A DNA stretch of 64,000 nt from an uncultured Desulfobacterium sp. (GTDB lineage Bacteria > Desulfobacterota > DSM-4660 > Desulfatiglandales > Desulfatiglandaceae), in NCBI GenBank assembly GCA_900258555.1, contig LT984854.1:2301066-2365065 (forward strand). Reading direction: 5' to 3'. The notes under the pieces were generated by a model. The model was not told the origin of the DNA. It saw only the letters and a list, made by a program, of their open reading frames with translations, and ran no database searches. The position numbers were made by a program, and so were the translations under genes. How positions within the stretch are numbered: position 1 is the stretch's first letter; every line of letters starts with the position of its first letter. Below, in pieces: positions 1 through 64,000 of the stretch.

Positions 1-73
1 TTCTCCTTTTTTTTAATTGGTTTGTCGTAAAACCCTTATAAAGGAAAAGCGCCTTTTTTTCGACAAGTTATAA

Positions 74-268
74 TTTTACACAAAAGATTTTACACTACCC
101 GCCTGGTGTGAGATCTATTTGGGACAATGGATTTCAGCAGACCCGACGCTAAATCAAATGCCCGCTGATGTGACCCACATAAAGCTCTCTACAGGAGGGG
201 TAAACAGACAGGTCGGCATTATTGCGCTTGTTGGCAGGATAGGACTGGAGATATTGGCATACCGTTAA
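74..268 (+). pseudogene. Remnant of a transglutaminase-like protein (C-terminal end only)
   Basis: An open frame of about 64 codons begins right after a TAA at 71-73 and ends with TAA at 266-268. It carries the pattern AWCEIYLGQWISADPTLNQ followed by PADVTHIKL, which matches the end of bacterial transglutaminase-core proteins (HAWPEVY...WISADPTLNQ...PADATHI). The acidic member of the C-H-D triad (ADPT) is kept. The position expected for the catalytic His, just before AW, is Pro. Upstream (1-73) is A/T-rich with no coding character, and there is no start codon or ribosome site, so the 5' three quarters of the gene are missing. I read it as a decayed fragment; nothing recognisable follows in 269-499. 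Confidence 0.55.
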
Positions 269-499
269 CATTGTCAGATGGATTTCCATGATCAAGCTGA
301 TCAGTCTCACCAATCATCGTATATGTTTTGGTCCTTGAGGCTTGACCTGTTTATGTTATATTCACCGCTGACATCTCAGGCCAAACTTAGGTCCGATCCC
401 AATTTGTTTTAATGTTTCTTTCATTCACAATCGCCTTTGTACTGGTTTCCCTTGCTGTATATTTTCCCATGAAGCTGGGAATTAAGGCCTTAGAAGACT

Positions 500-1561
500 A
501 TGAAGGATGATAAGCAACATGAATATGTGGGCAATCTCCACATACACTCAATCTTTTCAGATGGTGCAGGAACTGTCCCTGAAATAGCCAAGTCAGCGGC
601 ATCCCTGGGGCTTGATTTTGTTGTTATAAACGATCATGACCATATGACAGACAGCCTTCACACCGATGAGGAAGGTTTTTACAGCGGCCTTCTCGTTCTC
701 ATTGGCCTTGAGATAGGTTACAACTCGCATCACTATCTTGCTTTCAATATAAAAGATAAGGTAAACTCAAAAAACTTAAGCCCGCAGGAGGTGATTGATC
801 TTGTAGACAAACAGGGAGGATTTGGTTTTCTTGCCCATCCGTTTGAAAAGGGTATGCCTTTTCATGACAAGTCAATCTCTTACACCTGGAATGAGCTCAG
901 CGTCACCGGTTTTGCCGGCATTGAGATCTGGAATTTTGCATCCAGGTGGAAGGAACGCATCAAGAGCCCTGTTCACGGTCTGTTGCACCTTCTTTTTAAA
1001 TCAAAATTGTTAAAAGGTCCCAGCCGGGAGACCCTTTATTTCTGGGACCGATTATGTCAGGAAAGGAGATTAACCGCCATAGGCGGCTCTGACGCCCACG
1101 GAGCCGTGTTCAGATGGGGTCCCGTCCGGTTGAGCCCTCTTCCTTATAAATACGCCCTGAACAGCGTCAATGTGCATATCCTGCTTGACACGGCCATATC
1201 AGATGATGTTACGTTAGCCAAGGCCCAGGTGTATGATGCAATGAGACATGGCAGGCTTTTCATCGCCCATGACAGGCTCGTAAGGGCCAATGGCTTCAGA
1301 TTCTATTTTACCTCTGACAGTGGGAGCTTAGTTCACATGGGTGAAGAATTCATGTTCGAGCCTGGGGATATACATGTAGACGCGCCACAACGTAGTGAGA
1401 TAAGACTCATAAAAAACGGTGAATTGCAGTTAAGACATTACGGACAGAATGCTTGCTTTCGAGCAGTGGACAAAGGCGTATATCGTGTTGAGCTTTTTTT
1501 GCGCCGCTTTCCCTTTGGTCTGCGGCCTTGGATATTTTCAAACCCTGTATATTTGAGATGA
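500..1561 (+). CDS. PHP-domain phosphoesterase-like protein
   Basis: A 353-residue protein with a PHP (polymerase and histidinol phosphatase) fold. The N-terminal metal motif HIHSIFSDG lies at residues 14-22 and is followed by NDHDHM near 44. Later come the HP of FLAHPFE (about 112) and GGSDAHG (about 198), the usual PHP metal ligands. Members hydrolyse phosphoesters with a trinuclear metal centre; the substrate cannot be read from sequence. The last 100 residues look like a beta-rich accessory region ending in a hydrophobic FPFGLRPWIFSNPVYL segment. There is no signal peptide, so it is probably cytoplasmic. The upstream ribosome site is weak. A lipoprotein gene follows after 33 bases and may be co-transcribed. 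Confidence 0.82.
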   Translation: MKDDKQHEYVGNLHIHSIFSDGAGTVPEIAKSAASLGLDFVVINDHDHMTDSLHTDEEGFYSGLLVLIGLEIGYNSHHYLAFNIKDKVNSKNLSPQEVIDLVDKQGGFGFLAHPFEKGMPFHDKSISYTWNELSVTGFAGIEIWNFASRWKERIKSPVHGLLHLLFKSKLLKGPSRETLYFWDRLCQERRLTAIGGSDAHGAVFRWGPVRLSPLPYKYALNSVNVHILLDTAISDDVTLAKAQVYDAMRHGRLFIAHDRLVRANGFRFYFTSDSGSLVHMGEEFMFEPGDIHVDAPQRSEIRLIKNGELQLRHYGQNACFRAVDKGVYRVELFLRRFPFGLRPWIFSNPVYLR

Positions 1562-1594
1562 AGACACTGAACAATCCTCAAAGGAGGAGAAAAA

Positions 1595-2119
1595 ATGAGA
1601 TTTATTAATTCACTGGTTTTGTCACTTGTTTGTCTTATGGTAATTTTTATTGTCTCATGTTCAAAAAAGACCGCCAGTGTCAACGAAGTGAAATACTATC
1701 CTGTAAACAGCATGGATGGAGTTATCAGCAAGACCGGCGTGCAGTTTGATAAGGACATAAGCTCTGACGGCAATGGTTCGCTGCGGATAACCGGAGAAAG
1801 GCCCTCAACCATCAGGCTTTATGAGACCGGTGATATTGATATTGAAGACTGCCGGCTTCTTTATCAGGCGAAGCTCCGCACGGAAAATATAGATGGCCAG
1901 GTGTTTATTGAGATGTGGTGTCATTTCCCTGAGAAAGGAGAATTCTTCTCCCGCGCCATGCAGTCTCCTTTATCAGGGACCAATGAGTGGGTCTCACAGG
2001 AAACGCCTTTTTTTCTAAAAAAGGGCGAAAATCCTGATAATGTCAAGATTAATATAGTGGTAAACGGAAAGGGCACAGTCTGGGTTGATGATATACATTT
2101 ATTGAAGGCGCCGTTGTAG
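1595..2119 (+). CDS. Small lipoprotein of unknown function
   Basis: A 174-residue protein preceded by a strong AAAGGAGGAG ribosome site. It starts with a basic residue, a hydrophobic stretch and a lipobox (IVSC, Cys at 22), so it should be lipidated and membrane-anchored. The mature part is beta-strand-rich with alternating polar and hydrophobic residues and ends VWVDDIHLLKAPL. That ending, and TEN..GQVFIEMWCHFP before it, resemble the galactose-binding-like jelly rolls found in extracytoplasmic proteins (a guess from pattern only). It sits 33 bases downstream of the PHP gene. No catalytic motif is visible. Confidence 0.8.
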   Translation: MRFINSLVLSLVCLMVIFIVSCSKKTASVNEVKYYPVNSMDGVISKTGVQFDKDISSDGNGSLRITGERPSTIRLYETGDIDIEDCRLLYQAKLRTENIDGQVFIEMWCHFPEKGEFFSRAMQSPLSGTNEWVSQETPFFLKKGENPDNVKINIVVNGKGTVWVDDIHLLKAPL

Positions 2120-2239
2120 CGCCAGATGCGAGTCCGAGAAGGAGGTGATTAAGGAAGATAATTCATGCCATGGTACAACAGATTTTCAAGGTGCTTTGAT
2201 TAAAGGTTTTCATTATCAATTTTATATGAGGAGAGAGCC

Positions 2240-2623
2240 ATGTCTGAGAAGCTGCAGAATTTATTGGAAGACTTTATTAAAGAGGCCAAACTTGAGTCCG
2301 TCGCCGCCGGAATCGTTGATTTTGACGGAAAGGAATTGGCATATGCAATTCATGGCACTTTTGACAGAGAATTCAATTCTCAACGCGCTGCTTCAGTCTT
2401 TGCCATGGTTGTCAATTTTATGAATAAGACCCTTGGGGGCATTCATTTTGAGGAAGATGAGGTGGAAGAAGTCCTTGTAACATCCAGACACGGTTATTTC
2501 CTGCTAGAGGTCATCAAGACGGAAAAGTGTTTTCAAGGGGTTGCCATCTCAAAGGAAGAGGACTTCAATAGGATTAGGGATCTGATGAAAAAATACAAGC
2601 CTATGTTTCTAGAAATTTTGTAA
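2240..2623 (+). CDS. Roadblock/LC7-like protein
   Basis: 127 residues with a good GAGGAGAGAG ribosome site. The arrangement fits the Roadblock/LC7 fold: an N-terminal helix (LQNLLEDFIKEA), then VAAGIVDFDGKELAY, a central long helix (AASVFAMVVNFMNKTLGG), then EVLVTSRHGYFLLEVI and a closing helix. Such proteins (MglB, RobL) act as partners or GAPs of small Ras-like GTPases or as oligomeric scaffolds. No GTPase gene lies next to it here, so the partner is unknown. The assignment is from fold pattern only, because the family is short and divergent. rdgB follows after 30 bases. Confidence 0.6.
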   Translation: MSEKLQNLLEDFIKEAKLESVAAGIVDFDGKELAYAIHGTFDREFNSQRAASVFAMVVNFMNKTLGGIHFEEDEVEEVLVTSRHGYFLLEVIKTEKCFQGVAISKEEDFNRIRDLMKKYKPMFLEIL

Positions 2624-2653
2624 CAATATTCTACAATTAAATTTATAATTATC

Positions 2654-3304
2654 TTGGGTTTTGGTGTGACATATTCAGGCGATAAAAAGGCCAGGACCAC
2701 ACTGGTCCTGGCTACAACAAACAACGGAAAGGTAGAAGAATTCAAACTGTTGTTAACGGATTTTGATGTTGAAATAAAAGGGCTGAGGGAATTTGGACCT
2801 ATCCCTGCAATCAAAGAAGATGGAAAGACTTTTGAAGAAAATGCCGTTAAAAAAGCCAGCCTTACGGCAAAAGCGCTGGGATTGCCTGTCCTGGCGGATG
2901 ATTCAGGACTTGTTGTAAAAGCGCTGGACGGCAGACCTGGTGTCCGGTCAGCACGATATGGAGGCTCTTCAGACAGGGAAAACAATCTAAAATTACTGAA
3001 GGAAATGGAAGGGATCCAGGATAGAGAGGCATATTTTATGTGCGTGATCGCCATATCCGCCCCAAATGGTTCCACCCTGGTATATCAGGGAAAATGTGAT
3101 GGCGTTATTACTGACGAATTAACCGGTTCCAATGGTTTTGGCTATGACCCTCTATTTTATTATCCACCCCTTAAAAAGACCTTTGCCCAGTTGACAACGG
3201 AAGAAAAAAACCGTGTCAGTCACCGTGGGAGGGCCATGGCAGGTTTGCGTAGTGAATTCAATAAAATTTTAGTCTGGCTAAAACAAAAAACGACGCTGGA
3301 TTGA
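2654..3304 (+). CDS. rdgB: XTP/dITP diphosphatase (RdgB/HAM1 family)
   Basis: This enzyme hydrolyses non-canonical purine triphosphates (XTP, dITP, ITP) to monophosphates and keeps them out of DNA. The family signature LVLATTNNGKVEEFKLLL is at residues 17-34, followed by FEENAVKKA, LADDSGLVVKALDGRPGVRSARY (with the catalytic Asp), SNGFGYDPLFYYP and SHRGRAM near the end. Full length for the family (about 200 residues). The open frame begins with TTG at 2654; GTG at 2666 is an equally possible start and neither has a clear ribosome site. The family usually starts a few residues before the LVLAT motif. Confidence 0.95.
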   Translation: MGFGVTYSGDKKARTTLVLATTNNGKVEEFKLLLTDFDVEIKGLREFGPIPAIKEDGKTFEENAVKKASLTAKALGLPVLADDSGLVVKALDGRPGVRSARYGGSSDRENNLKLLKEMEGIQDREAYFMCVIAISAPNGSTLVYQGKCDGVITDELTGSNGFGYDPLFYYPPLKKTFAQLTTEEKNRVSHRGRAMAGLRSEFNKILVWLKQKTTLD

Positions 3305-3426
3305 ATCGTTTCAGGACCTCCCACCCCTAGCAGACTCCTTTTTTTATCATGTCTTACGACTTACGTCTCGTTATCCAGGGCGATAGCAATCATTGCTCGG
3401 TTTTTAACAATATATTGTATTTTCTA

Positions 3427-3455
3427 TTGACATTCACCTCAATAAGTTGTATGTA
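3427..3455 (+). promoter_or_regulatory. Candidate sigma-70 promoter
   Basis: TTGACA (3427-3432), a 17-base spacer and TATGTA (3450-3455). It lies about 130 bases upstream of the polysaccharide deacetylase gene, in a non-coding stretch of 277 bases that otherwise shows nothing recognisable. Confidence 0.35.
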
Positions 3456-3581
3456 AATTCCGTCAATGAATATTATGGAGGGAAACGCATTATCTGCTTT
3501 TCAACCAATACCGGATCACGCTGTCTGACCCCATAAGTTGAAAAAATATCAAGACCTTATATCGCAATAGAGGAAAACCAT

Positions 3582-4418
3582 ATGGATAGAAGGGAGTTCC
3601 TGGCTAGAAGCGCCTGTCTTATGGCTGGAAGCCTTTTTGGACTAAGTGGTATTTCAAAGGCCTTTGCTATTGAGAAAGACAATACCCTTACTGGTTTTTC
3701 CCCTCCCCGCGTCGCCTTGATAATTGATGACATAGGGTTTAGTGAGACCCATGCAAGGCAATTCCTGAGCCTGAATACCCCTATCACGTTTTCCATCCTT
3801 CCCCGCCTCGAAAGATCGCAAGATCTTGCCTTTGAAATCCATGAACACGGCCATGAGATCATGCTCCATCAGCCCATGGAACCTTACAATCCTGACCTAG
3901 ACCCTGGCCCCGGCGCGCTCTATTCAGGGTTTTCGGGTGATGAAATAACAGGAATTATGGAAGAGAACATCAGGGCCATTCCTTTTGCTGTCGGCATGAA
4001 CAACCATATGGGTTCAAAATTCACCGAGTGTAAAAAGGAAGTGGGCGATGCGCTTGGTGTGGTCAACAGGACAGGACTCTTTTTTGTTGACAGCCTGACC
4101 ACCAATCATTCCATGGCTTACAGGACTGCAAAAAAACTGCATATGGCGGCCTCATACAGGGACAGGTTTTTAGACAACATACCTGATGAAAAGGTCATAT
4201 ATTTTCAGCTTAACAATCTGATAAAATATGCTATAACCTATGGTCATGCAATAGGAATAGGGCATCCTTATACAGAGACTGCAAAGGCTATAGGAAGATC
4301 CCTGGGGAATTTTGAAAAGTTGGGGGTGTCATTGGTATACGTCTCCAAGGTATTGACACTGAGAAATTCCGCAATTGAAAAAGGCGTCTCAACATCCGGC
4401 TCACATGATTTTACCTAA
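3582..4418 (+). CDS. Divergent polysaccharide deacetylase, Tat-exported
   Basis: 278 residues. The N-terminus has a twin-arginine motif (DRREFLARS) and a hydrophobic stretch ending in SKAFA, so export by Tat is likely. The mature part matches the divergent polysaccharide deacetylase family (DUF610/YibQ): RVALIIDDIGFS with the paired Asp, ITFSILPRLE, HGHEIMLHQPMEP, GMNNHMGSKFT, FFVDSLTT and AIGIGHPY. The metal-binding His and Asp residues of NodB-type enzymes are retained. Members are thought to act on periplasmic glycans; the substrate here is unknown. A PilZ gene follows after 29 bases, suggesting an operon. Confidence 0.88.
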   Translation: MDRREFLARSACLMAGSLFGLSGISKAFAIEKDNTLTGFSPPRVALIIDDIGFSETHARQFLSLNTPITFSILPRLERSQDLAFEIHEHGHEIMLHQPMEPYNPDLDPGPGALYSGFSGDEITGIMEENIRAIPFAVGMNNHMGSKFTECKKEVGDALGVVNRTGLFFVDSLTTNHSMAYRTAKKLHMAASYRDRFLDNIPDEKVIYFQLNNLIKYAITYGHAIGIGHPYTETAKAIGRSLGNFEKLGVSLVYVSKVLTLRNSAIEKGVSTSGSHDFT

Positions 4419-4447
4419 GTCGAGGCAAATGCTGCAGAGGTTTCAAT

Positions 4448-4792
4448 ATGCCTAATCATCCACCGGAAAGAAGATCCGGGCCCAGAAAGGTAGTTGATAA
4501 ATACTACAGTGTGGAGTTCTCGATCGGAGAATTCTCTCTTTGCTACCAATTCAGGATATGGAACATGTCTGAGCAGGGGATGTGTTTGCTTGTTAAAGAG
4601 GATTCTGACGTTCTGAGGTATATAACCGTCGGCGATGTCCTGGACATGAAATACCATGGCTTGAAGACAAAAGAACCAGCCGAATATTTTAAAACAAAGA
4701 TAGAACATATAACAAAAACAGACGAAGGACGGTATGTCGGCCATTATCTGGTGGGGATATCTATCGTGGGTAACGGCGAACGGGTTGAATAA
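4448..4792 (+). CDS. PilZ domain protein
   Basis: A 114-residue single-domain protein with an AGAGG ribosome site. It has the first PilZ arginine motif (ERRSGPRKVVD) and a second element WNMSEQGMCL corresponding to the D/N-x-S-x-x-G motif, so it is a likely c-di-GMP receptor. The aspartate of the second motif is Asn, which is tolerated in many members. It follows the exported deacetylase; a c-di-GMP-controlled surface-glycan function is possible but is inference. It is the first of two PilZ domains in this window. Confidence 0.75.
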   Translation: MPNHPPERRSGPRKVVDKYYSVEFSIGEFSLCYQFRIWNMSEQGMCLLVKEDSDVLRYITVGDVLDMKYHGLKTKEPAEYFKTKIEHITKTDEGRYVGHYLVGISIVGNGERVE

Positions 4793-4802
4793 GCAAAAGA
4801 AA

Positions 4803-4829
4803 AGGGCCGGTTAGGTCTCCACCGGCCCT
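4803..4829 (-). terminator. Rho-independent terminator of the PEP-CTERM gene
   Basis: A perfect 9-bp stem, AGGGCCGGT (4803-4811) with ACCGGCCCT (4821-4829), loop of 9. Read on the minus strand it is followed by TTTTCTTTT, so it terminates transcription coming from 4873-5397. It also sits just past the convergent PilZ gene. Confidence 0.8.
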
Positions 4830-4872
4830 GTGATTCATTAAACACCATATTAATTTTCCTAAGGGTCTTGAC

Positions 4873-5397
4873 TTACGCTTTTCTCCTGCGCCCGAACCAT
4901 CCTAAGCCTACAAGTCCAGTACCTAATAGCATCATAGTGGCTGGTTCGGGGACTGGACTGGGTCCAAAGTAGGTGATATGGCTTAAACTATCCACTCCTA
5001 GGCCTAGTCCGGCAAAATCCACCAAGTTATCATCATCGTTATCAATAATTGCCCAATGGTCTGGATTTGTAACATCTGGTTTGCCAACGCCGTATTTCAA
5101 TATTGCGTAAACCCAATCAACAGCTGGCATAAGATCGTCTCCCTCCACGTCCTTATCCCAAAAACCATCATTATAGTCTCCTGGAGATGAATCTTTACCA
5201 AGATAAAAGACATTTACTCCGCCAAGCAGACCCTCCAGCCAAGACTCCTCTTCACTAACGCTAGAAGGGGTCACCCACTGGGGATTGGTATCTGAGTCAG
5301 GCGGGTCTATGTCAATTACCAACATGTCTGCCTTACAAGTTGTTGCCAATGCCAAACATATTCCAATTAGTATTAATAGCACACGTATCTTTCTCAT
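4873..5397 (-). CDS. PEP-CTERM sorting domain protein
   Basis: A 174-residue exported protein with a strong AAGGAGG ribosome site, a signal peptide (MRKIRVLLILIGICLALA) and a textbook PEP-CTERM tail: PVPEPATMMLLGTGLVGLGW then FGRRRKA. This tail is recognised by an exosortase (EpsH/XrtA type) and the proteins are usually associated with exopolysaccharide. The mature part (residues 24-140) is acidic, rich in D, N, P and G (DIDPPDSDTN, NDDDNLVDF), and may bind calcium. There is no exosortase or EPS gene in the window, so the sorting machinery must be elsewhere. It stands alone with its own terminator. Confidence 0.9.
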   Translation of the reverse strand: MRKIRVLLILIGICLALATTCKADMLVIDIDPPDSDTNPQWVTPSSVSEEESWLEGLLGGVNVFYLGKDSSPGDYNDGFWDKDVEGDDLMPAVDWVYAILKYGVGKPDVTNPDHWAIIDNDDDNLVDFAGLGLGVDSLSHITYFGPSPVPEPATMMLLGTGLVGLGWFGRRRKA

Positions 5398-5948
5398 GAG
5401 GTCCTCCTTGTGTTTTAGGGTTAAAGTCTATCTCAATAAACATGATTTCTTGTAAAGAGTTTGGACATCTTAATATCTATTTGCAGTTCTTATCAGCAAA
5501 CCTTATGCCATATTGAATATGATTAGAAATAAAATAAATTTAATGAATTATCAAGATCTTGGGGTTTAGCCGCTCTTATAAAATATAATGTATGTAAATA
5601 AATTCTACTTTTATAATATAAATAAATACCACTTTTTAGTAAAATATTATCCTGTTCTCTATGAGAATGAGCACTGCAACTCATCACTTTCAGCAATATT
5701 TTTGGTCAGTCAGAAACTTATTATATATACAACTATTATATTTTTCTTGACTTATGTTAATTTTGGATTATTCAATATTAGCTAATATTTTCTTGATAGA
5801 TCACCATTCGGGTCTATCGAATGATACTGGTTAAATGTTGTCTGATTTTCTCCTGCCAGTTGTGGTTATAACTCCGGCGAGAAGAATACCGCCAAAGATT
5901 TTTTAACCCTCAAAAGACGAATAATCATCCTCCCTGGGAGGTTTAAAA
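5398..5948 (+). other. A/T-rich intergenic region
   Basis: About 550 bases, the most A/T-rich part of the window. A 65-codon frame at 5588-5785 is rich in Y, F, I and N and has no ribosome site, so I do not call it a gene. The only structure seen is a 6-bp hairpin GATAGA (5795-5800) with TCTATC (5813-5818). Promoters for the flanking divergent genes must lie here, but none stands out. Confidence 0.5.
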
Positions 5949-7066
5949 ATGGGCGGAAGTCCAACTCACGAAGAATTAGCTAAACAAGCCAGGAAACTTA
6001 AAAGACAGATTGCCAAACAGAAGGAAGAGGAAAACACACTGCGGGCAAGCGAAGAAAAATACCGATCTATGGTTGAGACCACCAGCGATATAATCTGGGA
6101 GGTGGATTCACACGGCGTTTTTTCCTATGTAAACCCCAGTGTGAATACCATCCTGGGATACAAGCCGGAGGAACTGATCGGCAGATCTTTTTTCTCTCAG
6201 ATGGAACCAGCCTAGTCCGAGCGCATGGCGGCAATGTTTATAACATTTTCAAGCAATGCAAGGCCCTTTATTGCCAAAGAACATTTTCATCAGCACAAGG
6301 ATGGCCTTTTTTTAATACCGACGGAAAACTTGCAGGATATCGGGGTGTTGGCCGTGATATAACAGTGCGAAAAAGGGCTGAAAATGACCTTAAAAAATCA
6401 AGGACCGAACTCAAACCTCTTTCTTCCCAATTGATGAATATCCATGAAAATGAAAGTAAACGGATTGGAGCAGAACTCCATGACGGAATCGCCCAGACAG
6501 TGAGCACTATCAAGATGAGGGCTGAGACAGCAAAGATGCAGATCGAGAAAAATGACCCTGCCGAGGTTGGAAAATCGCTGGATTCAATTATTGCAATATC
6601 ACAGATAGCTGTTGAAGAAATACGAAGAGTCTCCAGAAATCTAAGACCCGCCATGTTGGATAACCTTGGCATATTACCGACAGTGTCGTGGCTGTGCAGG
6701 GAATTTGAAAAGACCAGTTCAAAGATAAAGATCCGGGAGTATATTGATATTGATGAAAAAAGCATCCTTGACCAGCTCAAGATCGTCATATTCAGGATCA
6801 TGCAGGAATCATTCAATAATATTGCAAGACATAGTGATGCAAGCCTTGTGGATCTGTCCCTTAAACAGGCGGACTGCAGAATCCTTTTGACAATTAAAGA
6901 CAACGGTGGGGGATTTGATGTTGAACGTACGCTAAACTCGGAACAGTCAGGCAAGGGGCTTGGTCTTGCCAGCATGAAAGAGAGGGCTGAACTGTCAGGG
7001 GGGGTCTTTCATGACAGAGTCTGTTAAGGGTACTGGGACGACAGTCGAGGCATGGTGGTCAATCGG
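5949..7066 (+). pseudogene. Broken PAS-domain histidine kinase (HisKA_3/NarX-DesK type)
   Basis: Read in pieces this is one kinase. A coiled start (MGGSPTHEELAKQARKLKRQ) and a PAS domain run to an in-frame TAG at 6213-6215. The same frame continues as PAS sequence (SERMAAMF...HQHKDG) to about 6300. The frame then changes and resumes as PFFNTDGKLAGYRGVGRDIT; about ten residues usual between these segments are missing, suggesting a short out-of-frame deletion. The kinase core follows: H-box GAELHDGIAQTVSTIKMR, LRPAMLDNLGILP, N-box ESFNNIARHS and G-box DNGGGFD/GKGLGLASMKERA. A second shift at the G7 run 6998-7004 separates it from its expected end (SFMTESVKGTGTTVEAWWS), which closes at 7066. Three independent lesions argue for decay, though sequencing error cannot be excluded. 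Confidence 0.75.
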
Positions 7067-7068
7067 AT

Positions 7069-7725
7069 CTATTTGATGACAAGACCTCTTTCCACGGCAA
7101 AGGCGGTCAATGCAGCGGTATTGTGGACGTCAAGTTTCCTCATCAGGTTTGAGCGGTGTTTTTCCGCTGTCTTCAAGCTTATACACAGGTACTCTGCTAT
7201 TTCTCTATTCTTGTATCCTTCGGCGATCAGCTTAAGTATCTCTCTTTCTCTCTCAGTAAGCCCATCCCACGTTGATTTGGTCTTTATAATGCCTTTTCCT
7301 TCCAAATAGCCTTCAATCACCTTTCCGGAGATTTCCGGGCTCAAATAACGCTTACCTTCAACTACATTTTTAATGGCCATTGCAAGCTCAGTGCGTGATG
7401 CATCCTTTAAAACATACCCATCAACACCGGATTGAAGTGCCCATAAGACGTATTCATCTGTCTTGTGAACTGTAAGGGCAATTATCTTTGTCCCAGGTCT
7501 TGTTTTTTTTATCTCCTTAATGGCAGAAAGGCCATCCATCTTGGGCATTGAAAGGTCCATCAGGACAAGATCTGGGACCAGGTTTTCCACGCAGCGAACA
7601 GCCTCGCGCCCATCCCGGGCCTCGCCTATTATCTCAATATCAGGATCAGTGCAAAGCAGCGCACGCAGACCCTCTCTGAGGATGGTGTGATCTTCGGCAA
7701 TGAGTATTCTGGATTTCTTTTTCAT
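7069..7725 (-). CDS. NarL/FixJ-family response regulator
   Basis: 218 residues: an N-terminal receiver (LIAEDHTILREGLRALL, phospho-acceptor Asp in LVLMDLSMPKMDG near 55, the T of IIALTVHKTDEY, K of YVLKDAS) and a C-terminal LuxR-type HTH (LTEREREILKLIAEGYKNREIAEYL, then ISLKTAEKHRSNLMRKL). It should be a phosphorylation-controlled DNA-binding protein. It converges tail to tail with the broken HisKA_3 kinase, which is the typical partner for this regulator class, with only 2 bases between the genes. If the kinase is dead, the regulator has lost its partner or is served by another kinase. The receiver and HTH are intact. Confidence 0.92.
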   Translation of the reverse strand: MKKKSRILIAEDHTILREGLRALLCTDPDIEIIGEARDGREAVRCVENLVPDLVLMDLSMPKMDGLSAIKEIKKTRPGTKIIALTVHKTDEYVLWALQSGVDGYVLKDASRTELAMAIKNVVEGKRYLSPEISGKVIEGYLEGKGIIKTKSTWDGLTEREREILKLIAEGYKNREIAEYLCISLKTAEKHRSNLMRKLDVHNTAALTAFAVERGLVIK

Positions 7726-7730
7726 AATTG

Positions 7731-7838
7731 TAGGGGCAATCCCCTCTGATTGCCCTGAAATCGCCCGGCCCCTTGCACCAATTAATAGGGGCGAACCTTG
7801 TGTTCGTCCTGTTCATCCACGAATCTTGTGTTCGCCCG
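7731..7838. repeat. Cluster of REP-like short palindromes
   Basis: Three related hairpin units lie in the gap between the two regulator genes. GGGCAATC (7734-7741) pairs with GATTGCCC (7748-7755); GGGGCGAAC (7788-7796) pairs with GTTCGTCC (7802-7809); a degenerate third unit CGAATCTTGTGTTCGCCC lies at about 7820-7837. The units share the plan AGGGGC-GA/AA-C...G-GCCC, as in intergenic REP-type elements. Confidence 0.55.
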
Positions 7839-7973
7839 CAGAACTGACAGTGTCCCGTCTGACCGGAGAAAATACAGTGTTTTTTATTGGAAAATAAGGC
7901 ATTCATCTTATTTACCATAATGCAGCAGCATCGTAAAGAAGGATTATATACTTTGTTTTATTTAGAGAGGAAT

Positions 7974-8369
7974 ATGAGTAAGATCCATCGTACTCTTATT
8001 GTTGAAGACAACGCCACCTTTCGTCAAATCCTTGTTAATCTCTTATCATACCAGTTTCCATTGATGGAAGTAGCCGAGGCGGAAGATAGCCTTGAGGCCT
8101 TTAAAATTATCCATGAATTTTCGCCTGATATTATCTTTTTCGACATTAAATTGCCCGGGGAAAGCGGTTTGGAATTGACCAAAAAGGTCAAAATAGCTTA
8201 TCCTGATATTGTTGTTGTCATACTTACGAGTTATGATATGCCCGAATACCGAAAGGCTGCAACGCAATATGGGGCTGACTATTTCTTTTCAAAGGGCTCA
8301 CCATCTGTTGCAAATTCGGTCCTGGCGCTGATTGAAGACATTTTATCAGGCGCTGCTCCATCTAATTAA
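7974..8369 (+). CDS. Stand-alone receiver (CheY-like) domain protein
   Basis: 131 residues when started at ATG 7974, which has an AGAGAGG ribosome site 4 bases upstream; the open frame could extend to 7887 but that part lacks family similarity. It is a complete receiver domain: TLIVEDNATFRQIL, phospho-acceptor Asp in IIFFDIKLPGESG (about 56), VVILTSYDMPEY and the Lys of FFSKGS. There is no output domain, so it probably relays phosphate or acts by protein contact. It lies between the broken kinase/regulator pair and the glycogen synthase block. Confidence 0.85.
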   Translation: MSKIHRTLIVEDNATFRQILVNLLSYQFPLMEVAEAEDSLEAFKIIHEFSPDIIFFDIKLPGESGLELTKKVKIAYPDIVVVILTSYDMPEYRKAATQYGADYFFSKGSPSVANSVLALIEDILSGAAPSN

Positions 8370-8456
8370 AGGCCCGTCTGTATTTTATCGGGCACTTCGG
8401 TATTCCATTCAGGCCATAACCTTGGTCACGATTTATTGTAAGTGCGTTACGAGATT

Positions 8457-10046
8457 ATGTCATTGAACAAGTCAACTTCAAATCCCCGCATTCTTGTTGT
8501 CACACCTGAAATCACCTATTTGCCTGGGGGAATGGATATCTCTAAAAGCGGTTTTTCCGCTAAGGCTGGGGGGCTGGCAGATGTAGCCGCCGCCCTTATA
8601 AATGCATTGTTCGAGATGGGGGCTGACGTCCATGTCGCTCTTCCTGATTACCGCTCCATTTTTGATTCCAATTCTGCTCCTTTTAACATCAAGCAATTGA
8701 GCAAAAAAGAGAGAAGGGCCACCGGGGATAGGATACACCTGGCAGAAGACAGGCTCTTTTATGATCTCCAAGCAGTATATTCAACTTACAGAGAAGAAAA
8801 CGCAAAGGCCGCGTTGGCATTTCAGAGGGAGGTAATTAATACTATTGTTCCCCGGGTTAAACCGGACCTGATTCATTGCAACGACTGGATGACAGGCCTT
8901 ATCCCGGCAATGTCAAGGAAGATGGACATTCAATGTCTGTTTACAATTCATAATGTTCATACTGCAAAATGCCGTATGTCATACATAGAGCAACAGGGCA
9001 TTGATACGAGCTCTTTATGGCCCTACCTGTTTTTTGACTCTCCTCAACTAATTGAGGACAGGGATTCTTGCCGTGTTGATTTTCTCACAAGCGGCATCTC
9101 CGCCGCCCATTTTGTAAACACAGTAAGCCCTACCTTCCTCAGAGAGATACTTGACGGTCGTCACCCTTTTATAAATCAACCTACCCGCAAGGAGTTGTTG
9201 AACAAAATGGAGACGGGATGCGTCTCGGCGATATTAAACGCCCCAGACGCTTCCTATACGCCACGGACCGATAAGGCCCTCGTCTGTCAATATGGCCCTG
9301 AAGACCATGTAAAAGGTAAACAAAAAAACAAACAATTTCTCCAGGAGTCCTTAAACCTGATCAGGGATATCAATGCGCCGCTTTTTTTCTGGCCTTCCAG
9401 GCTTGACGTCGTTCAAAAGGGTTGCGGTCTTATGACCCATATACTTTATGAGGTTGTCTCGTCCTTTTGGGAGCAGAATCTTCAATTGGTCTTTGTTGCC
9501 GATGGAGAGTTCAAATACCAGTTAAAAAACACTGTTCAAAGTTACAACTTTGTAGAAAGGATTGCGGTGTGCGACTTTGAAGAGAGGCTTTCTCGCCTTG
9601 CCTACGCAGCAGCAGATTTTGTTCTTATGCCGTCACTGTTTGAGCCCTGCGGGCTTTCGCAGATGATCGGGGCGGCTTACGGGGCCCTTCCTGTTGCGCA
9701 CAAAACCGGAGGCATACGTGATACTATCCGGCCCCTTGACATTAAAAAAGACGAGGGTAATGGTTTCTTATTTGAAAATCATGGCAGTTTAGGACTTTGT
9801 AAGGCTGTCAGAGAGGCGATGGTTTTTTACAACAAGCCTAAAAATGTTAAGAGAAATCAGATAGAACGGATAATGGCACAAAGCGCAAAGAACTTTAGCC
9901 CAGAAACAACCGCCCGGCAGTATATTAGGCTCTATGAACAGATGTTGAAACGACCTTTGATAAACAGCTACGCTGTAAAACCAATAACGCAGTCCCAGAT
10001 ATTTCTGTCCAAGTCTACAAATGACTCAGATCCACAAAGAGGGTAA
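8457..10046 (+). CDS. glgA: Glycogen/starch synthase (GT5 family)
   Basis: This enzyme transfers glucose from ADP- or UDP-glucose to the non-reducing end of alpha-1,4-glucan. GT5 signatures: N-terminal substrate loop SAKAGGLADVAAAL, LIHCNDWMTGLIP, TIHNVHTAK, then the C-terminal Rossmann lobe with FWPSRLDVVQKG and LMPSLFEPCGLSQMIG followed by ALPVAHKTGGIRDT, which includes the catalytic Glu region. About 530 residues, slightly above the usual 480. I chose ATG 8457; GTG 8442 is in frame, and neither has a strong ribosome site. A sensor kinase starts 5 bases after the stop codon, which ties glucan synthesis to signalling in this block. Confidence 0.9.
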   Translation: MSLNKSTSNPRILVVTPEITYLPGGMDISKSGFSAKAGGLADVAAALINALFEMGADVHVALPDYRSIFDSNSAPFNIKQLSKKERRATGDRIHLAEDRLFYDLQAVYSTYREENAKAALAFQREVINTIVPRVKPDLIHCNDWMTGLIPAMSRKMDIQCLFTIHNVHTAKCRMSYIEQQGIDTSSLWPYLFFDSPQLIEDRDSCRVDFLTSGISAAHFVNTVSPTFLREILDGRHPFINQPTRKELLNKMETGCVSAILNAPDASYTPRTDKALVCQYGPEDHVKGKQKNKQFLQESLNLIRDINAPLFFWPSRLDVVQKGCGLMTHILYEVVSSFWEQNLQLVFVADGEFKYQLKNTVQSYNFVERIAVCDFEERLSRLAYAAADFVLMPSLFEPCGLSQMIGAAYGALPVAHKTGGIRDTIRPLDIKKDEGNGFLFENHGSLGLCKAVREAMVFYNKPKNVKRNQIERIMAQSAKNFSPETTARQYIRLYEQMLKRPLINSYAVKPITQSQIFLSKSTNDSDPQRG

Positions 10047-10050
10047 AGCA

Positions 10051-11571
10051 ATGTCAGACGAAGATAAATCAGATCTCAAAAATATACTTGTAGTTGACGA
10101 TGAGGTCTCTATTTGTAGGCTTTTGGCTATAGCCCTCGATGCTGAAGGTTATAATCCAATTGTCTACAATCATCCTGATGACGCCCTGACAGCATGCAAA
10201 AGACATACGATCAGTCTGGCGTTTATAGACATCAATCTGCCTGGAATGAGCGGCCTTGAGCTTGCCTCCATATTGAAAAATGACGACCCGATGTGCGAGG
10301 TGGTGTTCGTCACTGGTTATGGATCTCTTGATAATGCGGTGCAGGCTATAAAGATCGGGGCGTATGATTTTTTAAAAAAACCAATCAGCCTCAGCGAATT
10401 CAGCCTTTGCCTTAGACGCTTTGAGGAAAGGCAGATCCTGAGGGAGAGGATCAAACTTGCCGAACAGCGCCATTTGCAGTTGGTTCAAAACATACCTCTG
10501 TTGATATTTGTGCTTAGTCCTGATTTTCAGCTGGAATTCATCAACGATGCCTGCCTGGACATGTTAGGCTTTACTCCTCAAGAAGCCATGAATCCAACCG
10601 GCTGGTTTTTGGACAGGATACATCCCGATGACCGTGACGAGGCCAAAAAGATGTTTTTATTTGCCTTTGCATCAGGATCTCCGGTGTCAATGGAATGCAA
10701 ATTTCTCCATAAAGACGGCCATGAAATACATGTTATAATGAAATCCATACCCATGGCCAAATCCGTGGCTGAAACAGGAGATGAGCGCCTGGAGGGTTTT
10801 ATAGTGGACATCAGCGATAGGGTCTTTCTTGAAAAGACCCTGGTGCAGAGGGAAAAGCTAAAGACATTGGGTGCCATTGCCGCTGAGGTCGCCCATGAAA
10901 TTCGAAATCCCCTGGTCTCGATCGGCGGTTTTGCCCAGAGACTTAGACAGAAATACCCGAATTTGCGTGAGTGTGAAATAATACTGAATGAATCGGAACG
11001 GCTGGAGAAGATACTTTCCAGAATCAGAAATTACCTGGAGCCTGTTGATATTAACCCGAAAAAATGCACTGTAGGCGCAATTATTACTGATTGTTTGGTT
11101 CTCTTATCTCCTGAAACGGAAAAGAAGCAGATTGAATGTAAATTAAATCTTGCCCCCGGACTGCCCTTTGTCTATGCTGACCCCGAGGTGCTTGCACAAA
11201 TATTCATCAATCTGATTCGTAATGCTGCTAAGGCGATGGAAAAGGGCGGTTTTTTAATCATTAGCGCCTATGAAAACGACAAAGAAATTCGCATTGACTT
11301 TAAAAATCAGGCCCCGGAGCTCTCTGTAAGACAAACCGAAACTCTGTTCATGCCCTTTGCCGAAGGCGGCCAGAGTATCGGTCTTCCGCTTTGTTACCGG
11401 TTACTTAAGGACATGGGGGGGCTTTTGTCGTTTGTACAAAAGGATGATTACGCAATATTCACCGTCTGTATGCCAAAAATTGATCAGAATAGGGCTGTAA
11501 TACATACCCTTGGAGCAGGAATCTTTTCCAACCAACCTGATTTGAATGGGGTGTATCCAGCCGGGGAGTAA
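10051..11571 (+). CDS. Receiver-PAS-histidine kinase hybrid with degenerate ATPase motifs
   Basis: About 506 residues from ATG 10051 (ribosome site AGAGGG). An N-terminal receiver (VVDDEVS, Asp in AFIDINLPGMSG, VTGYGS, LKKPIS) is followed by a short coil, a PAS domain (LLIFVLSPDFQLEFIND...IHPDDRDEAKKM...FLHKDGHE), then HisKA with H-box AAEVAHEIRNPLVSIGGFAQ and N-box QIFINLIRNAAKAM. The usual ATP-lid acidic motif DxGxG is replaced by DFKNQAPELSV and the second glycine box by GGQSIGLPLCYRL, so ATP binding may be altered. There is no transmembrane segment, so it should be cytosolic. It is packed between glgA and the dikinase gene (5-base and 4-base gaps), which suggests one operon. Confidence 0.88.
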   Translation: MSDEDKSDLKNILVVDDEVSICRLLAIALDAEGYNPIVYNHPDDALTACKRHTISLAFIDINLPGMSGLELASILKNDDPMCEVVFVTGYGSLDNAVQAIKIGAYDFLKKPISLSEFSLCLRRFEERQILRERIKLAEQRHLQLVQNIPLLIFVLSPDFQLEFINDACLDMLGFTPQEAMNPTGWFLDRIHPDDRDEAKKMFLFAFASGSPVSMECKFLHKDGHEIHVIMKSIPMAKSVAETGDERLEGFIVDISDRVFLEKTLVQREKLKTLGAIAAEVAHEIRNPLVSIGGFAQRLRQKYPNLRECEIILNESERLEKILSRIRNYLEPVDINPKKCTVGAIITDCLVLLSPETEKKQIECKLNLAPGLPFVYADPEVLAQIFINLIRNAAKAMEKGGFLIISAYENDKEIRIDFKNQAPELSVRQTETLFMPFAEGGQSIGLPLCYRLLKDMGGLLSFVQKDDYAIFTVCMPKIDQNRAVIHTLGAGIFSNQPDLNGVYPAGE

Positions 11572-11575
11572 AATA

Positions 11576-14500
11576 ATGGCTTCAAAAGCCCTTGAGGTAA
11601 ATATAGCCTTAAGCCAGGTGGAAGTGGTTGTTGACAAGAGGTATGAGGTCCTCAATGAGGTTATGGGAAAATTCTATGGCCTCAGGAAGGGCTTGCAGAC
11701 CTTTCTGGAAGAGATGTGCCATCCATACAGAAACTGGGAATTTATCGTCCAGGAGGCCAGGAACTTCTCCCTTAATTACATCCACGTACTTAAATCCCAC
11801 CCCAAAGGACCCGATGCTGCCAGGCTTTATGTAGATATTTTTTTCGAGACGATTGAATCAACCGTCTCAGATCAGGTAAGGGTGGACGCAACAGACAATC
11901 TACTCATTTTCATGCAAAAAATAATCAAGACTTCAGGCACCGAACTTAACAGGTTCCTTTGGGTCATTGATTATGCCTTTAAAAGGATCACCGAATATGC
12001 GGACGATATCTTTTTCCTCTTTGTCAAGAGCTTTTATCAGTTGAACAAGATCGCGGATTCCTTATTGCAGGCTTTTTCCGAAGACCATGACTTTGGTGTA
12101 GTCAACAGACTAATACACAAATATTACATCCATACATATAACTATTGGATCAATCATACTGATCCGCTTGAAGGATTTGAAGCCGGCTCCGGTGTTGCTG
12201 TTACTGACACGGCATTAAAAGAGATATTTGAGACCATTTCACACAAGCTGCTTAAAAAATGCCTCAATCAACTTGAAGAGCTCTTTCGTTCCTCTGATTA
12301 CAGTGCAAGAAACACTTTGGAAAAAATGATTGAACTACCAGGTTTCGGGCAGATTGTTTCTATCTACAGCAGGGTCCCACAGAAAATAATTAACGCTGTA
12401 CCCGAGGAAAGGCAGGCAAATCAGTGGAAACTGATCTTTCTGCTTCTTATTATGAACAACAAAGGTCTTTCTTCCATACATGAGGAGGCCTTAAGGGATA
12501 TAAACCGCACACTTGCCTGGCTGATCAGCAAAGAAGACATTTCAGTGATCAAAAGATTTTTGGACAAGACATTTGCAATGCTCAAGGAGAGCGCCGGAAA
12601 ATACCCCGGCACTGCCTTAAGCTGTATATTGAACATGGGTCACGGAGTTTACAAGACTGACGAGGGTGACCTGGTGGATATGTTTATTGACTCAGTAGTA
12701 TCAATCGATTTTCAGTTTCCGGAAATCAAGGGGGTTGGAGACGATTGGCAGATCAGAGTTAACCCGAATCACATCCAAAATATCCGTGTCTGGCTTGAAC
12801 TGATAGGGCTAAACCCCAAGTGGTCCAAAAAACTTTTATCATCCTTGATTATCAACCTTTCTATCGGCGGGGTATTCATCAAGGATACAGACCTTTTTCC
12901 CAGGGATATTACAAGACTTTTAAACCGTGATATAGGCCCCGCATATAATCTGGTCAAACAACTGGCGCGACTATTTCCGACCTACTTTAACGATATCGGC
13001 GCGGAAGGAAACTTGAGGGATATCTCCACAGAGATTGACGAGCTCGGCCACAGAAAGGACATCCTCATACACTTTCTAAGGAAGCAAAGTCACGTTGAAA
13101 GCAGCAATCAGATTATCTTGCTTATGGAAGCGGTACTCAATTTTTGGAGGATCGGCTCCAAGGCTGTTGTAATGCCATTTGTCCCCCCCAATATATATAA
13201 TCAGATAGAAACCGAGGGGAGTTATATAGATGGGGTCCACATACTCATAAGTAACCTCTTTGATGTCAAGGGCTGGTCAGCCATATCCGATCTCCTGGAC
13301 GTTCAGGAAGATGAAATAAAGACTTTGGCCTGCAATCTTCATGGAGTATCCGACCTGGATATAAAGAGGGTGGAACTGGCCGTCCATCTGTACAAACTTC
13401 TTTATCAGAAATATCATCTGGGCTTTACGGAAATGACTTCTTATCTGTCCCAGCTTCAGTCAAGCGGTCTGCCGGAGCTTGAAACATTAAAGAAAGGGCT
13501 TGAGGAAAAAGTCGCCAAACGCAGGCTTAAGCTCCTATTAGGATATCTTGAAAAGCTTGAAAGAGTGATACTTGCCTCAGAAGACTATGAGATCCGAGAA
13601 GACATTTATCGCAAAAGGCACTTCACTGTAGATATACCATCAATGTATGGCAGTTATCATGAGATGAAGTTTGACGCCCTGGGCCTGACCTTCAGATTGG
13701 AATCAATAATTAATGTCCTGTTTGAGGAGATTGTCGAGTCATTAAATCTGGTTGTGATTACAAGGGCAACAATCTCCGAGATACATGAATACTTGCGACT
13801 GTTTGATTGGGCGTTACGCCTTGACGGAATTAATTCATCTGAATTGGCAAGACAATTGGATGTTCTCGCCCATGCGCTTGAGATACGGAGTTTTTCAGCA
13901 ACACAGTACCTGGATATCTTTCGTGGTTTTACCCAGGCAGTGAACAACATCGTAAGTGACTATTTCAACAACATACATCAGGAGAACCTGCTTACAATCT
14001 TCAACCGGATATCCATTGAAAAGCTAATGCCGAAATATCTGCCACAAGATCAATCCGTAGACATGGAAAGGCTCGTTCATCGTGTTACAGAGGTCTTTTT
14101 GCGAGAGAGAATCGCCTCATCACTTGGCCTACAGCAATTGGACATTTTTTTGAGCCGTATCATGACCACCCTTTATAGGCAGTTAAATGAGCTTTCTGAA
14201 GATATGCTTCAAATGCTCTTGAGCAGCGACCCGCAAAAGGCTATTACTCCGATTTATCCGCCCAAAAGCGGCGTCCTTAATATTATCCATCTCGGAAACA
14301 AAGGACTCAATCTTGTCAAGATGAAGACCTTCGGACTGCCCGTTCCCCCGGGCTTTATTATAACTACAGAGGTCTTCAGATGCAGAAAGATCATAGAATA
14401 CTACAATCCTGCAAAAAAGCGATTCAAAGAACAGGTTTCTAACGAGATAAGCGCTCTTGAAAAAATTACTGGGAAAAGCTTCGGCGACCCGAAAAACCCA

Positions 14501-15760
14501 TTGCTCCTTTCTGTAAGGAGCGGATCATCCATCTCTCTGCCAGGCATGATGGAGACATTTCTGAATGTGGGGATAAATGAGGATATTGTCCAGGGCATGA
14601 TCAATATTACTGGCAACAAATGGTTTTCCTGGGACACCTACCGCAGGTTTTTGCAGTCTTATGGTATGGCCTTCGGCCTTTCCAGAAATAATTTTGACGA
14701 CATAATCGCCGGTTTTAAAAAGTCCTTCGACATCCCGTATAAAAGGGATTTTTCAGGAAATCAGATGTATGATGTCGCACAGGCTTACAAGGAATTACTT
14801 TTCAAAAACAATATTGTTCTTGAAAACTCACCTCTTGAACAGCTTTTTATCGCAATAGACAAGGTCTTTGATTCATGGTATTCCCTGAAGGCCACTACAT
14901 TTAGAAAGATCCTGTCCATCTCTGATGACTGGGGAACCGCTGTTACCATCCAGACGATGGTCTTCGGAAACTTCTCCCCCACATCCGGCTCCGGAGTCAT
15001 TTTTACCCATAACCCCAGATGGTCAGGGGATATGGTACAATTGTGGGGAGATTTTACGACAGGTGATCAGGGCGAGGATGTGGTCTCCGGCCTTGTCAGG
15101 ACCCAGCCGATTTCAAAAACTCAGGCAGAGGCGGAAAACAGACCAGTTGAGACCTCCCTCGAGGTAATGTTCCCCCAGATATACAGGGTCATGAAAGAAT
15201 GGGCCATGAAAATCTTTTATGAAAAAGACATGGGGCCGCAGGAGATGGAATTTACCTTCGAAGGGCCTGATAGAAAAGACCTTTATTTTTTACAGACCCG
15301 TGACATGGTCATACGGCAGAGGAGAAAGGTATATTCATTTGATTTTTCTGACCAGCAACCGGCAAAACTGCTTGACCATGGCATAGGGGTTAGCGGCGGA
15401 GCCATGACAGGCAGGGTGGTTTTTAGCCTTGAGGAGATCAGGCGCTGGCGCAAGGTCGAGCCCGAGACACCGCTTATTATGGTCAGGACTGATACAGTGC
15501 CGGACGACATCAAAGAGATCTACGAGGCGGACGGTCTGCTTACAGCCAGGGGCGGATCTACATCACACGCTGCAATTGTTGCGCACAGGTTGGGCAAAAC
15601 ATGTGTAGTCGGTTGTTCAAAACTTATATGTAATGAAAGGGACAGCTTTTGTTCAATGGAGCAAAACAAGTTAAAATCGGGGGATTTTTTAAGCATTAAC
15701 GGACTTGAAGGTTCAGTATATCTTGGAAAATTAAAAATTAGAGAAACGGAGGGAATGTGA
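11576..15760 (+). CDS. Large PPDK/PEP-synthase-like phosphotransferase without a PEP-binding barrel
   Basis: 1394 residues from ATG 11576 (GGGGAG site). Residues 1 to about 900 form a long helix-rich region with no domain I recognise. From about 905 comes the pyruvate,phosphate-dikinase ATP-grasp module: GNKGLNLVKMKTFGLPVPPG, SVRSGSSISLPGMMET, the EMEFTFEG and YFLQTRDM elements. The swivelling phosphohistidine domain is at about 1310-1394 (LLTARGGSTSHAAIVAHRLG, with the His). The C-terminal PEP/pyruvate TIM barrel of true PPDK and PEP synthase is absent. This gives the ATP-grasp plus phosphohistidine core shared with water dikinases and rifampicin phosphotransferase; the acceptor is unknown and could be bound by the N-terminal region. 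Its place between glgA/kinase and GAPDH suggests carbon metabolism. Confidence 0.85.
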   Translation: MASKALEVNIALSQVEVVVDKRYEVLNEVMGKFYGLRKGLQTFLEEMCHPYRNWEFIVQEARNFSLNYIHVLKSHPKGPDAARLYVDIFFETIESTVSDQVRVDATDNLLIFMQKIIKTSGTELNRFLWVIDYAFKRITEYADDIFFLFVKSFYQLNKIADSLLQAFSEDHDFGVVNRLIHKYYIHTYNYWINHTDPLEGFEAGSGVAVTDTALKEIFETISHKLLKKCLNQLEELFRSSDYSARNTLEKMIELPGFGQIVSIYSRVPQKIINAVPEERQANQWKLIFLLLIMNNKGLSSIHEEALRDINRTLAWLISKEDISVIKRFLDKTFAMLKESAGKYPGTALSCILNMGHGVYKTDEGDLVDMFIDSVVSIDFQFPEIKGVGDDWQIRVNPNHIQNIRVWLELIGLNPKWSKKLLSSLIINLSIGGVFIKDTDLFPRDITRLLNRDIGPAYNLVKQLARLFPTYFNDIGAEGNLRDISTEIDELGHRKDILIHFLRKQSHVESSNQIILLMEAVLNFWRIGSKAVVMPFVPPNIYNQIETEGSYIDGVHILISNLFDVKGWSAISDLLDVQEDEIKTLACNLHGVSDLDIKRVELAVHLYKLLYQKYHLGFTEMTSYLSQLQSSGLPELETLKKGLEEKVAKRRLKLLLGYLEKLERVILASEDYEIREDIYRKRHFTVDIPSMYGSYHEMKFDALGLTFRLESIINVLFEEIVESLNLVVITRATISEIHEYLRLFDWALRLDGINSSELARQLDVLAHALEIRSFSATQYLDIFRGFTQAVNNIVSDYFNNIHQENLLTIFNRISIEKLMPKYLPQDQSVDMERLVHRVTEVFLRERIASSLGLQQLDIFLSRIMTTLYRQLNELSEDMLQMLLSSDPQKAITPIYPPKSGVLNIIHLGNKGLNLVKMKTFGLPVPPGFIITTEVFRCRKIIEYYNPAKKRFKEQVSNEISALEKITGKSFGDPKNPLLLSVRSGSSISLPGMMETFLNVGINEDIVQGMINITGNKWFSWDTYRRFLQSYGMAFGLSRNNFDDIIAGFKKSFDIPYKRDFSGNQMYDVAQAYKELLFKNNIVLENSPLEQLFIAIDKVFDSWYSLKATTFRKILSISDDWGTAVTIQTMVFGNFSPTSGSGVIFTHNPRWSGDMVQLWGDFTTGDQGEDVVSGLVRTQPISKTQAEAENRPVETSLEVMFPQIYRVMKEWAMKIFYEKDMGPQEMEFTFEGPDRKDLYFLQTRDMVIRQRRKVYSFDFSDQQPAKLLDHGIGVSGGAMTGRVVFSLEEIRRWRKVEPETPLIMVRTDTVPDDIKEIYEADGLLTARGGSTSHAAIVAHRLGKTCVVGCSKLICNERDSFCSMEQNKLKSGDFLSINGLEGSVYLGKLKIRETEGM

Positions 15761-15761
15761 T

Positions 15762-17033
15762 ATGGAAAATTCATCTGGCGGAAGGACGAAAAGCGGCATG
15801 AAGCTGGGTATCAATGGTCTTGGCCGAATAGGTAAGCTTACCTTATGGCATCATATTGCAAGAAAATTTTTTGACGAACTTGTTGTTAACGTCGGTCGTG
15901 ACGTCGGCTCTTCACTTAAAGACCTTGCCCATTACCTGGTCAGAGATTCCAGTTACGGCTCCCTTGGCGCCTTTATTTATGGTTACAAAGGGGGAAATGT
16001 CATTTCTGATATGGACAATAATTCAGGGGTGATGACAATTGACGGAATAAAGGTAAGGATTTTGCGAAAGGCAAGAAACCCAAAGGATATTGACTGGCAC
16101 AGTCACGGAATCAATCTTGTAGTTGACACCACAGGGCAATTTTTAGACCCGACTGCTCCGCCGGATAGTCCAAAAGGCTCAATAAGGGGGCATCTTGAGG
16201 CAGGGGCTTTAAAAGTAATAGCATCTGCGCCGTTCAAGATAAAAGACAAATCCAAACCAATGCCGGAAGACGCCGTCACTACTGTTATGGGAATAAACGA
16301 AAACGATTACAACCCCCGTGTCCACAAGATTATTTCAAATGCCTCATGCACTACCACGTGCCTTGCCCACATGATAAAGCCTCTCTTTGATGTTTTCGGG
16401 TCCCAAAGGATACTAACGGCCTCTATGGCCACAGTACATGCAGTGACAGGTTCACAAGAGGTTCTGGATAGACTGCCGAAGGCCGGCGCCACAGACTTGA
16501 GGAAAAATCGTAGCGTTATGAACAATATCATCCTTACAACAACAGGCGCTGCGAATACCCTTGGCCTCGTAATACCTGAGATGAAACACATCGGCTTTAT
16601 AGCCGAATCCGTGCGCATTCCTACATCAACCGGGTCATTGATCATCCTGGTGGTGAATTTGCAGGAAGAATCATCAGGAGAATCCATCCGCAGGGAGGTA
16701 ATAAATAATATTTACAGTGATGCAGCTAAGAATGATCCGCGTGGCTATTTACAATTTAGTAATGAGCAGAATGTATCCTGTGATATTATTGGCCTCCCAA
16801 GGGCCGCCACTATTATTGAAGGTAATGAAACTCATACCCGCACCGCCGTTGTGAACATTGACCTTGGAAAAGTCTGTCCGGTTGATGGTAAAGAATCATC
16901 TAAAAATCAACCCGGCATTGTGAGGATCGCCATCACACAGGCGGTTATATACGGATGGTACGACAATGAACTGGGAAGCTATGTAAATATGCTGGGTGAC
17001 AGAACGGTTTCTGTGGCTGAAGATATGCAATAG
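15762..17033 (+). CDS. Enlarged glyceraldehyde-3-phosphate dehydrogenase-family protein
   Basis: A 423-residue NAD(P)-dependent GAPDH-family protein, about 85 residues longer than usual. Rossmann start LGINGLGRIGKLTLWHH, catalytic Cys in ISNASCTTTCLAHM (about 196, typical site 150), TVHAVTGSQEVLD, TTGAANTLGLVIPE and WYDNELGSYVNML near the end are all present. The extra length lies before the catalytic Cys (residues 60-190). The classic ASCTTNC reads ASCTTTC and WYDNEWGY reads WYDNELGS. It probably still oxidises a phosphorylated or similar aldehyde, but a specialised substrate is possible. The start codon sits 2 bases after the dikinase stop with a GGAGGG site, so translation is likely coupled. 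Confidence 0.88.
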   Translation: MENSSGGRTKSGMKLGINGLGRIGKLTLWHHIARKFFDELVVNVGRDVGSSLKDLAHYLVRDSSYGSLGAFIYGYKGGNVISDMDNNSGVMTIDGIKVRILRKARNPKDIDWHSHGINLVVDTTGQFLDPTAPPDSPKGSIRGHLEAGALKVIASAPFKIKDKSKPMPEDAVTTVMGINENDYNPRVHKIISNASCTTTCLAHMIKPLFDVFGSQRILTASMATVHAVTGSQEVLDRLPKAGATDLRKNRSVMNNIILTTTGAANTLGLVIPEMKHIGFIAESVRIPTSTGSLIILVVNLQEESSGESIRREVINNIYSDAAKNDPRGYLQFSNEQNVSCDIIGLPRAATIIEGNETHTRTAVVNIDLGKVCPVDGKESSKNQPGIVRIAITQAVIYGWYDNELGSYVNMLGDRTVSVAEDMQ

Positions 17034-17059
17034 AGCCGGAACAAATGTTCACGGACTGA

Positions 17060-17120
17060 GAATCGAAGGTTGTGAGTTGCGAGTTAGGGATTGTGAAGTA
17101 AGCATTAGGGCTTAAAGCCC
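17060..17120. repeat. Degenerate short-period repeat and palindrome
   Basis: A run of near-repeats (GGTTGTGAGTTGCGAGTTAG and onward) is followed by the palindrome GGGCTTAAAGCCC (17108-17120). It has the same low-complexity style as the tracts near 45.5 and 50.4 kb. Confidence 0.4.
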
Positions 17121-17128
17121 ATATTGCG

Positions 17129-17206
17129 TTACGGCAACAGCGGAAAGCGCAAGACAACGGTCGCGCCAGTGCCTATTCCTGCCCTTTCAGCCCACATCCT
17201 TCCTCT
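17129..17206 (-). pseudogene. Possible remnant of a histidine-kinase C-terminus
   Basis: On the minus strand, in a frame shifted by one from the upstream gene, 25 codons read RGRMWAERAGIGTGATVVLR then FPLLP and a stop at 17129. This matches the last strand of HATPase_c domains (GGR-W-ES-G-G-GTT--LP). The rest of such a domain is not seen upstream in that frame. It is either a decayed fragment or a frameshifted tail. The identification rests on a short motif only. Confidence 0.35.
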
Positions 17207-17228
17207 TTTGAACGGTTTTAGGGGCAGA

Positions 17229-18152
17229 TCAACTTCTATAAACACAACAATCCGGGTGTATTTGCCTGTATTCCATGATAGTATTATCAGACATGGATAC
17301 TATCACCTTTGTCCTGTCAGGCCGTATTATTTCATACCTGGCGAACAGGTCTTCATTAACTGTCATTCCTTTTAAGGCCATAATACTATTGATTCTAGCC
17401 TCTTCTGATTTCAATAATTCCTGAATAATTGCGGCTGCCTTTTGTTTTTTCTTTATTATCGCCTCCTCCCTCTGTCTGATTCTATCTTCATAACGATTTT
17501 CATTAATGAAAATATTATCCGAATTAACATGGAAATCACTGTGCTCAACAGAGGAAGCGACTTCTGATTCGCCCTCAATACACAACTCTGACTCAGGTTT
17601 TGCAAACCCTTTCAATAGTGCATCAATTTCTTCCTGCGATAAAATGTTCTGGTCAAGTGTTTCCCACACCTCTTTGTCTTTACCCGCATTTGCATTTTTA
17701 TGAGGCTGGACGCCTGAATCAGGATCGAGGACGTTACTCCCGGATACCACACTACCTTTCTCAGCCTGGTGCTGGTTAAGCAATGCATCAATGTGCTCCT
17801 GCAAAGCTGCTCCAGTCTCTCTTTGCTCTGAATTGTGAGTTTTATATTCATCCGATTGCTGACCATGTCTGATCAACGCATCAATGTCATTTTTAAAAAA
17901 CGCTTCTGTTTCAGATTCTTCCTGAACCTGCTCTTTGCCTTGTTCCGCTTGAGGAGGGCTGTCCACATCCACCTGCCGACTTAGACTAATTAGGGCATCA
18001 ATGTCATCCTGAGAGATAAGCTTATCGTCAGCACCGGCATGTTGAGGCAAAGGACTATCTTGCCCTTGTACCGGATTATTATTCTCGCTTACAGAAGATA
18101 GATAGGCATCAATATCTTCCTGGCTCATTATCTCTTTTGGTTCGTCAGACAT
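17229..18152 (-). CDS. Protein with five FliM-like CheY-binding peptides
   Basis: 307 residues, acidic and apparently disordered over the first 200. It carries five copies of a short motif: MSQEDIDAYL (9-18), ISQDDIDALI (46-55), FKNDIDALI (86-94), LQEHIDALL (117-125) and LSQEEIDALL (171-180). The last is essentially the N-terminal peptide of flagellar switch protein FliM (LSQ-EIDALL), which binds phosphorylated CheY. No FliM middle domain or SpoA domain follows. Residues 220-262 form a charged coiled coil and 263-307 a small unassigned end. I infer a multivalent receiver-binding scaffold. No flagellar genes are nearby. Start ATG 18152 has only a weak AAGAGA site. Confidence 0.8.
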   Translation of the reverse strand: MSDEPKEIMSQEDIDAYLSSVSENNNPVQGQDSPLPQHAGADDKLISQDDIDALISLSRQVDVDSPPQAEQGKEQVQEESETEAFFKNDIDALIRHGQQSDEYKTHNSEQRETGAALQEHIDALLNQHQAEKGSVVSGSNVLDPDSGVQPHKNANAGKDKEVWETLDQNILSQEEIDALLKGFAKPESELCIEGESEVASSVEHSDFHVNSDNIFINENRYEDRIRQREEAIIKKKQKAAAIIQELLKSEEARINSIMALKGMTVNEDLFARYEIIRPDRTKVIVSMSDNTIMEYRQIHPDCCVYRS

Positions 18153-18474
18153 TTTCTCTTAAAAGACTCGTTAATTATCAACCTGGCGGCATTTTCTTTT
18201 TTACTCGAATACAAACACCACGATGAGTCCGATCATATGTTTTAATCGGCATAAGATAATGAATTCTTTAGGCTCTGCTCCATGATCCGTACTCAAAAAA
18301 ATATATACTTAACAGCAGACAAAGACTTTCTAAGAGGCCATTTAATCACTCTAAATCCTGATTCTTCGGCCTGGCAGTATGGGCATTATGTCTTGAAAGA
18401 TTATTTACCTTTGGTTATGTTCCAATAAAGAGAAAAAGCCATAGTTATTTTTACCTCATGGTGTATGAATTAGG
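18153..18474 (+). other. Divergent intergenic region with candidate promoter
   Basis: 322 bases between divergent genes. TTGAAA (18393-18398), a 17-base spacer and TATGTT (18416-18421) make a candidate promoter for the ABC-F gene 54 bases downstream. A small hairpin CCGAT/ATCGG lies at about 18227-18248. Nothing else is recognised. Confidence 0.4.
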
Positions 18475-20463
18475 ATGAGCCTGCTGAACATAATAAAAAT
18501 GTCTCATTCATTTGGAGGAAAGAAGATCTTTCACGAAATGGGACTTAATGTTGAATCTCATGACCGCATAGGGCTTGTCGGGCCCAATGGGTCAGGAAAA
18601 ACCACATTGCTCAGATTGATAATGGGGGAGATCCCGCCTGAAAGCGGGGAGGTGCGCCTGACAAAGGGTACAATGGTAGGTTACCTGCCCCAGGATATTC
18701 AGGAAACCCTGGATGGTCCCCTGCTGGAATCAATATACAATTCTGCGCCCGGTCGTAAAAATATGGCAAAGGGATTGAAGAGGGTCGAGGTATTACTTAA
18801 GGCAGGGTCATCCAATGAGGATCAGACGCAATTGGCAGAAAGGCTGGCTGAAATACATATGGAGATCAATCTGCTGGAAACAAATTATCCCCGTCATCAG
18901 GCGGAAAAGATACTTGTGGGATTAGGCTTTGATGCCTCTAATCTTATGCAGCCGGTCTCTTCTTTAAGCGGTGGATGGAAGATGAGAGCGGCCCTTGCAA
19001 GCCTGCTCTATCAGAGGCCGGATCTCCTACTCTTAGATGAGCCCACAAATCACCTTGATATCCCTTCCATACACTGGCTCGAACAGTATCTGGCGGATTT
19101 CAGTGGGGCAATGATACTTGTGTCCCATGACAGAGACTTTATCAATCGCCAGATTAGAAAGACTATCAGCTTTGAACCTGAGGGGATAAAGGCATACAGT
19201 GGAAATTACGATGCCTACCTCAAGGCGAGGGAAGAAGAACAAAAATCCCTTGACTCACAGGCCAGGAGGCAGGAACAGAGGATAAAGGAGGCGGAAAAAT
19301 TTATTGAAAGATTCCGCGCCAAGTCCAGCAAGGCAAGACAGGCCCAGAGCAAGATCAAATTAGTCAAAAAAATCGAACTGATCAAGACCCACCGCAGCGA
19401 TATAGTCACCCGTTTCTCCTTTCCTGATGTCCCGCAAAGCGGCAGGGCGGTAATGACAACCAGGGGGCTGTCAAAACAATTTGCAGGAAAAAAACTGTAT
19501 CAAGACCTGAATCTTATGGTCTTGAGGGGTGATAGGATAGCTGTTATAGGGCCGAACGGCTGCGGCAAGACGACCTTGTTAAAGATCGTATCCGGTGAAA
19601 TTGATCCGGATGGTGGCGAGTTATCACTGGGACATGGTGTAACCATGTCGTATTTCGCCCAGCACCATTCAGAAATGCTCGACCCCCAAAAAACGGTGAT
19701 TGAGGAGGTGTATAATGTTGTTCCAAATCAGGGTATAGGATTTGTCAGGGGTGTGTGCGGGGCATTTCTATTTTCCGGGCAGGACGTGGATAAACCGATC
19801 AGCGTCCTTTCAGGGGGAGAAAGGGCCAGGGTTTCTCTGGCAAAGATCCTTGTCAAACCAGGCAATTTCCTGGTGATGGATGAACCAACAAATCACCTCG
19901 ATATTTCCTCATCAGAGGCCCTGATAAAGGCCCTTACAGGATACAACGGGACATTGCTGTTTGTATCCCACAATCAGTCATTCATAAACAGACTTGCGAC
20001 CAAAGTATGGGATATCAGAAATAAAGAGATAGCAGAATATCCCGGCAACCTGGAAGAATATTATTACCATGTCAGTCTGAGAGAAAAGCGATTTCCGGAC
20101 ACTACTTATAATGTTAACCATAGAAATGGTGAAGATAAGTTAAAATCAAAAAAAGGGCATAGTCGCAAGGATGAGAAAAGACAAAGAGCGGAAAGACGGC
20201 AATTAATATCCGGCACCATTAAACCAATCGCCAAGGAGGTAGAACTGCTGGAAAGGCGGATTTCAGAACTTGAGAAGATGCAGGAAGGGTTAGAAAAAAC
20301 ACTTGCAGAGCCGGGTGTTTTCAGCGATAAAAACAAGAGCGTTTCGGTTCTTAGCCAATACAAGGCAGTCAGAAAAGAGTTGGACGCATTGTTTAAACAG
20401 TGGGAGGATGGCCAACAAAGACTTGAGGCAGCCAAAAAAGAACTTGAATACGAGACATTATGA
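18475..20463 (+). CDS. ABC-F family ATPase (Uup/EttA-like)
   Basis: 662 residues, two fused ABC ATPase domains and no membrane segment: the ABC-F class, which binds ribosomes and rescues or regulates translation. Domain 1: Walker A GPNGSGKTT (about 36), signature SLSGGWKMR, Walker B LLLLDEPTNHLDI. A basic linker rich in K, R and Q (residues 240-310) is the ribosome-contacting arm. Domain 2: GPNGCGKTT, VLSGGERARVS, FLVMDEPTNHLDI. The C-terminal extension (about 550-660) is a coiled coil as in Uup. Individual ABC-F subfamilies cannot be told apart with certainty by eye. The following small gene overlaps its stop codon. Confidence 0.93.
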   Translation: MSLLNIIKMSHSFGGKKIFHEMGLNVESHDRIGLVGPNGSGKTTLLRLIMGEIPPESGEVRLTKGTMVGYLPQDIQETLDGPLLESIYNSAPGRKNMAKGLKRVEVLLKAGSSNEDQTQLAERLAEIHMEINLLETNYPRHQAEKILVGLGFDASNLMQPVSSLSGGWKMRAALASLLYQRPDLLLLDEPTNHLDIPSIHWLEQYLADFSGAMILVSHDRDFINRQIRKTISFEPEGIKAYSGNYDAYLKAREEEQKSLDSQARRQEQRIKEAEKFIERFRAKSSKARQAQSKIKLVKKIELIKTHRSDIVTRFSFPDVPQSGRAVMTTRGLSKQFAGKKLYQDLNLMVLRGDRIAVIGPNGCGKTTLLKIVSGEIDPDGGELSLGHGVTMSYFAQHHSEMLDPQKTVIEEVYNVVPNQGIGFVRGVCGAFLFSGQDVDKPISVLSGGERARVSLAKILVKPGNFLVMDEPTNHLDISSSEALIKALTGYNGTLLFVSHNQSFINRLATKVWDIRNKEIAEYPGNLEEYYYHVSLREKRFPDTTYNVNHRNGEDKLKSKKGHSRKDEKRQRAERRQLISGTIKPIAKEVELLERRISELEKMQEGLEKTLAEPGVFSDKNKSVSVLSQYKAVRKELDALFKQWEDGQQRLEAAKKELEYETL

Positions 20464-20804
20464 GGTATGACATGGAAGTAAAGGAAGAGCACAAGGATCT
20501 TTTGCGGGGTCTGGGCCTTTGTGACAGAGACTTTGAATTGTTCGACGGCAAATTTGTCCGTTACGAATATGACAGGGAAAAGGGAGTCAGGATATACGAT
20601 CCATACTACGCAACATCCTTTGAAGAATATATTGACGCGGATGGCTGGAGTTCATGGAGTATTGAAAATGACACCTTTATGACAAATATAATTAAAGACG
20701 CACAGGCGGAGACTCAACGAAGGGAGGCTATCAGCCAAAGGCCCGGTCCTGAAGAGGTCGCGGAGGCAATAAGGAGAAAATTTAATGTGAAGGATAATGA
20801 CTGA
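20460..20804 (+). CDS. Conserved-looking small protein of unknown function
   Basis: 114 residues, acidic and soluble. Its ATG at 20460 overlaps the ABC-F stop codon (ATGA), so it is probably translated by coupling; ATG 20469 (MEVKEEH) is an alternative start. Visible features are two aromatic stretches (RYEYDREKGVRIYDPYYAT; DGWSSWSIENDTFM) and a C-terminal helix EEVAEAIRRKF. I do not recognise a family. The tight link suggests a role with the ABC-F protein, but that is inference. Confidence 0.7.
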   Translation: MRYDMEVKEEHKDLLRGLGLCDRDFELFDGKFVRYEYDREKGVRIYDPYYATSFEEYIDADGWSSWSIENDTFMTNIIKDAQAETQRREAISQRPGPEEVAEAIRRKFNVKDND

Positions 20805-20820
20805 GACACTGTTTCAACGA

Positions 20821-21225
20821 TTACCTTTCTTCCGCCACTAATTCACAAACCCTTTCATTGGTCTTCTTGATCCTCTCCATCAGTGTCCTTACCAGACCCT
20901 TTAATTTGGGATCAATTGATTCATATTCACGACGCATACGGTGAATATCAAGTAGTCCAAGGCGGACAGGTCCAGCCGATGCCACAGCAGAGGCGCTGTG
21001 GAGGCCCTCCTCGCTTGAGAGAAAGGCAATTTCACCGAGGATATCCCCTTGTTTAAGTGTGGCCAGGGTAACAGTCCCCCTCGATGTCCTTTTTTTTATC
21101 TTTACCCGTCCGTCCAGTATGACAAAAACCAGGTCCGACTTACTGCCTTCCTGGATAATAACCGCCTTATCCGGGTGTATTTCTTCATCCACCACATAGG
21201 CATATACAATCTGGTCTTCACCCAT
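20821..21225 (-). CDS. Cyclic-nucleotide-binding domain protein
   Basis: 134 residues from ATG 21225, which has an AGGGG site 8 bases away; GTG 21234 is an alternative. It is a single cNMP-binding beta-roll of the CRP/FNR type: VIIQEGSKSDLVFVILDGRV, LKQGDILGEIAFLSSEEG and a SASAVASAGPVRLGLLD stretch, then C-terminal helices. GEIAFLSSEEGLHSASA matches the phosphate-binding cassette but lacks the standard R-T pair (H-S instead), so ligand binding is uncertain. There is no DNA-binding domain. It lies 17 bases downstream of the related gene that also carries PilZ. Confidence 0.82.
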   Translation of the reverse strand: MGEDQIVYAYVVDEEIHPDKAVIIQEGSKSDLVFVILDGRVKIKKRTSRGTVTLATLKQGDILGEIAFLSSEEGLHSASAVASAGPVRLGLLDIHRMRREYESIDPKLKGLVRTLMERIKKTNERVCELVAEER

Positions 21226-21242
21226 AGACAGCACCCCTTTTT

Positions 21243-22022
21243 TTACGGCATCAGATAAAAGCCCAGCTCTTTTTCGGTCCCTTCTCTCATGCCGGTAAAG
21301 AACATCCCTAACGAAAACCTTCCCGGAATCTTGGGCTCTCTAATTGATAAAATTTTTGCCGTAAGTTTTATGTCCTTTCCATTTGGAAGATTTGCCTCGA
21401 CAAAAAATTCATCACCCTGATCCAGTGAAAAATTTGTTCCCGGTTTGATCGTGACATCCATTCTCATACCTCTGAGGCTTATATTCCTAATCACAGCCTT
21501 CAGGCGGGGCCTTGGATAAACTCCGACCGGGCTGTAAAAACAATCAAGATCCACTTTTTTTCTGTAATGACGTCTTTTCTCAAGCGCCGCCTTGTCGGCG
21601 CTCCTTTCGTCTTTTTCGTCTTCTCTTTGGACGGTCATTTGTGACACGAGGTTGTTCATCCTGGTCAGGCGCTTTACCGCCTCTTTGGTTATGTGTTTAA
21701 GCATCGGAGGCATTTCATTGAATTCACCTAAGAGAGTATTCGCATGCCATATCTCGACTTCCACATCCCCGACTGCCCTTACAGAAGCGGATCTGACCGT
21801 GGTGCCTTCAGTCAAAAAGGCTGTTTCACCAAAAACCTCACTTGGCCCCAGGTGAGTCAGGGTGATATTCCGATCATCTGACTGGTTAAAAATTTCAACC
21901 ACGCCTTTTATGATCTTATAGATAGATATACCGTAATCTCCTTCTTTTATAATGAGTTCCCCGTTTCTGTACTTGAGTCTTACAGTACGAGGTATCTCTT
22001 TTTTGTTGCTCAGCAGGACCAT
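21243..22022 (-). CDS. Cyclic-nucleotide-binding domain fused to PilZ
   Basis: 259 residues with a GGGAGA ribosome site. Residues 10-125: cNMP-binding beta-roll (LIIKEGDYGISIYKIIKGVV; LGPSEVFGETAFLTEGTTVR then SASVRA). A charged helix (125-160) leads to a C-terminal PilZ domain with KRRHYRKKVDLDCFY and the second motif VIRNISLRGMRMDV, followed by a hydrophobic strand pair. It therefore combines a cAMP/cGMP-type sensor with a c-di-GMP receptor. The cassette GETAFLTEGTTVRSA keeps the Arg, so nucleotide binding is more plausible here than in its shorter neighbour. There is no transmembrane part. Confidence 0.85.
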   Translation of the reverse strand: MVLLSNKKEIPRTVRLKYRNGELIIKEGDYGISIYKIIKGVVEIFNQSDDRNITLTHLGPSEVFGETAFLTEGTTVRSASVRAVGDVEVEIWHANTLLGEFNEMPPMLKHITKEAVKRLTRMNNLVSQMTVQREDEKDERSADKAALEKRRHYRKKVDLDCFYSPVGVYPRPRLKAVIRNISLRGMRMDVTIKPGTNFSLDQGDEFFVEANLPNGKDIKLTAKILSIREPKIPGRFSLGMFFTGMREGTEKELGFYLMP

Positions 22023-22124
22023 GTGTATATCTCCCAGGTAACTAGTAAAAACACTCTATTCTCTATCGCCTTTTCATTAAATAAACTTGAACACTTCGAT
22101 ATTTTTTTGGCCTCTGTATTAATT

Positions 22125-22149
22125 GGAAAGTTGCAATACACAACTTTCC
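22125..22149. other. Perfect 9-bp hairpin between genes
   Basis: GGAAAGTTG (22125-22133) pairs with CAACTTTCC (22141-22149) around a 7-base loop, 19 bases past the stop of the acyltransferase gene on the minus strand. There is no T-run on either side, so it is not a clear intrinsic terminator. It could be a processing or partial-termination site. Confidence 0.45.
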
Positions 22150-22167
22150 ATACAAAAAGAACGCCAT

Positions 22168-23058
22168 TTACCTGTCTGGATTACGTGGGATTAAAAAAGG
22201 TTCAAAATGATACCATTCGAATGGGTGCATAAGGATTGTTTGCTCCAGGATATCAGCGTACTTCTGAGCGGACTTTCGGATAATCTCATCCCTTTTGGCA
22301 CGCGAAGGGCAATTTATCTGGATTGGCTCTGAGATGTTAAAATGATAACTTTTGTCTCCTGTACGGAAAGCGAAAAAAATAAATAAGGGTGCTCCGGAAA
22401 GGTGGGCGAAAAGATAGGGAACATCAGGGAGTAAGGCCTCATGGCCCAGAATTTTCACTGAAACGCTACGTTGGCCTTTTCTCCATAAGACATCTCCGGT
22501 CATAGAGACCAGTCCACCTGACCTTATAAATTCTATACCCTTAATGATATCAAACGGAGACCCCCCCTCCTGATCCACTGCCACGATCTCTACGCCTTTT
22601 TCCGCAAGATCTTCTTTCTGAATGGCCTCGATCTGTTCTTTGTTGCGAATCCCCATATAAAGGAGGATTTTCAGTCTGTCGTATTTTTTTTTCAGTAGAT
22701 TTGCCGCAACATCCCAGTTGCCTAAATGGGACATCAAAAGGATTCCCCCTGTCCTCCCTACGGCTGTCTCAAGGTGTTGATGCCCTTCGGAGGTATAGGT
22801 GATGTCATTAAGATCACGCACAAGAAATCTGTCCAGGAAGACGTAAGTGAAGTTCTTATATTGTTTCCATGCGCATATGAGATAGTAGATCAAACAATGA
22901 CCGGGAAAAACAGTGCGATAAAAGCGAACGCTGACAGCCGCCTTATTGGGGAATAAGATATAATAACATGCAGCAATTAACCTGGAAATTAATACAAACA
23001 CCCATGAACCAAACACCCTGGAAAGCCGGATCAAGAAGATATAAAAAACTGCCTTCAT
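22168..23058 (-). CDS. LpxL/HtrB-type lysophospholipid acyltransferase
   Basis: 296 residues, with an N-terminal membrane segment (FYIFLIRLSRVFGSWVFVLI) as in Kdo2-lipid-A late acyltransferases. The acyltransferase motif HLGNWDVAANLL (HxxxxD) lies at about 110, followed by GSPFDIIKGIEFIRSGG, MTGDVLWRKGQR and the LPDVPYLFAHLSGAPLF block. It transfers an acyl chain from acyl-ACP to a glycolipid at the inner membrane. It overlaps the upstream glycosyltransferase by 4 bases (ATGA). With the fatty-acid kinase fusion and thioesterase upstream it forms a lipid-handling cluster. The substrate may be lipid A or another lipid; the sequence does not decide. Confidence 0.88.
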   Translation of the reverse strand: MKAVFYIFLIRLSRVFGSWVFVLISRLIAACYYILFPNKAAVSVRFYRTVFPGHCLIYYLICAWKQYKNFTYVFLDRFLVRDLNDITYTSEGHQHLETAVGRTGGILLMSHLGNWDVAANLLKKKYDRLKILLYMGIRNKEQIEAIQKEDLAEKGVEIVAVDQEGGSPFDIIKGIEFIRSGGLVSMTGDVLWRKGQRSVSVKILGHEALLPDVPYLFAHLSGAPLFIFFAFRTGDKSYHFNISEPIQINCPSRAKRDEIIRKSAQKYADILEQTILMHPFEWYHFEPFLIPRNPDR

Positions 23059-23798
23059 TGTTTTAAACGCTGAGGTTTAGTACCAGCAGAGCAGATCCTC
23101 TGTGTAATCAGTAGGCTGAACGTCCGGAAATTTCTTAAAAAATCCACAAATGGCCGGAAGTGGGATATCCTCTGTGAACCATCATTATATATGACGCTGA
23201 CCGGGGCCTCAATGACATCAATATGTCTTCTTTTTGCCCTAACCAAGACCTCGACCTCGAACTGGAATCTCTTTGCCCTGACATCCAGCCCCATTACTTC
23301 CGGTAAGGGGTAAATCCTGAACCCGCTTTGGGAGTCTGTTATCAGTGGGCCGCCAGAAACCCACACCCAAAAATTTGAAAAACTCCTGCCGAACCGACTG
23401 GTCCAAGGAGCGGATGTGTTTTGCATATTCTGCCTTGTGCCGACCACAATGGGTCTCCGACCTTCAGGAATTGCTTTGATCAAACCTATTGCGTCTGCGG
23501 GGTGGTGCTGACCGTCGGCATCTATTGTGATCGCCCAATCAGCGACCTTCACCGCCTCGGCAAAACCCGTCATTATAGCAGCCCCCTTACCCTGGTTGGT
23601 CTGGTGGCGCAGGACTAATATCCCATCAATTGTGCTTATTCTTTCAAATGTTGAATCTATTGAACCGTCATCCACCACAATCACAGGCATCCCAAGTTTT
23701 AATGTCTCTTCTACGACATCCCTGATCTTGTGATCATGATTATAGGCCGGAATGACAACGGCGAACCTACCCTTTATGTTACTTAGTATATTATCCAA
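23055..23798 (-). CDS. Family 2 glycosyltransferase
   Basis: 247 residues, GT-A fold: FAVVIPAYNHDHKI, the nucleotide-binding VIVVDDGSIDSTF, QTNQGKGAAIMTGF and the DXD-type ITIDADGQHHP. This is the dolichyl-phosphate mannosyltransferase-like branch of GT2; GPLITDSQSGFRIYP and RFQFEVEVLVRAKR are typical. There is no membrane segment. It starts with TTG 23798 preceded by AAGGA. Its 3' end overlaps the acyltransferase start (ATGA), so the pair is probably co-translated. GT2/LpxL pairs occur in glycolipid and aryl-polyene-type clusters, but no ketosynthase is present here. Confidence 0.9.
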   Translation of the reverse strand: MDNILSNIKGRFAVVIPAYNHDHKIRDVVEETLKLGMPVIVVDDGSIDSTFERISTIDGILVLRHQTNQGKGAAIMTGFAEAVKVADWAITIDADGQHHPADAIGLIKAIPEGRRPIVVGTRQNMQNTSAPWTSRFGRSFSNFWVWVSGGPLITDSQSGFRIYPLPEVMGLDVRAKRFQFEVEVLVRAKRRHIDVIEAPVSVIYNDGSQRISHFRPFVDFLRNFRTFSLLITQRICSAGTKPQRLKQ

Positions 23799-23826
23799 AT
23801 GAATCCTTTTAACCCGGATTATCTTT

Positions 23827-25551
23827 TCAGTATCCCTGCCCGGGTAGGATTGCCACTGCCCATGTCCCTGGCCCCATGTGGACTCCAGAGCTAAGGGAAA
23901 GGGGTTGCAGCAGGATGTCGGCCAGTGGGTAATGTGATCTTATTTCACCCTCGACCTTATCCCGCACCCATTTAAAGTTATCGGAATATTCCAACATAAT
24001 AAACGGATGAGATCCATCCGAAACGGATCTTTTTATCTGTTTGAGGGCGAATTCGATCTGTTCATCGCTGTTTCTTGTAGAGCCGACCTTGATTGTTCCT
24101 TTGGTAGTAGGGCTTATAACCGGCTTAATGTGGAGCAGGTCGCCAAAAAATCCACTGGTCTTAGACAGTCTCCCGCCGGCCACAAGATATTCCAGCCTGT
24201 CCAAAAAGACATATTCCTCAGACCTCGCAACGGCCTGTAAGGCAAAACTTATCACACTCTCAGCATCAGCCGCACCTATCGAATACTGCGCAGTCGCGAT
24301 TGCAACGGCTCCCAGTCTGCCTGACGCAGCGCCTGAGTCAATTACCACCAGCCGGTCATCCGGATCATTTTCGTCTTTCCATGCCATTGCCGCATCATAG
24401 TTCCCGGTAAAAACAGAGCCGACGCAGAGATATAAGACACGTCCGTGCTGCTCGACCGCGCTTTGATAGCACTGTCTGCGTTCAGAGGTAGATGCCTGGG
24501 CGGTTGAAACCCTTTTTCCGTTTTTCATAAGAGAGTAGATCTGCGTTGAGTCTGCACAGGTTTCCGGCAGGGATTTCTCGCCGATGATTATGTAACTGTC
24601 GAGCAGTGTCATTCCAAGACTTCGGGCGGTTTCACGGCTGACAGAGCCTGCTGCATCTGTCATGATGTGAAGGGCCTGGCGGACAGGCGACTCAAGTGAA
24701 AAATTCATCACCTGTTTTCCTATGTCATCATCACCCCATTCGACAATTTCTCCAAGCGATTGCAATTGTTCCCGCAGTATAATGGGATTTTCCGTGTGCA
24801 GGTGTATTTTCAGACAGGATCTGTCAGGGAAGGCCACCACGCTTTGCCCATAGGTAGATATCTGTCTGAAACTATCCGTAGGTTGACCCTCCACACGAAT
24901 AAGGGTATCCACGCAAAAACTGTTTGTAGGTTCAGGACGGTATGAAGGAGATATTATAAGCCTCCCTCTGAACACATCGTGGATATTGATAAAGGGCTTT
25001 CTCTGATCAAAAAGCCATCTTAAAAAACCCTCAAGATAAATAAACATCCCCAAGGCCCCTGCGTCAACAACTCCTGCCCTTTTAAGGTCAGGGAGTAGTT
25101 CCGTTGTTGCCGAAACCGCATCTTTAAGACGCTCTATAAGGCCTGAAAGCATGTTCGTATCCTTATCAAAAGCGCCTCTTTCAAGGCCAACGACCAGTTC
25201 GTCAAAAACTGTCAGCATGGTGCCGGGCTTGGGCTCCCAAATCGCCTCCCATGCAAAGTTCCTCCCGGACCTTGCAGCATCAGGTAAGTCTTTAGAAGAT
25301 TTTGCTGTCAGCAGGCCTGAGAAAAAACGGGCCGCAATATTTCCGGAATTGCCAACGGCGGATACCAAAAGTTGTTCTACAACTTGCGCACTATTTCCAT
25401 TGAATTGTCGAAGGGGTGCAAGGCTGATTCTCAGATTAGAACCTGTATCAGCGTCTGGAACCGGAAAGACATTTATGCGGTCAAGGAGTTCAGCCCAGTA
25501 GGCAAGACGCTCGTAGCCTGCGATAAAGGCCTGTTGAAGATCCTGCTCCAT
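23827..25551 (-). CDS. FakA-FakB fusion: DAK2 (fatty acid kinase-like) plus DegV domain
   Basis: About 574 residues. Residues 1-200: DhaL/DAK2 kinase domain with NVFPVPDADTGSNLRISL and LLVSAVGNSGNIAARFFSGL. Residues 200-285: FakA middle domain, recognisable by FCVDTLIRVEG and LKIHLHTENP. Residues 290-574: DegV/FakB fatty-acid-binding domain (IMTDAAGSVS, YLCVGSVFTGNYDAA, VVIDSGAASGRLG, RLEYLVAGGRLSK). In Firmicutes FakA and FakB are separate and phosphorylate exogenous fatty acids for phospholipid synthesis; here both halves lie in one chain. The metal motif reads DADTG instead of DGDTG. ATG 25551 overlaps the thioesterase stop (TGATG); GTG 25554 is possible. Confidence 0.88.
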   Translation of the reverse strand: MEQDLQQAFIAGYERLAYWAELLDRINVFPVPDADTGSNLRISLAPLRQFNGNSAQVVEQLLVSAVGNSGNIAARFFSGLLTAKSSKDLPDAARSGRNFAWEAIWEPKPGTMLTVFDELVVGLERGAFDKDTNMLSGLIERLKDAVSATTELLPDLKRAGVVDAGALGMFIYLEGFLRWLFDQRKPFINIHDVFRGRLIISPSYRPEPTNSFCVDTLIRVEGQPTDSFRQISTYGQSVVAFPDRSCLKIHLHTENPIILREQLQSLGEIVEWGDDDIGKQVMNFSLESPVRQALHIMTDAAGSVSRETARSLGMTLLDSYIIIGEKSLPETCADSTQIYSLMKNGKRVSTAQASTSERRQCYQSAVEQHGRVLYLCVGSVFTGNYDAAMAWKDENDPDDRLVVIDSGAASGRLGAVAIATAQYSIGAADAESVISFALQAVARSEEYVFLDRLEYLVAGGRLSKTSGFFGDLLHIKPVISPTTKGTIKVGSTRNSDEQIEFALKQIKRSVSDGSHPFIMLEYSDNFKWVRDKVEGEIRSHYPLADILLQPLSLSSGVHMGPGTWAVAILPGQGY

Positions 25552-25973
25552 CACCCGAATCCCAGTGCCTTTCTGATCTCAAAAGGGATCTCCAGTTGCA
25601 ACTCCATTTCAGGCATCTTTACAGCTACCTGATCACCCATTCCCCTGGTACAGACAAGGCCGCTTTCAGCAAGCATGATCTCAAAGCCCAACGAAATTTT
25701 TATGCGGGCCTCCAGGACAGTCACCCGACAAATGAATTCATCGCCGTATTTGAGGGGTGCAATGTGTTTGGTTGATGTCTTGATCACGGGGAAGGCATAT
25801 CTCTTACCAGTGAAATAGTCATAGAGGTCCACGCCTGCTTCCTTAAACAGGGTAAACCGGGCCATGTCAAAATACCTCAGATAATTTCCATGCCAGACGA
25901 TCTGAGCCGGATCAAGATCATGGAAAGGGACCTTTAATCTGATTTCTGCCGTCTTTGGGGTATTTTCGCTCAT
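25551..25973 (-). CDS. Acyl-CoA thioesterase (4HBT, YbgC/FadM type)
   Basis: About 140 residues, hot-dog fold. The active-site stretch is VPFHDLDPAQIVWHGNYLRY with the catalytic Asp (usual form D-x-D/Y-x-x-G-x-V-x-H-x-x-Y), followed by FDMARFTLFKEAGVD. It hydrolyses acyl thioesters (CoA or ACP). The start is uncertain: ATG 25973 is taken, with ATG 25979 and TTG 25994 in frame. It directly precedes the FakA-FakB fusion with overlapping stop and start codons, so thioesterase and fatty-acid kinase are probably made together. That fits release of a free fatty acid followed by its phosphorylation (inference). Confidence 0.87.
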   Translation of the reverse strand: MSENTPKTAEIRLKVPFHDLDPAQIVWHGNYLRYFDMARFTLFKEAGVDLYDYFTGKRYAFPVIKTSTKHIAPLKYGDEFICRVTVLEARIKISLGFEIMLAESGLVCTRGMGDQVAVKMPEMELQLEIPFEIRKALGFG

Positions 25974-26010
25974 GGGCATTTCATGCACAGCCAAAAACCG
26001 ACCACTTGCT

Positions 26011-26283
26011 TTATTTTGACTTCTCTATAAGTTTTAATAGACTGCTGCTGTAAGGTATCTCCCACTTATAATGAACCTTGCAAGGAAACTCTTTACAGCT
26101 AAGGCAATAGGGCTGTTTTCTCTCAGCCGCACATTTCATTGCAGGGCAATACGCACCCATTACATGCTTGATCTCTTCAGATCTTTCCATTGCCTTGGGG
26201 TGGTCGCCTGGGACGCAACCCCCGCACTTTTTTCTGGCCTTTAAATCACAGACTTCACAATCTACGCCACATGCTGCTGTCAT
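26011..26283 (-). CDS. Cysteine-rich DUF3795-type protein
   Basis: 90 residues with a GGAGAGCG ribosome site. Cysteines: AACGVDCEVCDLKARKKCGG, a pair in YCPAMKCA, then YCLSCKEFPCKVH. This layout matches DUF3795, small proteins presumed to bind zinc or an Fe-S cluster; no function is established that I know of. It lies between the thioesterase and the radical SAM gene on the same strand. Confidence 0.8.
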   Translation of the reverse strand: MTAACGVDCEVCDLKARKKCGGCVPGDHPKAMERSEEIKHVMGAYCPAMKCAAERKQPYCLSCKEFPCKVHYKWEIPYSSSLLKLIEKSK

Positions 26284-26302
26284 TTTCGCTCTCCTATGAA
26301 TA

Positions 26303-27283
26303 TCAAGGATGTCTTAATTCCTCGGGTTGTAAATAACTGTCTCTTACCTCCTCCGGGGCGGCCATGAACTTGTCAATCAGTTGGAGCATATGTGCTTTTG
26401 CTTCCGGCAACTTTCCGTTTAGTGGAAGATAATTGGAAACATGGTCGCTTACAAATTCCGATGTCACGTCCAGAGCATCAATCAATAACCTTTCCTCCTT
26501 CAATATACCTGCAGGCGTAAGCTTCTTGAATTCTCCAGAGACGACTTTGTCGTAGAGCGGGGTCCCTGGGACGGCTATCAAGGTGCGAGCCCTGATAAAA
26601 TCAGGATCAATTGCGTTCAGCACCCTGGCTGTTCCCTCTGCATGCCTTTGCCACCACTGTTGGCCTCCAATACCCAAAAGCACATACTCTGACAGAGATA
26701 TGCCGCTTTCCCGTATTCTCCTGCCTGCTTCGATCATCTCCGCAGACGTTACCCCCTTATCTATAAATTTCAGGACTTGATCATCTCCCGTCTCAAGACC
26801 CAGATGGAGCCTGCTTAGCCCCGCCTCATGCAAGCGTTTCAAAGACTCAGGAGTTTTTTTTAGCGCAGTCTTTGCCCTGGCATAACTGGTTACCCTTTCA
26901 AGGGTGGGAAATGTCTTGTACATGAATTCTATGACCTCCACCAAGTCATCCACCTTCATGACAAGGCTGTCTGAGTCGCCGATAAATGCGGTCTTCACCC
27001 CTTCATTACTTAGCCAAAGGACATTGTTCCGGATGGCCAACTGTTCTATCCTGTCTTCTGCATTATTATCAGCGGCCCACCTTCTTATCATGTCGGCATG
27101 GGACTTCATCGCCAGGATATCCCTTTTTATGTCTTCAACCTGCCTCAGCTCAAGCTTTCGGTAATCCCACAGGACACCATAACAGAATATACATCTGCCC
27201 CAGGGGCAATACCTCGTGGCCCTCACAAGCAGAGAACGGGATTCACTGGGCGGCCTTATTGGTGGACTTTCATATTGCATCAT
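26303..27283 (-). CDS. Radical SAM protein
   Basis: About 326 residues from the MMQYESPP start (GGAG site upstream); the frame is open to 27334. The cluster motif is RYCPWGRCIFCYG, that is C-x4-C-x2-C, the spacing seen in the CPWxxCxFC branch of COG1032 proteins. Next come NEGVKTAFIGDSDS, RLHLGLETGDDQVLKFIDKG (SAM-binding ribose motif region) and VLLGIGGQ. It should use a [4Fe-4S] cluster and SAM to generate a radical; the substrate is unknown. No B12-binding domain is present. The DUF3795 gene begins 19 bases downstream. Confidence 0.88.
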   Translation of the reverse strand: MMQYESPPIRPPSESRSLLVRATRYCPWGRCIFCYGVLWDYRKLELRQVEDIKRDILAMKSHADMIRRWAADNNAEDRIEQLAIRNNVLWLSNEGVKTAFIGDSDSLVMKVDDLVEVIEFMYKTFPTLERVTSYARAKTALKKTPESLKRLHEAGLSRLHLGLETGDDQVLKFIDKGVTSAEMIEAGRRIRESGISLSEYVLLGIGGQQWWQRHAEGTARVLNAIDPDFIRARTLIAVPGTPLYDKVVSGEFKKLTPAGILKEERLLIDALDVTSEFVSDHVSNYLPLNGKLPEAKAHMLQLIDKFMAAPEEVRDSYLQPEELRHP

Positions 27284-27737
27284 TTCCGAGTCTCCAGCCC
27301 GACAAGAATCAGCCGCAATATCTATCAAGGGCATTTCTCAGAGTCAAGGCAAACAAGAATACCCAGGTTTTCTTCACTTGAAAACTTAAAAATAATAGTA
27401 TAAATAATCAAAAAAAGTTCGCCATTGCCCTGCAATCTTTAGATTTTTTCATTGCTGCCGATATCTATGTTATTGTTAAATATTTTGCCAAGAAACCCTC
27501 GGTAGGAGCGCTGGGCTGAATAGGTAATTTTACATGTCAGGTCGTTCAAACAGCCCCTAAATATGCTTGGCACTGGTGCAACGATCATGTTAATAGAATA
27601 AAAAATCATTAGGGATTGTCAGTCAAAGGCACTAACTCAAGTCCAGTTTCCGGTGTATTTGCTACGAGTTATTAGCATAAATTGACAATATTGCCGAACC
27701 CCAAAATCCAAGAAACAAGCAGGAAAGAGTGTAATTA
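27284..27737 (+). other. Divergent intergenic region, nothing firm
   Basis: About 450 bases between the radical SAM start and fapA; its first 50 bases are the possible N-terminal extension of the radical SAM gene. It is A/T-rich near 27380-27480. A TGGCAC...TGC string near 27568-27580 resembles a sigma-54 site but has the wrong spacing. No terminator, riboswitch or small gene is supported. Confidence 0.4.
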
Positions 27738-29921
27738 ATGATCAATCTAAGCGTCTTGGAACGTAAATTCGGACTGATGGTTATCCAAAAGGGCTTTACC
27801 ACAAAAGATCAGCTCACTAAGGCCTTTGACGAACAAAAACTCCGAGCAGAGCAAGGTAAGTCTTTTTTTGTCGCAGATATCCTGGTTGAGGCTAAGGCAA
27901 TTACAGAAGAGCAAAAAAAGGCAATACTTGCGACACAAAGAGAGCTTAAGGAGTTTATGGAGGCACAGGAAAAAGGATCCGGGGCTCTTAGTAGCGAAGA
28001 GCAGAAAAAATCCACCCTTTCAACTCAAGGAAAGCCCGTAGTCGCTTCTCAGGCCCAGAAAAAACCGCCTGATCCAGAGGAAAAGGTATTCCAGAAAAAG
28101 ATAATACTTTCAACTCAAAGAGAATCCGTCGCCACCCCTCAGAAGCAGAAACCAGCGACCGAATCTGAGGAAAAGGTATTTCAACAAAAGACCGTGCTGT
28201 CAACAAAAAGCGAGCTAAAAAAGCCCTCGGATATACAGAAGAAGGACCATCAGCCCGACAAGCAAATAGGGCCTGAGGGATATGAACTTATAGAGGAAGA
28301 TATAGATGAAGGGACTCCTGATGTGGACGGGGCAAAAAGTGTCCAGAATGGTTCCGGTTTTGAGTTGGCAGTTACACAGGACAGGATGAAGGCATATATC
28401 TACCCGATAGATGACAACCCATCTGGAGTCAGCCTTGATAGCATAAAGGGTCTGATTGCAATGGAAGGCCTGAAAATCGGGATTGTCAAGGATGATATAA
28501 TCAATCAGTACCTCATGTCTAAACCCAACAAAGGCAGCCTATGCAAGGTAGCCCGCGGTATACCAGTGGACCTAGGCAGGCAGACAGAGATCAGGTGCCA
28601 CTTTGAAACCAACCCGTTTAAGGTTGCGACAATCCATGATGATGGAAGCATAGATTTCAAAAACAGGGGGGAAATCCCATGGTCAAAGGCCCAGGATCTG
28701 CTGGCAGAGCTAATCCCGGGGACTGATGGAAAACAGGGAAAAGACGTCTATGGTTATCCAATTGACCCACCGCCGCCGGACATGGTCAGCCTGTCCTGCG
28801 GCAAGGGTGTAAAAAAGAGCGAGGACGGCCTTAAGTTTTTTGCTGAGGCTGATGGCAGGCCCGAACTGTCACCTAACGGCACAATCAGTGTGACTGAAAC
28901 CCTTCCGATCTCGGGTGATATTGGAATAGAAACCGGGCATATAATATTTCCGGGGCATGTTCAGGTAAAAGGGTCTGTGCAGGATGGGTACAGGGTAAAG
29001 GCTAAAACGCTTCGGGCTGACGAGATTAATAATGCAGAGATTGAAACAGAGGGTGAAATAATTGTAAACAAAGGCATCATCGGCGCGAAAATATACACAG
29101 ACGGCCCTGTCAGGGCCAGGCATATCCGTAATACTTCCATTGATGCGTTGGGCGATGTCATTATTGAGCGCGAGGTATACGAATCCCATATCGAGACAAA
29201 CGGCACGCTCAATATAGATCGTGGAACAGTCATGGACTCAAGGATTTCAGCCATGAAGGGGATAACTGCCGCTGAGATCGGATCAACCGCATCAAACCCC
29301 TGCACACTGATAATCGGTATTGACAACAGGCTGGAAAAACAAATTACAGTTAAAAATCTTAATATCTCAGAAAAAGAAAAGGAACGAGAAGCAAAATCAA
29401 AACTCCTTGATGAGCTCAAGGATAAACCGGATATGTTGGAGACCCGCATAGGTGAGCTTGCCCAGGAGCAGGACAATGTAACTGTGAAACAAAGGAGCCT
29501 CAAGGAAACCCTGAAAAGCCTCCAAAAGGCCAATGATCGAATCAATATCATAAAGGTCCTGACAATAATGAAGGCCATCAATGTCAAGCTCGAAAAAATG
29601 CAGAAGGATATTGATGACCTTTTGAAAGAGCAAGAACAGACAGAAGCGACTATCGCAGGGTATAATGATGAGATAGCAAAATTGACAAAGGAGATATCTG
29701 AGCTTCAGGACGATATAAAGAGTATGCTTGAGCTTTCAAAAATAAGGAACGTCTCATCATGGGTCAAGGTTACGGAAAATATATATGACCGAACATCAAT
29801 AAGAGGTCGAAACGCTTCACTCGTCGTAAAAGGCACCCTTACCAGGGTAGTCATCCAGGAGACAAAAAACCCTACAGAAGGTGCGGAGCCTTCCTGGTTA
29901 ATGAGTGTGTCAAATTTATAG
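27738..29921 (+). CDS. FapA (DUF342) family protein with N-terminal MshEN-like region and repeat linker
   Basis: 727 residues. Residues 1-75 look like the two-helix N-domain of GspE/MshE proteins (FGLMVIQKGFTTKDQLTKAF; ILVEAKAITEEQKKAIL). Residues 75-190 are a low-complexity linker with three related units around KKSTLSTQGKP, KKIILSTQRES and QKTVLSTKSEL. Residues 205-545 are the FapA/DUF342 beta-solenoid-like region (GTDGKQGKDVYGYPIDPPPP, GNIEIE-type strands such as GDIGIETGHIIFPG, TLRADEINNAEIETEGEI). Residues 555-670 form a long coiled coil. FapA proteins are linked to polar flagellar assembly or cell polarity in other bacteria; no flagellar genes are here. MshEN domains can bind c-di-GMP, which would need testing. 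Confidence 0.85.
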   Translation: MINLSVLERKFGLMVIQKGFTTKDQLTKAFDEQKLRAEQGKSFFVADILVEAKAITEEQKKAILATQRELKEFMEAQEKGSGALSSEEQKKSTLSTQGKPVVASQAQKKPPDPEEKVFQKKIILSTQRESVATPQKQKPATESEEKVFQQKTVLSTKSELKKPSDIQKKDHQPDKQIGPEGYELIEEDIDEGTPDVDGAKSVQNGSGFELAVTQDRMKAYIYPIDDNPSGVSLDSIKGLIAMEGLKIGIVKDDIINQYLMSKPNKGSLCKVARGIPVDLGRQTEIRCHFETNPFKVATIHDDGSIDFKNRGEIPWSKAQDLLAELIPGTDGKQGKDVYGYPIDPPPPDMVSLSCGKGVKKSEDGLKFFAEADGRPELSPNGTISVTETLPISGDIGIETGHIIFPGHVQVKGSVQDGYRVKAKTLRADEINNAEIETEGEIIVNKGIIGAKIYTDGPVRARHIRNTSIDALGDVIIEREVYESHIETNGTLNIDRGTVMDSRISAMKGITAAEIGSTASNPCTLIIGIDNRLEKQITVKNLNISEKEKEREAKSKLLDELKDKPDMLETRIGELAQEQDNVTVKQRSLKETLKSLQKANDRINIIKVLTIMKAINVKLEKMQKDIDDLLKEQEQTEATIAGYNDEIAKLTKEISELQDDIKSMLELSKIRNVSSWVKVTENIYDRTSIRGRNASLVVKGTLTRVVIQETKNPTEGAEPSWLMSVSNL

Positions 29922-30031
29922 GCGAATCAGCCCCCTCACCAGAGGCCCACATAGTTCAATATAATTACTGATCCACAAGGATCATTATTCATCCGTACTG
30001 CCATTTAAGGTGATCTTTGCTCACTTCTTTA

Positions 30032-30060
30032 TTGACATATAAAAAAGTCCGTGTTAAATA
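30032..30060 (+). promoter_or_regulatory. Candidate promoter upstream of tRNA-Glu
   Basis: TTGACA (30032-30037), 17-base spacer, TAAATA (30055-30060). It is 130 bases ahead of the tRNA, so a nearer promoter is possible. Confidence 0.35.
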
Positions 30061-30189
30061 TCAAAAATTATAATTTTTCAGCTCTCACTCAAAGACTGAT
30101 GAAAATTGATGCCAGAAGGACCGCATCTGAGGGTATCCCTCGACGGTGACCATTCTTAGACCCTATCCCTGATTCGTCTCACAGATAGC

Positions 30190-30267
30190 GTCCCCATCGT
30201 CTAGCCAGGTCCAGGACACCGGCCTTTCACGCCGGCAACACGAGTTCAAATCTCGTTGGGGACGCCA
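30190..30267 (+). tRNA. tRNA-Glu (anticodon TTC)
   Basis: The acceptor stem GTCCCCA (30190-30196) pairs with TGGGGAC (30257-30263), followed by discriminator G and an encoded CCA (30265-30267). The D arm holds CTAGCCAGGTCCAGG, the anticodon arm CCGGCCTTTCACGCCGG gives TTC, and the T arm is CGAGTTCAAATCTCG. All four arms fold without mismatch. Confidence 0.96.
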
Positions 30268-30385
30268 ATAATAATATCAGATAGTTATGTAGCAATTTAG
30301 CATTTTTTTGCCCTGAAAATGAATTTCCAACCGTATTTCTCTCATGTGTGAGACAAGATGCATATTATTCCTATAACTCATGCCA

Positions 30386-30480
30386 AAAGCCCAAAATCTC
30401 GGACTTTCTTGTTTCGATTTAAATGACCTCTTGGTTTTAACTCAAAGAATTTTGTCTTGCATTTTGGGCTTTATTTTTTT
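30386..30480 (+). other. Long-range inverted repeat followed by a T-run
   Basis: AAAGCCCAAAAT (30386-30397) and ATTTTGGGCTTT (30461-30472) form a perfect 12-bp stem around 63 bases, followed by ATTTTTTT. It may be the 3' end of a transcript or a small structured RNA. The gap from the tRNA (30268) to the SMR gene (30675) holds nothing else I can support. Confidence 0.45.
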
Positions 30481-30674
30481 AAGTTTAAAGTCAGCGATTA
30501 CCATCCCCTATTAATCTCTAACAAGACATGCACTTCCCAAGGATACTACTCTTAAAGTATGTCTGAAATGAATATTTTTTTATAATGGAATATGATATCG
30601 CCCTGTTCCTATCCCATCCGAAATATGGTTGTTAGGTTCCGGGCTGATTTGTCTTGCTGGTTACATGAGGAAAT

Positions 30675-31004
30675 ATGCAGTGGGTATATTTGATAATCGC
30701 AATCGTATCTGAAGTTATAGCAACTTCAGCCCTTAAAGCAGCAGAGGGCTTTACCCGTTGGTGTCCCTCATTTGTTGTTGTTGTCGGATATGCATCAGCG
30801 TTTTATTTTCTTTCTCTGACGCTGCGCACTATCCCTCTTGGAATTGCGTACGCTATCTGGTCAGGCATTGGGCTTGCTTTGATCACGATGATTGGATGGG
30901 TCGTATATCAACAATCTCTCGACATAGCGGCAATCATCGGTATCAGCCTTATTGTATCCGGTGTGGTGGTAATAAACCTCTTTTCAAAGACGGTTACACA
31001 TTGA
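30675..31004 (+). CDS. Small multidrug resistance (SMR/EmrE-type) transporter
   Basis: 109 residues with four transmembrane helices. Helix 1 holds the essential glutamate (AIVSEVIATSALKAAEGF, Glu 14). The loop TRWCPSF, then YFLSLTLRTIPLGIAYAIWS and the GxGxA-like helix 3 (GIGLALITMIGWVVYQQ) are typical of EmrE-type proton-coupled exporters of quaternary cations. Dimeric in the family. Ribosome site GAGGAAAT. The hypothetical gene that follows starts 8 bases after its stop. Confidence 0.93.
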   Translation: MQWVYLIIAIVSEVIATSALKAAEGFTRWCPSFVVVVGYASAFYFLSLTLRTIPLGIAYAIWSGIGLALITMIGWVVYQQSLDIAAIIGISLIVSGVVVINLFSKTVTH

Positions 31005-31011
31005 TTACGAG

Positions 31012-31308
31012 ATGGATCAAAAACATATGGTCTCAACCCAAAGCGATAAGCACCTGAGGCTTGCTGAAAAGATCTTAAATGAATACCCTCAATGCATCAG
31101 AGGACTAAAGTTTTTCACTCTGGAATGCGGTTGCATATATTATTATCGGGTATTCAGGAACGGCCTGATTGGTCCTCGGCTCGGCATTTACAGGGATAGG
31201 AAAGATAGCCCTTGTGAAATATGTATGCGACCGCAAGAGGATTGGGAAGGTAGAGTAGTTGATGAATGTGTGGTTTATACTATCGCGTTTGAAATTGAGG
31301 AAGTTTGA
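31012..31308 (+). CDS. Hypothetical protein with four cysteines
   Basis: 98 residues. The N-terminal helix (DKHLRLAEKILNEYPQC) leads into a beta-rich part with cysteines at PQCIRG, LECGCIYYY, and SPCEICMRP near 67-70. The last pair (C-x2-C) with the earlier CGC could form a zinc or Fe-S site. There is no signal peptide. I do not recognise the family. The frame and codon use look genuine and it directly follows the SMR gene. Confidence 0.65.
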   Translation: MDQKHMVSTQSDKHLRLAEKILNEYPQCIRGLKFFTLECGCIYYYRVFRNGLIGPRLGIYRDRKDSPCEICMRPQEDWEGRVVDECVVYTIAFEIEEV

Positions 31309-31397
31309 TAATTTCAAATTGCGTTGTAATGCGTTGCTTTCTGTTTTTAATCTTTACAAAATTTTGTATATTGAAAAATGAAGAGCCAGAGTTTATA

Positions 31398-31415
31398 CCA
31401 CTGGCATGCCAGTGG
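31398..31415. repeat. Perfect 18-bp palindrome
   Basis: CCACTGGCATGCCAGTGG, flanked by TATA on both sides (imperfectly extended). It is either an operator-type site or an intergenic repeat unit; no adjacent gene start favours the operator idea. Confidence 0.6.
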
Positions 31416-31467
31416 CTTATACCTTCGAGTTAGTCCTGCAATTATCCCGTCATAAGCTGGTCATATC

Positions 31468-31496
31468 TTGAACCTCATATCAAAGGTGATTAATAT
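31468..31496 (+). promoter_or_regulatory. Good sigma-70 promoter in a non-coding tract
   Basis: TTGAAC (31468-31473), exactly 17 bases, TAATAT (31491-31496). No open reading frame follows; a terminator lies 140 bases downstream, so it is assigned to the small RNA below. Confidence 0.6.
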
Positions 31497-31502
31497 TTTT
31501 TA

Positions 31503-31664
31503 TAAGAGATAAAGAGGTAAAATTGCGTATACGCGCTACCCACAGCTTTAACAATCATAAAATAGACCATGTGACGGTTAAAAGCCCTCAAAGGTTAAAT
31601 TTGTGAACAGAGAGCTTAAAGGTGGCGCTCAAAAGGCAAGGGAACTAAAACCCTTGCCTTTTTT
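31503..31664 (+). ncRNA. Predicted structured small RNA, about 160 nt
   Basis: Bounded by the promoter at 31468-31496 and a strong intrinsic terminator ending at 31664. GCGCTACC (31533-31540) pairs with GGTGGCGC (31621-31628) with one G-U, and inside it CTTTAA (31546-31551) pairs with TTAAAG (31616-31621 region), leaving a CACAG bulge, so two ends of the transcript close on each other. The terminator hairpin follows directly. No credible protein frame lies within. Length and end-closing stem are reminiscent of 6S RNA, but I see no diagnostic sequence and do not claim it. Confidence 0.5.
31633..31664 (+). terminator. Strong rho-independent terminator
   Basis: AAGGCAAGGG (31633-31642) pairs perfectly with CCCTTGCCTT (31651-31660) around AACTAAAA, followed by TTTT. 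It is 325 bases past the nearest upstream gene. Confidence 0.9.
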
Positions 31665-31694
31665 AATGCCATTTTTAAGGGCAAAGAATGAACC

Positions 31695-31764
31695 ACCCCG
31701 CAGCAAGCAGCGGGGTATCAAAGACAATGTTTTCTAAAGGGAACGCAGCAAGCTGCGGGGAATG
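31695..31764. repeat. Two REP-like CCCCGCAGC palindromes
   Basis: ACCCCGC/GCGGGGT at 31695-31716 (loop AGCAAGCA) and CGCAGC/GCTGCG at about 31744-31757 within AACGCAGCAAGCTGCGGGG. The two copies share CGCAGCAAGC-GCGGGG and are 27 bases apart. Confidence 0.6.
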
Positions 31765-31802
31765 AGACCTACAGAGGAATTAAAAAGTGAGAAATGGTCT
31801 TT

Positions 31803-31905
31803 TTACTCGGTTCTAAGTTTTAGGTGTTATGTTTTAACAGTTTAAAATCAAAAGACAATTTAAACATAAAACTTAACACTGAAAACCTAAAACCTGTTAA
31901 TCAGA
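31803..31905. repeat. Degenerate A/T-rich inverted repeat tract
   Basis: TTCTAAGTTTTAGGTGTTAT and its surroundings are mirrored imperfectly by AAAACTTAACACTGAAAACC further right. It is the same low-complexity style as at 37.66 and 48.75 kb. The rest of 31906-32013 shows nothing. Confidence 0.45.
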
Positions 31906-32013
31906 TGGCCTTCTGGGAAAACAATAGGGCCTCAAATAAGTGTGCGGCCTATAGCATACTCACCAAGACTGACATACTATTCGAATTTGGAATACAATTC
32001 TGGGAAAGGGTCT

Positions 32014-32367
32014 TCACCTAACCGACATCTTCTTGAAAAAACAAGGTTCTTTTGCGCCTGGCAGAGTCACTTCAATCGTATCGCCTTTAATCTTTCCTAT
32101 AATGATCCCCCCGGACTTGGAACTCAACCAGATTTCACTGCCTTTTACGTCCCACCTGAAAGACACTTCATCATTCGGCACGCTCCAGACAGCTACACCC
32201 TTTTCTTTTAGTTCCAACTGGCTGTTGCTGTATTTTTCGGATCGTCCGCCCTGTGCGGCATATACACCTTCATAAGCCTCTTTAGATGTGCATGAAATCG
32301 CCACTGTCATGAAAAAAAATATCAGGGCTGGCAATAAAAAACCAATATGTTGTCGTTTCAATTGCAT
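32014..32367 (-). CDS. Small lipoprotein, function unknown
   Basis: About 117 residues from ATG 32367; the frame is open to 32406 but the extra 13 residues precede the signal peptide. Signal: MQLKRQHIGFLLPALIFFFM then TVAISC with lipobox Cys. The mature part (SKEAYEGVYAAQGG...LELKEKGVAVWSVPNDEVSF then RWDVKGSEIWL...GKIKGDTIEVTLP) has the repeated short-strand pattern of small beta-barrel lipoproteins that describe a dose-like G-x-Y/ELKEKG fold. No enzyme motif. It is isolated, next to the tRNA-Ser genes. Confidence 0.75.
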   Translation of the reverse strand: MQLKRQHIGFLLPALIFFFMTVAISCTSKEAYEGVYAAQGGRSEKYSNSQLELKEKGVAVWSVPNDEVSFRWDVKGSEIWLSSKSGGIIIGKIKGDTIEVTLPGAKEPCFFKKMSVR

Positions 32368-32445
32368 GGAAAATTCATCCTGACCGGGTGCTGAAAAAAT
32401 TGCCATGATCGAACTCGATTAAGTTTAAGATCTACCAGATCTTAG

Positions 32446-32538
32446 TGGCGGAGAGAGAGGGATTCGAACCCTCGGTAGAACTTTCGCCCTACACTCGCTT
32501 AGCAGGCGAGCGCCTTCAGCCTACTCGGCCATCTCTCC
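32446..32538 (-). tRNA. tRNA-Ser (anticodon GCT)
   Basis: On the minus strand the acceptor GGAGAGA (from 32538) pairs with TCTCTCC, then G and encoded CCA (32448-32446). The long variable arm (class II) is present, the anticodon loop CTGCTAA gives GCT, and the T arm reads GAGGGTTCGAATCCCTC. Confidence 0.96.
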
Positions 32539-32590
32539 ATTTTCAAAACACCTTCATTAATAAGCCTTGAGCCTAACACCCTTTTAAGGC

Positions 32591-32678
32591 TGGCGGAGGG
32601 AGTAGGATTCGAACCCACGGAGCTTTGACACTCAACGGTTTTCAAGACCGCCGCCTTAAACCACTCGGCCATCCCTCC
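32591..32678 (-). tRNA. tRNA-Ser (anticodon TGA)
   Basis: Acceptor GGAGGGA (from 32678) pairs with TCCCTCC, then G and encoded CCA (32593-32591). The anticodon loop CTTGAAA gives TGA. Class II long variable arm; T arm GTGGGTTCGAATCCTAC. It lies 52 bases from the Ser-GCT gene on the same strand, so they may share a transcript. Confidence 0.96.
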
Positions 32679-32774
32679 GATCCTGACCATGAATAATAAC
32701 ACCAGCCGAACGGTAATACAAATATTCTCTGGGCGCAATGGCTGGTTAAAGCGCCCGTCCTGGACATATTAAAC

Positions 32775-32797
32775 AAAAAGGCACCTCATCCAGTGCC
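32775..32797 (-). terminator. Terminator of the cold-shock gene
   Basis: Minus strand GGCAC (32797-32793), loop TGGATGAG, GTGCC (32784-32780), then TTTTTG. A short 5-bp stem with a good T-run, 34 bases past the stop codon. Confidence 0.55.
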
Positions 32798-32830
32798 GAT
32801 GAAATGCCCCCGAACAGAAATTACGGCGAA

Positions 32831-33028
32831 TTATACCTTGCTTACGTTTTTGGCAACAGGACCCCTTTCCCCATCTTCCAAATCGAATTGGACTTTTTCA
32901 CCCTCGTTTAGGGTCTTAAAACCGGACATTTCAATGGAAGAATAATGAACAAACACGTCTCCTTCTTCTGCTTCGATAAAACCATACCCCTTCTTACCGC
33001 TGAACCACTTAACAACTCCTTCCGCCAA
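32831..33028 (-). CDS. Cold-shock protein (CspA family)
   Basis: A single cold-shock domain, nucleic-acid-binding OB fold: [20 protein letters not shown] (RNP1 KGYGFI) and [14 protein letters not shown] (RNP2 VFVHY). I place the start at TTG 33028, giving LAEGVVKWF at the usual family start; GGAGG sits 7 bases before it. The ATG at 33043 would add five residues and overlap that ribosome site, with no site of its own. About 65 residues, normal for the family. Own terminator at 32775-32797. Confidence 0.93.
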
Positions 33029-33198
33029 AGCAAAGACCTCCATCTTAAAAATTACCCCATTTAATCAGGTTGCAACTCTGGTAATGGTCTTACCGACTGT
33101 TACAAAGCAATGCAAACCCTCTATTTTGACTGGGACAGCCGGATTATTATTATCCAAAGGCAATTTGTCAAGCATCAATCAAAAAAAACACCTCCTTA

Positions 33199-33870
33199 TC
33201 AGGCGCTGCCATCAGTTGCAATCATCCCTTCCCGCATCAGTTGTATGGTCTTCTTATAATCACCACTGTAAAAAATGGCGGAGCCTGCTACAAAGACATC
33301 TGCACCGGCTGATGAAACCCGGCCAATGGTCTCAGGGCCTATGCCGCCATCAATCTCAATTTCCGTGTTCAGCCCCTTTTTATTAAGCATCTCCCTTAAC
33401 CTGCTGATCTTCGGGACCACTTCAGGGATAAATTTCTGTCCTCCAAACCCTGGATTGACTGTCATAAGCATTATAATGTCCAAGCCGTCCAGCATGTATT
33501 CAAGGATGTTCAGAGGAGTGGCCGGATTAAGGCTGACACCCGCCCTGACTCCTTTGCCCTTAATCAGTTGGATTGTCCTGTGGAGGTGATTTATTGTCTC
33601 CGGGTGAACTGTAATAATATCTGCCCCGGCCTTGGCAAAGTCATCAATATAGCGGCCAGGCTCGGATATCATCAGATGAACATCCAAAGGAAGATCCGTC
33701 ACCCGGTTTACCGCCTCAACGATCAACGGTCCGATGGTAATATTGGGTACAAAATGCCCATCCATGACATCAATGTGGATGTAATCGGCCCCTGCCTCTT
33801 GAACAGCCCTTACCTCTTCCCCCAGTCTGGCAAAATCCGCTGAAAGTATTGATGGAGCTATTTTTCCCAT
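33199..33870 (-). CDS. rpe: Ribulose-phosphate 3-epimerase
   Basis: 223 residues, TIM barrel; interconverts ribulose-5-phosphate and xylulose-5-phosphate in the pentose phosphate pathway. Signatures: [35 protein letters not shown] (metal His and Asp), [46 protein letters not shown] and [20 protein letters not shown] ribosome site. It follows rsmB on the minus strand with 37 bases between; together with fmt, def and rsmB it forms a conserved housekeeping run. Confidence 0.97.
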
Positions 33871-33907
33871 GTGTATTTGTCTCCTTGATTAATTTTTTCT
33901 TCAGTCA

Positions 33908-35251
33908 CTAATCTTCCCGTTTAAACAATGCTGCAAAAAAGCCGTCCATCCCATCAGTATCGGGAATGGCCTTAAAAAAACCTTGTCCGTCAATTAAGTT
34001 GCGCGCAAATTCAGGCGCATGAGATCTTAGATCCACCTGGACCATCCCCCTGTTTGCATCCAGAAACGCCCCTGCAACTTCTTCATTTTCTTCCCTGGAT
34101 AGGGTACAGGTCACATAGAGCATATAGCCGCCCTTTCGAAGGAGTCTCCCCGCATGGTTCAAAATTTTTTTCTGCAACATAGCAAGTCTGGTAATATCTG
34201 CTTCATCCCTTGCCCACTTAATATCAGGGTGTCTTGATATGACGCCCAAACCTGAGCATGGCCCATCTACCATTATCTTGTCAAATGAACTCCTGAAATA
34301 CATGCCCGCGCCGGCATCTGCGACCACGGCCCTGATGCAACCGACTCCAAGCCGGCGCGAGTTGTCTGAAAGCCTCCTAAGCCTATGGCCGCTTATATCA
34401 ACAGAGACTATTATTCCCTTATCTTCCATAAGCGCCGCCATATGGGACGATTTTCCCCCAAGACCTGCACACATATCCGCTACTTTCTCACCCTTGCCGG
34501 GAAAAAGGAGGTGTGAACATATCTGAGCCGCCTCACCCTGAACCTGGAACATACCCATTTCAAAGGCCTTGAGTTCGGTTACAGCCCCCTTTAGCCCGCA
34601 GAGCCTGATACCCTCAGGCGAATAAGGGGTAGGCGTTGCATCCACCCCCTCCTCCTTTAACATTTGAATCAGTCCCTGACGGTCTACTGCCAGGGTATTT
34701 GTCCTGACAACCATGTCAGGGATGTGATTCTGCGCCTCCATGATCCGGACGGCACGATCAAGTTGAAACTCCCTTGCCCACTTATTTACCAGCCATAAAG
34801 GGTATGAGTTGACAACCGAGAGATATTGGGCGGGATCATCGTCCCGACCTGGAAATTGAATCTGATTTTTATTGCGAGTGACATGCCTTAGGATGCCGTT
34901 TACAAACCCCGCTGTGTGACCCCTTCCTGTAACCTTTGCCTGTTTTACCGCCTCATTGACAACAGCAGATTCCGGCACCCTGTCCATAAAAAAAACCTGG
35001 CAGAGGGCCATACGCAATATGTTCAGAATAGCGGATTCAATCTTTCTGAAGGGAAATCTGACAGCCTGTGCGATGATCCAGTCAAACCTGAGCCTCCATC
35101 TCAATGTCCCCTGTACCAGGGCGATGACAAAGGCCCGATCCCGAGGGTTAAGATGATGCTCGTCAAAGGCCCGCTCAATCAGCACATCCGCCAAGCCTGG
35201 TTTCTTGTCCAGGTTGTTTAACACCGCCAATGCGATATCTCTGGCATGCAT
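33908..35251 (-). CDS. rsmB: 16S rRNA (cytosine-967-C5) methyltransferase RsmB
   Basis: 447 residues. An N-terminal NusB-like helical RNA-binding domain (ARDIALAVLNNLDKK...NPRDRAFVIALVQGTLRWRL) is followed by a SAM-dependent methyltransferase: VADMCAGLGGKSSHMAALM, VSVDISGHRLRRL, IMVDGPCSGLGVISRHPDIK and the second catalytic Cys in YVTCTLSREENEEV. It methylates C967 of 16S rRNA. Length and motif order are normal. It lies between DUF116 and rpe, as in many Desulfobacterota. Confidence 0.95.
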   Translation of the reverse strand: MHARDIALAVLNNLDKKPGLADVLIERAFDEHHLNPRDRAFVIALVQGTLRWRLRFDWIIAQAVRFPFRKIESAILNILRMALCQVFFMDRVPESAVVNEAVKQAKVTGRGHTAGFVNGILRHVTRNKNQIQFPGRDDDPAQYLSVVNSYPLWLVNKWAREFQLDRAVRIMEAQNHIPDMVVRTNTLAVDRQGLIQMLKEEGVDATPTPYSPEGIRLCGLKGAVTELKAFEMGMFQVQGEAAQICSHLLFPGKGEKVADMCAGLGGKSSHMAALMEDKGIIVSVDISGHRLRRLSDNSRRLGVGCIRAVVADAGAGMYFRSSFDKIMVDGPCSGLGVISRHPDIKWARDEADITRLAMLQKKILNHAGRLLRKGGYMLYVTCTLSREENEEVAGAFLDANRGMVQVDLRSHAPEFARNLIDGQGFFKAIPDTDGMDGFFAALFKRED

Positions 35252-35259
35252 TAATCAAC

Positions 35260-36066
35260 TCAATCCACCTTACAGTCCAAAAAGGTGCTGATCCCCTTTT
35301 TAACCAGATTGATGTCTATATCTGTGTCATAACAGGGGCCAAAAGGTCGCTGGTTCAGTATACCGAAGACAGGGATGGGATAGCTGTGCTGTATCCCGCT
35401 GGTAAGGTCCTGTTCGCAGGCGACCCCGATAATCACCTCTGATTTTCTCTCCGACACTATCTTTCTTGCCAGGGTCCCGCCGGTAGCAACGAATGTGGGT
35501 ATGTTATATTTGTGTGCAAGCTCTACAAGGTCTTTTATCTTACATTTCCCGCAGCCCTTACAGTTATTGACGTCTCCGGTGATTCTCAAGGTGCACTCAT
35601 GATTCTGAAGACAGTGCGGCACTAAAAGTAGCAGTTTTTCAGGGCTAACCTTCTTTGCCTCTGCAAGAACAAGGCGATTATTTACTGCCACAAATGACCT
35701 CCTGATCTCCTTGGTGCTGACCCCTATAAATCTCCCGACCACCACCAGCAGAGGAAACAGTATCCTGATGACCACTCCCCTTATCTTTCGGTTGAAGAAG
35801 AGATTTTTGCCTCTGACAATGGTAAAGACAAGGGTCAATGCCCCTCCAAGCCCGAAGAGCACGATACAGCCGAAAACAACAGCCAATATGAACGGCAAAT
35901 CCTGGTGTATATTGGTCAGCCCAATGTAAGGGATCCACCAGAGTATAAATGCAAGGCCGGTGAGCACAATACAGGCAAGGAGCAGCAGCGCGATAAACAG
36001 TCCCTTTTTTGGGGGCGTAACCATATCGTCCTTTCTGTCTATGGACATGTCCGCAGATATGTTCAT
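35260..36066 (-). CDS. DUF116 membrane protein
   Basis: 268 residues. Two transmembrane helices near the N-terminus (LFIALLLLACIVLTGLAFIL; ILAVVFGCIVLFGLGGALTL) precede a cytosolic DUF116 domain. Cysteines VPHCLQNHECTLRI and NNCKGCGKCKIKDL look like Fe-S or zinc ligands, and IIGVACEQDLTSGIQHSYPIPVF is the family's conserved block. Function unknown; the gene is regularly linked to fmt and rsmB. Its start overlaps the fmt stop by 4 bases (ATGA). Confidence 0.88.
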   Translation of the reverse strand: MNISADMSIDRKDDMVTPPKKGLFIALLLLACIVLTGLAFILWWIPYIGLTNIHQDLPFILAVVFGCIVLFGLGGALTLVFTIVRGKNLFFNRKIRGVVIRILFPLLVVVGRFIGVSTKEIRRSFVAVNNRLVLAEAKKVSPEKLLLLVPHCLQNHECTLRITGDVNNCKGCGKCKIKDLVELAHKYNIPTFVATGGTLARKIVSERKSEVIIGVACEQDLTSGIQHSYPIPVFGILNQRPFGPCYDTDIDINLVKKGISTFLDCKVD

Positions 36067-37031
36067 CCCAGCACCGCATCTTTATTAAAAGGAAAGCCCA
36101 TGAGAAACTCCCTTGCCGGGAGCCTCTTCTTTCCCTGGGCCTGTAACTGCCTTATAAGCACCACGCCTTTTGCGGTTTCCACTTCAAGCCCGTCTTTTGA
36201 GCAGCCAAGGACTTTTCCGGGAACGCCATCGCTGTACTTTTCATCCAGGATCCTGGCTGAAAACAGTTTAATCTCTTTTCCATTCAGCATGGTATATGCC
36301 CCCGGCACCGGGTCAAGCGCCCTTATCAGTGAGGATATGGCCGCTGCCGGTTGATCCCATTTTACAAGGGTCATGTTTCGGTCAATCTTCGGGGCATAGG
36401 TGGCCTCCGTTTCATCCTGCGGAGTCTCGAAAAGGCTGCCATCAGAAAGGCCTTCGAGGGCATTTATCAGAAGATTACCAGATAGTTGAGAAAGCCTGTC
36501 ATGAAGTTCTCCTGCGGTCTCATCATGAAGGATGGCAACTTCCTCCTGAAGGACAATAGGGCCGCTGTCCAGCCCTTGTTCCATTCTCATCGCTGTTAGA
36601 CCTGTATGATCTTCACCATTAAAGATTGCCCGCTGGATAGGGGCGGCCCCGCGATATTTGGGCAAAAGAGAGGCGTGTATATTCAGCGATCCCCATGAGG
36701 GGATATCCAAAAAGATCTTTTTTAGTATCTGACCGAAGGCTACAATTATACAGATATCAGGGGACAAGGGCCTTATGGACGCGCAAAATTCCTCATCAGA
36801 CACCATCTCTGGTTGAAATAGCTTCAGTCCATACCCAATTGCCGCCTGTTTTATGGGCGATGACACTATATGCCTGCCTCGCCCCTTTGGTCGGTCTGGT
36901 TGAGTAACCACTGCAAGGATATTATGGCCGCTGTCAACAAGAGCCCTAAGGGAGGGCACGGCAAACTCCGGAGTACCCATAAAGATGATCCGCGGCCGTT
37001 CGGGCAGTTTTTCTCTAGGCTGGTGTTTCAC
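36063..37031 (-). CDS. fmt: Methionyl-tRNA formyltransferase
   Basis: Formylates initiator Met-tRNA using 10-formyl-THF. Signatures: RIIFMGTPEFAVPSLRALVD, VTQPDRPKGRG, DICIIVAFGQILKK, NIHASLLPKYRGAAPIQRAI (catalytic Asn/His) and EGLDSGPIVLQEEV with the C-terminal OB domain (LFSARILDEKYSDG). The frame is open to TTG 37097, which would overlap def by 83 bases and has no ribosome site; I take GTG 37031 (AAGGA upstream, 17-base overlap with def). About 322 residues, close to normal. Confidence 0.95.
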   Translation of the reverse strand: MKHQPREKLPERPRIIFMGTPEFAVPSLRALVDSGHNILAVVTQPDRPKGRGRHIVSSPIKQAAIGYGLKLFQPEMVSDEEFCASIRPLSPDICIIVAFGQILKKIFLDIPSWGSLNIHASLLPKYRGAAPIQRAIFNGEDHTGLTAMRMEQGLDSGPIVLQEEVAILHDETAGELHDRLSQLSGNLLINALEGLSDGSLFETPQDETEATYAPKIDRNMTLVKWDQPAAAISSLIRALDPVPGAYTMLNGKEIKLFSARILDEKYSDGVPGKVLGCSKDGLEVETAKGVVLIRQLQAQGKKRLPAREFLMGFPFNKDAVLG

Positions 37032-37524
37032 TTTCCTTAAGTCTTTTTTTGAGCCTTTTTTTGTATAATGACCTTTTAAGGCTGCTGATATGGTCAATAA
37101 AAAGGACGCCGTTAAGGTGGTCTATCTCGTGTTGGAGGCAGATGGCCTTTAGATCTTCCGCTTCAATCTCAACCACATTTCCGTTCCTGTCCAGCCCCCT
37201 TGCCCTTATGTAGGAGGCCCTGGTGACATCTGCCGCATAATCAACGACACTTAGGCATGCCTCCTCAGCACATATCTTGCCATCTGAAACAATGATTTCG
37301 GGGTTGACCAATACTTCAGGCACACCTTTTTTCTCCTTGGGAAATGCTTCAAAGACTATTACTCTCTTCAGCGCGCCGACCTGATTGGCGGCTAATCCAA
37401 TGCCAGGTGCCGCATACATGGTCTCGATCATATTATCAATTAGTTCCTGTATACCATTATCAATTTTTTCCACCGGTTCAGCGTGCGCCCTTAATACCGG
37501 ATCAGGGTAAGTATATATCTTCAT
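37015..37524 (-). CDS. def: Peptide deformylase
   Basis: Removes the formyl group from nascent proteins; pairs functionally with the adjacent fmt. Motif 1 GIGLAANQVG, motif 3 CLQHEIDHLNG (metal His residues) are standard. Motif 2, usually EGCLS, reads EEACLS (Gly replaced by Ala; the metal Cys is kept). About 169 residues from ATG 37524; TTG 37536 is in frame. The residue change is seen occasionally in the family and I expect an active enzyme. Confidence 0.95.
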   Translation of the reverse strand: MKIYTYPDPVLRAHAEPVEKIDNGIQELIDNMIETMYAAPGIGLAANQVGALKRVIVFEAFPKEKKGVPEVLVNPEIIVSDGKICAEEACLSVVDYAADVTRASYIRARGLDRNGNVVEIEAEDLKAICLQHEIDHLNGVLFIDHISSLKRSLYKKRLKKRLKESETPA

Positions 37525-37655
37525 TTTCAGAAACAATCCTTTTATAAAAACATATTAGTTGATATTAATAGCTCCGGCACAAGAAATCAAGCAGATACAC
37601 CCACCAAAACCTGCTTGACTTTTCAAGGGCATAAACCTATTCAAAGGACTTTAAA

Positions 37656-37695
37656 ATAATTGTTAATTTTGAATTTTTAATGTTGAATTATTGGT
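37656..37695. repeat. Degenerate A/T repeat
   Basis: TTGTTAATTTTGAATTTTTA then ATGTTGAATTATTGG: short near-repeats of TTGAATTTTTAAT, in the gap before the HD gene. Same style as other tracts in the window. Confidence 0.35.
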
Positions 37696-37788
37696 TGTGG
37701 ATATTAGATTCTGGCCTTCAGCATCTACCCTGCCACAAATATAGGAACATAATTTGCATAGCTTGAATTGCGTCATGGAGAGACCTTA

Positions 37789-38376
37789 ATGAAGAGGCTT
37801 GTGGAATTTCTGTTTGAAGTGGGCATGCTCAAGAAGACCCCGCGCACAGGTTATCAGTTTCTTGGCTCAGGGGGGGAGTCAGTGGCGGACCATTCGTTCA
37901 GGACCGCTGTTATTGGTTATGCATTGGCATCGCGTCTCCCGAATGCGGATCGAATGAAGGTGGTCTTAATGTGCCTTTTTCATGATTTTCCTGAGGCAAG
38001 GACCGGAGACCATAATTATGTTAACAAGAAATATGTGACTGCAGATGAAAAACGCGCCCTCAGAGATCAGTTGAAAGATCTCCCTTTTGCCAGGGAAGTG
38101 ATAAGGCTTGCAGATGAATTCAATGAAGACAAGACCCTTGAAGCGCAACTTGCCAGAGATGCGGATCAACTGGATCTGATCCTTGAACTTAAAGAGCAAC
38201 TGGATTTCGGTAACCCTAATGCCAAGGATTGGCTGAATTTCGCACTGGAAAGGCTTGTAATGGAAGATGCCAAGGAAATGGCCGGCGAAATCATGGAAAC
38301 AGACTGTACCAGTTGGTGGTTCGACAAAAAGACAGACTGGTGGGTCAATGGTTCGAGAAACAAAAATCGAGATTAG
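37789..38376 (+). CDS. HD-domain hydrolase (YfbR/HDDC2-like)
   Basis: 195 residues from ATG 37789 (GGAGAG site); a TTG at 37768 is in frame without support. HD metal motifs: SVADHSFRTAVIGYAL (His), CLFHDFPEARTGDH (His-Asp), and ARDADQLDLILELKEQ (distal Asp). This matches the HDDC2/YfbR branch, 5'-deoxynucleotidases that hydrolyse deoxynucleoside monophosphates; the exact substrate is inferred from family. A TonB-like gene follows after 13 bases. Confidence 0.88.
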   Translation: MKRLVEFLFEVGMLKKTPRTGYQFLGSGGESVADHSFRTAVIGYALASRLPNADRMKVVLMCLFHDFPEARTGDHNYVNKKYVTADEKRALRDQLKDLPFAREVIRLADEFNEDKTLEAQLARDADQLDLILELKEQLDFGNPNAKDWLNFALERLVMEDAKEMAGEIMETDCTSWWFDKKTDWWVNGSRNKNRD

Positions 38377-38389
38377 CAGGGCGATTACA

Positions 38390-38980
38390 ATGAAGACAGC
38401 TCCGGTGATGAAAGGCAGTCTTTTCATTTCACTGCTCTTTCACTGCCTTCTTCTCATCAGCTTACAAAAGACATTTCATATCAACTGGATAAAGGAACCG
38501 TTGCGTGTCTATCATGTCGAAATGATCAGGCTCCCCGTTGATGAGCTTGATAAGGATGGTGCAGGCAATCGTCTTTCAAAGAATATGACCAAGGAGGAAC
38601 ATAATGAAAACACAGAGGATACTATCTCCCTGGATACGAAGGACTCCAGGTATACATCATATGCCAAGATCATAAAATCCAGGCTGATGCAGAACTGGAA
38701 ATACCCAAAGGAGGCATGGGAAAACCTGATTGAGGGAGAAATAACCATACTTTTCAGCATTGACAGACAGGGAGGACTCTTGGACTTAACCATCATGGAA
38801 CCTTCCCGGTATGAAATCCTGGACAATGAAACTACCCATACCATCAGGACTTCAGCTCCCTTCCCTCCCTTTCCAGGCTCTGTAACAGTCAAAAAATTAA
38901 ATATCAGGGCAAACTTTTCTTACAGACTCGGGGCAAAAAGGCAGGTGTCGAATGAATCTATTCAAAGGAATCAGCTATAA
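38390..38980 (+). CDS. TonB-like energy transducer protein
   Basis: About 196 residues from ATG 38390; the frame is open to 38267, but that part overlaps the HD gene. A single N-terminal membrane helix (LFISLLFHCLLLISLQ) is followed by a periplasmic linker rich in N, E, D and T, without the usual proline repeats, and a TonB C-terminal domain: YAKIIKSRLMQNWKYPKEAW, GEITILFSIDRQGGLLDLTI, and APFPPFPG. It would transduce proton-motive force to outer-membrane receptors, or act as a TolA-like protein. No ExbBD or receptor genes are near. Confidence 0.82.
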   Translation: MKTAPVMKGSLFISLLFHCLLLISLQKTFHINWIKEPLRVYHVEMIRLPVDELDKDGAGNRLSKNMTKEEHNENTEDTISLDTKDSRYTSYAKIIKSRLMQNWKYPKEAWENLIEGEITILFSIDRQGGLLDLTIMEPSRYEILDNETTHTIRTSAPFPPFPGSVTVKKLNIRANFSYRLGAKRQVSNESIQRNQL

Positions 38981-39701
38981 CCTTCGTGGGCTCTTAATCG
39001 GATTAAAGACCCCGAAACTACTGTTCTGGGGCCTGGTGCGGCTGCTTGTTATAATTATCATTACGATTATCTCAGCCACCGTCATCCTTTCCTTTCATCA
39101 GGAAATCATGAATGCATTGTGGCAAAAGCCTGGCAGTAATTGGGTCCTCTGGCTGTGGTATATTCTGTCATGGCTGCTTTCTTTCATTCTTGTGGGAATC
39201 TCCGCCCTGATCTCCTTTTTGATTTCACAGGTCCTGTTCAGCGTGCTTATCATGGATTACATGTCCCGTATAACGGAAATCAAGATCACAGGGTCAATCA
39301 AAGAACCTGAGAAGATCTCAGTTGCAAGGCTGTTTGTCTACCTGATCAGACAGGAGATTCCACGGGCGATAATCCCAGTGACCTTTTCCCTGGTGCTCAT
39401 GATAGGAGGGCTTACCCCATTAGGACCGCTATTGGCGATCATATCCAGTTGTATGGCCGCTGTGTTTCTTGCGTGGGATAATACAGACCTAGTGCCGGCC
39501 AGAAGACTTGTGAGTTTCAAAAATCGTCTAAGATTCCTGCGGAAAAACGTTTTGTTTCATTTGGGTTTTGGTCTTCTCTTCTTGATTCCTGTAGTAAACA
39601 TCCTGTTTTTGTCCTTTGCTCCCATAGGTGCAACCATCTATCACCTCGAAAACAAGAATGTTGAAGAAATCGGGATCAATAATTCTTCCCAAGCTCAATA
39701 G
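38952..39701 (+). CDS. EI24-domain membrane protein
   Basis: 249 residues, with about five to six transmembrane helices (LLVIIIITIISATVIL; VLWLWYILSWLLSFILV; IPVTFSLVLMIGGLTPLGPL; LFLIPVVNILFLSFAPIGAT). The end LSFAPIGATIYHL matches the EI24 family (PF07264), which includes the sulfate transporter-related CysZ. Substrate not known here. Its start overlaps the TonB-like gene by 29 bases, and its end overlaps the convergent proC by 26 bases. Confidence 0.8.
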   Translation: MNLFKGISYNLRGLLIGLKTPKLLFWGLVRLLVIIIITIISATVILSFHQEIMNALWQKPGSNWVLWLWYILSWLLSFILVGISALISFLISQVLFSVLIMDYMSRITEIKITGSIKEPEKISVARLFVYLIRQEIPRAIIPVTFSLVLMIGGLTPLGPLLAIISSCMAAVFLAWDNTDLVPARRLVSFKNRLRFLRKNVLFHLGFGLLFLIPVVNILFLSFAPIGATIYHLENKNVEEIGINNSSQAQ

Positions 39702-40494
39702 ACCTGCGGCATGCGGCCTGAACCGCTTTAATCGTCATATCTGCAAGACCCAACTTGTCAAATGCTGCAAGGCCTTCAGCCGTTGTGCCGCCTGGAGAGG
39801 TGACCATTTCCCTTAAACTTGCCAGTGATTGCCCTGATTCTCTTGCAAGGCACGCCGCACCCAGGAAGGTCTCCACAACAAGGTCAAGTGCTGCTTTACC
39901 TTCAAGCCCTACCGCCACCCCGGCATCCACCATGCATTCCATTATCCTGAAAACATAGCCCGGCCCACTCCCGGACACGGCTGTCACCGCATCCATCATT
40001 TGTTCATTAACATCTACGGTTTTACCTACCGAATTAAAGATCTCCCTGGCCAACGCCAGGTGATCCGGCCCGGCCCATTTTCCCGCGGCCAAGGCACTGA
40101 CGCCTTTTTGCACCAGGGCCGGAGTATTCGGCATAACACGGATGAGCGCTATATCCTTGCCGATAATCTGCTGAATCATTGAAAGCGGGATTCCTGCTGC
40201 TATTGATATTAACAGGTGGTCATCACGAACTTCCCCCTTTATTTCTTCAAGGACATCCCGGAGGTTTTGTGGCTTTACAGAAAGAACAACGATGGAACAC
40301 CGTTGCATCAATTCCCCATTTGAGGCGCAACACGTCAAACCGAATTGTTCTGATACTTTTTTTACAGCCGCATCCACTTTATCAGAGGCGAGGATCTGTT
40401 CTCTATCATAAACTCCACTATTAAGAAGCCCCTTTATCAAGGCGGTGGCCATATTGCCTGCGCCTATAAAACCGATCTTTTGTCTTTCAGTCAT
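39676..40494 (-). CDS. proC: Pyrroline-5-carboxylate reductase
   Basis: Last step of proline synthesis: NAD(P)H-dependent reduction of pyrroline-5-carboxylate. Rossmann start KIGFIGAGNMATALIKGLL, then VLSVKPQNL, LISIAAGIPLS, RVMPNTPALVQKG, VTAVSGSGPGYVF and the C-terminal MVTSPGGTTAEGLAAFD. About 272 residues from ATG 40494 (AGGGG site); the frame is open to 40557. It converges on the EI24 gene with a 26-base overlap of coding ends, an unusual but harmless arrangement. Confidence 0.96.
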   Translation of the reverse strand: MTERQKIGFIGAGNMATALIKGLLNSGVYDREQILASDKVDAAVKKVSEQFGLTCCASNGELMQRCSIVVLSVKPQNLRDVLEEIKGEVRDDHLLISIAAGIPLSMIQQIIGKDIALIRVMPNTPALVQKGVSALAAGKWAGPDHLALAREIFNSVGKTVDVNEQMMDAVTAVSGSGPGYVFRIMECMVDAGVAVGLEGKAALDLVVETFLGAACLARESGQSLASLREMVTSPGGTTAEGLAAFDKLGLADMTIKAVQAACRRSIELGKNY

Positions 40495-40757
40495 CGTCAG
40501 CACCCCTTTGCTAGTATGATTGCTAAGAACCATATCATCATATAGACGAATATGCAAAGGACATCGTGGCTACACATCAATCAGGAGGCAGAATTACTAA
40601 ACGATAATCCTTGACGCACTTTTCTTTTTGTGATAGGCAATCCAATCCACGATAAAAGCCAAATAATCTGGCTAGTTATTATAGATTAGAAAGGGGAAAA
40701 TCCCCTGTTGGGCACAAAAAATCTTTAACTTATTAAAAACTAAGGAGGATTAGATTC

Positions 40758-42521
40758 ATGGCTTACAATGCAGTAGAAATGGCTGACTGGCAGATCTCCG
40801 AGGCAGCAGAAGTTAATATGCCTACGCCGGATGAGTGGAGAGAAAAACTCGGCCTTCAAAAAGACGAGATGCTGCCCATGGGCAGACTGGCCAAGATTGA
40901 CTTTCTAAAGGTAATAGACCGATTGAAAAATAAACCGGATGGAAAATATATCGAGGTAACTGCCATAACCCCGACACCTTTGGGGGAAGGAAAAAGCACG
41001 ACATCATGCGGTCTGATGGAGGGTCTGGGAAAACGAAACAAGAGTGTAGGCGGCGCATTGAGGCAGCCTTCCGGTGGTCCCACCATGAACGTAAAGGGTA
41101 CTGCCGCAGGCGGCGGAAACTCGCTCTTGATCCCCATGACCGAGTTTTCCCTTGGGCTCACCGGCGACATCAACGACATCATGAACGCCCACAACCTGGC
41201 CATGGTAGCCTTGACCGCCCGCATGCAGCATGAGCGCAATTACAATGACGAGCAGCTAAAGCGCCTGACCGGTATGCGCAGACTGGATGTTGATCCCACA
41301 CGTGTTGAGATGGGCTGGATCATGGATTTCTGCGCCCAGTCCCTTAGAAACATCATAATAGGCATTGGCGGCAGAAACGACGGCTTTACCATGCAATCCA
41401 AATTCGGTATTGCCGTGGGTTCGGAATGTATGGCCATTCTGGCTGTAATCAGGGACCTGGCAGACCTGAAAAAACGGTTGAATGATATCACGGTTGCCTT
41501 TGATAAGAGCGGCAAACCGGTTACCACCGGCGACCTCGAGGTGGGAAACGCCATGACCGCATTTATGCGAAACACTATTAACCCCACCCTGATGTGCACA
41601 GCAGAATACAATCCGTGCTTTGTACACGCAGGCCCATTCGCCAATATCGCTGTCGGCCAGTCCTCGATCATCGCCGACAGGGTTGGCCTAAAAATGTTCG
41701 ATTACCACGTAACAGAGAGTGGTTTTGCAGCAGACATAGGCTTTGAGAAATTCTGGAACGTCAAGTGCCGATTTAGCGGCCTGAAGCCCCACGTCTCTGT
41801 CCTTACCACCACCATCCGCGCGCTCAAGATGCACGGCGGCGGCCCAAAGGTCGTCCCGGGCATTGCACTGCCGCAGGAATACACCAAGGAGAATCTTGAG
41901 CTGGTGGAAAAAGGCTGTGAGAACATGGTCCATCACATCAAGTCCATCAGAAAGGCAGGCATCAACCCGGTTGTCTGCATCAATCGTTTTTACACGGACA
42001 CCAACGCAGAGTGCACTGTGGTCAAGAGGATTGCAGAGGCAGCAGGCGCCCGCTGTGCGGAATCCAAGCATTGGGAACTGGGCGGCGAAGGCGCCCTTGA
42101 GTTCGCAGATGCAGTTATTGATGCATGCAATGAGGGCAACGACTTCAAGTTCCTGTATCCCCTGGAGATGAAACTCCGTGACCGCGTTGCAACCATCGCC
42201 AAAGAGGTCTATGGCGCAGACGGTGTTTCCTGGAGTCCTGAGGCGGAGGCCAAGGCCAAAATGCTGGAGAGCGACCCCAAGTATGCCGACTACGCAACCA
42301 TGATGGTCAAGACCCACTTGAGCCTCTCTCATGAACCAACACTAAAGGGTGTGCCCAAGGGCTGGACCCTACCTATCCGCGACGTGCTGATCTATTCTGG
42401 CGCCAAGTTCCTCTGTCCGTGCGCCGGAACAATTAGTCTGATGCCGGGAACAGGATCAAATCCTGCACTGAGAAGAATAGATGTTGATGTCAACACCGGC
42501 AAGGTGTCAGGACTGTTCTAG
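40758..42521 (+). CDS. fhs: Formate-tetrahydrofolate ligase
   Basis: 587 residues; makes 10-formyl-THF from formate, THF and ATP, the entry of the methyl branch of the Wood-Ljungdahl pathway and a source of C1 units. P-loop [53 protein letters not shown], and the C-terminal [17 protein letters not shown]. Strong AAGGAGG site. Third positions are noticeably richer in C and G than in neighbouring genes (GGC, ATC, AAC, GCC), consistent with high expression. It is transcribed alone, with a terminator at 42547. 10-formyl-THF also feeds fmt and the AICAR transformylase in this window. Confidence 0.98.
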
Positions 42522-42546
42522 GAAAAACAGGTACTAACCAATTCAG

Positions 42547-42575
42547 AAAGGGGCTGATTCTAAGCCCCTTTTTTG
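42547..42575 (+). terminator. Rho-independent terminator after fhs
   Basis: AAAGGGGCT (42547-42555) pairs with AGCCCCTTT (42563-42571), loop GATTCTA, in a T-run (CCCCTTTTTTGTTTTT). Confidence 0.9.
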
Positions 42576-42693
42576 TTTTTAGAATTTTGGCGATTATTGC
42601 TATATAATCTTTTGGTTAATGCACATAGATTCAGGATGGATTTCCCTGTCCAGGGCAATATAGAAGATTGGGGATTTTTTAAAAGGTAAGCTA

Positions 42694-43977
42694 ATGACTC
42701 AATTTAAAAAGGCCAGATCCGGAAACATAACTCCGGAAATCAAGATAGTGGCTGAGGCTGAACAAGTTGATGCCGCCTGGCTAGGAAACCAGGTGGCAAA
42801 AGGAAAAGCAGTAATCCCAGTCAATCCCAGACACCATAACCTTGTACCCTGCGGTATAGGAGAAGGACTTTCTGTAAAGGTAAACGCCAACATCGGAACA
42901 TCCTCTGACAGGTCTGACCTTGAAGAAGAGCTAAAAAAACTCAAGGTAGCTATTGATGCGGGTGCAGACACAGTAATGGATCTATCCACAGGAAGCAATT
43001 TAGATACCTCACGAAGGGCTATTATAAAAGAATCATCCGTTGCCATTGGTACGGTGCCCATTTATCAGGCCGTGGTAGAAGCCATTGACGACAAAGGTGG
43101 GTTGATTCACCTTACGGTTGACAAAATATTTGATGTAATTGAGCGGCAGGCGGCTGACGGGGTGGATTTTATTACAGTGCACTGCGGTCTTACAATGGCC
43201 GCACTGGAAATGCTAAAGAAACAGGGGAGGATCACTGATATTGTAAGCAGAGGCGGCGCATTTCTGACCTGCTGGATGTTGCATCATCAGAGGGAGAATC
43301 CTTTATATGAAAACTATGACAGGCTCCTGTCCATTGCCAAAAAATATGATTTGACCCTCAGCCTTGGTGACGGGTTAAGACCAGGGTGTCTGGCAGACGC
43401 CACAGACAGGGCGCAGATCCATGAACTGATAACCCTGGGTCACCTGACACAACTGGCGTGGGAAGAAGATGTCCAGGTGATGATAGAAGGCCCCGGGCAT
43501 ATGCCCATTGAGCAGATCCAGGCCAACGTACTTTTACAAAAAAAGCTATGCCATAACGCCCCATTTTATGTCCTTGGTCCCCTGGTTACTGATATCGGCA
43601 CCGGCTATGACCATGTGGTGTGCGCCATTGGCGGCGCCATTGCAGGGGCCGCAGGTGCGGATTTCCTTTGCTATGTGACCCCGGCTGAGCATCTCTGCCT
43701 GCCCAATGTTGAGGATGTAAGGGAAGGAGTCATTGTCACAAAGATCGCTGCCCACGCGGCTGATATCGCCCGCGGGAATAAGTCCGCTATAGAAAGAGAC
43801 AAAAAAATGGCGCTGGCCAGGAAAAATCTCGATTGGGATGCCCAAATAGGGCTTGCCATCTCATCTGAAAAGGCTAGGACATACCGGAAGCAAAATCCGC
43901 CTTCAGAGGATGATGTCTGCACAATGTGCGGGAAATACTGTGCGATTAAACAGGTCAGGGAATACCTTGGGAAATAA
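42694..43977 (+). CDS. thiC: Phosphomethylpyrimidine synthase ThiC
   Basis: 427 residues; converts AIR to the thiamin pyrimidine (HMP-P) as a non-canonical radical SAM enzyme. Signatures: VKVNANIGTSSD, ADTVMDLSTGSNLDTSR, DFITVHCGLTM, SRGGAFLTCWMLHH, SLGDGLRPGC, EGPGHMPIEQI, LGPLVTDIGTGYDHV and the C-terminal cluster motif CTMCGKYC (C-x2-C-x4-C). The length fits the short (bacterial-anaerobe/archaeal) ThiC form without the N-terminal extension. AAAGG site. The upstream 170 bases contain no recognisable TPP riboswitch, only the fhs terminator. No other thi gene is adjacent. Confidence 0.97.
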   Translation: MTQFKKARSGNITPEIKIVAEAEQVDAAWLGNQVAKGKAVIPVNPRHHNLVPCGIGEGLSVKVNANIGTSSDRSDLEEELKKLKVAIDAGADTVMDLSTGSNLDTSRRAIIKESSVAIGTVPIYQAVVEAIDDKGGLIHLTVDKIFDVIERQAADGVDFITVHCGLTMAALEMLKKQGRITDIVSRGGAFLTCWMLHHQRENPLYENYDRLLSIAKKYDLTLSLGDGLRPGCLADATDRAQIHELITLGHLTQLAWEEDVQVMIEGPGHMPIEQIQANVLLQKKLCHNAPFYVLGPLVTDIGTGYDHVVCAIGGAIAGAAGADFLCYVTPAEHLCLPNVEDVREGVIVTKIAAHAADIARGNKSAIERDKKMALARKNLDWDAQIGLAISSEKARTYRKQNPPSEDDVCTMCGKYCAIKQVREYLGK

Positions 43978-44293
43978 GCGTATTACATGGCCAGTTCGAT
44001 AAGATTATTGGCATAAATAATGCATTATCAAGAAGCTGATTATTTGGAGAGTAATCTGATATTTTTTGATATCCCGGCCTTTATTTTTTAACAATATGGC
44101 AGAAAGTGGGTTGACAAGCAGGTCCCTTTCAATTATTCTGCCGAACTCATAAGAGGTCAATATTGTCTTACGGCCTACTGTTAGGGGCGCTTTAATCAAA
44201 TAAAATACCTGGTTACAGTCTCAAGCTGTTCATGAAGTTCGTCTTTTGACAGATTATTAATCCCATTAGCACTTGATTTTTCAGACTGACTAA
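43978..44293 (+). other. Intergenic region, nothing supported
   Basis: 316 bases between thiC and the NlpC/P60 gene. A 64-codon minus frame (44005-44199) has no ribosome site and no recognisable similarity. No terminator with a clear T-run was seen. Confidence 0.4.
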
Positions 44294-45514
44294 ATGCAAC
44301 CACCACCTCACCGACAAGGGCCTTTTAATCGGCTAATCTGCTGGATCACAATATTTTTCTTCTTTTTGACCCCTATTGAAGGCGTTCTGGCCGCACAACA
44401 GAAGGACAGGACCCGTATAAAAAAGCAGCCAGGGGAAAACAACTCTTCTGCACTATCTCAATCAGAACAATGCCTCAGAGAACAACTTAGAAAATTTCTT
44501 GGCATCCCTTATCGGTTAGGGGGCTCCACCAGAAGAGGCATGGATTGTTCCGGCCTGACAAAGTGCATCTATTCTCAATTTCTGGGTATTGATCTTCCAC
44601 ATAACTCAGCCGCACAGAGCAGGTTGGACGAACTGGAGGACATATCCCCAATGGATGACGGGCTTAAGACAGGAGACTTGCTCTTCTTCGGCGCCAGAAA
44701 AAGGGGGATTACCCATGTAGGAATTTATATGTCAGACGGCAAGTTTATTCATGCCAACAGGAGATCAGGGGTTAATATATCCAGTCTCAGCCAAAGCTAC
44801 TGGAAAAACAGGTTTGTCTCCTCCAAACGAGCAAGGAATTCCGGAACTTCCTCACTGTCTGATAACCTTGGACTCTCAGGCATGAGGGAGCTTTTAGCAC
44901 TTTCCGGCGACAGTCGCTTTGACAGGTCATTGCAATCTCTTGAAATGGGTTATTCAAGCCCTCTTCTCAGTTCCATCAACCTCAATGTGGACACCTTTGT
45001 TAATATGACACCACAGTCAAACGACCATTATAAGACAAGGATGAATCTGCGCGGTTTGGATCAAAGGATCGAAGAAACAATGCCGGACCTCGATGCAAGG
45101 CAGGGCGTTAGGGTCTTTACGGACATGACACCCTTTAACTGGTTGACGATTACCCCCTCATTTACCCGCATTAGTGAAAGGGGTCTTTATAAGAACCAGG
45201 ACTATATGCCTCTTCACATCTTGGGTCTTGATACAGTCCTCAAGCCCAAGGCCTCCCGCTGGTCAATTGCGATGTCTGCCCGCACCTGGAACCAGAAAGA
45301 TGATTATTACTGGCCATCAGGCATGTCACAGGATGTAAATTCCTATGAGGTTGGAATTGGGCTGGGCCTGAATCTCACAAGTTCATCCAGGTTCTCTCTT
45401 ATGGGTATGGGAAGATTTCGCGATTATGACGAAATGCAATATCTTTCTGATAACGACTCAAGGATGTCACCTTTCATAAGCAATATTGCATTTAAACTGG
45501 ATTTTGCCTTCTAA
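44294..45514 (+). CDS. NlpC/P60 peptidase with a C-terminal barrel-like domain
   Basis: 406 residues. N-terminal signal (LICWITIFFFFLTPIEGVLA). Residues 55-175: NlpC/P60 cysteine peptidase with FLGIPYRLGGSTRRGMDCSG (Cys about 86), GDLLFFGARKRGITHVGIYM (His) and FIHANRRSG (third polar residue), expected to cut peptidoglycan stem peptides. Residues 195-406: strands of alternating hydrophobic residues (SINLNVDTFVNM, DWLTITPSFTRI-type, SRWSIAMSARTW, EVGIGLGLNLTSSSRFSLMG) ending NIAFKLDFAF with terminal Phe, the signature of outer-membrane beta-barrels. I infer an outer-membrane-anchored hydrolase; the fusion is uncommon. No ribosome site is obvious at the start. Confidence 0.82.
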   Translation: MQPPPHRQGPFNRLICWITIFFFFLTPIEGVLAAQQKDRTRIKKQPGENNSSALSQSEQCLREQLRKFLGIPYRLGGSTRRGMDCSGLTKCIYSQFLGIDLPHNSAAQSRLDELEDISPMDDGLKTGDLLFFGARKRGITHVGIYMSDGKFIHANRRSGVNISSLSQSYWKNRFVSSKRARNSGTSSLSDNLGLSGMRELLALSGDSRFDRSLQSLEMGYSSPLLSSINLNVDTFVNMTPQSNDHYKTRMNLRGLDQRIEETMPDLDARQGVRVFTDMTPFNWLTITPSFTRISERGLYKNQDYMPLHILGLDTVLKPKASRWSIAMSARTWNQKDDYYWPSGMSQDVNSYEVGIGLGLNLTSSSRFSLMGMGRFRDYDEMQYLSDNDSRMSPFISNIAFKLDFAF

Positions 45515-45518
45515 GCTC

Positions 45519-45546
45519 ACCCGCAGCTCGTAACCCGCAACCCTTA
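45519..45546. repeat. Degenerate CCCGCAAC-type repeat
   Basis: ACCCGCAGCTCGTAACCCGC followed by AACCC, in the 37-base gap between convergent genes. It is related to the 16-bp inverted repeat at 50357-50395. Confidence 0.45.
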
Positions 45547-45551
45547 ATATG

Positions 45552-48500
45552 TCAGCCGGTTATAAGCGGTTTTATCTTGGGCCAGAGGATTTTTAGCACC
45601 TGCACCGGCAATGCGCTGGTAAATGAATATCTTTCGGCTTCTTCTCCCGCGACGTATGCGGTAAGCACACCGTAAAAACGATCTCCTATCAGGAATACGA
45701 ATACCGCTGTGCGGCTTACCACCTTTGAGCCAATCAACTGGGCGCCTGCCCCAAAGGTCTTATATCGATTATCTCCTGTGCCGGTCTTTCCGCCGACATC
45801 AATGGCCTTTCCGTCATTATCCAGCAGGACGTTAGCAACACGCCTTGCGGTCCCCGCCTGAACAACATCCAGCAGGAGTCCCTTAACCACCTTGGCAACC
45901 TCTGCGGGTAATACCCGTTCACCAGACGATGGATCAGGCTCCAATATGGTTTCATATGGTGTATCCTTGGCAAAATGGAGCCGTTCAAAGCGGATTACCG
46001 GGTACTTTACCCCGTCGTTTACAATAATTCCGATAAGATCGGCAAGGGCATGCGGCCTGTCTGCGGAACTACCAATGGATGTAGCATAAGAGGGAACCAA
46101 AAAATCAAAAGGATAACCGAGTTTTTTCCATTCCTTATGAATTACCTGAAATGATTCCAGTTCCAATATGGTCCGGATGCGCCTTATCTGCGCCCCCTTG
46201 TATCTAGTCTTGAAAAGCCACTTATAAACTTCCTGCCTTTCTTTGGCGCTGGCCCCTATAAACTCAGTCAGACCTGCATCCGGATGGCTGTATTTATACC
46301 TGACAACCCACAACTCCAAGGGATGAATCCGTGCAATATAGCCCCTGTCTGCAAGGGAAAAGGAATCAGGGCCGTATTTCTCGTAGAGATGATAAAGGGT
46401 CTCGGGTGAAAGGGTGGAATTGGGAAGACGGTCAGTAATAAAATCTGAAAACTTTTCTATTCCATCAGATGATTTTACAAAACGATATACAGCGGCAAGA
46501 CGCGCGGGATTGTTCTGTATACCTGAAACCAGGCGATCAAAGGCCTCTTCGGGTTTTTTATTGGCATATTTTTGGTAAAACCTATTTAAAAATGTTTTGC
46601 CCTCCCGGTCTGCAAATTTCATAAGGTATTGCCGTCTTTCTGCTTCTTCCATAAACTCAAGATGGGCGGGGTTAAGGCCGACTGCCTGAAACATATAATG
46701 GTTTGCGATGTCTCTCATTAATCTGATAAACACCAGATTGACAGAGTTTCTGAACGCCTCACGGACCGTCATAATCCTGGTGTCATCGGTCTTATGAAAA
46801 TTATGGAACGTATGCAGTCCACCTGCTGTAAAAAAACTTTCTGCCGGACTGGCCGAATATGTTCGGTCCACTGCCGCCTCAAGCATCGGCCTGAGACCCT
46901 TGTCCGGAGAATTTGACAGATACTCCAACGCCCAAAGGGTGAGTCTGTCACCGTCCTTTCTGATGAGATCGGTTTGTATATCCAGGACCGCCCTTGAAAC
47001 CTCTGAATAACGATTGTGTAAATCAGCTATGATTTCCAGGTAATTCACAAGCGTGCGAAACTTAGCGGTTGATCCAAGATCGAGCTTCATACTCTCGTCA
47101 ATATTAAACGGACCGTCATAATTGTTTGTTTGGACCCTCAGGTAGTTTGCGCTTTTACCGCTTTCGTACAGACTGAAGCTATATATCAGATTTGACGGAT
47201 CTCCCGTCTCCAAAAGGTAATGGCTTCTTAGGCCTGCCGCATATGCGACATCAGGCCTCTTGAGATTCTTAAAGACCTCTGTAACCTCTTCCTGAATATC
47301 CATGCGTATGGTGCTTTGGGTGGAAAGATCCAGCCTGTCAAGCATATAGAAATTGGGCACGTCCAATGTGGAAAGTAACTTGGTGCGCAGCAGGTTCACC
47401 GCCTTCCAGCGGTTTGAAGATGACGGGTAGTTGAACTGTCTATCCTTTCTGAAGACAGGCCTGACCTGCAACGCTGCATCACGCAGCTCAGTAGAAATAA
47501 ATCCGTCGTCGGCCATTAATTTCAGATAGCTGTCAGCAAGCTCATGCAAAGAAGAACGCTCAGTGATCAGATAAGCAGAAGGCCTGCGATGCGCCAGGAA
47601 AAGGCTCAACATCTGTCTGTAGGCCAATGCGGTCTTGCCCAGATCTCCAGAGCCAATATTTTCTTTTCCCGCCCCAAGCAAGGAATTGACCTCGTCAAAA
47701 TCCGCCCCGAACCATGCCCACAGACCGTCACCCAGCCCGTTCACCTCACCGTAACCAGCCGCAGCAGCAAGAGGGATGGAATTGATATAATCCAATACTA
47801 TCCTTTTTCTGGTGTTGAGTGTCCAGGGACCATCCATATAAGATCTCAGAGAAGCTGAGACCATCTGACGAAGTTTTTCGACCACCGAGCCTGTAACACC
47901 CTCCGGTGAATGCCGGTATTTTTCCAGTTGAGTAGCCAGAGTGCTGCCGCCTATCTTTTTGTGTCCTTCGTCTACTATGGACAAACCCAGATCAATAACA
48001 GACCTTCCCAGTCGCCCCCAGTCAACAGCGGGATTTTTCCAGGGATACCTGTTGTCAAGCAGTTCGCGGTTTTCTATATATAATAGGGCATTAACTACAT
48101 GCGAGGGGATGGAGTCGAAGCTTTTATATACACGCTGTGGATAACTTGCCTCGAATATCTTCTCACCACTACAATCAGAAACATTTAACCCCACCTGTGT
48201 CTTTTCATGATACGGGGGAAACAGGCCCCATTGGGTCAATTCCAGGAGAAGAGGTGAAAAACGCGCCTGTAGCTTTACCTCATACCTCTTTTCTAGCATG
48301 GAAACCCACTCTGGGATCTGTGAATAACCCATCCGCAAGTCAAAAGGACCTGCAGCTGGAAAACAAATTGAATTGCTTTTTCCGGCTTCATTTCGGTATG
48401 TAAGTTTAGAAGCAATGCGTGTGAATATCTTTGCTTGTAATTTTGAGGTCTTTATTTCATTACCAACCACAAAGAAAATCAGACCCAGGAGTATCATGTA

Positions 48501-48566
48501 CAAAGGGGTCATTACAAGCAGATGCAGGAAAAACCTTCTGAGGTGATATGCCCTATTTCTCTTCAT
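45552..48566 (-). CDS. Very large class A penicillin-binding protein-like enzyme (GT51 + transpeptidase)
   Basis: 1004 residues. N-terminal membrane helix (LLVMTPLYMILLGLIFFVVG). GT51 region at about 160-290: LLYIENRELLDNRYPWKNPA then VDWGRL, and KKIGGSTLATQLEKYRHSPE. The first GT51 motif keeps the catalytic Glu but lacks the usual FYxHxG. A 200-residue stretch follows before the transpeptidase domain: SxxK motif DLGSTAKFRTL (Ser about 495), then about 400 residues with long insertions and the KTG motif GGKTGTGDNRY (about 925). Bifunctional enzymes of this class are usually 650-850 residues, so the insertions are notable. It builds or crosslinks periplasmic peptidoglycan. Convergent with the NlpC/P60 gene. 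Confidence 0.88.
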   Translation of the reverse strand: MKRNRAYHLRRFFLHLLVMTPLYMILLGLIFFVVGNEIKTSKLQAKIFTRIASKLTYRNEAGKSNSICFPAAGPFDLRMGYSQIPEWVSMLEKRYEVKLQARFSPLLLELTQWGLFPPYHEKTQVGLNVSDCSGEKIFEASYPQRVYKSFDSIPSHVVNALLYIENRELLDNRYPWKNPAVDWGRLGRSVIDLGLSIVDEGHKKIGGSTLATQLEKYRHSPEGVTGSVVEKLRQMVSASLRSYMDGPWTLNTRKRIVLDYINSIPLAAAAGYGEVNGLGDGLWAWFGADFDEVNSLLGAGKENIGSGDLGKTALAYRQMLSLFLAHRRPSAYLITERSSLHELADSYLKLMADDGFISTELRDAALQVRPVFRKDRQFNYPSSSNRWKAVNLLRTKLLSTLDVPNFYMLDRLDLSTQSTIRMDIQEEVTEVFKNLKRPDVAYAAGLRSHYLLETGDPSNLIYSFSLYESGKSANYLRVQTNNYDGPFNIDESMKLDLGSTAKFRTLVNYLEIIADLHNRYSEVSRAVLDIQTDLIRKDGDRLTLWALEYLSNSPDKGLRPMLEAAVDRTYSASPAESFFTAGGLHTFHNFHKTDDTRIMTVREAFRNSVNLVFIRLMRDIANHYMFQAVGLNPAHLEFMEEAERRQYLMKFADREGKTFLNRFYQKYANKKPEEAFDRLVSGIQNNPARLAAVYRFVKSSDGIEKFSDFITDRLPNSTLSPETLYHLYEKYGPDSFSLADRGYIARIHPLELWVVRYKYSHPDAGLTEFIGASAKERQEVYKWLFKTRYKGAQIRRIRTILELESFQVIHKEWKKLGYPFDFLVPSYATSIGSSADRPHALADLIGIIVNDGVKYPVIRFERLHFAKDTPYETILEPDPSSGERVLPAEVAKVVKGLLLDVVQAGTARRVANVLLDNDGKAIDVGGKTGTGDNRYKTFGAGAQLIGSKVVSRTAVFVFLIGDRFYGVLTAYVAGEEAERYSFTSALPVQVLKILWPKIKPLITG

Positions 48567-48927
48567 GGCCGTTAGAAAAGATCTTGTTCAATCGTTGGTG
48601 TTTAATCGGATGACCACCGCTAACCGGATATATGGTATCAGCATCATGCCAAGCAAATCAACGATACATCGAATAAAATGCTTATTTTTTATCATGGTAT
48701 TCTGAAAGTTTTGCAGATGGTTTTAACCTAAAAAAAGCAGTTACCACTTAGCGGTTAGCTATTAGGCAAGGAATTTCGACATGTTGACAACTCCAATGGT
48801 TTCACCCAATGGGTGAAGATATAAATTGGTGCAATATCTTGAATTCCTTAAGCTAAATGCTAAATGTTGACAGCTAACAGCTTTTTTTAGTTTTAATAAT
48901 TTGTTAGTTTATACATAAGTGTAGATA
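48567..48927. other. Intergenic tract with nested hairpins and degenerate repeats
   Basis: TTCACCC (48801-48807) pairs with GGGTGAA (48811-48817) over a 3-base loop; outside it CCAAT (about 48793) pairs with ATTGG (about 48835) and AAGGAATT (about 48769) with AATTCCTT (about 48841). Flanks carry near-repeats TTAGCGGTTAGCTATTAG and GCTAAATGCTAAATG...CAGCTAACAGC. It is an imperfect cruciform-like element of about 130 bases. No gene is seen. Confidence 0.45.
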
Positions 48928-50340
48928 TTATTTGCCCAAACAAAACTGACTGAAGATACTGTCCCATACCTCCTCTCCTGTTGTCTCACCTATGATCTCC
49001 CCCAATGCATCCAGTCCGCTTTTCAGTTCCACGGCGACAACCTCCATAGGCGAATCTTTCTCCAGGTTTTTCATCGCGCCATTGAAATAACCTTCTGCCT
49101 CAACCAAGGCCTTTTTATGCCTTACGTTGGGGACGACATTTGATGAGACCAGGTTCATGTCATCCTTAAGAAAACACTGCACAATAGTCTTTTTAAGGTC
49201 GTCAATACCTTGGCCGGTTAGCGCCGAAATCCGGACAATGGGTAATCCGTCCAGATAAGACCCCTGATCCAAGGCGCAAGGCAGGTCAATTTTGTTTATA
49301 ACCATCAGTGAACTCTTTCCTCTCACCATTTTGATAATACCTAAATCATCATCGTTTAAAGGCCTGCTTTGGTCAATAACAACCATGACAAAATCGGCCT
49401 CCATCATCTTCTGTTCCGCCAACTGGACGCCAATTCTGTCCACCTCGTCTCTCGTATGCCCAAAACCAGCAGTATCCATCAGCCGCAACGGTACCCCGTT
49501 AACGGAGACATGTGAGCCTATCACATCCCTCGTTGTACCAGGCACCGAAGTCACAATCGCCCGTTGTTCATTTAACAGCCTGTTAAAAAGGCTTGATTTC
49601 CCGGCATTAACGCGGCCGGCAATGACGGTATTGACACCGTCAATCCAAAAACTCCTGCTCGAATGGGCAGCTATCAATGCCTTAACAGGAGATAGGAGAT
49701 TTTTTTTGATCGCACTAACAGCATCCACCCTGGAAAGGATTTCTACATCAGCTTCAGGAAAATCTATAGCTACTTCCACCTGTGCAAGCATATCAACCAC
49801 CCTTTGGCGTAAGATTTCGATCTGCTGTCTGAACACCCCCTGGACCTGTTGACAGGCAAGATGAAGCCCCTTTGACGATTGTGAGTTAATCAGATTCATT
49901 ACAGCCTCGGCCTGGGTCAGATCTATCCTTCCGTTTAAAAAGGCCCTGAAGGTGAATTCTCCAGGCCTTGCAAGCCTTGCCCCTTCGTCAATTACAACCT
50001 GAAGTATCATAGACAGAATGAGATAGCCGCTGTGTGAGTTGATCTCTATAACGTCTTCTCGAGTGTAGGAATGCGGGGCCTTCATGTAGGATAAGAGCAC
50101 CTCATCAATCAAAGACATTGAAGAAGGATCATATACTTCTCCAAGATAAAGGAAATGACTCTTAAAATTTTCTACGGAATTTTTTGGCCGGAATATCTTT
50201 CTAGCAATGTCGAGAGACAATGGCCCGCTGATACGAATTATTCCTATGCCGGCCTGACCGATAGGCGTTGCAATGGCTGCAATGGTATCCGGATCTGAAA
50301 ATATATTTTCAGCATCCTTTATCTCTCGCCCATTGTTCAT
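48928..50340 (-). CDS. mnmE: tRNA modification GTPase MnmE
   Basis: With MnmG it installs the cmnm5 group on U34 of tRNAs. N-terminal THF-binding domain (DTIAAIATPIGQAGIGIIRI), helical domain, inserted G domain (GRVNAGKSSLFN; DTAGFGHTRDEVD; NKIDL) and the invariant C-terminal FCLGK (normally FCIGK). About 470 residues from ATG 50340. The frame stays open to 50391, but that extension runs through a palindromic repeat and is unlikely to be coding. Last gene of the rpmH-rnpA-yidD-yidC-jag-mnmE block. Confidence 0.95.
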   Translation of the reverse strand: MNNGREIKDAENIFSDPDTIAAIATPIGQAGIGIIRISGPLSLDIARKIFRPKNSVENFKSHFLYLGEVYDPSSMSLIDEVLLSYMKAPHSYTREDVIEINSHSGYLILSMILQVVIDEGARLARPGEFTFRAFLNGRIDLTQAEAVMNLINSQSSKGLHLACQQVQGVFRQQIEILRQRVVDMLAQVEVAIDFPEADVEILSRVDAVSAIKKNLLSPVKALIAAHSSRSFWIDGVNTVIAGRVNAGKSSLFNRLLNEQRAIVTSVPGTTRDVIGSHVSVNGVPLRLMDTAGFGHTRDEVDRIGVQLAEQKMMEADFVMVVIDQSRPLNDDDLGIIKMVRGKSSLMVINKIDLPCALDQGSYLDGLPIVRISALTGQGIDDLKKTIVQCFLKDDMNLVSSNVVPNVRHKKALVEAEGYFNGAMKNLEKDSPMEVVAVELKSGLDALGEIIGETTGEEVWDSIFSQFCLGK

Positions 50341-50356
50341 AGCCTGCTCACTGTTG

Positions 50357-50395
50357 CGGGTTGCGGGTTGCGAGTCACCCGCAACCCGCAACCCG
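50357..50395. repeat. Perfect 16-bp inverted repeat of CGGGTTG units
   Basis: CGGGTTGCGGGTTGCG (50357-50372), loop AGTCACC, then CGCAACCCGCAACCCG (50380-50395). It occupies the gap between mnmE and jag, so a stable hairpin would sit in the mRNA between the two genes. Confidence 0.85.
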
Positions 50396-50402
50396 TAATC
50401 CC

Positions 50403-51167
50403 CTATCCCTTGGGGATGATAATGACTTTTTTAAACAGGCCTTCCCCACGACTCTTGGTGCTTAATTCATTGTCATCCTTCAGGGCCAGGTGAACGATCC
50501 TCCGATCATGGGGATATAACAGGTTGGTAACAACGGGTTTTTTAATCTTCTTGGCCTTTGAGCCCATCTGCAGGGCCATCTGAGTCAAAAATTCCTTTCT
50601 CCTCTGACGATAACTTTCAGAATCAATAACAACATGTGTCCTCTTCTCCAAGGTCTTGTTGACTATCTTATTGACGACGAATTGCAGGGCATCCAGGGTC
50701 CGCCCTTTACGGCCTATCAAAAGACCAGATTTGTCACCCTCAATATAGAGAGATATTATCCCATCCATCTGTGAGGCAGTTACACTTGCTCCCTCTACGG
50801 GGATCAAGTTCAGAATCTTTTCAAGGGCATCCTTTGCGACAATCAGCCCGTTTTTATCTTCTGGAGACTCTATGTTAGCACCGATTTTGTCTTCAAATAT
50901 TGGCTCAACCATCTGCTCTGATTCAGCGTATTTGTCTTCTTCGATCTCTTCTACGGTACCAGGTCCAAATTTTTCAAGAGGTTGAGGCTCTTTCGCAGAA
51001 ACAATCACCCTGATTCTGGCCTTTCTACCACCTACAAGGCCGAATATGCCTGCTGATCCAGGTTCAATTACCTCTATTTCAATATCATCTCTTGTCAGAT
51101 TCAGCTTGCGACAGGCGTTTTCAATCGCATCCTCAGTGTTTTTCCCCTGAAATTCAAAAGTTTCCAT
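50403..51167 (-). CDS. Jag/KhpB family RNA-binding protein (Jag_N-KH-R3H)
   Basis: 254 residues with a GGAGGTC site. Jag_N (METFEFQGKNTEDAIENACR) is at 1-50 with the IEVIEPGSAGIFGLVGGRKA block. An acidic linker (60-110) leads to a KH domain (ISLYIEGDKSGLLIGRKGRT) and a C-terminal R3H domain (RQRRKEFLTQMAL...RRIVHLALKDD). An RNA-binding protein (SpoIIIJ-associated Jag; KhpB/EloR in Firmicutes) linked to cell-envelope control. Placed between yidC and mnmE as is standard. Confidence 0.93.
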   Translation of the reverse strand: METFEFQGKNTEDAIENACRKLNLTRDDIEIEVIEPGSAGIFGLVGGRKARIRVIVSAKEPQPLEKFGPGTVEEIEEDKYAESEQMVEPIFEDKIGANIESPEDKNGLIVAKDALEKILNLIPVEGASVTASQMDGIISLYIEGDKSGLLIGRKGRTLDALQFVVNKIVNKTLEKRTHVVIDSESYRQRRKEFLTQMALQMGSKAKKIKKPVVTNLLYPHDRRIVHLALKDDNELSTKSRGEGLFKKVIIIPKG

Positions 51168-51183
51168 TTTTGACCTCCAAGTC

Positions 51184-52857
51184 TTATGCAGAGCTTTTTT
51201 TCAGAATTAAGTATTGCTGCCCTATTGAAAGTATATTATTGGTAAACCAGTAAAGGACCAGGCCGGAAGGAAAGTTAATAAACATAAAAGTGAATATTAA
51301 GGGCAGAAACAACATTATCTTGGCCTGTGCCGGATCTCCGGGTGTTGGCGTCATTTTCTGCTGAATAAACATAGAGGCACCCATCAGCAATGTGAGCACT
51401 GGTATACCATACGGCGGGGTCATAAACGGGATAGCGAAAGAAAAACTGAACAGACGATCAGGCGCTGACAGGTCGTTTATCCAGAAAAAAAACGGCGCAT
51501 GCCTCAATTCAATAGAACTTCCCAGAAGCCTGAACAGTGCAATGAACACCGGGATTTGTATAATCATGGGCAGGCACCCGCTCATCGGATTGACCTTGTA
51601 TGTTTTATAAAGAGCCATCATCTCCTGGTTCATCTTCTGTTTGTCATCCTTATGCCGCTCCCTGATCTTGGCCATAATGGGCTGCAACTTTTGCATCTCT
51701 TTCATGGACTTGTAGCTCTTATGAGTAAGAGGCGCAAAAAGGATTTTAATAAGAACTGTTAAAAGAATTATAGATACACCATAATTATTTATAAATTTAT
51801 TAAAATAGACCAAAACAAACAATAATCCCTTGGCGATGATATCAAACCAGCCGAACTCCACCGCCCTGTCAAGGTCTCTGCCCACTTCCTTCAATTTTGC
51901 TAGATCACGGGGTCCAAAGTATAAGGTGTACTGAGATGAAATCTGCTGAGAAGGCATTATAGAGATAGGGGGGGAAAGGCATGAGCCTTTTAACAGTCCT
52001 GATGGTAATAAAGAGCCCTTAAATGTCCTCTGGGATATCTCTGATGGGATAATGGCAGACATGAAGTAGCCGTCCTCATAGGCCATCCAATCAATCTGAC
52101 CATTAATTACCGGCTGTTCAGAGGCCTTTTCGATTTTGAGCTCTGTTAGTTTCCTGTTCACGTAAAGGGCCAGGCCGGCAAAGGAAGAATAACCGCTCTT
52201 TTTCTTGGGAGGCAATGTGGTCATATCCGTGACAAAAACCCCCTCTTTAGATGATTGAGATTGGTTGACCACATCCATGACCATGTCAATACGGTAGTGA
52301 TCAGGGTAGAAACGGAAGGACTGCCGGATTAAAAGGCCTTCAGGAGTGGCGGAATGAAAAACAACATCCTTGGCCTCGCCTCCGTTTTCCAGCATGAGGT
52401 TTTGATGATCTGCCTCGTAGGCCATTGTCTTATCCGGAATGGAGGTCTGGGTGGAAAAACTGATCAGGAAAAAATCGGCAGTATTATTTTCAAGATGTAC
52501 CAACTCTATTGGAGGGGAATCAGGGTCAACTGTCTGGCGATAATTCTTTAGCTGAAAACTCCTTATTGAAGGACCTCGGTTCGAAAAAACGGCCTTGTAA
52601 AGCGGCGTGTCAACGATTATCTCCTTTTCTTCAATTTTTGGGCATTCTCGGGAGACTTGATCAACTTGGCCCTGTGAAGATGCGGGGGAAGACTCATCGC
52701 CTGCTCGTGAGATATCGGGGTTAATTTCTTTCTGCTGTTCATGAGATGCAGGGGGTTTCTCCCTTACCGTTTTATCCTGTTTTGTAGTAAAGAAGTGACT
52801 CCAAATGAGGAGCACTAAAAAAGACAGCACAAAAGCCAGTATTGTTCTCTTTTCCAT
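51184..52857 (-). CDS. yidC: Membrane protein insertase YidC
   Basis: 557 residues. An N-terminal signal-anchor helix (AFVLSFLVLLIWSHFFT), a Gram-negative periplasmic beta domain (residues 75-340), then the conserved insertase core: YGVSIILLTVLIKILFAPLT, KSYKSMKEMQKLQP, YKVNPMSGCLPMIIQIPVFI, FPSGLVLYWFTNNILSIGQQ. It inserts inner-membrane proteins alone or with SecYEG. The large periplasmic domain supports a Gram-negative host. It precedes jag in the same operon, 16 bases apart. Confidence 0.97.
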   Translation of the reverse strand: MEKRTILAFVLSFLVLLIWSHFFTTKQDKTVREKPPASHEQQKEINPDISRAGDESSPASSQGQVDQVSRECPKIEEKEIIVDTPLYKAVFSNRGPSIRSFQLKNYRQTVDPDSPPIELVHLENNTADFFLISFSTQTSIPDKTMAYEADHQNLMLENGGEAKDVVFHSATPEGLLIRQSFRFYPDHYRIDMVMDVVNQSQSSKEGVFVTDMTTLPPKKKSGYSSFAGLALYVNRKLTELKIEKASEQPVINGQIDWMAYEDGYFMSAIIPSEISQRTFKGSLLPSGLLKGSCLSPPISIMPSQQISSQYTLYFGPRDLAKLKEVGRDLDRAVEFGWFDIIAKGLLFVLVYFNKFINNYGVSIILLTVLIKILFAPLTHKSYKSMKEMQKLQPIMAKIRERHKDDKQKMNQEMMALYKTYKVNPMSGCLPMIIQIPVFIALFRLLGSSIELRHAPFFFWINDLSAPDRLFSFSFAIPFMTPPYGIPVLTLLMGASMFIQQKMTPTPGDPAQAKIMLFLPLIFTFMFINFPSGLVLYWFTNNILSIGQQYLILKKSSA

Positions 52858-52941
52858 AACATCTTACCTGATCATTAAAATCCCGAAAGGATCAACTGCT
52901 GATTAAAATGAAATGTCATAGTAATCTATCGGGTAAACGGC

Positions 52942-53160
52942 TCATACAAGGGGATCATACCCACCTGGATGGAAGGGGTGACACTTAGCTATTCTAAGAA
53001 TAGCTCGAAGCCCCCCCCCTAAAATGCCATATTTAACGATGGCACACCGGGCATAGGTCGAACAAGTTGGATGGAAACGACAGGAAGGAGGAAAAAAAGG
53101 TGAAATACATTTTTGGTATATATCTATCATGGCGACAGGTATATATCTTATATTATTCAC
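52942..53160 (-). CDS. yidD: Membrane protein insertion efficiency factor YidD
   Basis: Small membrane-associated protein that assists YidC. Conserved core: YQKCISPFFPPSCRFHPTCS, YARCAIVKYG and CHPFHPGGYDPLV at the end. About 72 residues from GTG 53160, which overlaps the end of rnpA by 8 bases; ATG 53130 would cut off the N-terminal amphipathic helix and ATG 53229 would overlap rnpA much more. The true start is uncertain. The stretch 52858-52941 is the gap to yidC. Confidence 0.92.
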   Translation of the reverse strand: MNNIRYIPVAMIDIYQKCISPFFPPSCRFHPTCSTYARCAIVKYGILGGGLRAILRIAKCHPFHPGGYDPLV

Positions 53161-53503
53161 AAAGTTTATTATTAAAAACGTTTTGGATTTCCTCATTAAT
53201 CTTCCACAGGTCCAGGTAGCTGGCATCATTGTTCTTTGCGATAATGACGATATCGTATCCGTGGGGGAGACATGCCTTGTTGAGCCTGTAATATTCTCTG
53301 ACCAGACGTTTCAACCTGTTTCTCCTGACCGCATTACCGAATTTTTTTCCGACAGTAACCCCCAGTCTTGTAACGCCTTGCCCGTTAGGTTTAAGAATTA
53401 GGGTAAAGTGTTTTGTATAGAGGCGCTTACCAGAGCGATTCAGATTGACAAAATCTGCCCGCTTCAATATTCTTTCAGACTGCGGAAACGAAAAAGATCC
53501 CAT
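53153..53503 (-). CDS. rnpA: Ribonuclease P protein component
   Basis: 116 residues; protein subunit of RNase P, which matures tRNA 5' ends. SERILKRADFVNLNRSGKR at the N-terminus, RLGVTVGKKFGNAVRRNRLK (the RNR motif) and VREYYRLNK, HGYDIVIIAK are the family pattern. It lies 24 bases downstream of rpmH and overlaps yidD. Confidence 0.95.
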   Translation of the reverse strand: MGSFSFPQSERILKRADFVNLNRSGKRLYTKHFTLILKPNGQGVTRLGVTVGKKFGNAVRRNRLKRLVREYYRLNKACLPHGYDIVIIAKNNDASYLDLWKINEEIQNVFNNKLCE

Positions 53504-53527
53504 TAAGTCCGGAACAGCCCGGAAGGA

Positions 53528-53674
53528 CTACAAATAATATTTAACTGATAATTGCTTGCGGCCTTTTGCCCTTCTTCGTCTTAATACTTCTATACCGCCT
53601 TTTGTCTTCATTCTCGCCCTGAACCCATGGGTTCTTGCCCTTTTGATATTACTTGGTTGATAAGTTCTTTTCAT
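53528..53674 (-). CDS. rpmH: 50S ribosomal protein L34
   Basis: 48 residues, too short for many gene finders: starts [20 protein letters not shown], continues [20 protein letters not shown] and ends QLSVKYYL. A full match to bacterial L34 (MKRTYQPS...RTHGFR.RM.T..GR.VL..RR.KGRK.L). It heads the minus-strand operon with a candidate promoter at 53715-53743. In many bacteria dnaA lies upstream; here mreB does. Confidence 0.97.
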
Positions 53675-53698
53675 GGCTTCACCAAACGTCCCTCTTGA

Positions 53699-54898
<1,200 letters not shown>

Positions 54899-55006
54899 TA
54901 CTAAATGCTCACAAATTCATTCCGGCCTTGAGGTTTGCCGATCAGCGAACGAATTCAATATCTGAGCAACCAGCGGGCCAAATCAAAGTGGAGTTAGATT
55001 CGGCCA

Positions 55007-55852
55007 TTGAAAAGGAAAAAGAACTCTCCTAAGCTATGGATCGCAGTCTGCTTTATTGGTTTGATACTGTTTTTGCTCTCCTCCGGATCAGGAAAGATTA
55101 CCCCCTGGGGGCCTATCGCCCGATCGGTGATTGATATTACCGCCCCCTTTCAAAATCTCACCGCCAAAATATGCAGTGCAGTAGAAGGGTTTTGGCTGAC
55201 ATATTTTCATCTGATTAAAGTTCGCGAGGAAAACGCACAATTAAAGGCGTCTGTTGATGCGCTGAAGTTGGAAAACAGCCGCTACCGCGAGATGTTATCC
55301 GATTATAGGAGATTCGAGGAACTTCTTCAATTCAAAGAGTCCTCAGACCGGCCTTCGTTGGCCGCCCGGGTAATTGGACTAGACCCTACAGGCTGGTTCA
55401 AATCGGTTATCATTGACAAGGGTGAAAAACAAGGGGTCAAACTGGACATGTCAGTCGTCAATGCTGATGGCATTATCGGTAGAGTCGTCTCGGTGTCGCA
55501 GAATTATTCAAAGGTATTGTTGATTATTGACCAAAATAGCGCTGTAGACTGTCTTGTTCAGAGGTCAAGGGAAAGGGGGATAGCAGTAGGGCTTTCCACC
55601 AATATCTGCAAACTCAATTACGTTCAGGAATCAGGTGATGTTGTAGTCGGAGATATAATTGTCTCCTCTGGTCTTGCCGGAGTGTTTCCCAAGGGTCTGC
55701 CGGTTGGAGAGGTCTTGGATATAAAAGATGTGCCAGGAGAGCTTTTTAAGGACATTAATATTAAGCCGGCTGTAGATTTTTCGAGATTAGAGGCAGTCCT
55801 GTTGATCGCAAAGGAGCATGTGCCATCGCTAGATCAGACAAAAACGGAATAG
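55007..55852 (+). CDS. mreC: Rod shape-determining protein MreC
   Basis: 281 residues starting at TTG 55007. N-terminal membrane helix (LWIAVCFIGLILFLLSSGSG), coiled coil (about 65-105: KVREENAQLKASVDALKLEN) and the periplasmic double beta-barrel (AARVIGLDPTGWFKSVIIDK, GIIGRVVSVSQNYSKVLLII, VVGDIIVSSGLAGVFPKGLP). It links MreB to PBP2 and RodA. The end overlaps the probable upstream start of mreD. Confidence 0.94.
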   Translation: MKRKKNSPKLWIAVCFIGLILFLLSSGSGKITPWGPIARSVIDITAPFQNLTAKICSAVEGFWLTYFHLIKVREENAQLKASVDALKLENSRYREMLSDYRRFEELLQFKESSDRPSLAARVIGLDPTGWFKSVIIDKGEKQGVKLDMSVVNADGIIGRVVSVSQNYSKVLLIIDQNSAVDCLVQRSRERGIAVGLSTNICKLNYVQESGDVVVGDIIVSSGLAGVFPKGLPVGEVLDIKDVPGELFKDINIKPAVDFSRLEAVLLIAKEHVPSLDQTKTE

Positions 55853-55881
55853 GGTCATTTTTTGTACTGACTCTGCTGTCC

Positions 55882-56337
55882 ATGGCATTTACACTGACCA
55901 GCGGGAGAGTTACCATCTTATTGGGCGGGGAGTTTTTTGTTCCGGATGTACTGACCATAATCATTGCATATATTTTTCTACTCTATGGCGTCGCAGGTTC
56001 CTCTGTTTTCGCTTTGAGTCAGGGCCTTTTTGTTGATCTTTTTTCAGGCGGTGTCAATGGTATCTTCACCTTGCTCTATTTAAGTGTTTGTGGAGGAATT
56101 TTACTCTGCTCCAGATTTTTAAACATTCATTCCCCAAGGGGCCAAGCCACCATTGTCTGTCTTGTTATGACCATAAAATATCTATCCTTTTTCCTGGTTA
56201 TGAAAATTTTTTCTCAACTCGCCATTTTTTCATCCTCTTTTCTTTGGGTCGCTTTAACAACAGTGCTGATCACCGCAGTTACCGCACCATTATTTTTCAA
56301 TCTATTTGACCGCTTGAATTTGGTTAAATATACTTAA
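55882..56337 (+). CDS. mreD: Rod shape-determining protein MreD
   Basis: 151 residues from ATG 55882, with several transmembrane helices (VLTIIIAYIFLLYGVAGSSV; LLYLSVCGGILLC; YLSFFLVMKIF; LITAVTAPLFFNLFDRL) matching MreD. The hydrophobic first helix actually begins upstream of this ATG: the frame stays open and reads IARSDKNGIGSFFVLTLLSM. No ATG, GTG or TTG exists there, but AAAGGAG lies 8 bases before an ATC at 55825. Translation may begin at that unusual codon, or the ATG may be correct with a shortened helix. Confidence 0.88.
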   Translation: MAFTLTSGRVTILLGGEFFVPDVLTIIIAYIFLLYGVAGSSVFALSQGLFVDLFSGGVNGIFTLLYLSVCGGILLCSRFLNIHSPRGQATIVCLVMTIKYLSFFLVMKIFSQLAIFSSSFLWVALTTVLITAVTAPLFFNLFDRLNLVKYT

Positions 56338-56435
56338 CATTTTTGGTTAGCGGCCCTTTGATGGTCTTTCTGCCGGCCATTGCAGGTTGTAATATTGGTC
56401 TTTACTTTATTAGTCTTAACAGGCGGAAATAGACG

Positions 56436-58256
56436 TTGAAGATATCAAATTTCGATCCTGTTTCTGTTAGGATATTTAATACGCGAATAAGAAACGCTAC
56501 CCTGCTTGTCCTTGCCTTGTTTATTGTCCTGGTCATCAGGTTGTGGTTTTTACAGGTTGTAAGTGGGCCGGTCTATAGGGCAAAATCAGAACATAACCGC
56601 TTACGATTACATGATATTCCACCAGTCAGAGGTATGATCCTTGACCGCAACGGCAACTTACTTGTCGGCAATCGGCCATCCTTTGATCTCTTTGTTATCC
56701 CAGAAGATGTCAGAGACAGATCAAAACTCCTTCAGGACTTACAACGACTGGTGTGTCTTGATCCACAATCGGCCGCCCAAAGATTGAGTGCGTCCGCCAC
56801 AGTGCCATTCAGGCCTGTTTGTCTCTTAAAAGATATGTCCCGTGACATGCTGGCCATAGTTGAAATGTATAAATTCAATCTGCCTGGGGTGGTAATAAAG
56901 GTCGAGCCTGGCAGGCACTATGTATACGGCGACCTTGCTTTCCATCTGCTGGGCTACCTGGGAGAGATCAGCGAAGAGCAGCTCGACAGCGGGCAGTATC
57001 CTGATAGCAAGCCAGGTGATATGATCGGAAAGTCAGGGGTGGAAGCCAGTTGGCAGACATCACTTAGCGGATTGAGGGGAGGTGAGCAGATTGAAGTTGA
57101 TGCTGAGGGAAGAAAGATACGGACAATCTCTATAAGGTTACCAGGGTCCGGGTCGAATGTCTGTCTTACAATAGACAAGGATCTTCAGTTGACAGCCCAA
57201 AACGCCCTGGCAGGGAAAAAAGGGGCCATAGTTGCTCTAGACCCTACCTCTGGGCAGGTACTGGCGTTGGCCAGCAGTCCTACGGTCGATCCCAACCTTT
57301 TTGTAGGCGGAACAAACAAGACAATATGGAAGGAAATAGCCCAGTCCAATGATTTCCCTTTACAGAACAGGGCACTGACAGGACAATATCCTCCTGCATC
57401 CGTATTCAAGATAATTGTCGCCCTAGCAGGCCTTGAAGAAGGCCGAATTGATAGCAGGGAGGCCATCTTTTGCCCCGGATATTACTTTCTTGGAGGGCAC
57501 AGATTCGGGTGCTGGAGGAAACAAGGACATGGAAGGGTTGATCTCCACAGGGCACTGGTGCAGTCATGTGATGTATATTTTTATCAAATGGGAAAAAGGC
57601 TGGGAGTTGACAGGATTGCCCGTTATGCAAGAATGCTGGGTTTTGGGAAAGAAACCGGGCTTGACATAGGCCACGAAAAAGATGGGCTTGTCCCCACAAG
57701 GAGTTGGAAATTAAAAAAATATGGGGTTCCCTGGCAGGAAGGCGAGACCATATCAACATCGATCGGGCAAAGCTTTATGCTGGTTACACCTATTCAAATG
57801 GCGACGATGATTTCATCAGTCTTCAATGGCGGCATTATATACAGACCTCAGGCCACAAAATGGGTCGGGAAGTCTGAGGCCAATAAGGACCATGAATTTG
57901 CCCCTGAAGTTATTAGAAAGGTTGACATTACACAAGCTCACCTGGAAATTGTTAAAAAGGCCCTCATAGGGGTTGTAAATGAGGGGGGAGGAACAGGCTC
58001 AAAGTCCAGGTTTGTCAATTTCACCGTAGCAGGTAAGACCGGAACAGCCCAAGTGGTCGGCCTTAAGAAGGATGAAAGCGGTTCAAACAAATATATCCCT
58101 GTACATTACAAGGATCATGCGTGGTTTGTAGCTGTCGCCCCGGTTGAAGACCCGAAGATTGCAGTAGCCATAGTGGTGGAGCACGGAGGGCATGGGGGAA
58201 GCACTGCAGCCCCTATTGCAAAAGAGTTATTCCAGGCCTATTTAATGAGAGAATGA
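56436..58256 (+). CDS. mrdA: Penicillin-binding protein 2 (elongasome transpeptidase)
   Basis: 606 residues from TTG 56436 (AGGCGGA site). N-terminal membrane helix (LLVLALFIVLVIRLWFLQVV), pedestal region (RLHDIPPVRGMILDRNGNLL), then the class B transpeptidase domain: SxxK in YPPASVFKIIVALAG, SxN-like QSCDVYFYQMGKRLGV, KTG in VAGKTGTAQVVG. A monofunctional transpeptidase for lateral wall growth; it works with RodA, whose gene starts 1 base after its stop. The SxN reads SCD, as in other PBP2 proteins. Confidence 0.96.
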   Translation: MKISNFDPVSVRIFNTRIRNATLLVLALFIVLVIRLWFLQVVSGPVYRAKSEHNRLRLHDIPPVRGMILDRNGNLLVGNRPSFDLFVIPEDVRDRSKLLQDLQRLVCLDPQSAAQRLSASATVPFRPVCLLKDMSRDMLAIVEMYKFNLPGVVIKVEPGRHYVYGDLAFHLLGYLGEISEEQLDSGQYPDSKPGDMIGKSGVEASWQTSLSGLRGGEQIEVDAEGRKIRTISIRLPGSGSNVCLTIDKDLQLTAQNALAGKKGAIVALDPTSGQVLALASSPTVDPNLFVGGTNKTIWKEIAQSNDFPLQNRALTGQYPPASVFKIIVALAGLEEGRIDSREAIFCPGYYFLGGHRFGCWRKQGHGRVDLHRALVQSCDVYFYQMGKRLGVDRIARYARMLGFGKETGLDIGHEKDGLVPTRSWKLKKYGVPWQEGETISTSIGQSFMLVTPIQMATMISSVFNGGIIYRPQATKWVGKSEANKDHEFAPEVIRKVDITQAHLEIVKKALIGVVNEGGGTGSKSRFVNFTVAGKTGTAQVVGLKKDESGSNKYIPVHYKDHAWFVAVAPVEDPKIAVAIVVEHGGHGGSTAAPIAKELFQAYLMRE

Positions 58257-58257
58257 T

Positions 58258-59385
58258 ATGCTCGATCGCAGGCTGATTGAAAACTGGGATTGGATTTTAC
58301 TGTTGCTGCTCTTGCTTCTGGCGGCAATCAGCATTGTCAACCTATACAGTGCAACTTATCAAATAAGGAATATGGGCGGATCACAGATATTTGTCAAACA
58401 GATCTACTGGTATCTACTTGGTTTTTCTGTATTTTTAATTATGACCACCTTCAATTACTATAAACTTCTTCAGTTTGCATATCCTGTTTATTTCGCCTCT
58501 GTAGCCCTCTTGATACTCGTGCTTTTGATTGGAAAGACAACCTCTGGCTCGCAGAGGTGGCTTGACTTTGGGCCCATCTCCATTCAGCCGTCTGAGTTTG
58601 TAAAAATATCTATAGTCCTGGTGCTTGCGAAATTCTTCGGCGAGGGAGACAGATATCACGAATATGGCTGGCTGGATCTCCTTGCACCGTTATTTTTAAT
58701 CGGACTGCCTGCATTTTTGATACTCAAACAACCTGATCTTGGCACCACCCTCCATCTGACCGCTGCAGCCCTTTCAATTTTGATATTTGTAAGACTGAAT
58801 TGGAAATCTGTGGCAATACTGGCGGTGCCTGTCATATGCATGTCCCCTTTAGTATGGTTTGTTTTAAAAGACTATCAAAAAGCCCGTATCCTGATCTTCT
58901 TGAACCCGGATATGGATCCGCTGGGCGCAGGATACCATATCAATCAATCAAAGATAGCCATTGGATCAGGTCAATTCTGGGGTAAAGGTTTCCTGCACGG
59001 CACACAGACCCGCTTACAGTTCCTGCCGGAACAACACACGGATTTCGCCTTTTCGGTTTTGGCGGAAGAATGGGGTTTTTTGGGCTCAATCATACTGCTA
59101 GTGTTGTATCTATTTTTGGTACTCTGGGGCCTTAATATCGCAAAAGCTGCAAAAAACAGGTTCGGCTCACTCCTGGCTGTTGGTATTGTGTCCATTGCCT
59201 TCTGGCAGATAGTGACCAATGTGGCGATGGTTACGGGGCTCCTCCCTGTAGTCGGTATACCGCTGGTGCTTTTCAGTTATGGTGGATCATCAATCGTAGC
59301 GATAATGGCCTCCATGGGCCTTTTGATGAATATCAGTATGAGAAGATTCATGTTCTCTGATGGAGCGGGACTACCGGAGAAATAA
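58258..59385 (+). CDS. rodA: Peptidoglycan glycosyltransferase RodA
   Basis: 375 residues, about ten transmembrane helices, SEDS family; polymerises lipid II with PBP2. LDFGPISIQPSEFVKISIVL, LKQPDLGTTLHLT, KGFLHGTQTRLQFLPEQHTD then FAFSVLAEEWGF (catalytic loop with Asp/Glu), LVLFSYGGSSIVAIMASMGL and LMNISMRRF are the SEDS hallmarks. Normal length. Last gene of the mre/mrd operon. Confidence 0.96.
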   Translation: MLDRRLIENWDWILLLLLLLLAAISIVNLYSATYQIRNMGGSQIFVKQIYWYLLGFSVFLIMTTFNYYKLLQFAYPVYFASVALLILVLLIGKTTSGSQRWLDFGPISIQPSEFVKISIVLVLAKFFGEGDRYHEYGWLDLLAPLFLIGLPAFLILKQPDLGTTLHLTAAALSILIFVRLNWKSVAILAVPVICMSPLVWFVLKDYQKARILIFLNPDMDPLGAGYHINQSKIAIGSGQFWGKGFLHGTQTRLQFLPEQHTDFAFSVLAEEWGFLGSIILLVLYLFLVLWGLNIAKAAKNRFGSLLAVGIVSIAFWQIVTNVAMVTGLLPVVGIPLVLFSYGGSSIVAIMASMGLLMNISMRRFMFSDGAGLPEK

Positions 59386-59514
59386 TATGATTGTATATGG
59401 AATATTGGAGTCTTATGGATAAGGGGAGACCCACCACATAATATCTGCGAACCGGATGCCGAGCACAGTCTGATTATTGCTTTCCCGAACATCTTGATAA
59501 TTCATAAAGCCTTA

Positions 59515-59562
59515 ATGCTTGAAACACACCCAGGCATAACTTCGCCTGCCTGGGTCAAGCAT
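59515..59562 (+). other. Long imperfect hairpin after rodA
   Basis: ATGCTTGA (59515-59522) pairs with TCAAGCAT (59555-59562) and CCCAGGC (59529-59535) with GCCTGGG (59548-59554), with a 6-base bulge on the left side. No T-run follows; it may be a factor-dependent terminator or mRNA-stabilising end of the mre operon. Confidence 0.5.
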
Positions 59563-59653
59563 AATGAATTTGCCTTCCTGTCGACCTTTTTATTGACTTT
59601 GCCTATTATATAATATACCTGGAATTGAGGTAAGGCATCAAACAGAGACAACC

Positions 59654-60439
59654 ATGCTTGATATACAAAACAAAAAAGATTTTAGAAACATAGATATTGA
59701 TCAGGTGGGCGTGAAGGGCATTCGTTACCCTATCACCGTGCGTGACAAAGACCAGGGAAGTCAACAGACAGTCGCAGAAATAAATATGTACGTGAATCTG
59801 CCCCGTTATTATAAGGGGACACACATGAGCCGTTTTGTTGAGATATTGAACGAGCACAGCAGACGCATATCCCTTCAAAACTTTACCGAAATCCTGGAGG
59901 AAATGAAGGAAAGGCTCAATGCGGAAAGCGCCCACATGGAGATATCCTTCCCCTATTTCATAAACAAGGCTGCCCCGGTGTCAGGCTCACAAGGGCTGAT
60001 GGAATATCAGTGCGCATTCAAGGGCTCGCTTAATAAGGGGAGCGATCTGGTTATAATCATCCATGTGCCTATATCAACACTTTGTCCCTGTTCCAAGGAA
60101 ATAAGCGACTTTGGCGCGCACAATCAACGGGGAGAAGTGCGGCTGCAGGCACGATTTAAGAAATTCGTCTGGATCGAAGACCTGATTAGGCTGGTGGAGG
60201 AGTCCGCATCGAGCGATGTATATTCCGTTCTCAAACGCGAGGATGAAAAGTATGTCACTGAGCGTGCATATCAAAACCCCAAGTTCGTGGAGGATATTGT
60301 CAGGGATATTGCGGTAAAATTAAATGAAGACCCGAACATCACCTGGTTTTCCGTTGAATCTGAAAACTTTGAATCCATCCACAATCACAATGCATACGCA
60401 TACATAGAAAAACGCAAGACAGACAAAGAAATAGCATAA
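59654..60439 (+). CDS. folE2: GTP cyclohydrolase FolE2 (type IB)
   Basis: 261 residues; converts GTP to dihydroneopterin triphosphate for folate (and queuosine-type) synthesis. Family marks: IDQVGVKGIRYPITVRD, YKGTHMSRFVEIL, VPISTLCPCSKEIS with the metal Cys, GAHNQRGEVRLQARF (conserved His), and FVEDIVRDIA with ENFESIHNHNAYAYIE at the end. FolE2 does not depend on zinc as FolE does. Folate supply fits the neighbouring formyl-THF enzyme. The AICAR transformylase starts 30 bases downstream. Confidence 0.96.
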   Translation: MLDIQNKKDFRNIDIDQVGVKGIRYPITVRDKDQGSQQTVAEINMYVNLPRYYKGTHMSRFVEILNEHSRRISLQNFTEILEEMKERLNAESAHMEISFPYFINKAAPVSGSQGLMEYQCAFKGSLNKGSDLVIIIHVPISTLCPCSKEISDFGAHNQRGEVRLQARFKKFVWIEDLIRLVEESASSDVYSVLKREDEKYVTERAYQNPKFVEDIVRDIAVKLNEDPNITWFSVESENFESIHNHNAYAYIEKRKTDKEIA

Positions 60440-60469
60440 CAGGCGAGCAATACAAATTAAGGGGCTGGA

Positions 60470-61765
60470 ATGGCTGATGACCTAAAGAAAATGTATCGGA
60501 CTGTGATGGATGACCATTTCCCGTCACAGATGACTATATCATTTGGAGACCAGGTGCTTGTTTATAGAAAGAGGACCTGGAAAATCGCTGATGAGGGCTC
60601 GGGAGACCTGATAGAAAAAGGCCTTCGCTATGGAGAAAATCCGGGTCAGGAGGCGGCGCTGTATGAACTGTTAAACGGCAATTTGATCCTTGGAGGGTGT
60701 CAATTTATTGAACCTGCTCTTGGGTTGGTGTCGGCCCTTACCGAAGAAGACATGATTCAGAGCGGGAAACACCCGGGTAAGACCAATCTGACCGATGTGG
60801 ACAATGCCTGCAATATAATGAAATATCTAACCTCCGGCCCTGCGGTTGTGATCGTCAAGCACAATAACCCTTGCGGCGTAGCTTACGGACCGACACTGGC
60901 AGAGGCGTACGACAAGGCGAATATGGCGGACCGTATCGCTGCCTTCGGCGGCTGCGCCCTGTTTAACCGGCCAATTGATATAACCACCGCCGAAATGATC
61001 TCCGACAATTATCTGGAAGTGGTTGCCGCACCTGATTATGAAGAGGGGGCAATCGGAATTATTTCCAAGAGGACAAATCTTAGGATACTTCGCATAAGCC
61101 GGATGGACAGGCTCAGTGAATACGGCAACAAGAGGTTCGTGGAGTTCAAGAGCCTTATAGACGGCGGGATTATCGTACAGCAATCTCCGCTGAACCGCAT
61201 CAGGTCATTTGAAGACTTTATTAACCCGTTGGTCGAATACCGGGGTAAGACCTACAATATCGAACGAAAGCCTACTGAAGAGGAATGCGCGGATATGTTG
61301 TTCGGATGGCAGGTGGAACAGGGCATTACATCCAACTCTGTAATATATGTTAAAAATGGTGTTACCGTCGGCATCGGCACGGGCGAGCAGGACCGTGTGG
61401 GAGTTGCAGAGATAGCGATATTCAAGGCTTACACAAAGTATGCGGACTCCCTTTGTTTCAGAAAACACGGCCTTCCATATAAGGATCTGGAGCTTGAACT
61501 GCAAAAGACAGGGAAGGACAGGGCGCTTTTGGACCAGGTGGACCAGGAGACAAGGCAGGTCAAAGGAGGTCTTATAGGCTCCTGTATGATTTCCGACGCC
61601 TTTTTTCCATTCAGGGACGGGGTTGACGTTGCCATACGCGAGGGAATCACCGCCATTGTTCAACCTGGCGGTTCCATGAGGGATTTTGAGGTCATAGAGG
61701 CCTGTAACCAGGCAAGCCCTCAGGTTAGTATGGTGTTTACCGGGCAGAGGGCATTTAAGCATTAG
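60470..61765 (+). CDS. Stand-alone AICAR transformylase (PurH C-terminal domain)
   Basis: 431 residues with a GGGG site. Matches the AICAR formyltransferase half of PurH: LRYGENPGQEAALYE, TNLTDVDNACNIMKYLT, VIVKHNNPCGVAYGPTLAEA (catalytic KHNNPCG), RIAAFGGCALFN, the C-terminal GGLIGSCMISDAFFPFRDGV and IVQPGGSMRDFEVIEACN then MVFTGQRAFKH. It formylates AICAR to FAICAR with 10-formyl-THF. The N-terminal IMP cyclohydrolase domain is missing, so ring closure to IMP needs another protein (PurO or a separate PurH-N). In the family of single-domain PurH variants. Confidence 0.92.
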   Translation: MADDLKKMYRTVMDDHFPSQMTISFGDQVLVYRKRTWKIADEGSGDLIEKGLRYGENPGQEAALYELLNGNLILGGCQFIEPALGLVSALTEEDMIQSGKHPGKTNLTDVDNACNIMKYLTSGPAVVIVKHNNPCGVAYGPTLAEAYDKANMADRIAAFGGCALFNRPIDITTAEMISDNYLEVVAAPDYEEGAIGIISKRTNLRILRISRMDRLSEYGNKRFVEFKSLIDGGIIVQQSPLNRIRSFEDFINPLVEYRGKTYNIERKPTEEECADMLFGWQVEQGITSNSVIYVKNGVTVGIGTGEQDRVGVAEIAIFKAYTKYADSLCFRKHGLPYKDLELELQKTGKDRALLDQVDQETRQVKGGLIGSCMISDAFFPFRDGVDVAIREGITAIVQPGGSMRDFEVIEACNQASPQVSMVFTGQRAFKH

Positions 61766-61935
61766 TTCTTAAAAACGTACCAATTGCCATTTCCGTGACA
61801 TTTTTCTTCTGTTATACTGACGCTTTATTAGGGCATCCATAAGTCCTGTCTAAATCCGGCATGCTATCAACATATCTAAAATATTACAGAAATTATTTTG
61901 ATCTCCATTCTGCACCCCCTGGCATAAATTTTGTA

Positions 61936-62216
61936 GTTAATTTCTCACTAAGTCCGGGTGCGATCGGGCAGGGGGTAGGGGTCTGTTTTGATAGGGCGCA
62001 TATCTTTAAGTCATTCCAGACAACGGCAGCATTAGCCCGAAGTTTTATCCGAACAGCTTCAAAGGACAGTGCCCGCTTGAGAGATAGCCTTCTCTGCCTG
62101 TTCGGACATTTTTCAGGGTAACGGGGGCGTTGCAGTAGCATCGGAGAAATTATGCGCCGTTTCAAAACAGACCCCTACCCCCTGCCCGCTCGCATCCTGA
62201 CTTAGTGAGAAGTTAC
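61936..62216. mobile_element. MITE-like element, 281 bp with long terminal inverted repeats
   Basis: Left arm 61936-62002 and right arm 62151-62216 are inverted repeats of about 66 bases, roughly 90 percent identical by eye, including the shared 25-odd bases around GGGCAGGGGGTAGGGGTCTG and ending in GCGCATA. Both ends begin GT(T)AA(T/C)TTCTCACTAAG. The element is flanked by a 7-bp direct repeat TTTTGTA (61929-61935 and 62217-62223), as expected for a target-site duplication. The inside (62003-62150) has no transposase; small frames there are short. It fills most of the 544-base gap between two genes; the remaining flanks (61766-61928, 62224-62309) show nothing. Confidence 0.75.
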
Positions 62217-62309
62217 TTTTGTAGTAATTAATAAAAAGACAAAGGCCGGAATCCAGTAGTCAGAATGCAGGATAACGTCAATTAACAGCATCCAGGAATA
62301 AAGGAACTT

Positions 62310-63935
62310 ATGGCCCATCCCAATGTTAAGGATATGGTTGATGAACTAAGATACGATCTTGCAAGGAAGGACTTGAGAAAGGCATTAATAGTCCTTTCAT
62401 ATATCGAGCATATTGATGGAGAGACCCAAGAGATTCTTCTTTCCGAGTTGAAGCTTGGCGAGCCGGAATTTGTCGTGCCCATGCTGGCCCATCTGATGAC
62501 CCATCAGGAAAAAGTCTGCGAGTCTCAGCCGATCATTAAGGAATTGATGATCTACAAACTCATAGAAGATCCCACATTGTTGACACGGTTTCTCTGTGAC
62601 AAAAAGATAGAGGATAAATCCGTCTTTTTTCAGATTGCAGGTGAAATCAGACCAGAAAAGATGATACCATCCCTTCTGGAAATCCTCAGCACCTCCGAAG
62701 ACACAGGCACTATTAAGCTTGTAATCAGTACATTGGGTCAGATAGCGGACCCTACAGCCACAAACGCCCTTACGGACTATCTCTACTCTGGCAAGAGGGA
62801 GTTGGTTATCACAGCGATCAGGGCGCTTGGGAAGGTGGGGACACCTACCGCCATGAGGAGGCTCTCTGAACGTATGGGGACCGACAATGAGCTGGATCTG
62901 TTGATTCTGCAAGTATTCTCAGAGGTGCAGGACATCATCTCCTTGACCAAACTGATTGAGACCCTAGGATCCCATTACGCCCATATGCGCAATTTCGCAA
63001 GGGCCAGCCTGGTTGAAATAGGAGAGAAGTCCGTGCCGATGCTGATGGAAAACCTTTATCATGACGACCCTGACATGCAGATACTGATATTAAATGCCCT
63101 TGGCCAGATTGGCGACGCAAGCGCAATAGCCCCGATCAGAAAGCTGCTGAGCAGCGGTTCCAAAGACCCCAATGTCCGATTTGCAGCATATGAGGCCTTG
63201 TCTCTGTTACCACTACAAAAAGGGGCGTACGTGCTGGCAGGGGGCCTCACAGACCCTGTGGAGAATGTCCGCGTAGCAGCGGCAAGGGCCATTGACAGAA
63301 ATTACAATGATGTCCTGAGCGCCGGTATCAAAAACATGGTGAGCTACAAAGACGAAGACGCTTTCATGGTTGTGGAGACCATTATTGTTGCCCAGGCGAA
63401 CAAGGCATTCATTGATCTGGCGCCTGAGACATACTTCCAAGACTTGGCGATTAAGTTTTTATCAAAGGCTCATAAGGATGTATGCACCCATTACTACAAC
63501 CTTCTGAAGGCCCACGGAATGATGGAGTTTGCAGAAAAGGTCCAGCCAAAAGCAGAAAGGAAAGTTAAAAAACGCAAGGCTTGTGTTGTAGATGATTCAA
63601 GGATGATACTCAATATTTACAAGAGCACCCTTCACAAGCTCGGATTTGAACCTATCCTTTTTGAATTTCCTAAAAGCGCAATCGAGTGGCTTGAAAATGA
63701 AAAACCGGACCTTCTGTTTACAGATCTGAACATGCCCGAGATCACGGGCATACAGCTTACGGAAAAGACCCGCTCCAAGTATTCCACCCGGGATCTGCCA
63801 ATCATTATGGTCACCACCCAGAACGATGCGCAGGATAATGAGGCGGCCTACAAGGCTGGTGTAGACAAGATAATATACAAGCCATTTGACGCCGAGACAC
63901 TAAAAGGGGCAATCTCGGAGTTTATTAAAGCCTGA
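62310..63935 (+). CDS. HEAT-repeat protein with C-terminal receiver domain
   Basis: 541 residues with an AAAGGAAC site. Residues 1-410 are a helical solenoid of HEAT/PBS-lyase-type repeats (VISTLGQIADPTATNALTDY; TAIRALGKVGTPTAMRRL; ILNALGQIGDASAIAPIRKL; VRVAAARAIDRNY). Residues 422-541 are a complete CheY-like receiver: ACVVDDSRMILNIYKSTL, phospho-acceptor Asp in LLFTDLNMPEITG, IIMVTTQND and Lys of IIYKPFD. A phosphorylation-controlled protein-interaction platform is inferred. No kinase is adjacent. The last 65 bases of the window hold no feature. Confidence 0.88.
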   Translation: MAHPNVKDMVDELRYDLARKDLRKALIVLSYIEHIDGETQEILLSELKLGEPEFVVPMLAHLMTHQEKVCESQPIIKELMIYKLIEDPTLLTRFLCDKKIEDKSVFFQIAGEIRPEKMIPSLLEILSTSEDTGTIKLVISTLGQIADPTATNALTDYLYSGKRELVITAIRALGKVGTPTAMRRLSERMGTDNELDLLILQVFSEVQDIISLTKLIETLGSHYAHMRNFARASLVEIGEKSVPMLMENLYHDDPDMQILILNALGQIGDASAIAPIRKLLSSGSKDPNVRFAAYEALSLLPLQKGAYVLAGGLTDPVENVRVAAARAIDRNYNDVLSAGIKNMVSYKDEDAFMVVETIIVAQANKAFIDLAPETYFQDLAIKFLSKAHKDVCTHYYNLLKAHGMMEFAEKVQPKAERKVKKRKACVVDDSRMILNIYKSTLHKLGFEPILFEFPKSAIEWLENEKPDLLFTDLNMPEITGIQLTEKTRSKYSTRDLPIIMVTTQNDAQDNEAAYKAGVDKIIYKPFDAETLKGAISEFIKA

Positions 63936-64000
63936 AGAAAATTATTTTGGATCGAGCCCTTAACACCAATCGTCTATTTTTCCACCAAGACGATTACGGT

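Follow-up and report, generated by a model that had tools for sequence, protein, structure and literature searches.

Positions 17229..18152 (-) of the window (the whole stretch of 64,000 nucleotides analysed here) hold an open reading frame (ORF) with an ATG start that codes for a protein of 307 amino acids, characterised from its translation, Pfam and NCBIfam searches, AlphaFold prediction and motif counts. This protein, referred to below as the array protein, is composed of an N-terminal array of five FliM-type peptide motifs followed by a predicted coiled coil and a small C-terminal beta region. The motifs are MSQEDIDAYL (motif 1, residues 9-18; 18099..18128 (-)), ISQDDIDALI (motif 2, residues 46-55; 17988..18017 (-)), FFKNDIDALI (motif 3, residues 85-94; 17871..17900 (-)), ALQEHIDALL (motif 4, residues 116-125; 17778..17807 (-)) and LSQEEIDALL (motif 5, residues 171-180; 17613..17642 (-)). 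Motif 3 is degenerate and lacks the S-Q pair. Motif 5 is one residue apart from the motif of the FliM encoded by the same genome (LSQEEIDSLL, L012). The genes neighbouring the array gene were identified by sequence as a GAPDH-like gene and an ABC-F gene.

The presence of five FliM-type motifs in this single ORF, proposed in the earlier note, was borne out by counting. The core [DEH]IDA[LY][LI] occurs five times in the array protein, once per motif, while its mean number in 20,000 shuffles was 0.0005 and its maximum one. When the protein was scored with a matrix derived from 18 FliM motifs alone, with the query left out, motifs 5, 1, 2 and 4 were the top places, motif 1 being the second best. 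Motifs 5, 1 and 2 scored above all other window proteins tested, motif 4 was no more than level with the highest-scoring of these, and motif 3 was missed. Core counts and BLOSUM62 scores were added because motifs 3 and 4 come out too low with this strict matrix and its small pseudocounts. Compared to LSQEEIDALL, motifs 1 to 5 have BLOSUM62 scores of 35, 35, 21, 29 and 45, and the best remaining place in the protein scores 13. Judged by the matrix and these scores, the array is made of four good motifs and a degenerate one (motif 3). Profile searches built on the motifs of the query itself give circular E-values for the query and were excluded as evidence. Synonymous codons vary among the five motif copies and the linkers are mutually dissimilar; it is therefore the motif itself that appears to have been kept, rather than a recent duplication of DNA.

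No Pfam match was found for the array protein, be it to the FliM middle domain, SpoA/FliMN_C, CheC or the body of CheZ, whose four-helix phosphatase domain (PF04344) gave no match, and the FliL domain (PF03748) was not detected at E 1. The only NCBIfam matches are to the N-terminal FliM peptide (residues 170-187, E 0.0046), which includes motif 5, and to the FliY N-terminus. No hydrophobic segment was seen in the translation. The AlphaFold model, calculated without an alignment, has a low overall confidence. In it, a short helix covers each of the motifs 1, 2 and 5, and a long helix, probably spurious, spans motifs 3 and 4; the linkers between motifs are probably disordered. The best defined element of the model is a coiled-coil-like helix at residues 218-261 (17370..17501 (-)), predicted with pLDDT above 90 over most of its length. 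It is followed at residues 272-306 (17235..17339 (-)) by short strands of low confidence, with a fold that was recognised neither in the model nor in a search with the C-terminus. The description of the protein in the earlier note, no FliM body and a coiled coil after the motifs, agrees with these results. By its sequence and model, the array protein fits a working class, defined in this analysis, of proteins with tandem FliM/CheZ-type motifs, which have at least two IDAL motifs outside folded domains and would bind receivers through them when these are phosphorylated.

A pattern search identified a sigma-28 (FliA)-like promoter sequence, TAAAGAATTCATTATCTTATGCCGATTA, at 18243..18270 (-), between the ATG of the array gene and the next gene and 90 bp 5' of that ATG. 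The site reads TAAAG-GCCGATTA with a spacer of 16 nt, to be compared with the pattern TAAA-N15/16-GCCGATAA. Genome-wide, TAAA-N14-16-GCCGATWW has 20 sites versus 9 for the reversed pattern used as control, and 0.41 matches to the sigma-28-like pattern are expected by chance in the window. Other sites of this kind in the genome precede flgM and cheX, and several of the 20 fall within other genes, probably by chance. Consensus sites for sigma-54 and sigma-70 upstream of the array gene are at chance level. The sigma-28-like site is supportive of membership in the late flagellar regulon, not proof of it. In the same genome, two similar small proteins starting with M(E/D)xSAxMNI (L260:1005-1349 and L268:1650-1964) are each encoded behind a good sigma-28-like site and are possible new late flagellar genes.

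The array gene is found outside any flagellar or chemotaxis operon, a position that counts against the reading proposed below, that of a flagellar CheY-docking protein. The earlier note had linked the array to three receiver proteins encoded in the window. The window contains in fact four receiver domains, none of them sharing an operon with the array gene, and the genome totals 114, so that about 1.3 would be expected per 64 kb; their presence was thus rejected as evidence for docking. The receiver absent from the earlier list belongs to a LuxR-type response regulator (7069-7725 (-)). The window also carries a FapA (DUF342) gene (27738-29921 (+)), of a family tied by name to flagellar assembly.

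Homologues of the array protein were found neither in 46 genomes of the family nor in 85 genomes of the order, where the weak matches were to FliM N-termini, single-motif proteins and unrelated proteins. Phage and plasmid collections contained no relative, and the C-terminus alone as query retrieved nothing convincing. Within the genomes and the phage and plasmid collections searched the array protein is an orphan as judged by sequence similarity, and the missing orthologue is a further point against the same reading. Members of the family keep a pair of PEP-synthase-like and GAPDH-like genes, without the array gene beside it; in the sole genome of the same genus the contig stops within the GAPDH-like gene. 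When 395 genomes of the phylum were searched with a profile at E 1e-4, no further multi-motif protein emerged, but this search was too strict to prove absence, since a DNA scan of another collection did find such proteins.

That scan, run over a genome collection with a DNA pattern that encodes two neighbouring motifs, yielded 81 stretches, 80 of which were read as proteins. Pfam assigned 23 of them to CheC, 23 to FliMN_C (FliY/FliN types), 10 to CheZ, 6 to zinc ribbon and 4 to DUF2497, and many have 3 to 14 motif copies. As the carriers are mostly FliY/FliN and CheZ, with FliL-domain proteins in addition, tandem motifs often occur on proteins known to be partnered with CheY or with the motor. 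FliM and FliY share the EIDALL-type motif with the array protein, but they are C-ring proteins with FliM, SpoA or CheC domains that bear it once or twice, whereas the array protein has five copies and none of these domains. The CheZ carriers resemble it in that peptides of this kind are repeated within a probably disordered tail; they differ by their four-helix phosphatase body. The CheZ of Asticcacaulis (L174) can be aligned to the E. coli protein of the CheZ-CheY structure 1kmi as far as the C-terminal QDQVDDLLD, which is followed by three SQDDIDALF copies. In the CheZ-like proteins of L174, L176, L200, L201, L210, L224 and L239 the extreme C-terminus bears three or four tandem motifs instead of the single one of E. 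coli CheZ.

A further group of arrays, found in Desulfobacterales and related bacteria, ends in a FliL domain (PF03748 in 5 of 8 members), an identity also obtained from a solved-structure profile and from the fold (7sgn, probability 1.00). These membrane proteins (Desulfobacterales, Nitrospinota) have a cytoplasmic N-terminal array of SQDDIDAL motifs spaced by about 30-40 residues, like the array protein, which in contrast has a coiled coil and no FliL match. Some of their genes sit in flhG-fliA-X-DUF6115-fliK flagellar operons: in L179 and L181 they are preceded by genes for an flhG-like ParA and a fliA-like sigma factor and followed by DUF6115; DUF6115 and fliK are downstream in L179 and L191, the latter also with a rod/hook gene; and the L175 locus contains the sigma factor and fliK.

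We propose that the array protein is a soluble multivalent docking protein for phosphorylated receivers of the CheY type, probably belonging to the late (sigma-28) flagellar regulon, and give this reading a probability of about 0.6. EIDALL is the CheY-P-binding site of FliM and FliY (PMC9126983), and CheZ and FliM use the same face of CheY with a similar binding mode according to a passage of PMC3774744 that cites Guhaniyogi et al. 2008. Upon binding, each IDAL motif would become a short helix lying against the alpha4-beta5-alpha5 face of the activated receiver, as do the N-terminal peptide of FliM and the C-terminal peptide of CheZ. With four or five of these handles, joined by flexible linkers and possibly multiplied by oligomerisation through the coiled coil, the protein would gather several CheY-P molecules. 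The array protein would then compete with FliM for CheY-P and might act as a buffer, a sink or a local scaffold. Multivalent receiver docking without a FliM body, the central idea of the earlier note, is in this way supported in part, by analogy with the CheZ, FliY/FliN and FliL carriers, by a single-motif relative encoded beside receivers (see below) and by the sigma-28-like site. Its placement outside the flagellar switch holds for the body of the protein but not for the system, where the evidence points to flagella and chemotaxis.

The main rival explanation is that the receivers docked by the array belong to a phosphorelay outside the flagellar system, with hybrid kinase, Hpt and receiver-TPR proteins, and that the array serves as scaffold of that pathway, like certain single-motif proteins of the same order. 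Six genomes of the order encode such a protein (L104, L110, L139-L142), another non-FliM carrier of a FliM-type motif, which differs from the array protein in its length of ~120 amino acids, its one N-terminal LxQDDIDALL motif, its C-terminal domain and its kinase and receiver neighbours. In L139, L141 and L142 the gene directly adjoins genes for a hybrid histidine kinase-receiver-Hpt and a receiver-TPR protein, not flagellar genes, and in L110 and L139, from two related genomes, a cNMP-PilZ gene is located just upstream; a cNMP-PilZ gene is also found 3 kb from the array gene. The abundance of receivers in the genome, mentioned above, likewise fits a partner of this sort. However, a search of the query genome with the N-terminus of the receiver-TPR protein of those loci, made without positive control, returned nothing close at E 1e-5, and the sigma-28-like promoter and the near identity of motif 5 with the FliM motif of the genome point to the flagellar CheY. 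We consider docking of a non-flagellar phosphorelay unlikely.

Still less probable is a decayed or derived FliM, FliY or FliN that lost its body, retained and multiplied the docking N-terminus and has no function of its own today. The weak NCBIfam matches to FliM and FliY N-termini, the existence of two- or three-motif forms of FliY and FliN and the orphan status of the gene would be accounted for by such an origin, but the SpoA, CheC and FliM middle domains have left no trace, the 307-codon frame is intact and ends in a different, coiled-coil C-terminus, and the motifs were kept while the linkers diverged. Equally improbable, the motifs could be amphipathic helices that resemble the FliM motif and bind something else, or low-complexity chance, as a similar helix ends other domains (e.g., EDIDAFLAGG in the E2 subunit-binding domain) and a few two-motif matches of the scan fall by chance within enzymes (TP_methylase, aconitase), but shuffles never gave more than one core match, the copies lie in linkers and not in a folded domain, and most of the tandem copies of other proteins belong to FliY, FliN and CheZ.

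In textbook chemotaxis each FliM subunit, and likewise each CheZ, contributes a single CheY-P-binding peptide. The motif is known, while its multi-copy arrays on several kinds of carrier appear to be undescribed in the papers searched; a literature search by the letters of the motif returned no paper, which says little as sequences are seldom given in the text. The claim of the earlier note that no system of such design has been described stands for these papers, but with tandem motifs present in many phyla it is not a unique design. We suggest tentatively, at slightly less than even odds, that arrays of docking peptides are a portable, widely used and undescribed module of 3-14 copies, put independently on different carriers in several phyla and concentrating or buffering CheY-P by multivalency. 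The carriers considered are CheZ, FliN/FliY, FliL-like stator-associated proteins, PopZ-type polar hubs, zinc-ribbon membrane proteins and stand-alone coiled-coil proteins. A carrier of many copies that stands alone would draw CheY-P away from the motor, setting a threshold or creating a local pool, and would so alter gain and timing. The arrays found on FliL, beside the stator, on CheZ and on PopZ-type hubs suggest that multivalent capture of CheY-P is a general and testable design.

The scan found additional carriers. Proteins with DUF2497, which we take to be the PopZ family, have two QDDIDALF motifs in an acidic-proline linker in Magnetospirillum/Rhodospirillales (L212, L218, L230, L231), a polar hub bearing CheY-docking-like peptides. 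A Planctomycetes-type family without Pfam match has an N-terminal array followed by a long conserved coiled coil (L177, L182, L185, L188, L203, L204, L228, L235, L236). Lachnospiraceae proteins of ~150 amino acids (L199, L221, L223, L243, L248) contain little beyond four LSQ-EIDALI motifs with a period of 35 residues, and a verrucomicrobial protein of 1003 amino acids (L193:775-3783) has at least 14 motifs, many of them in near-perfect repeats of 21 and 46 residues.
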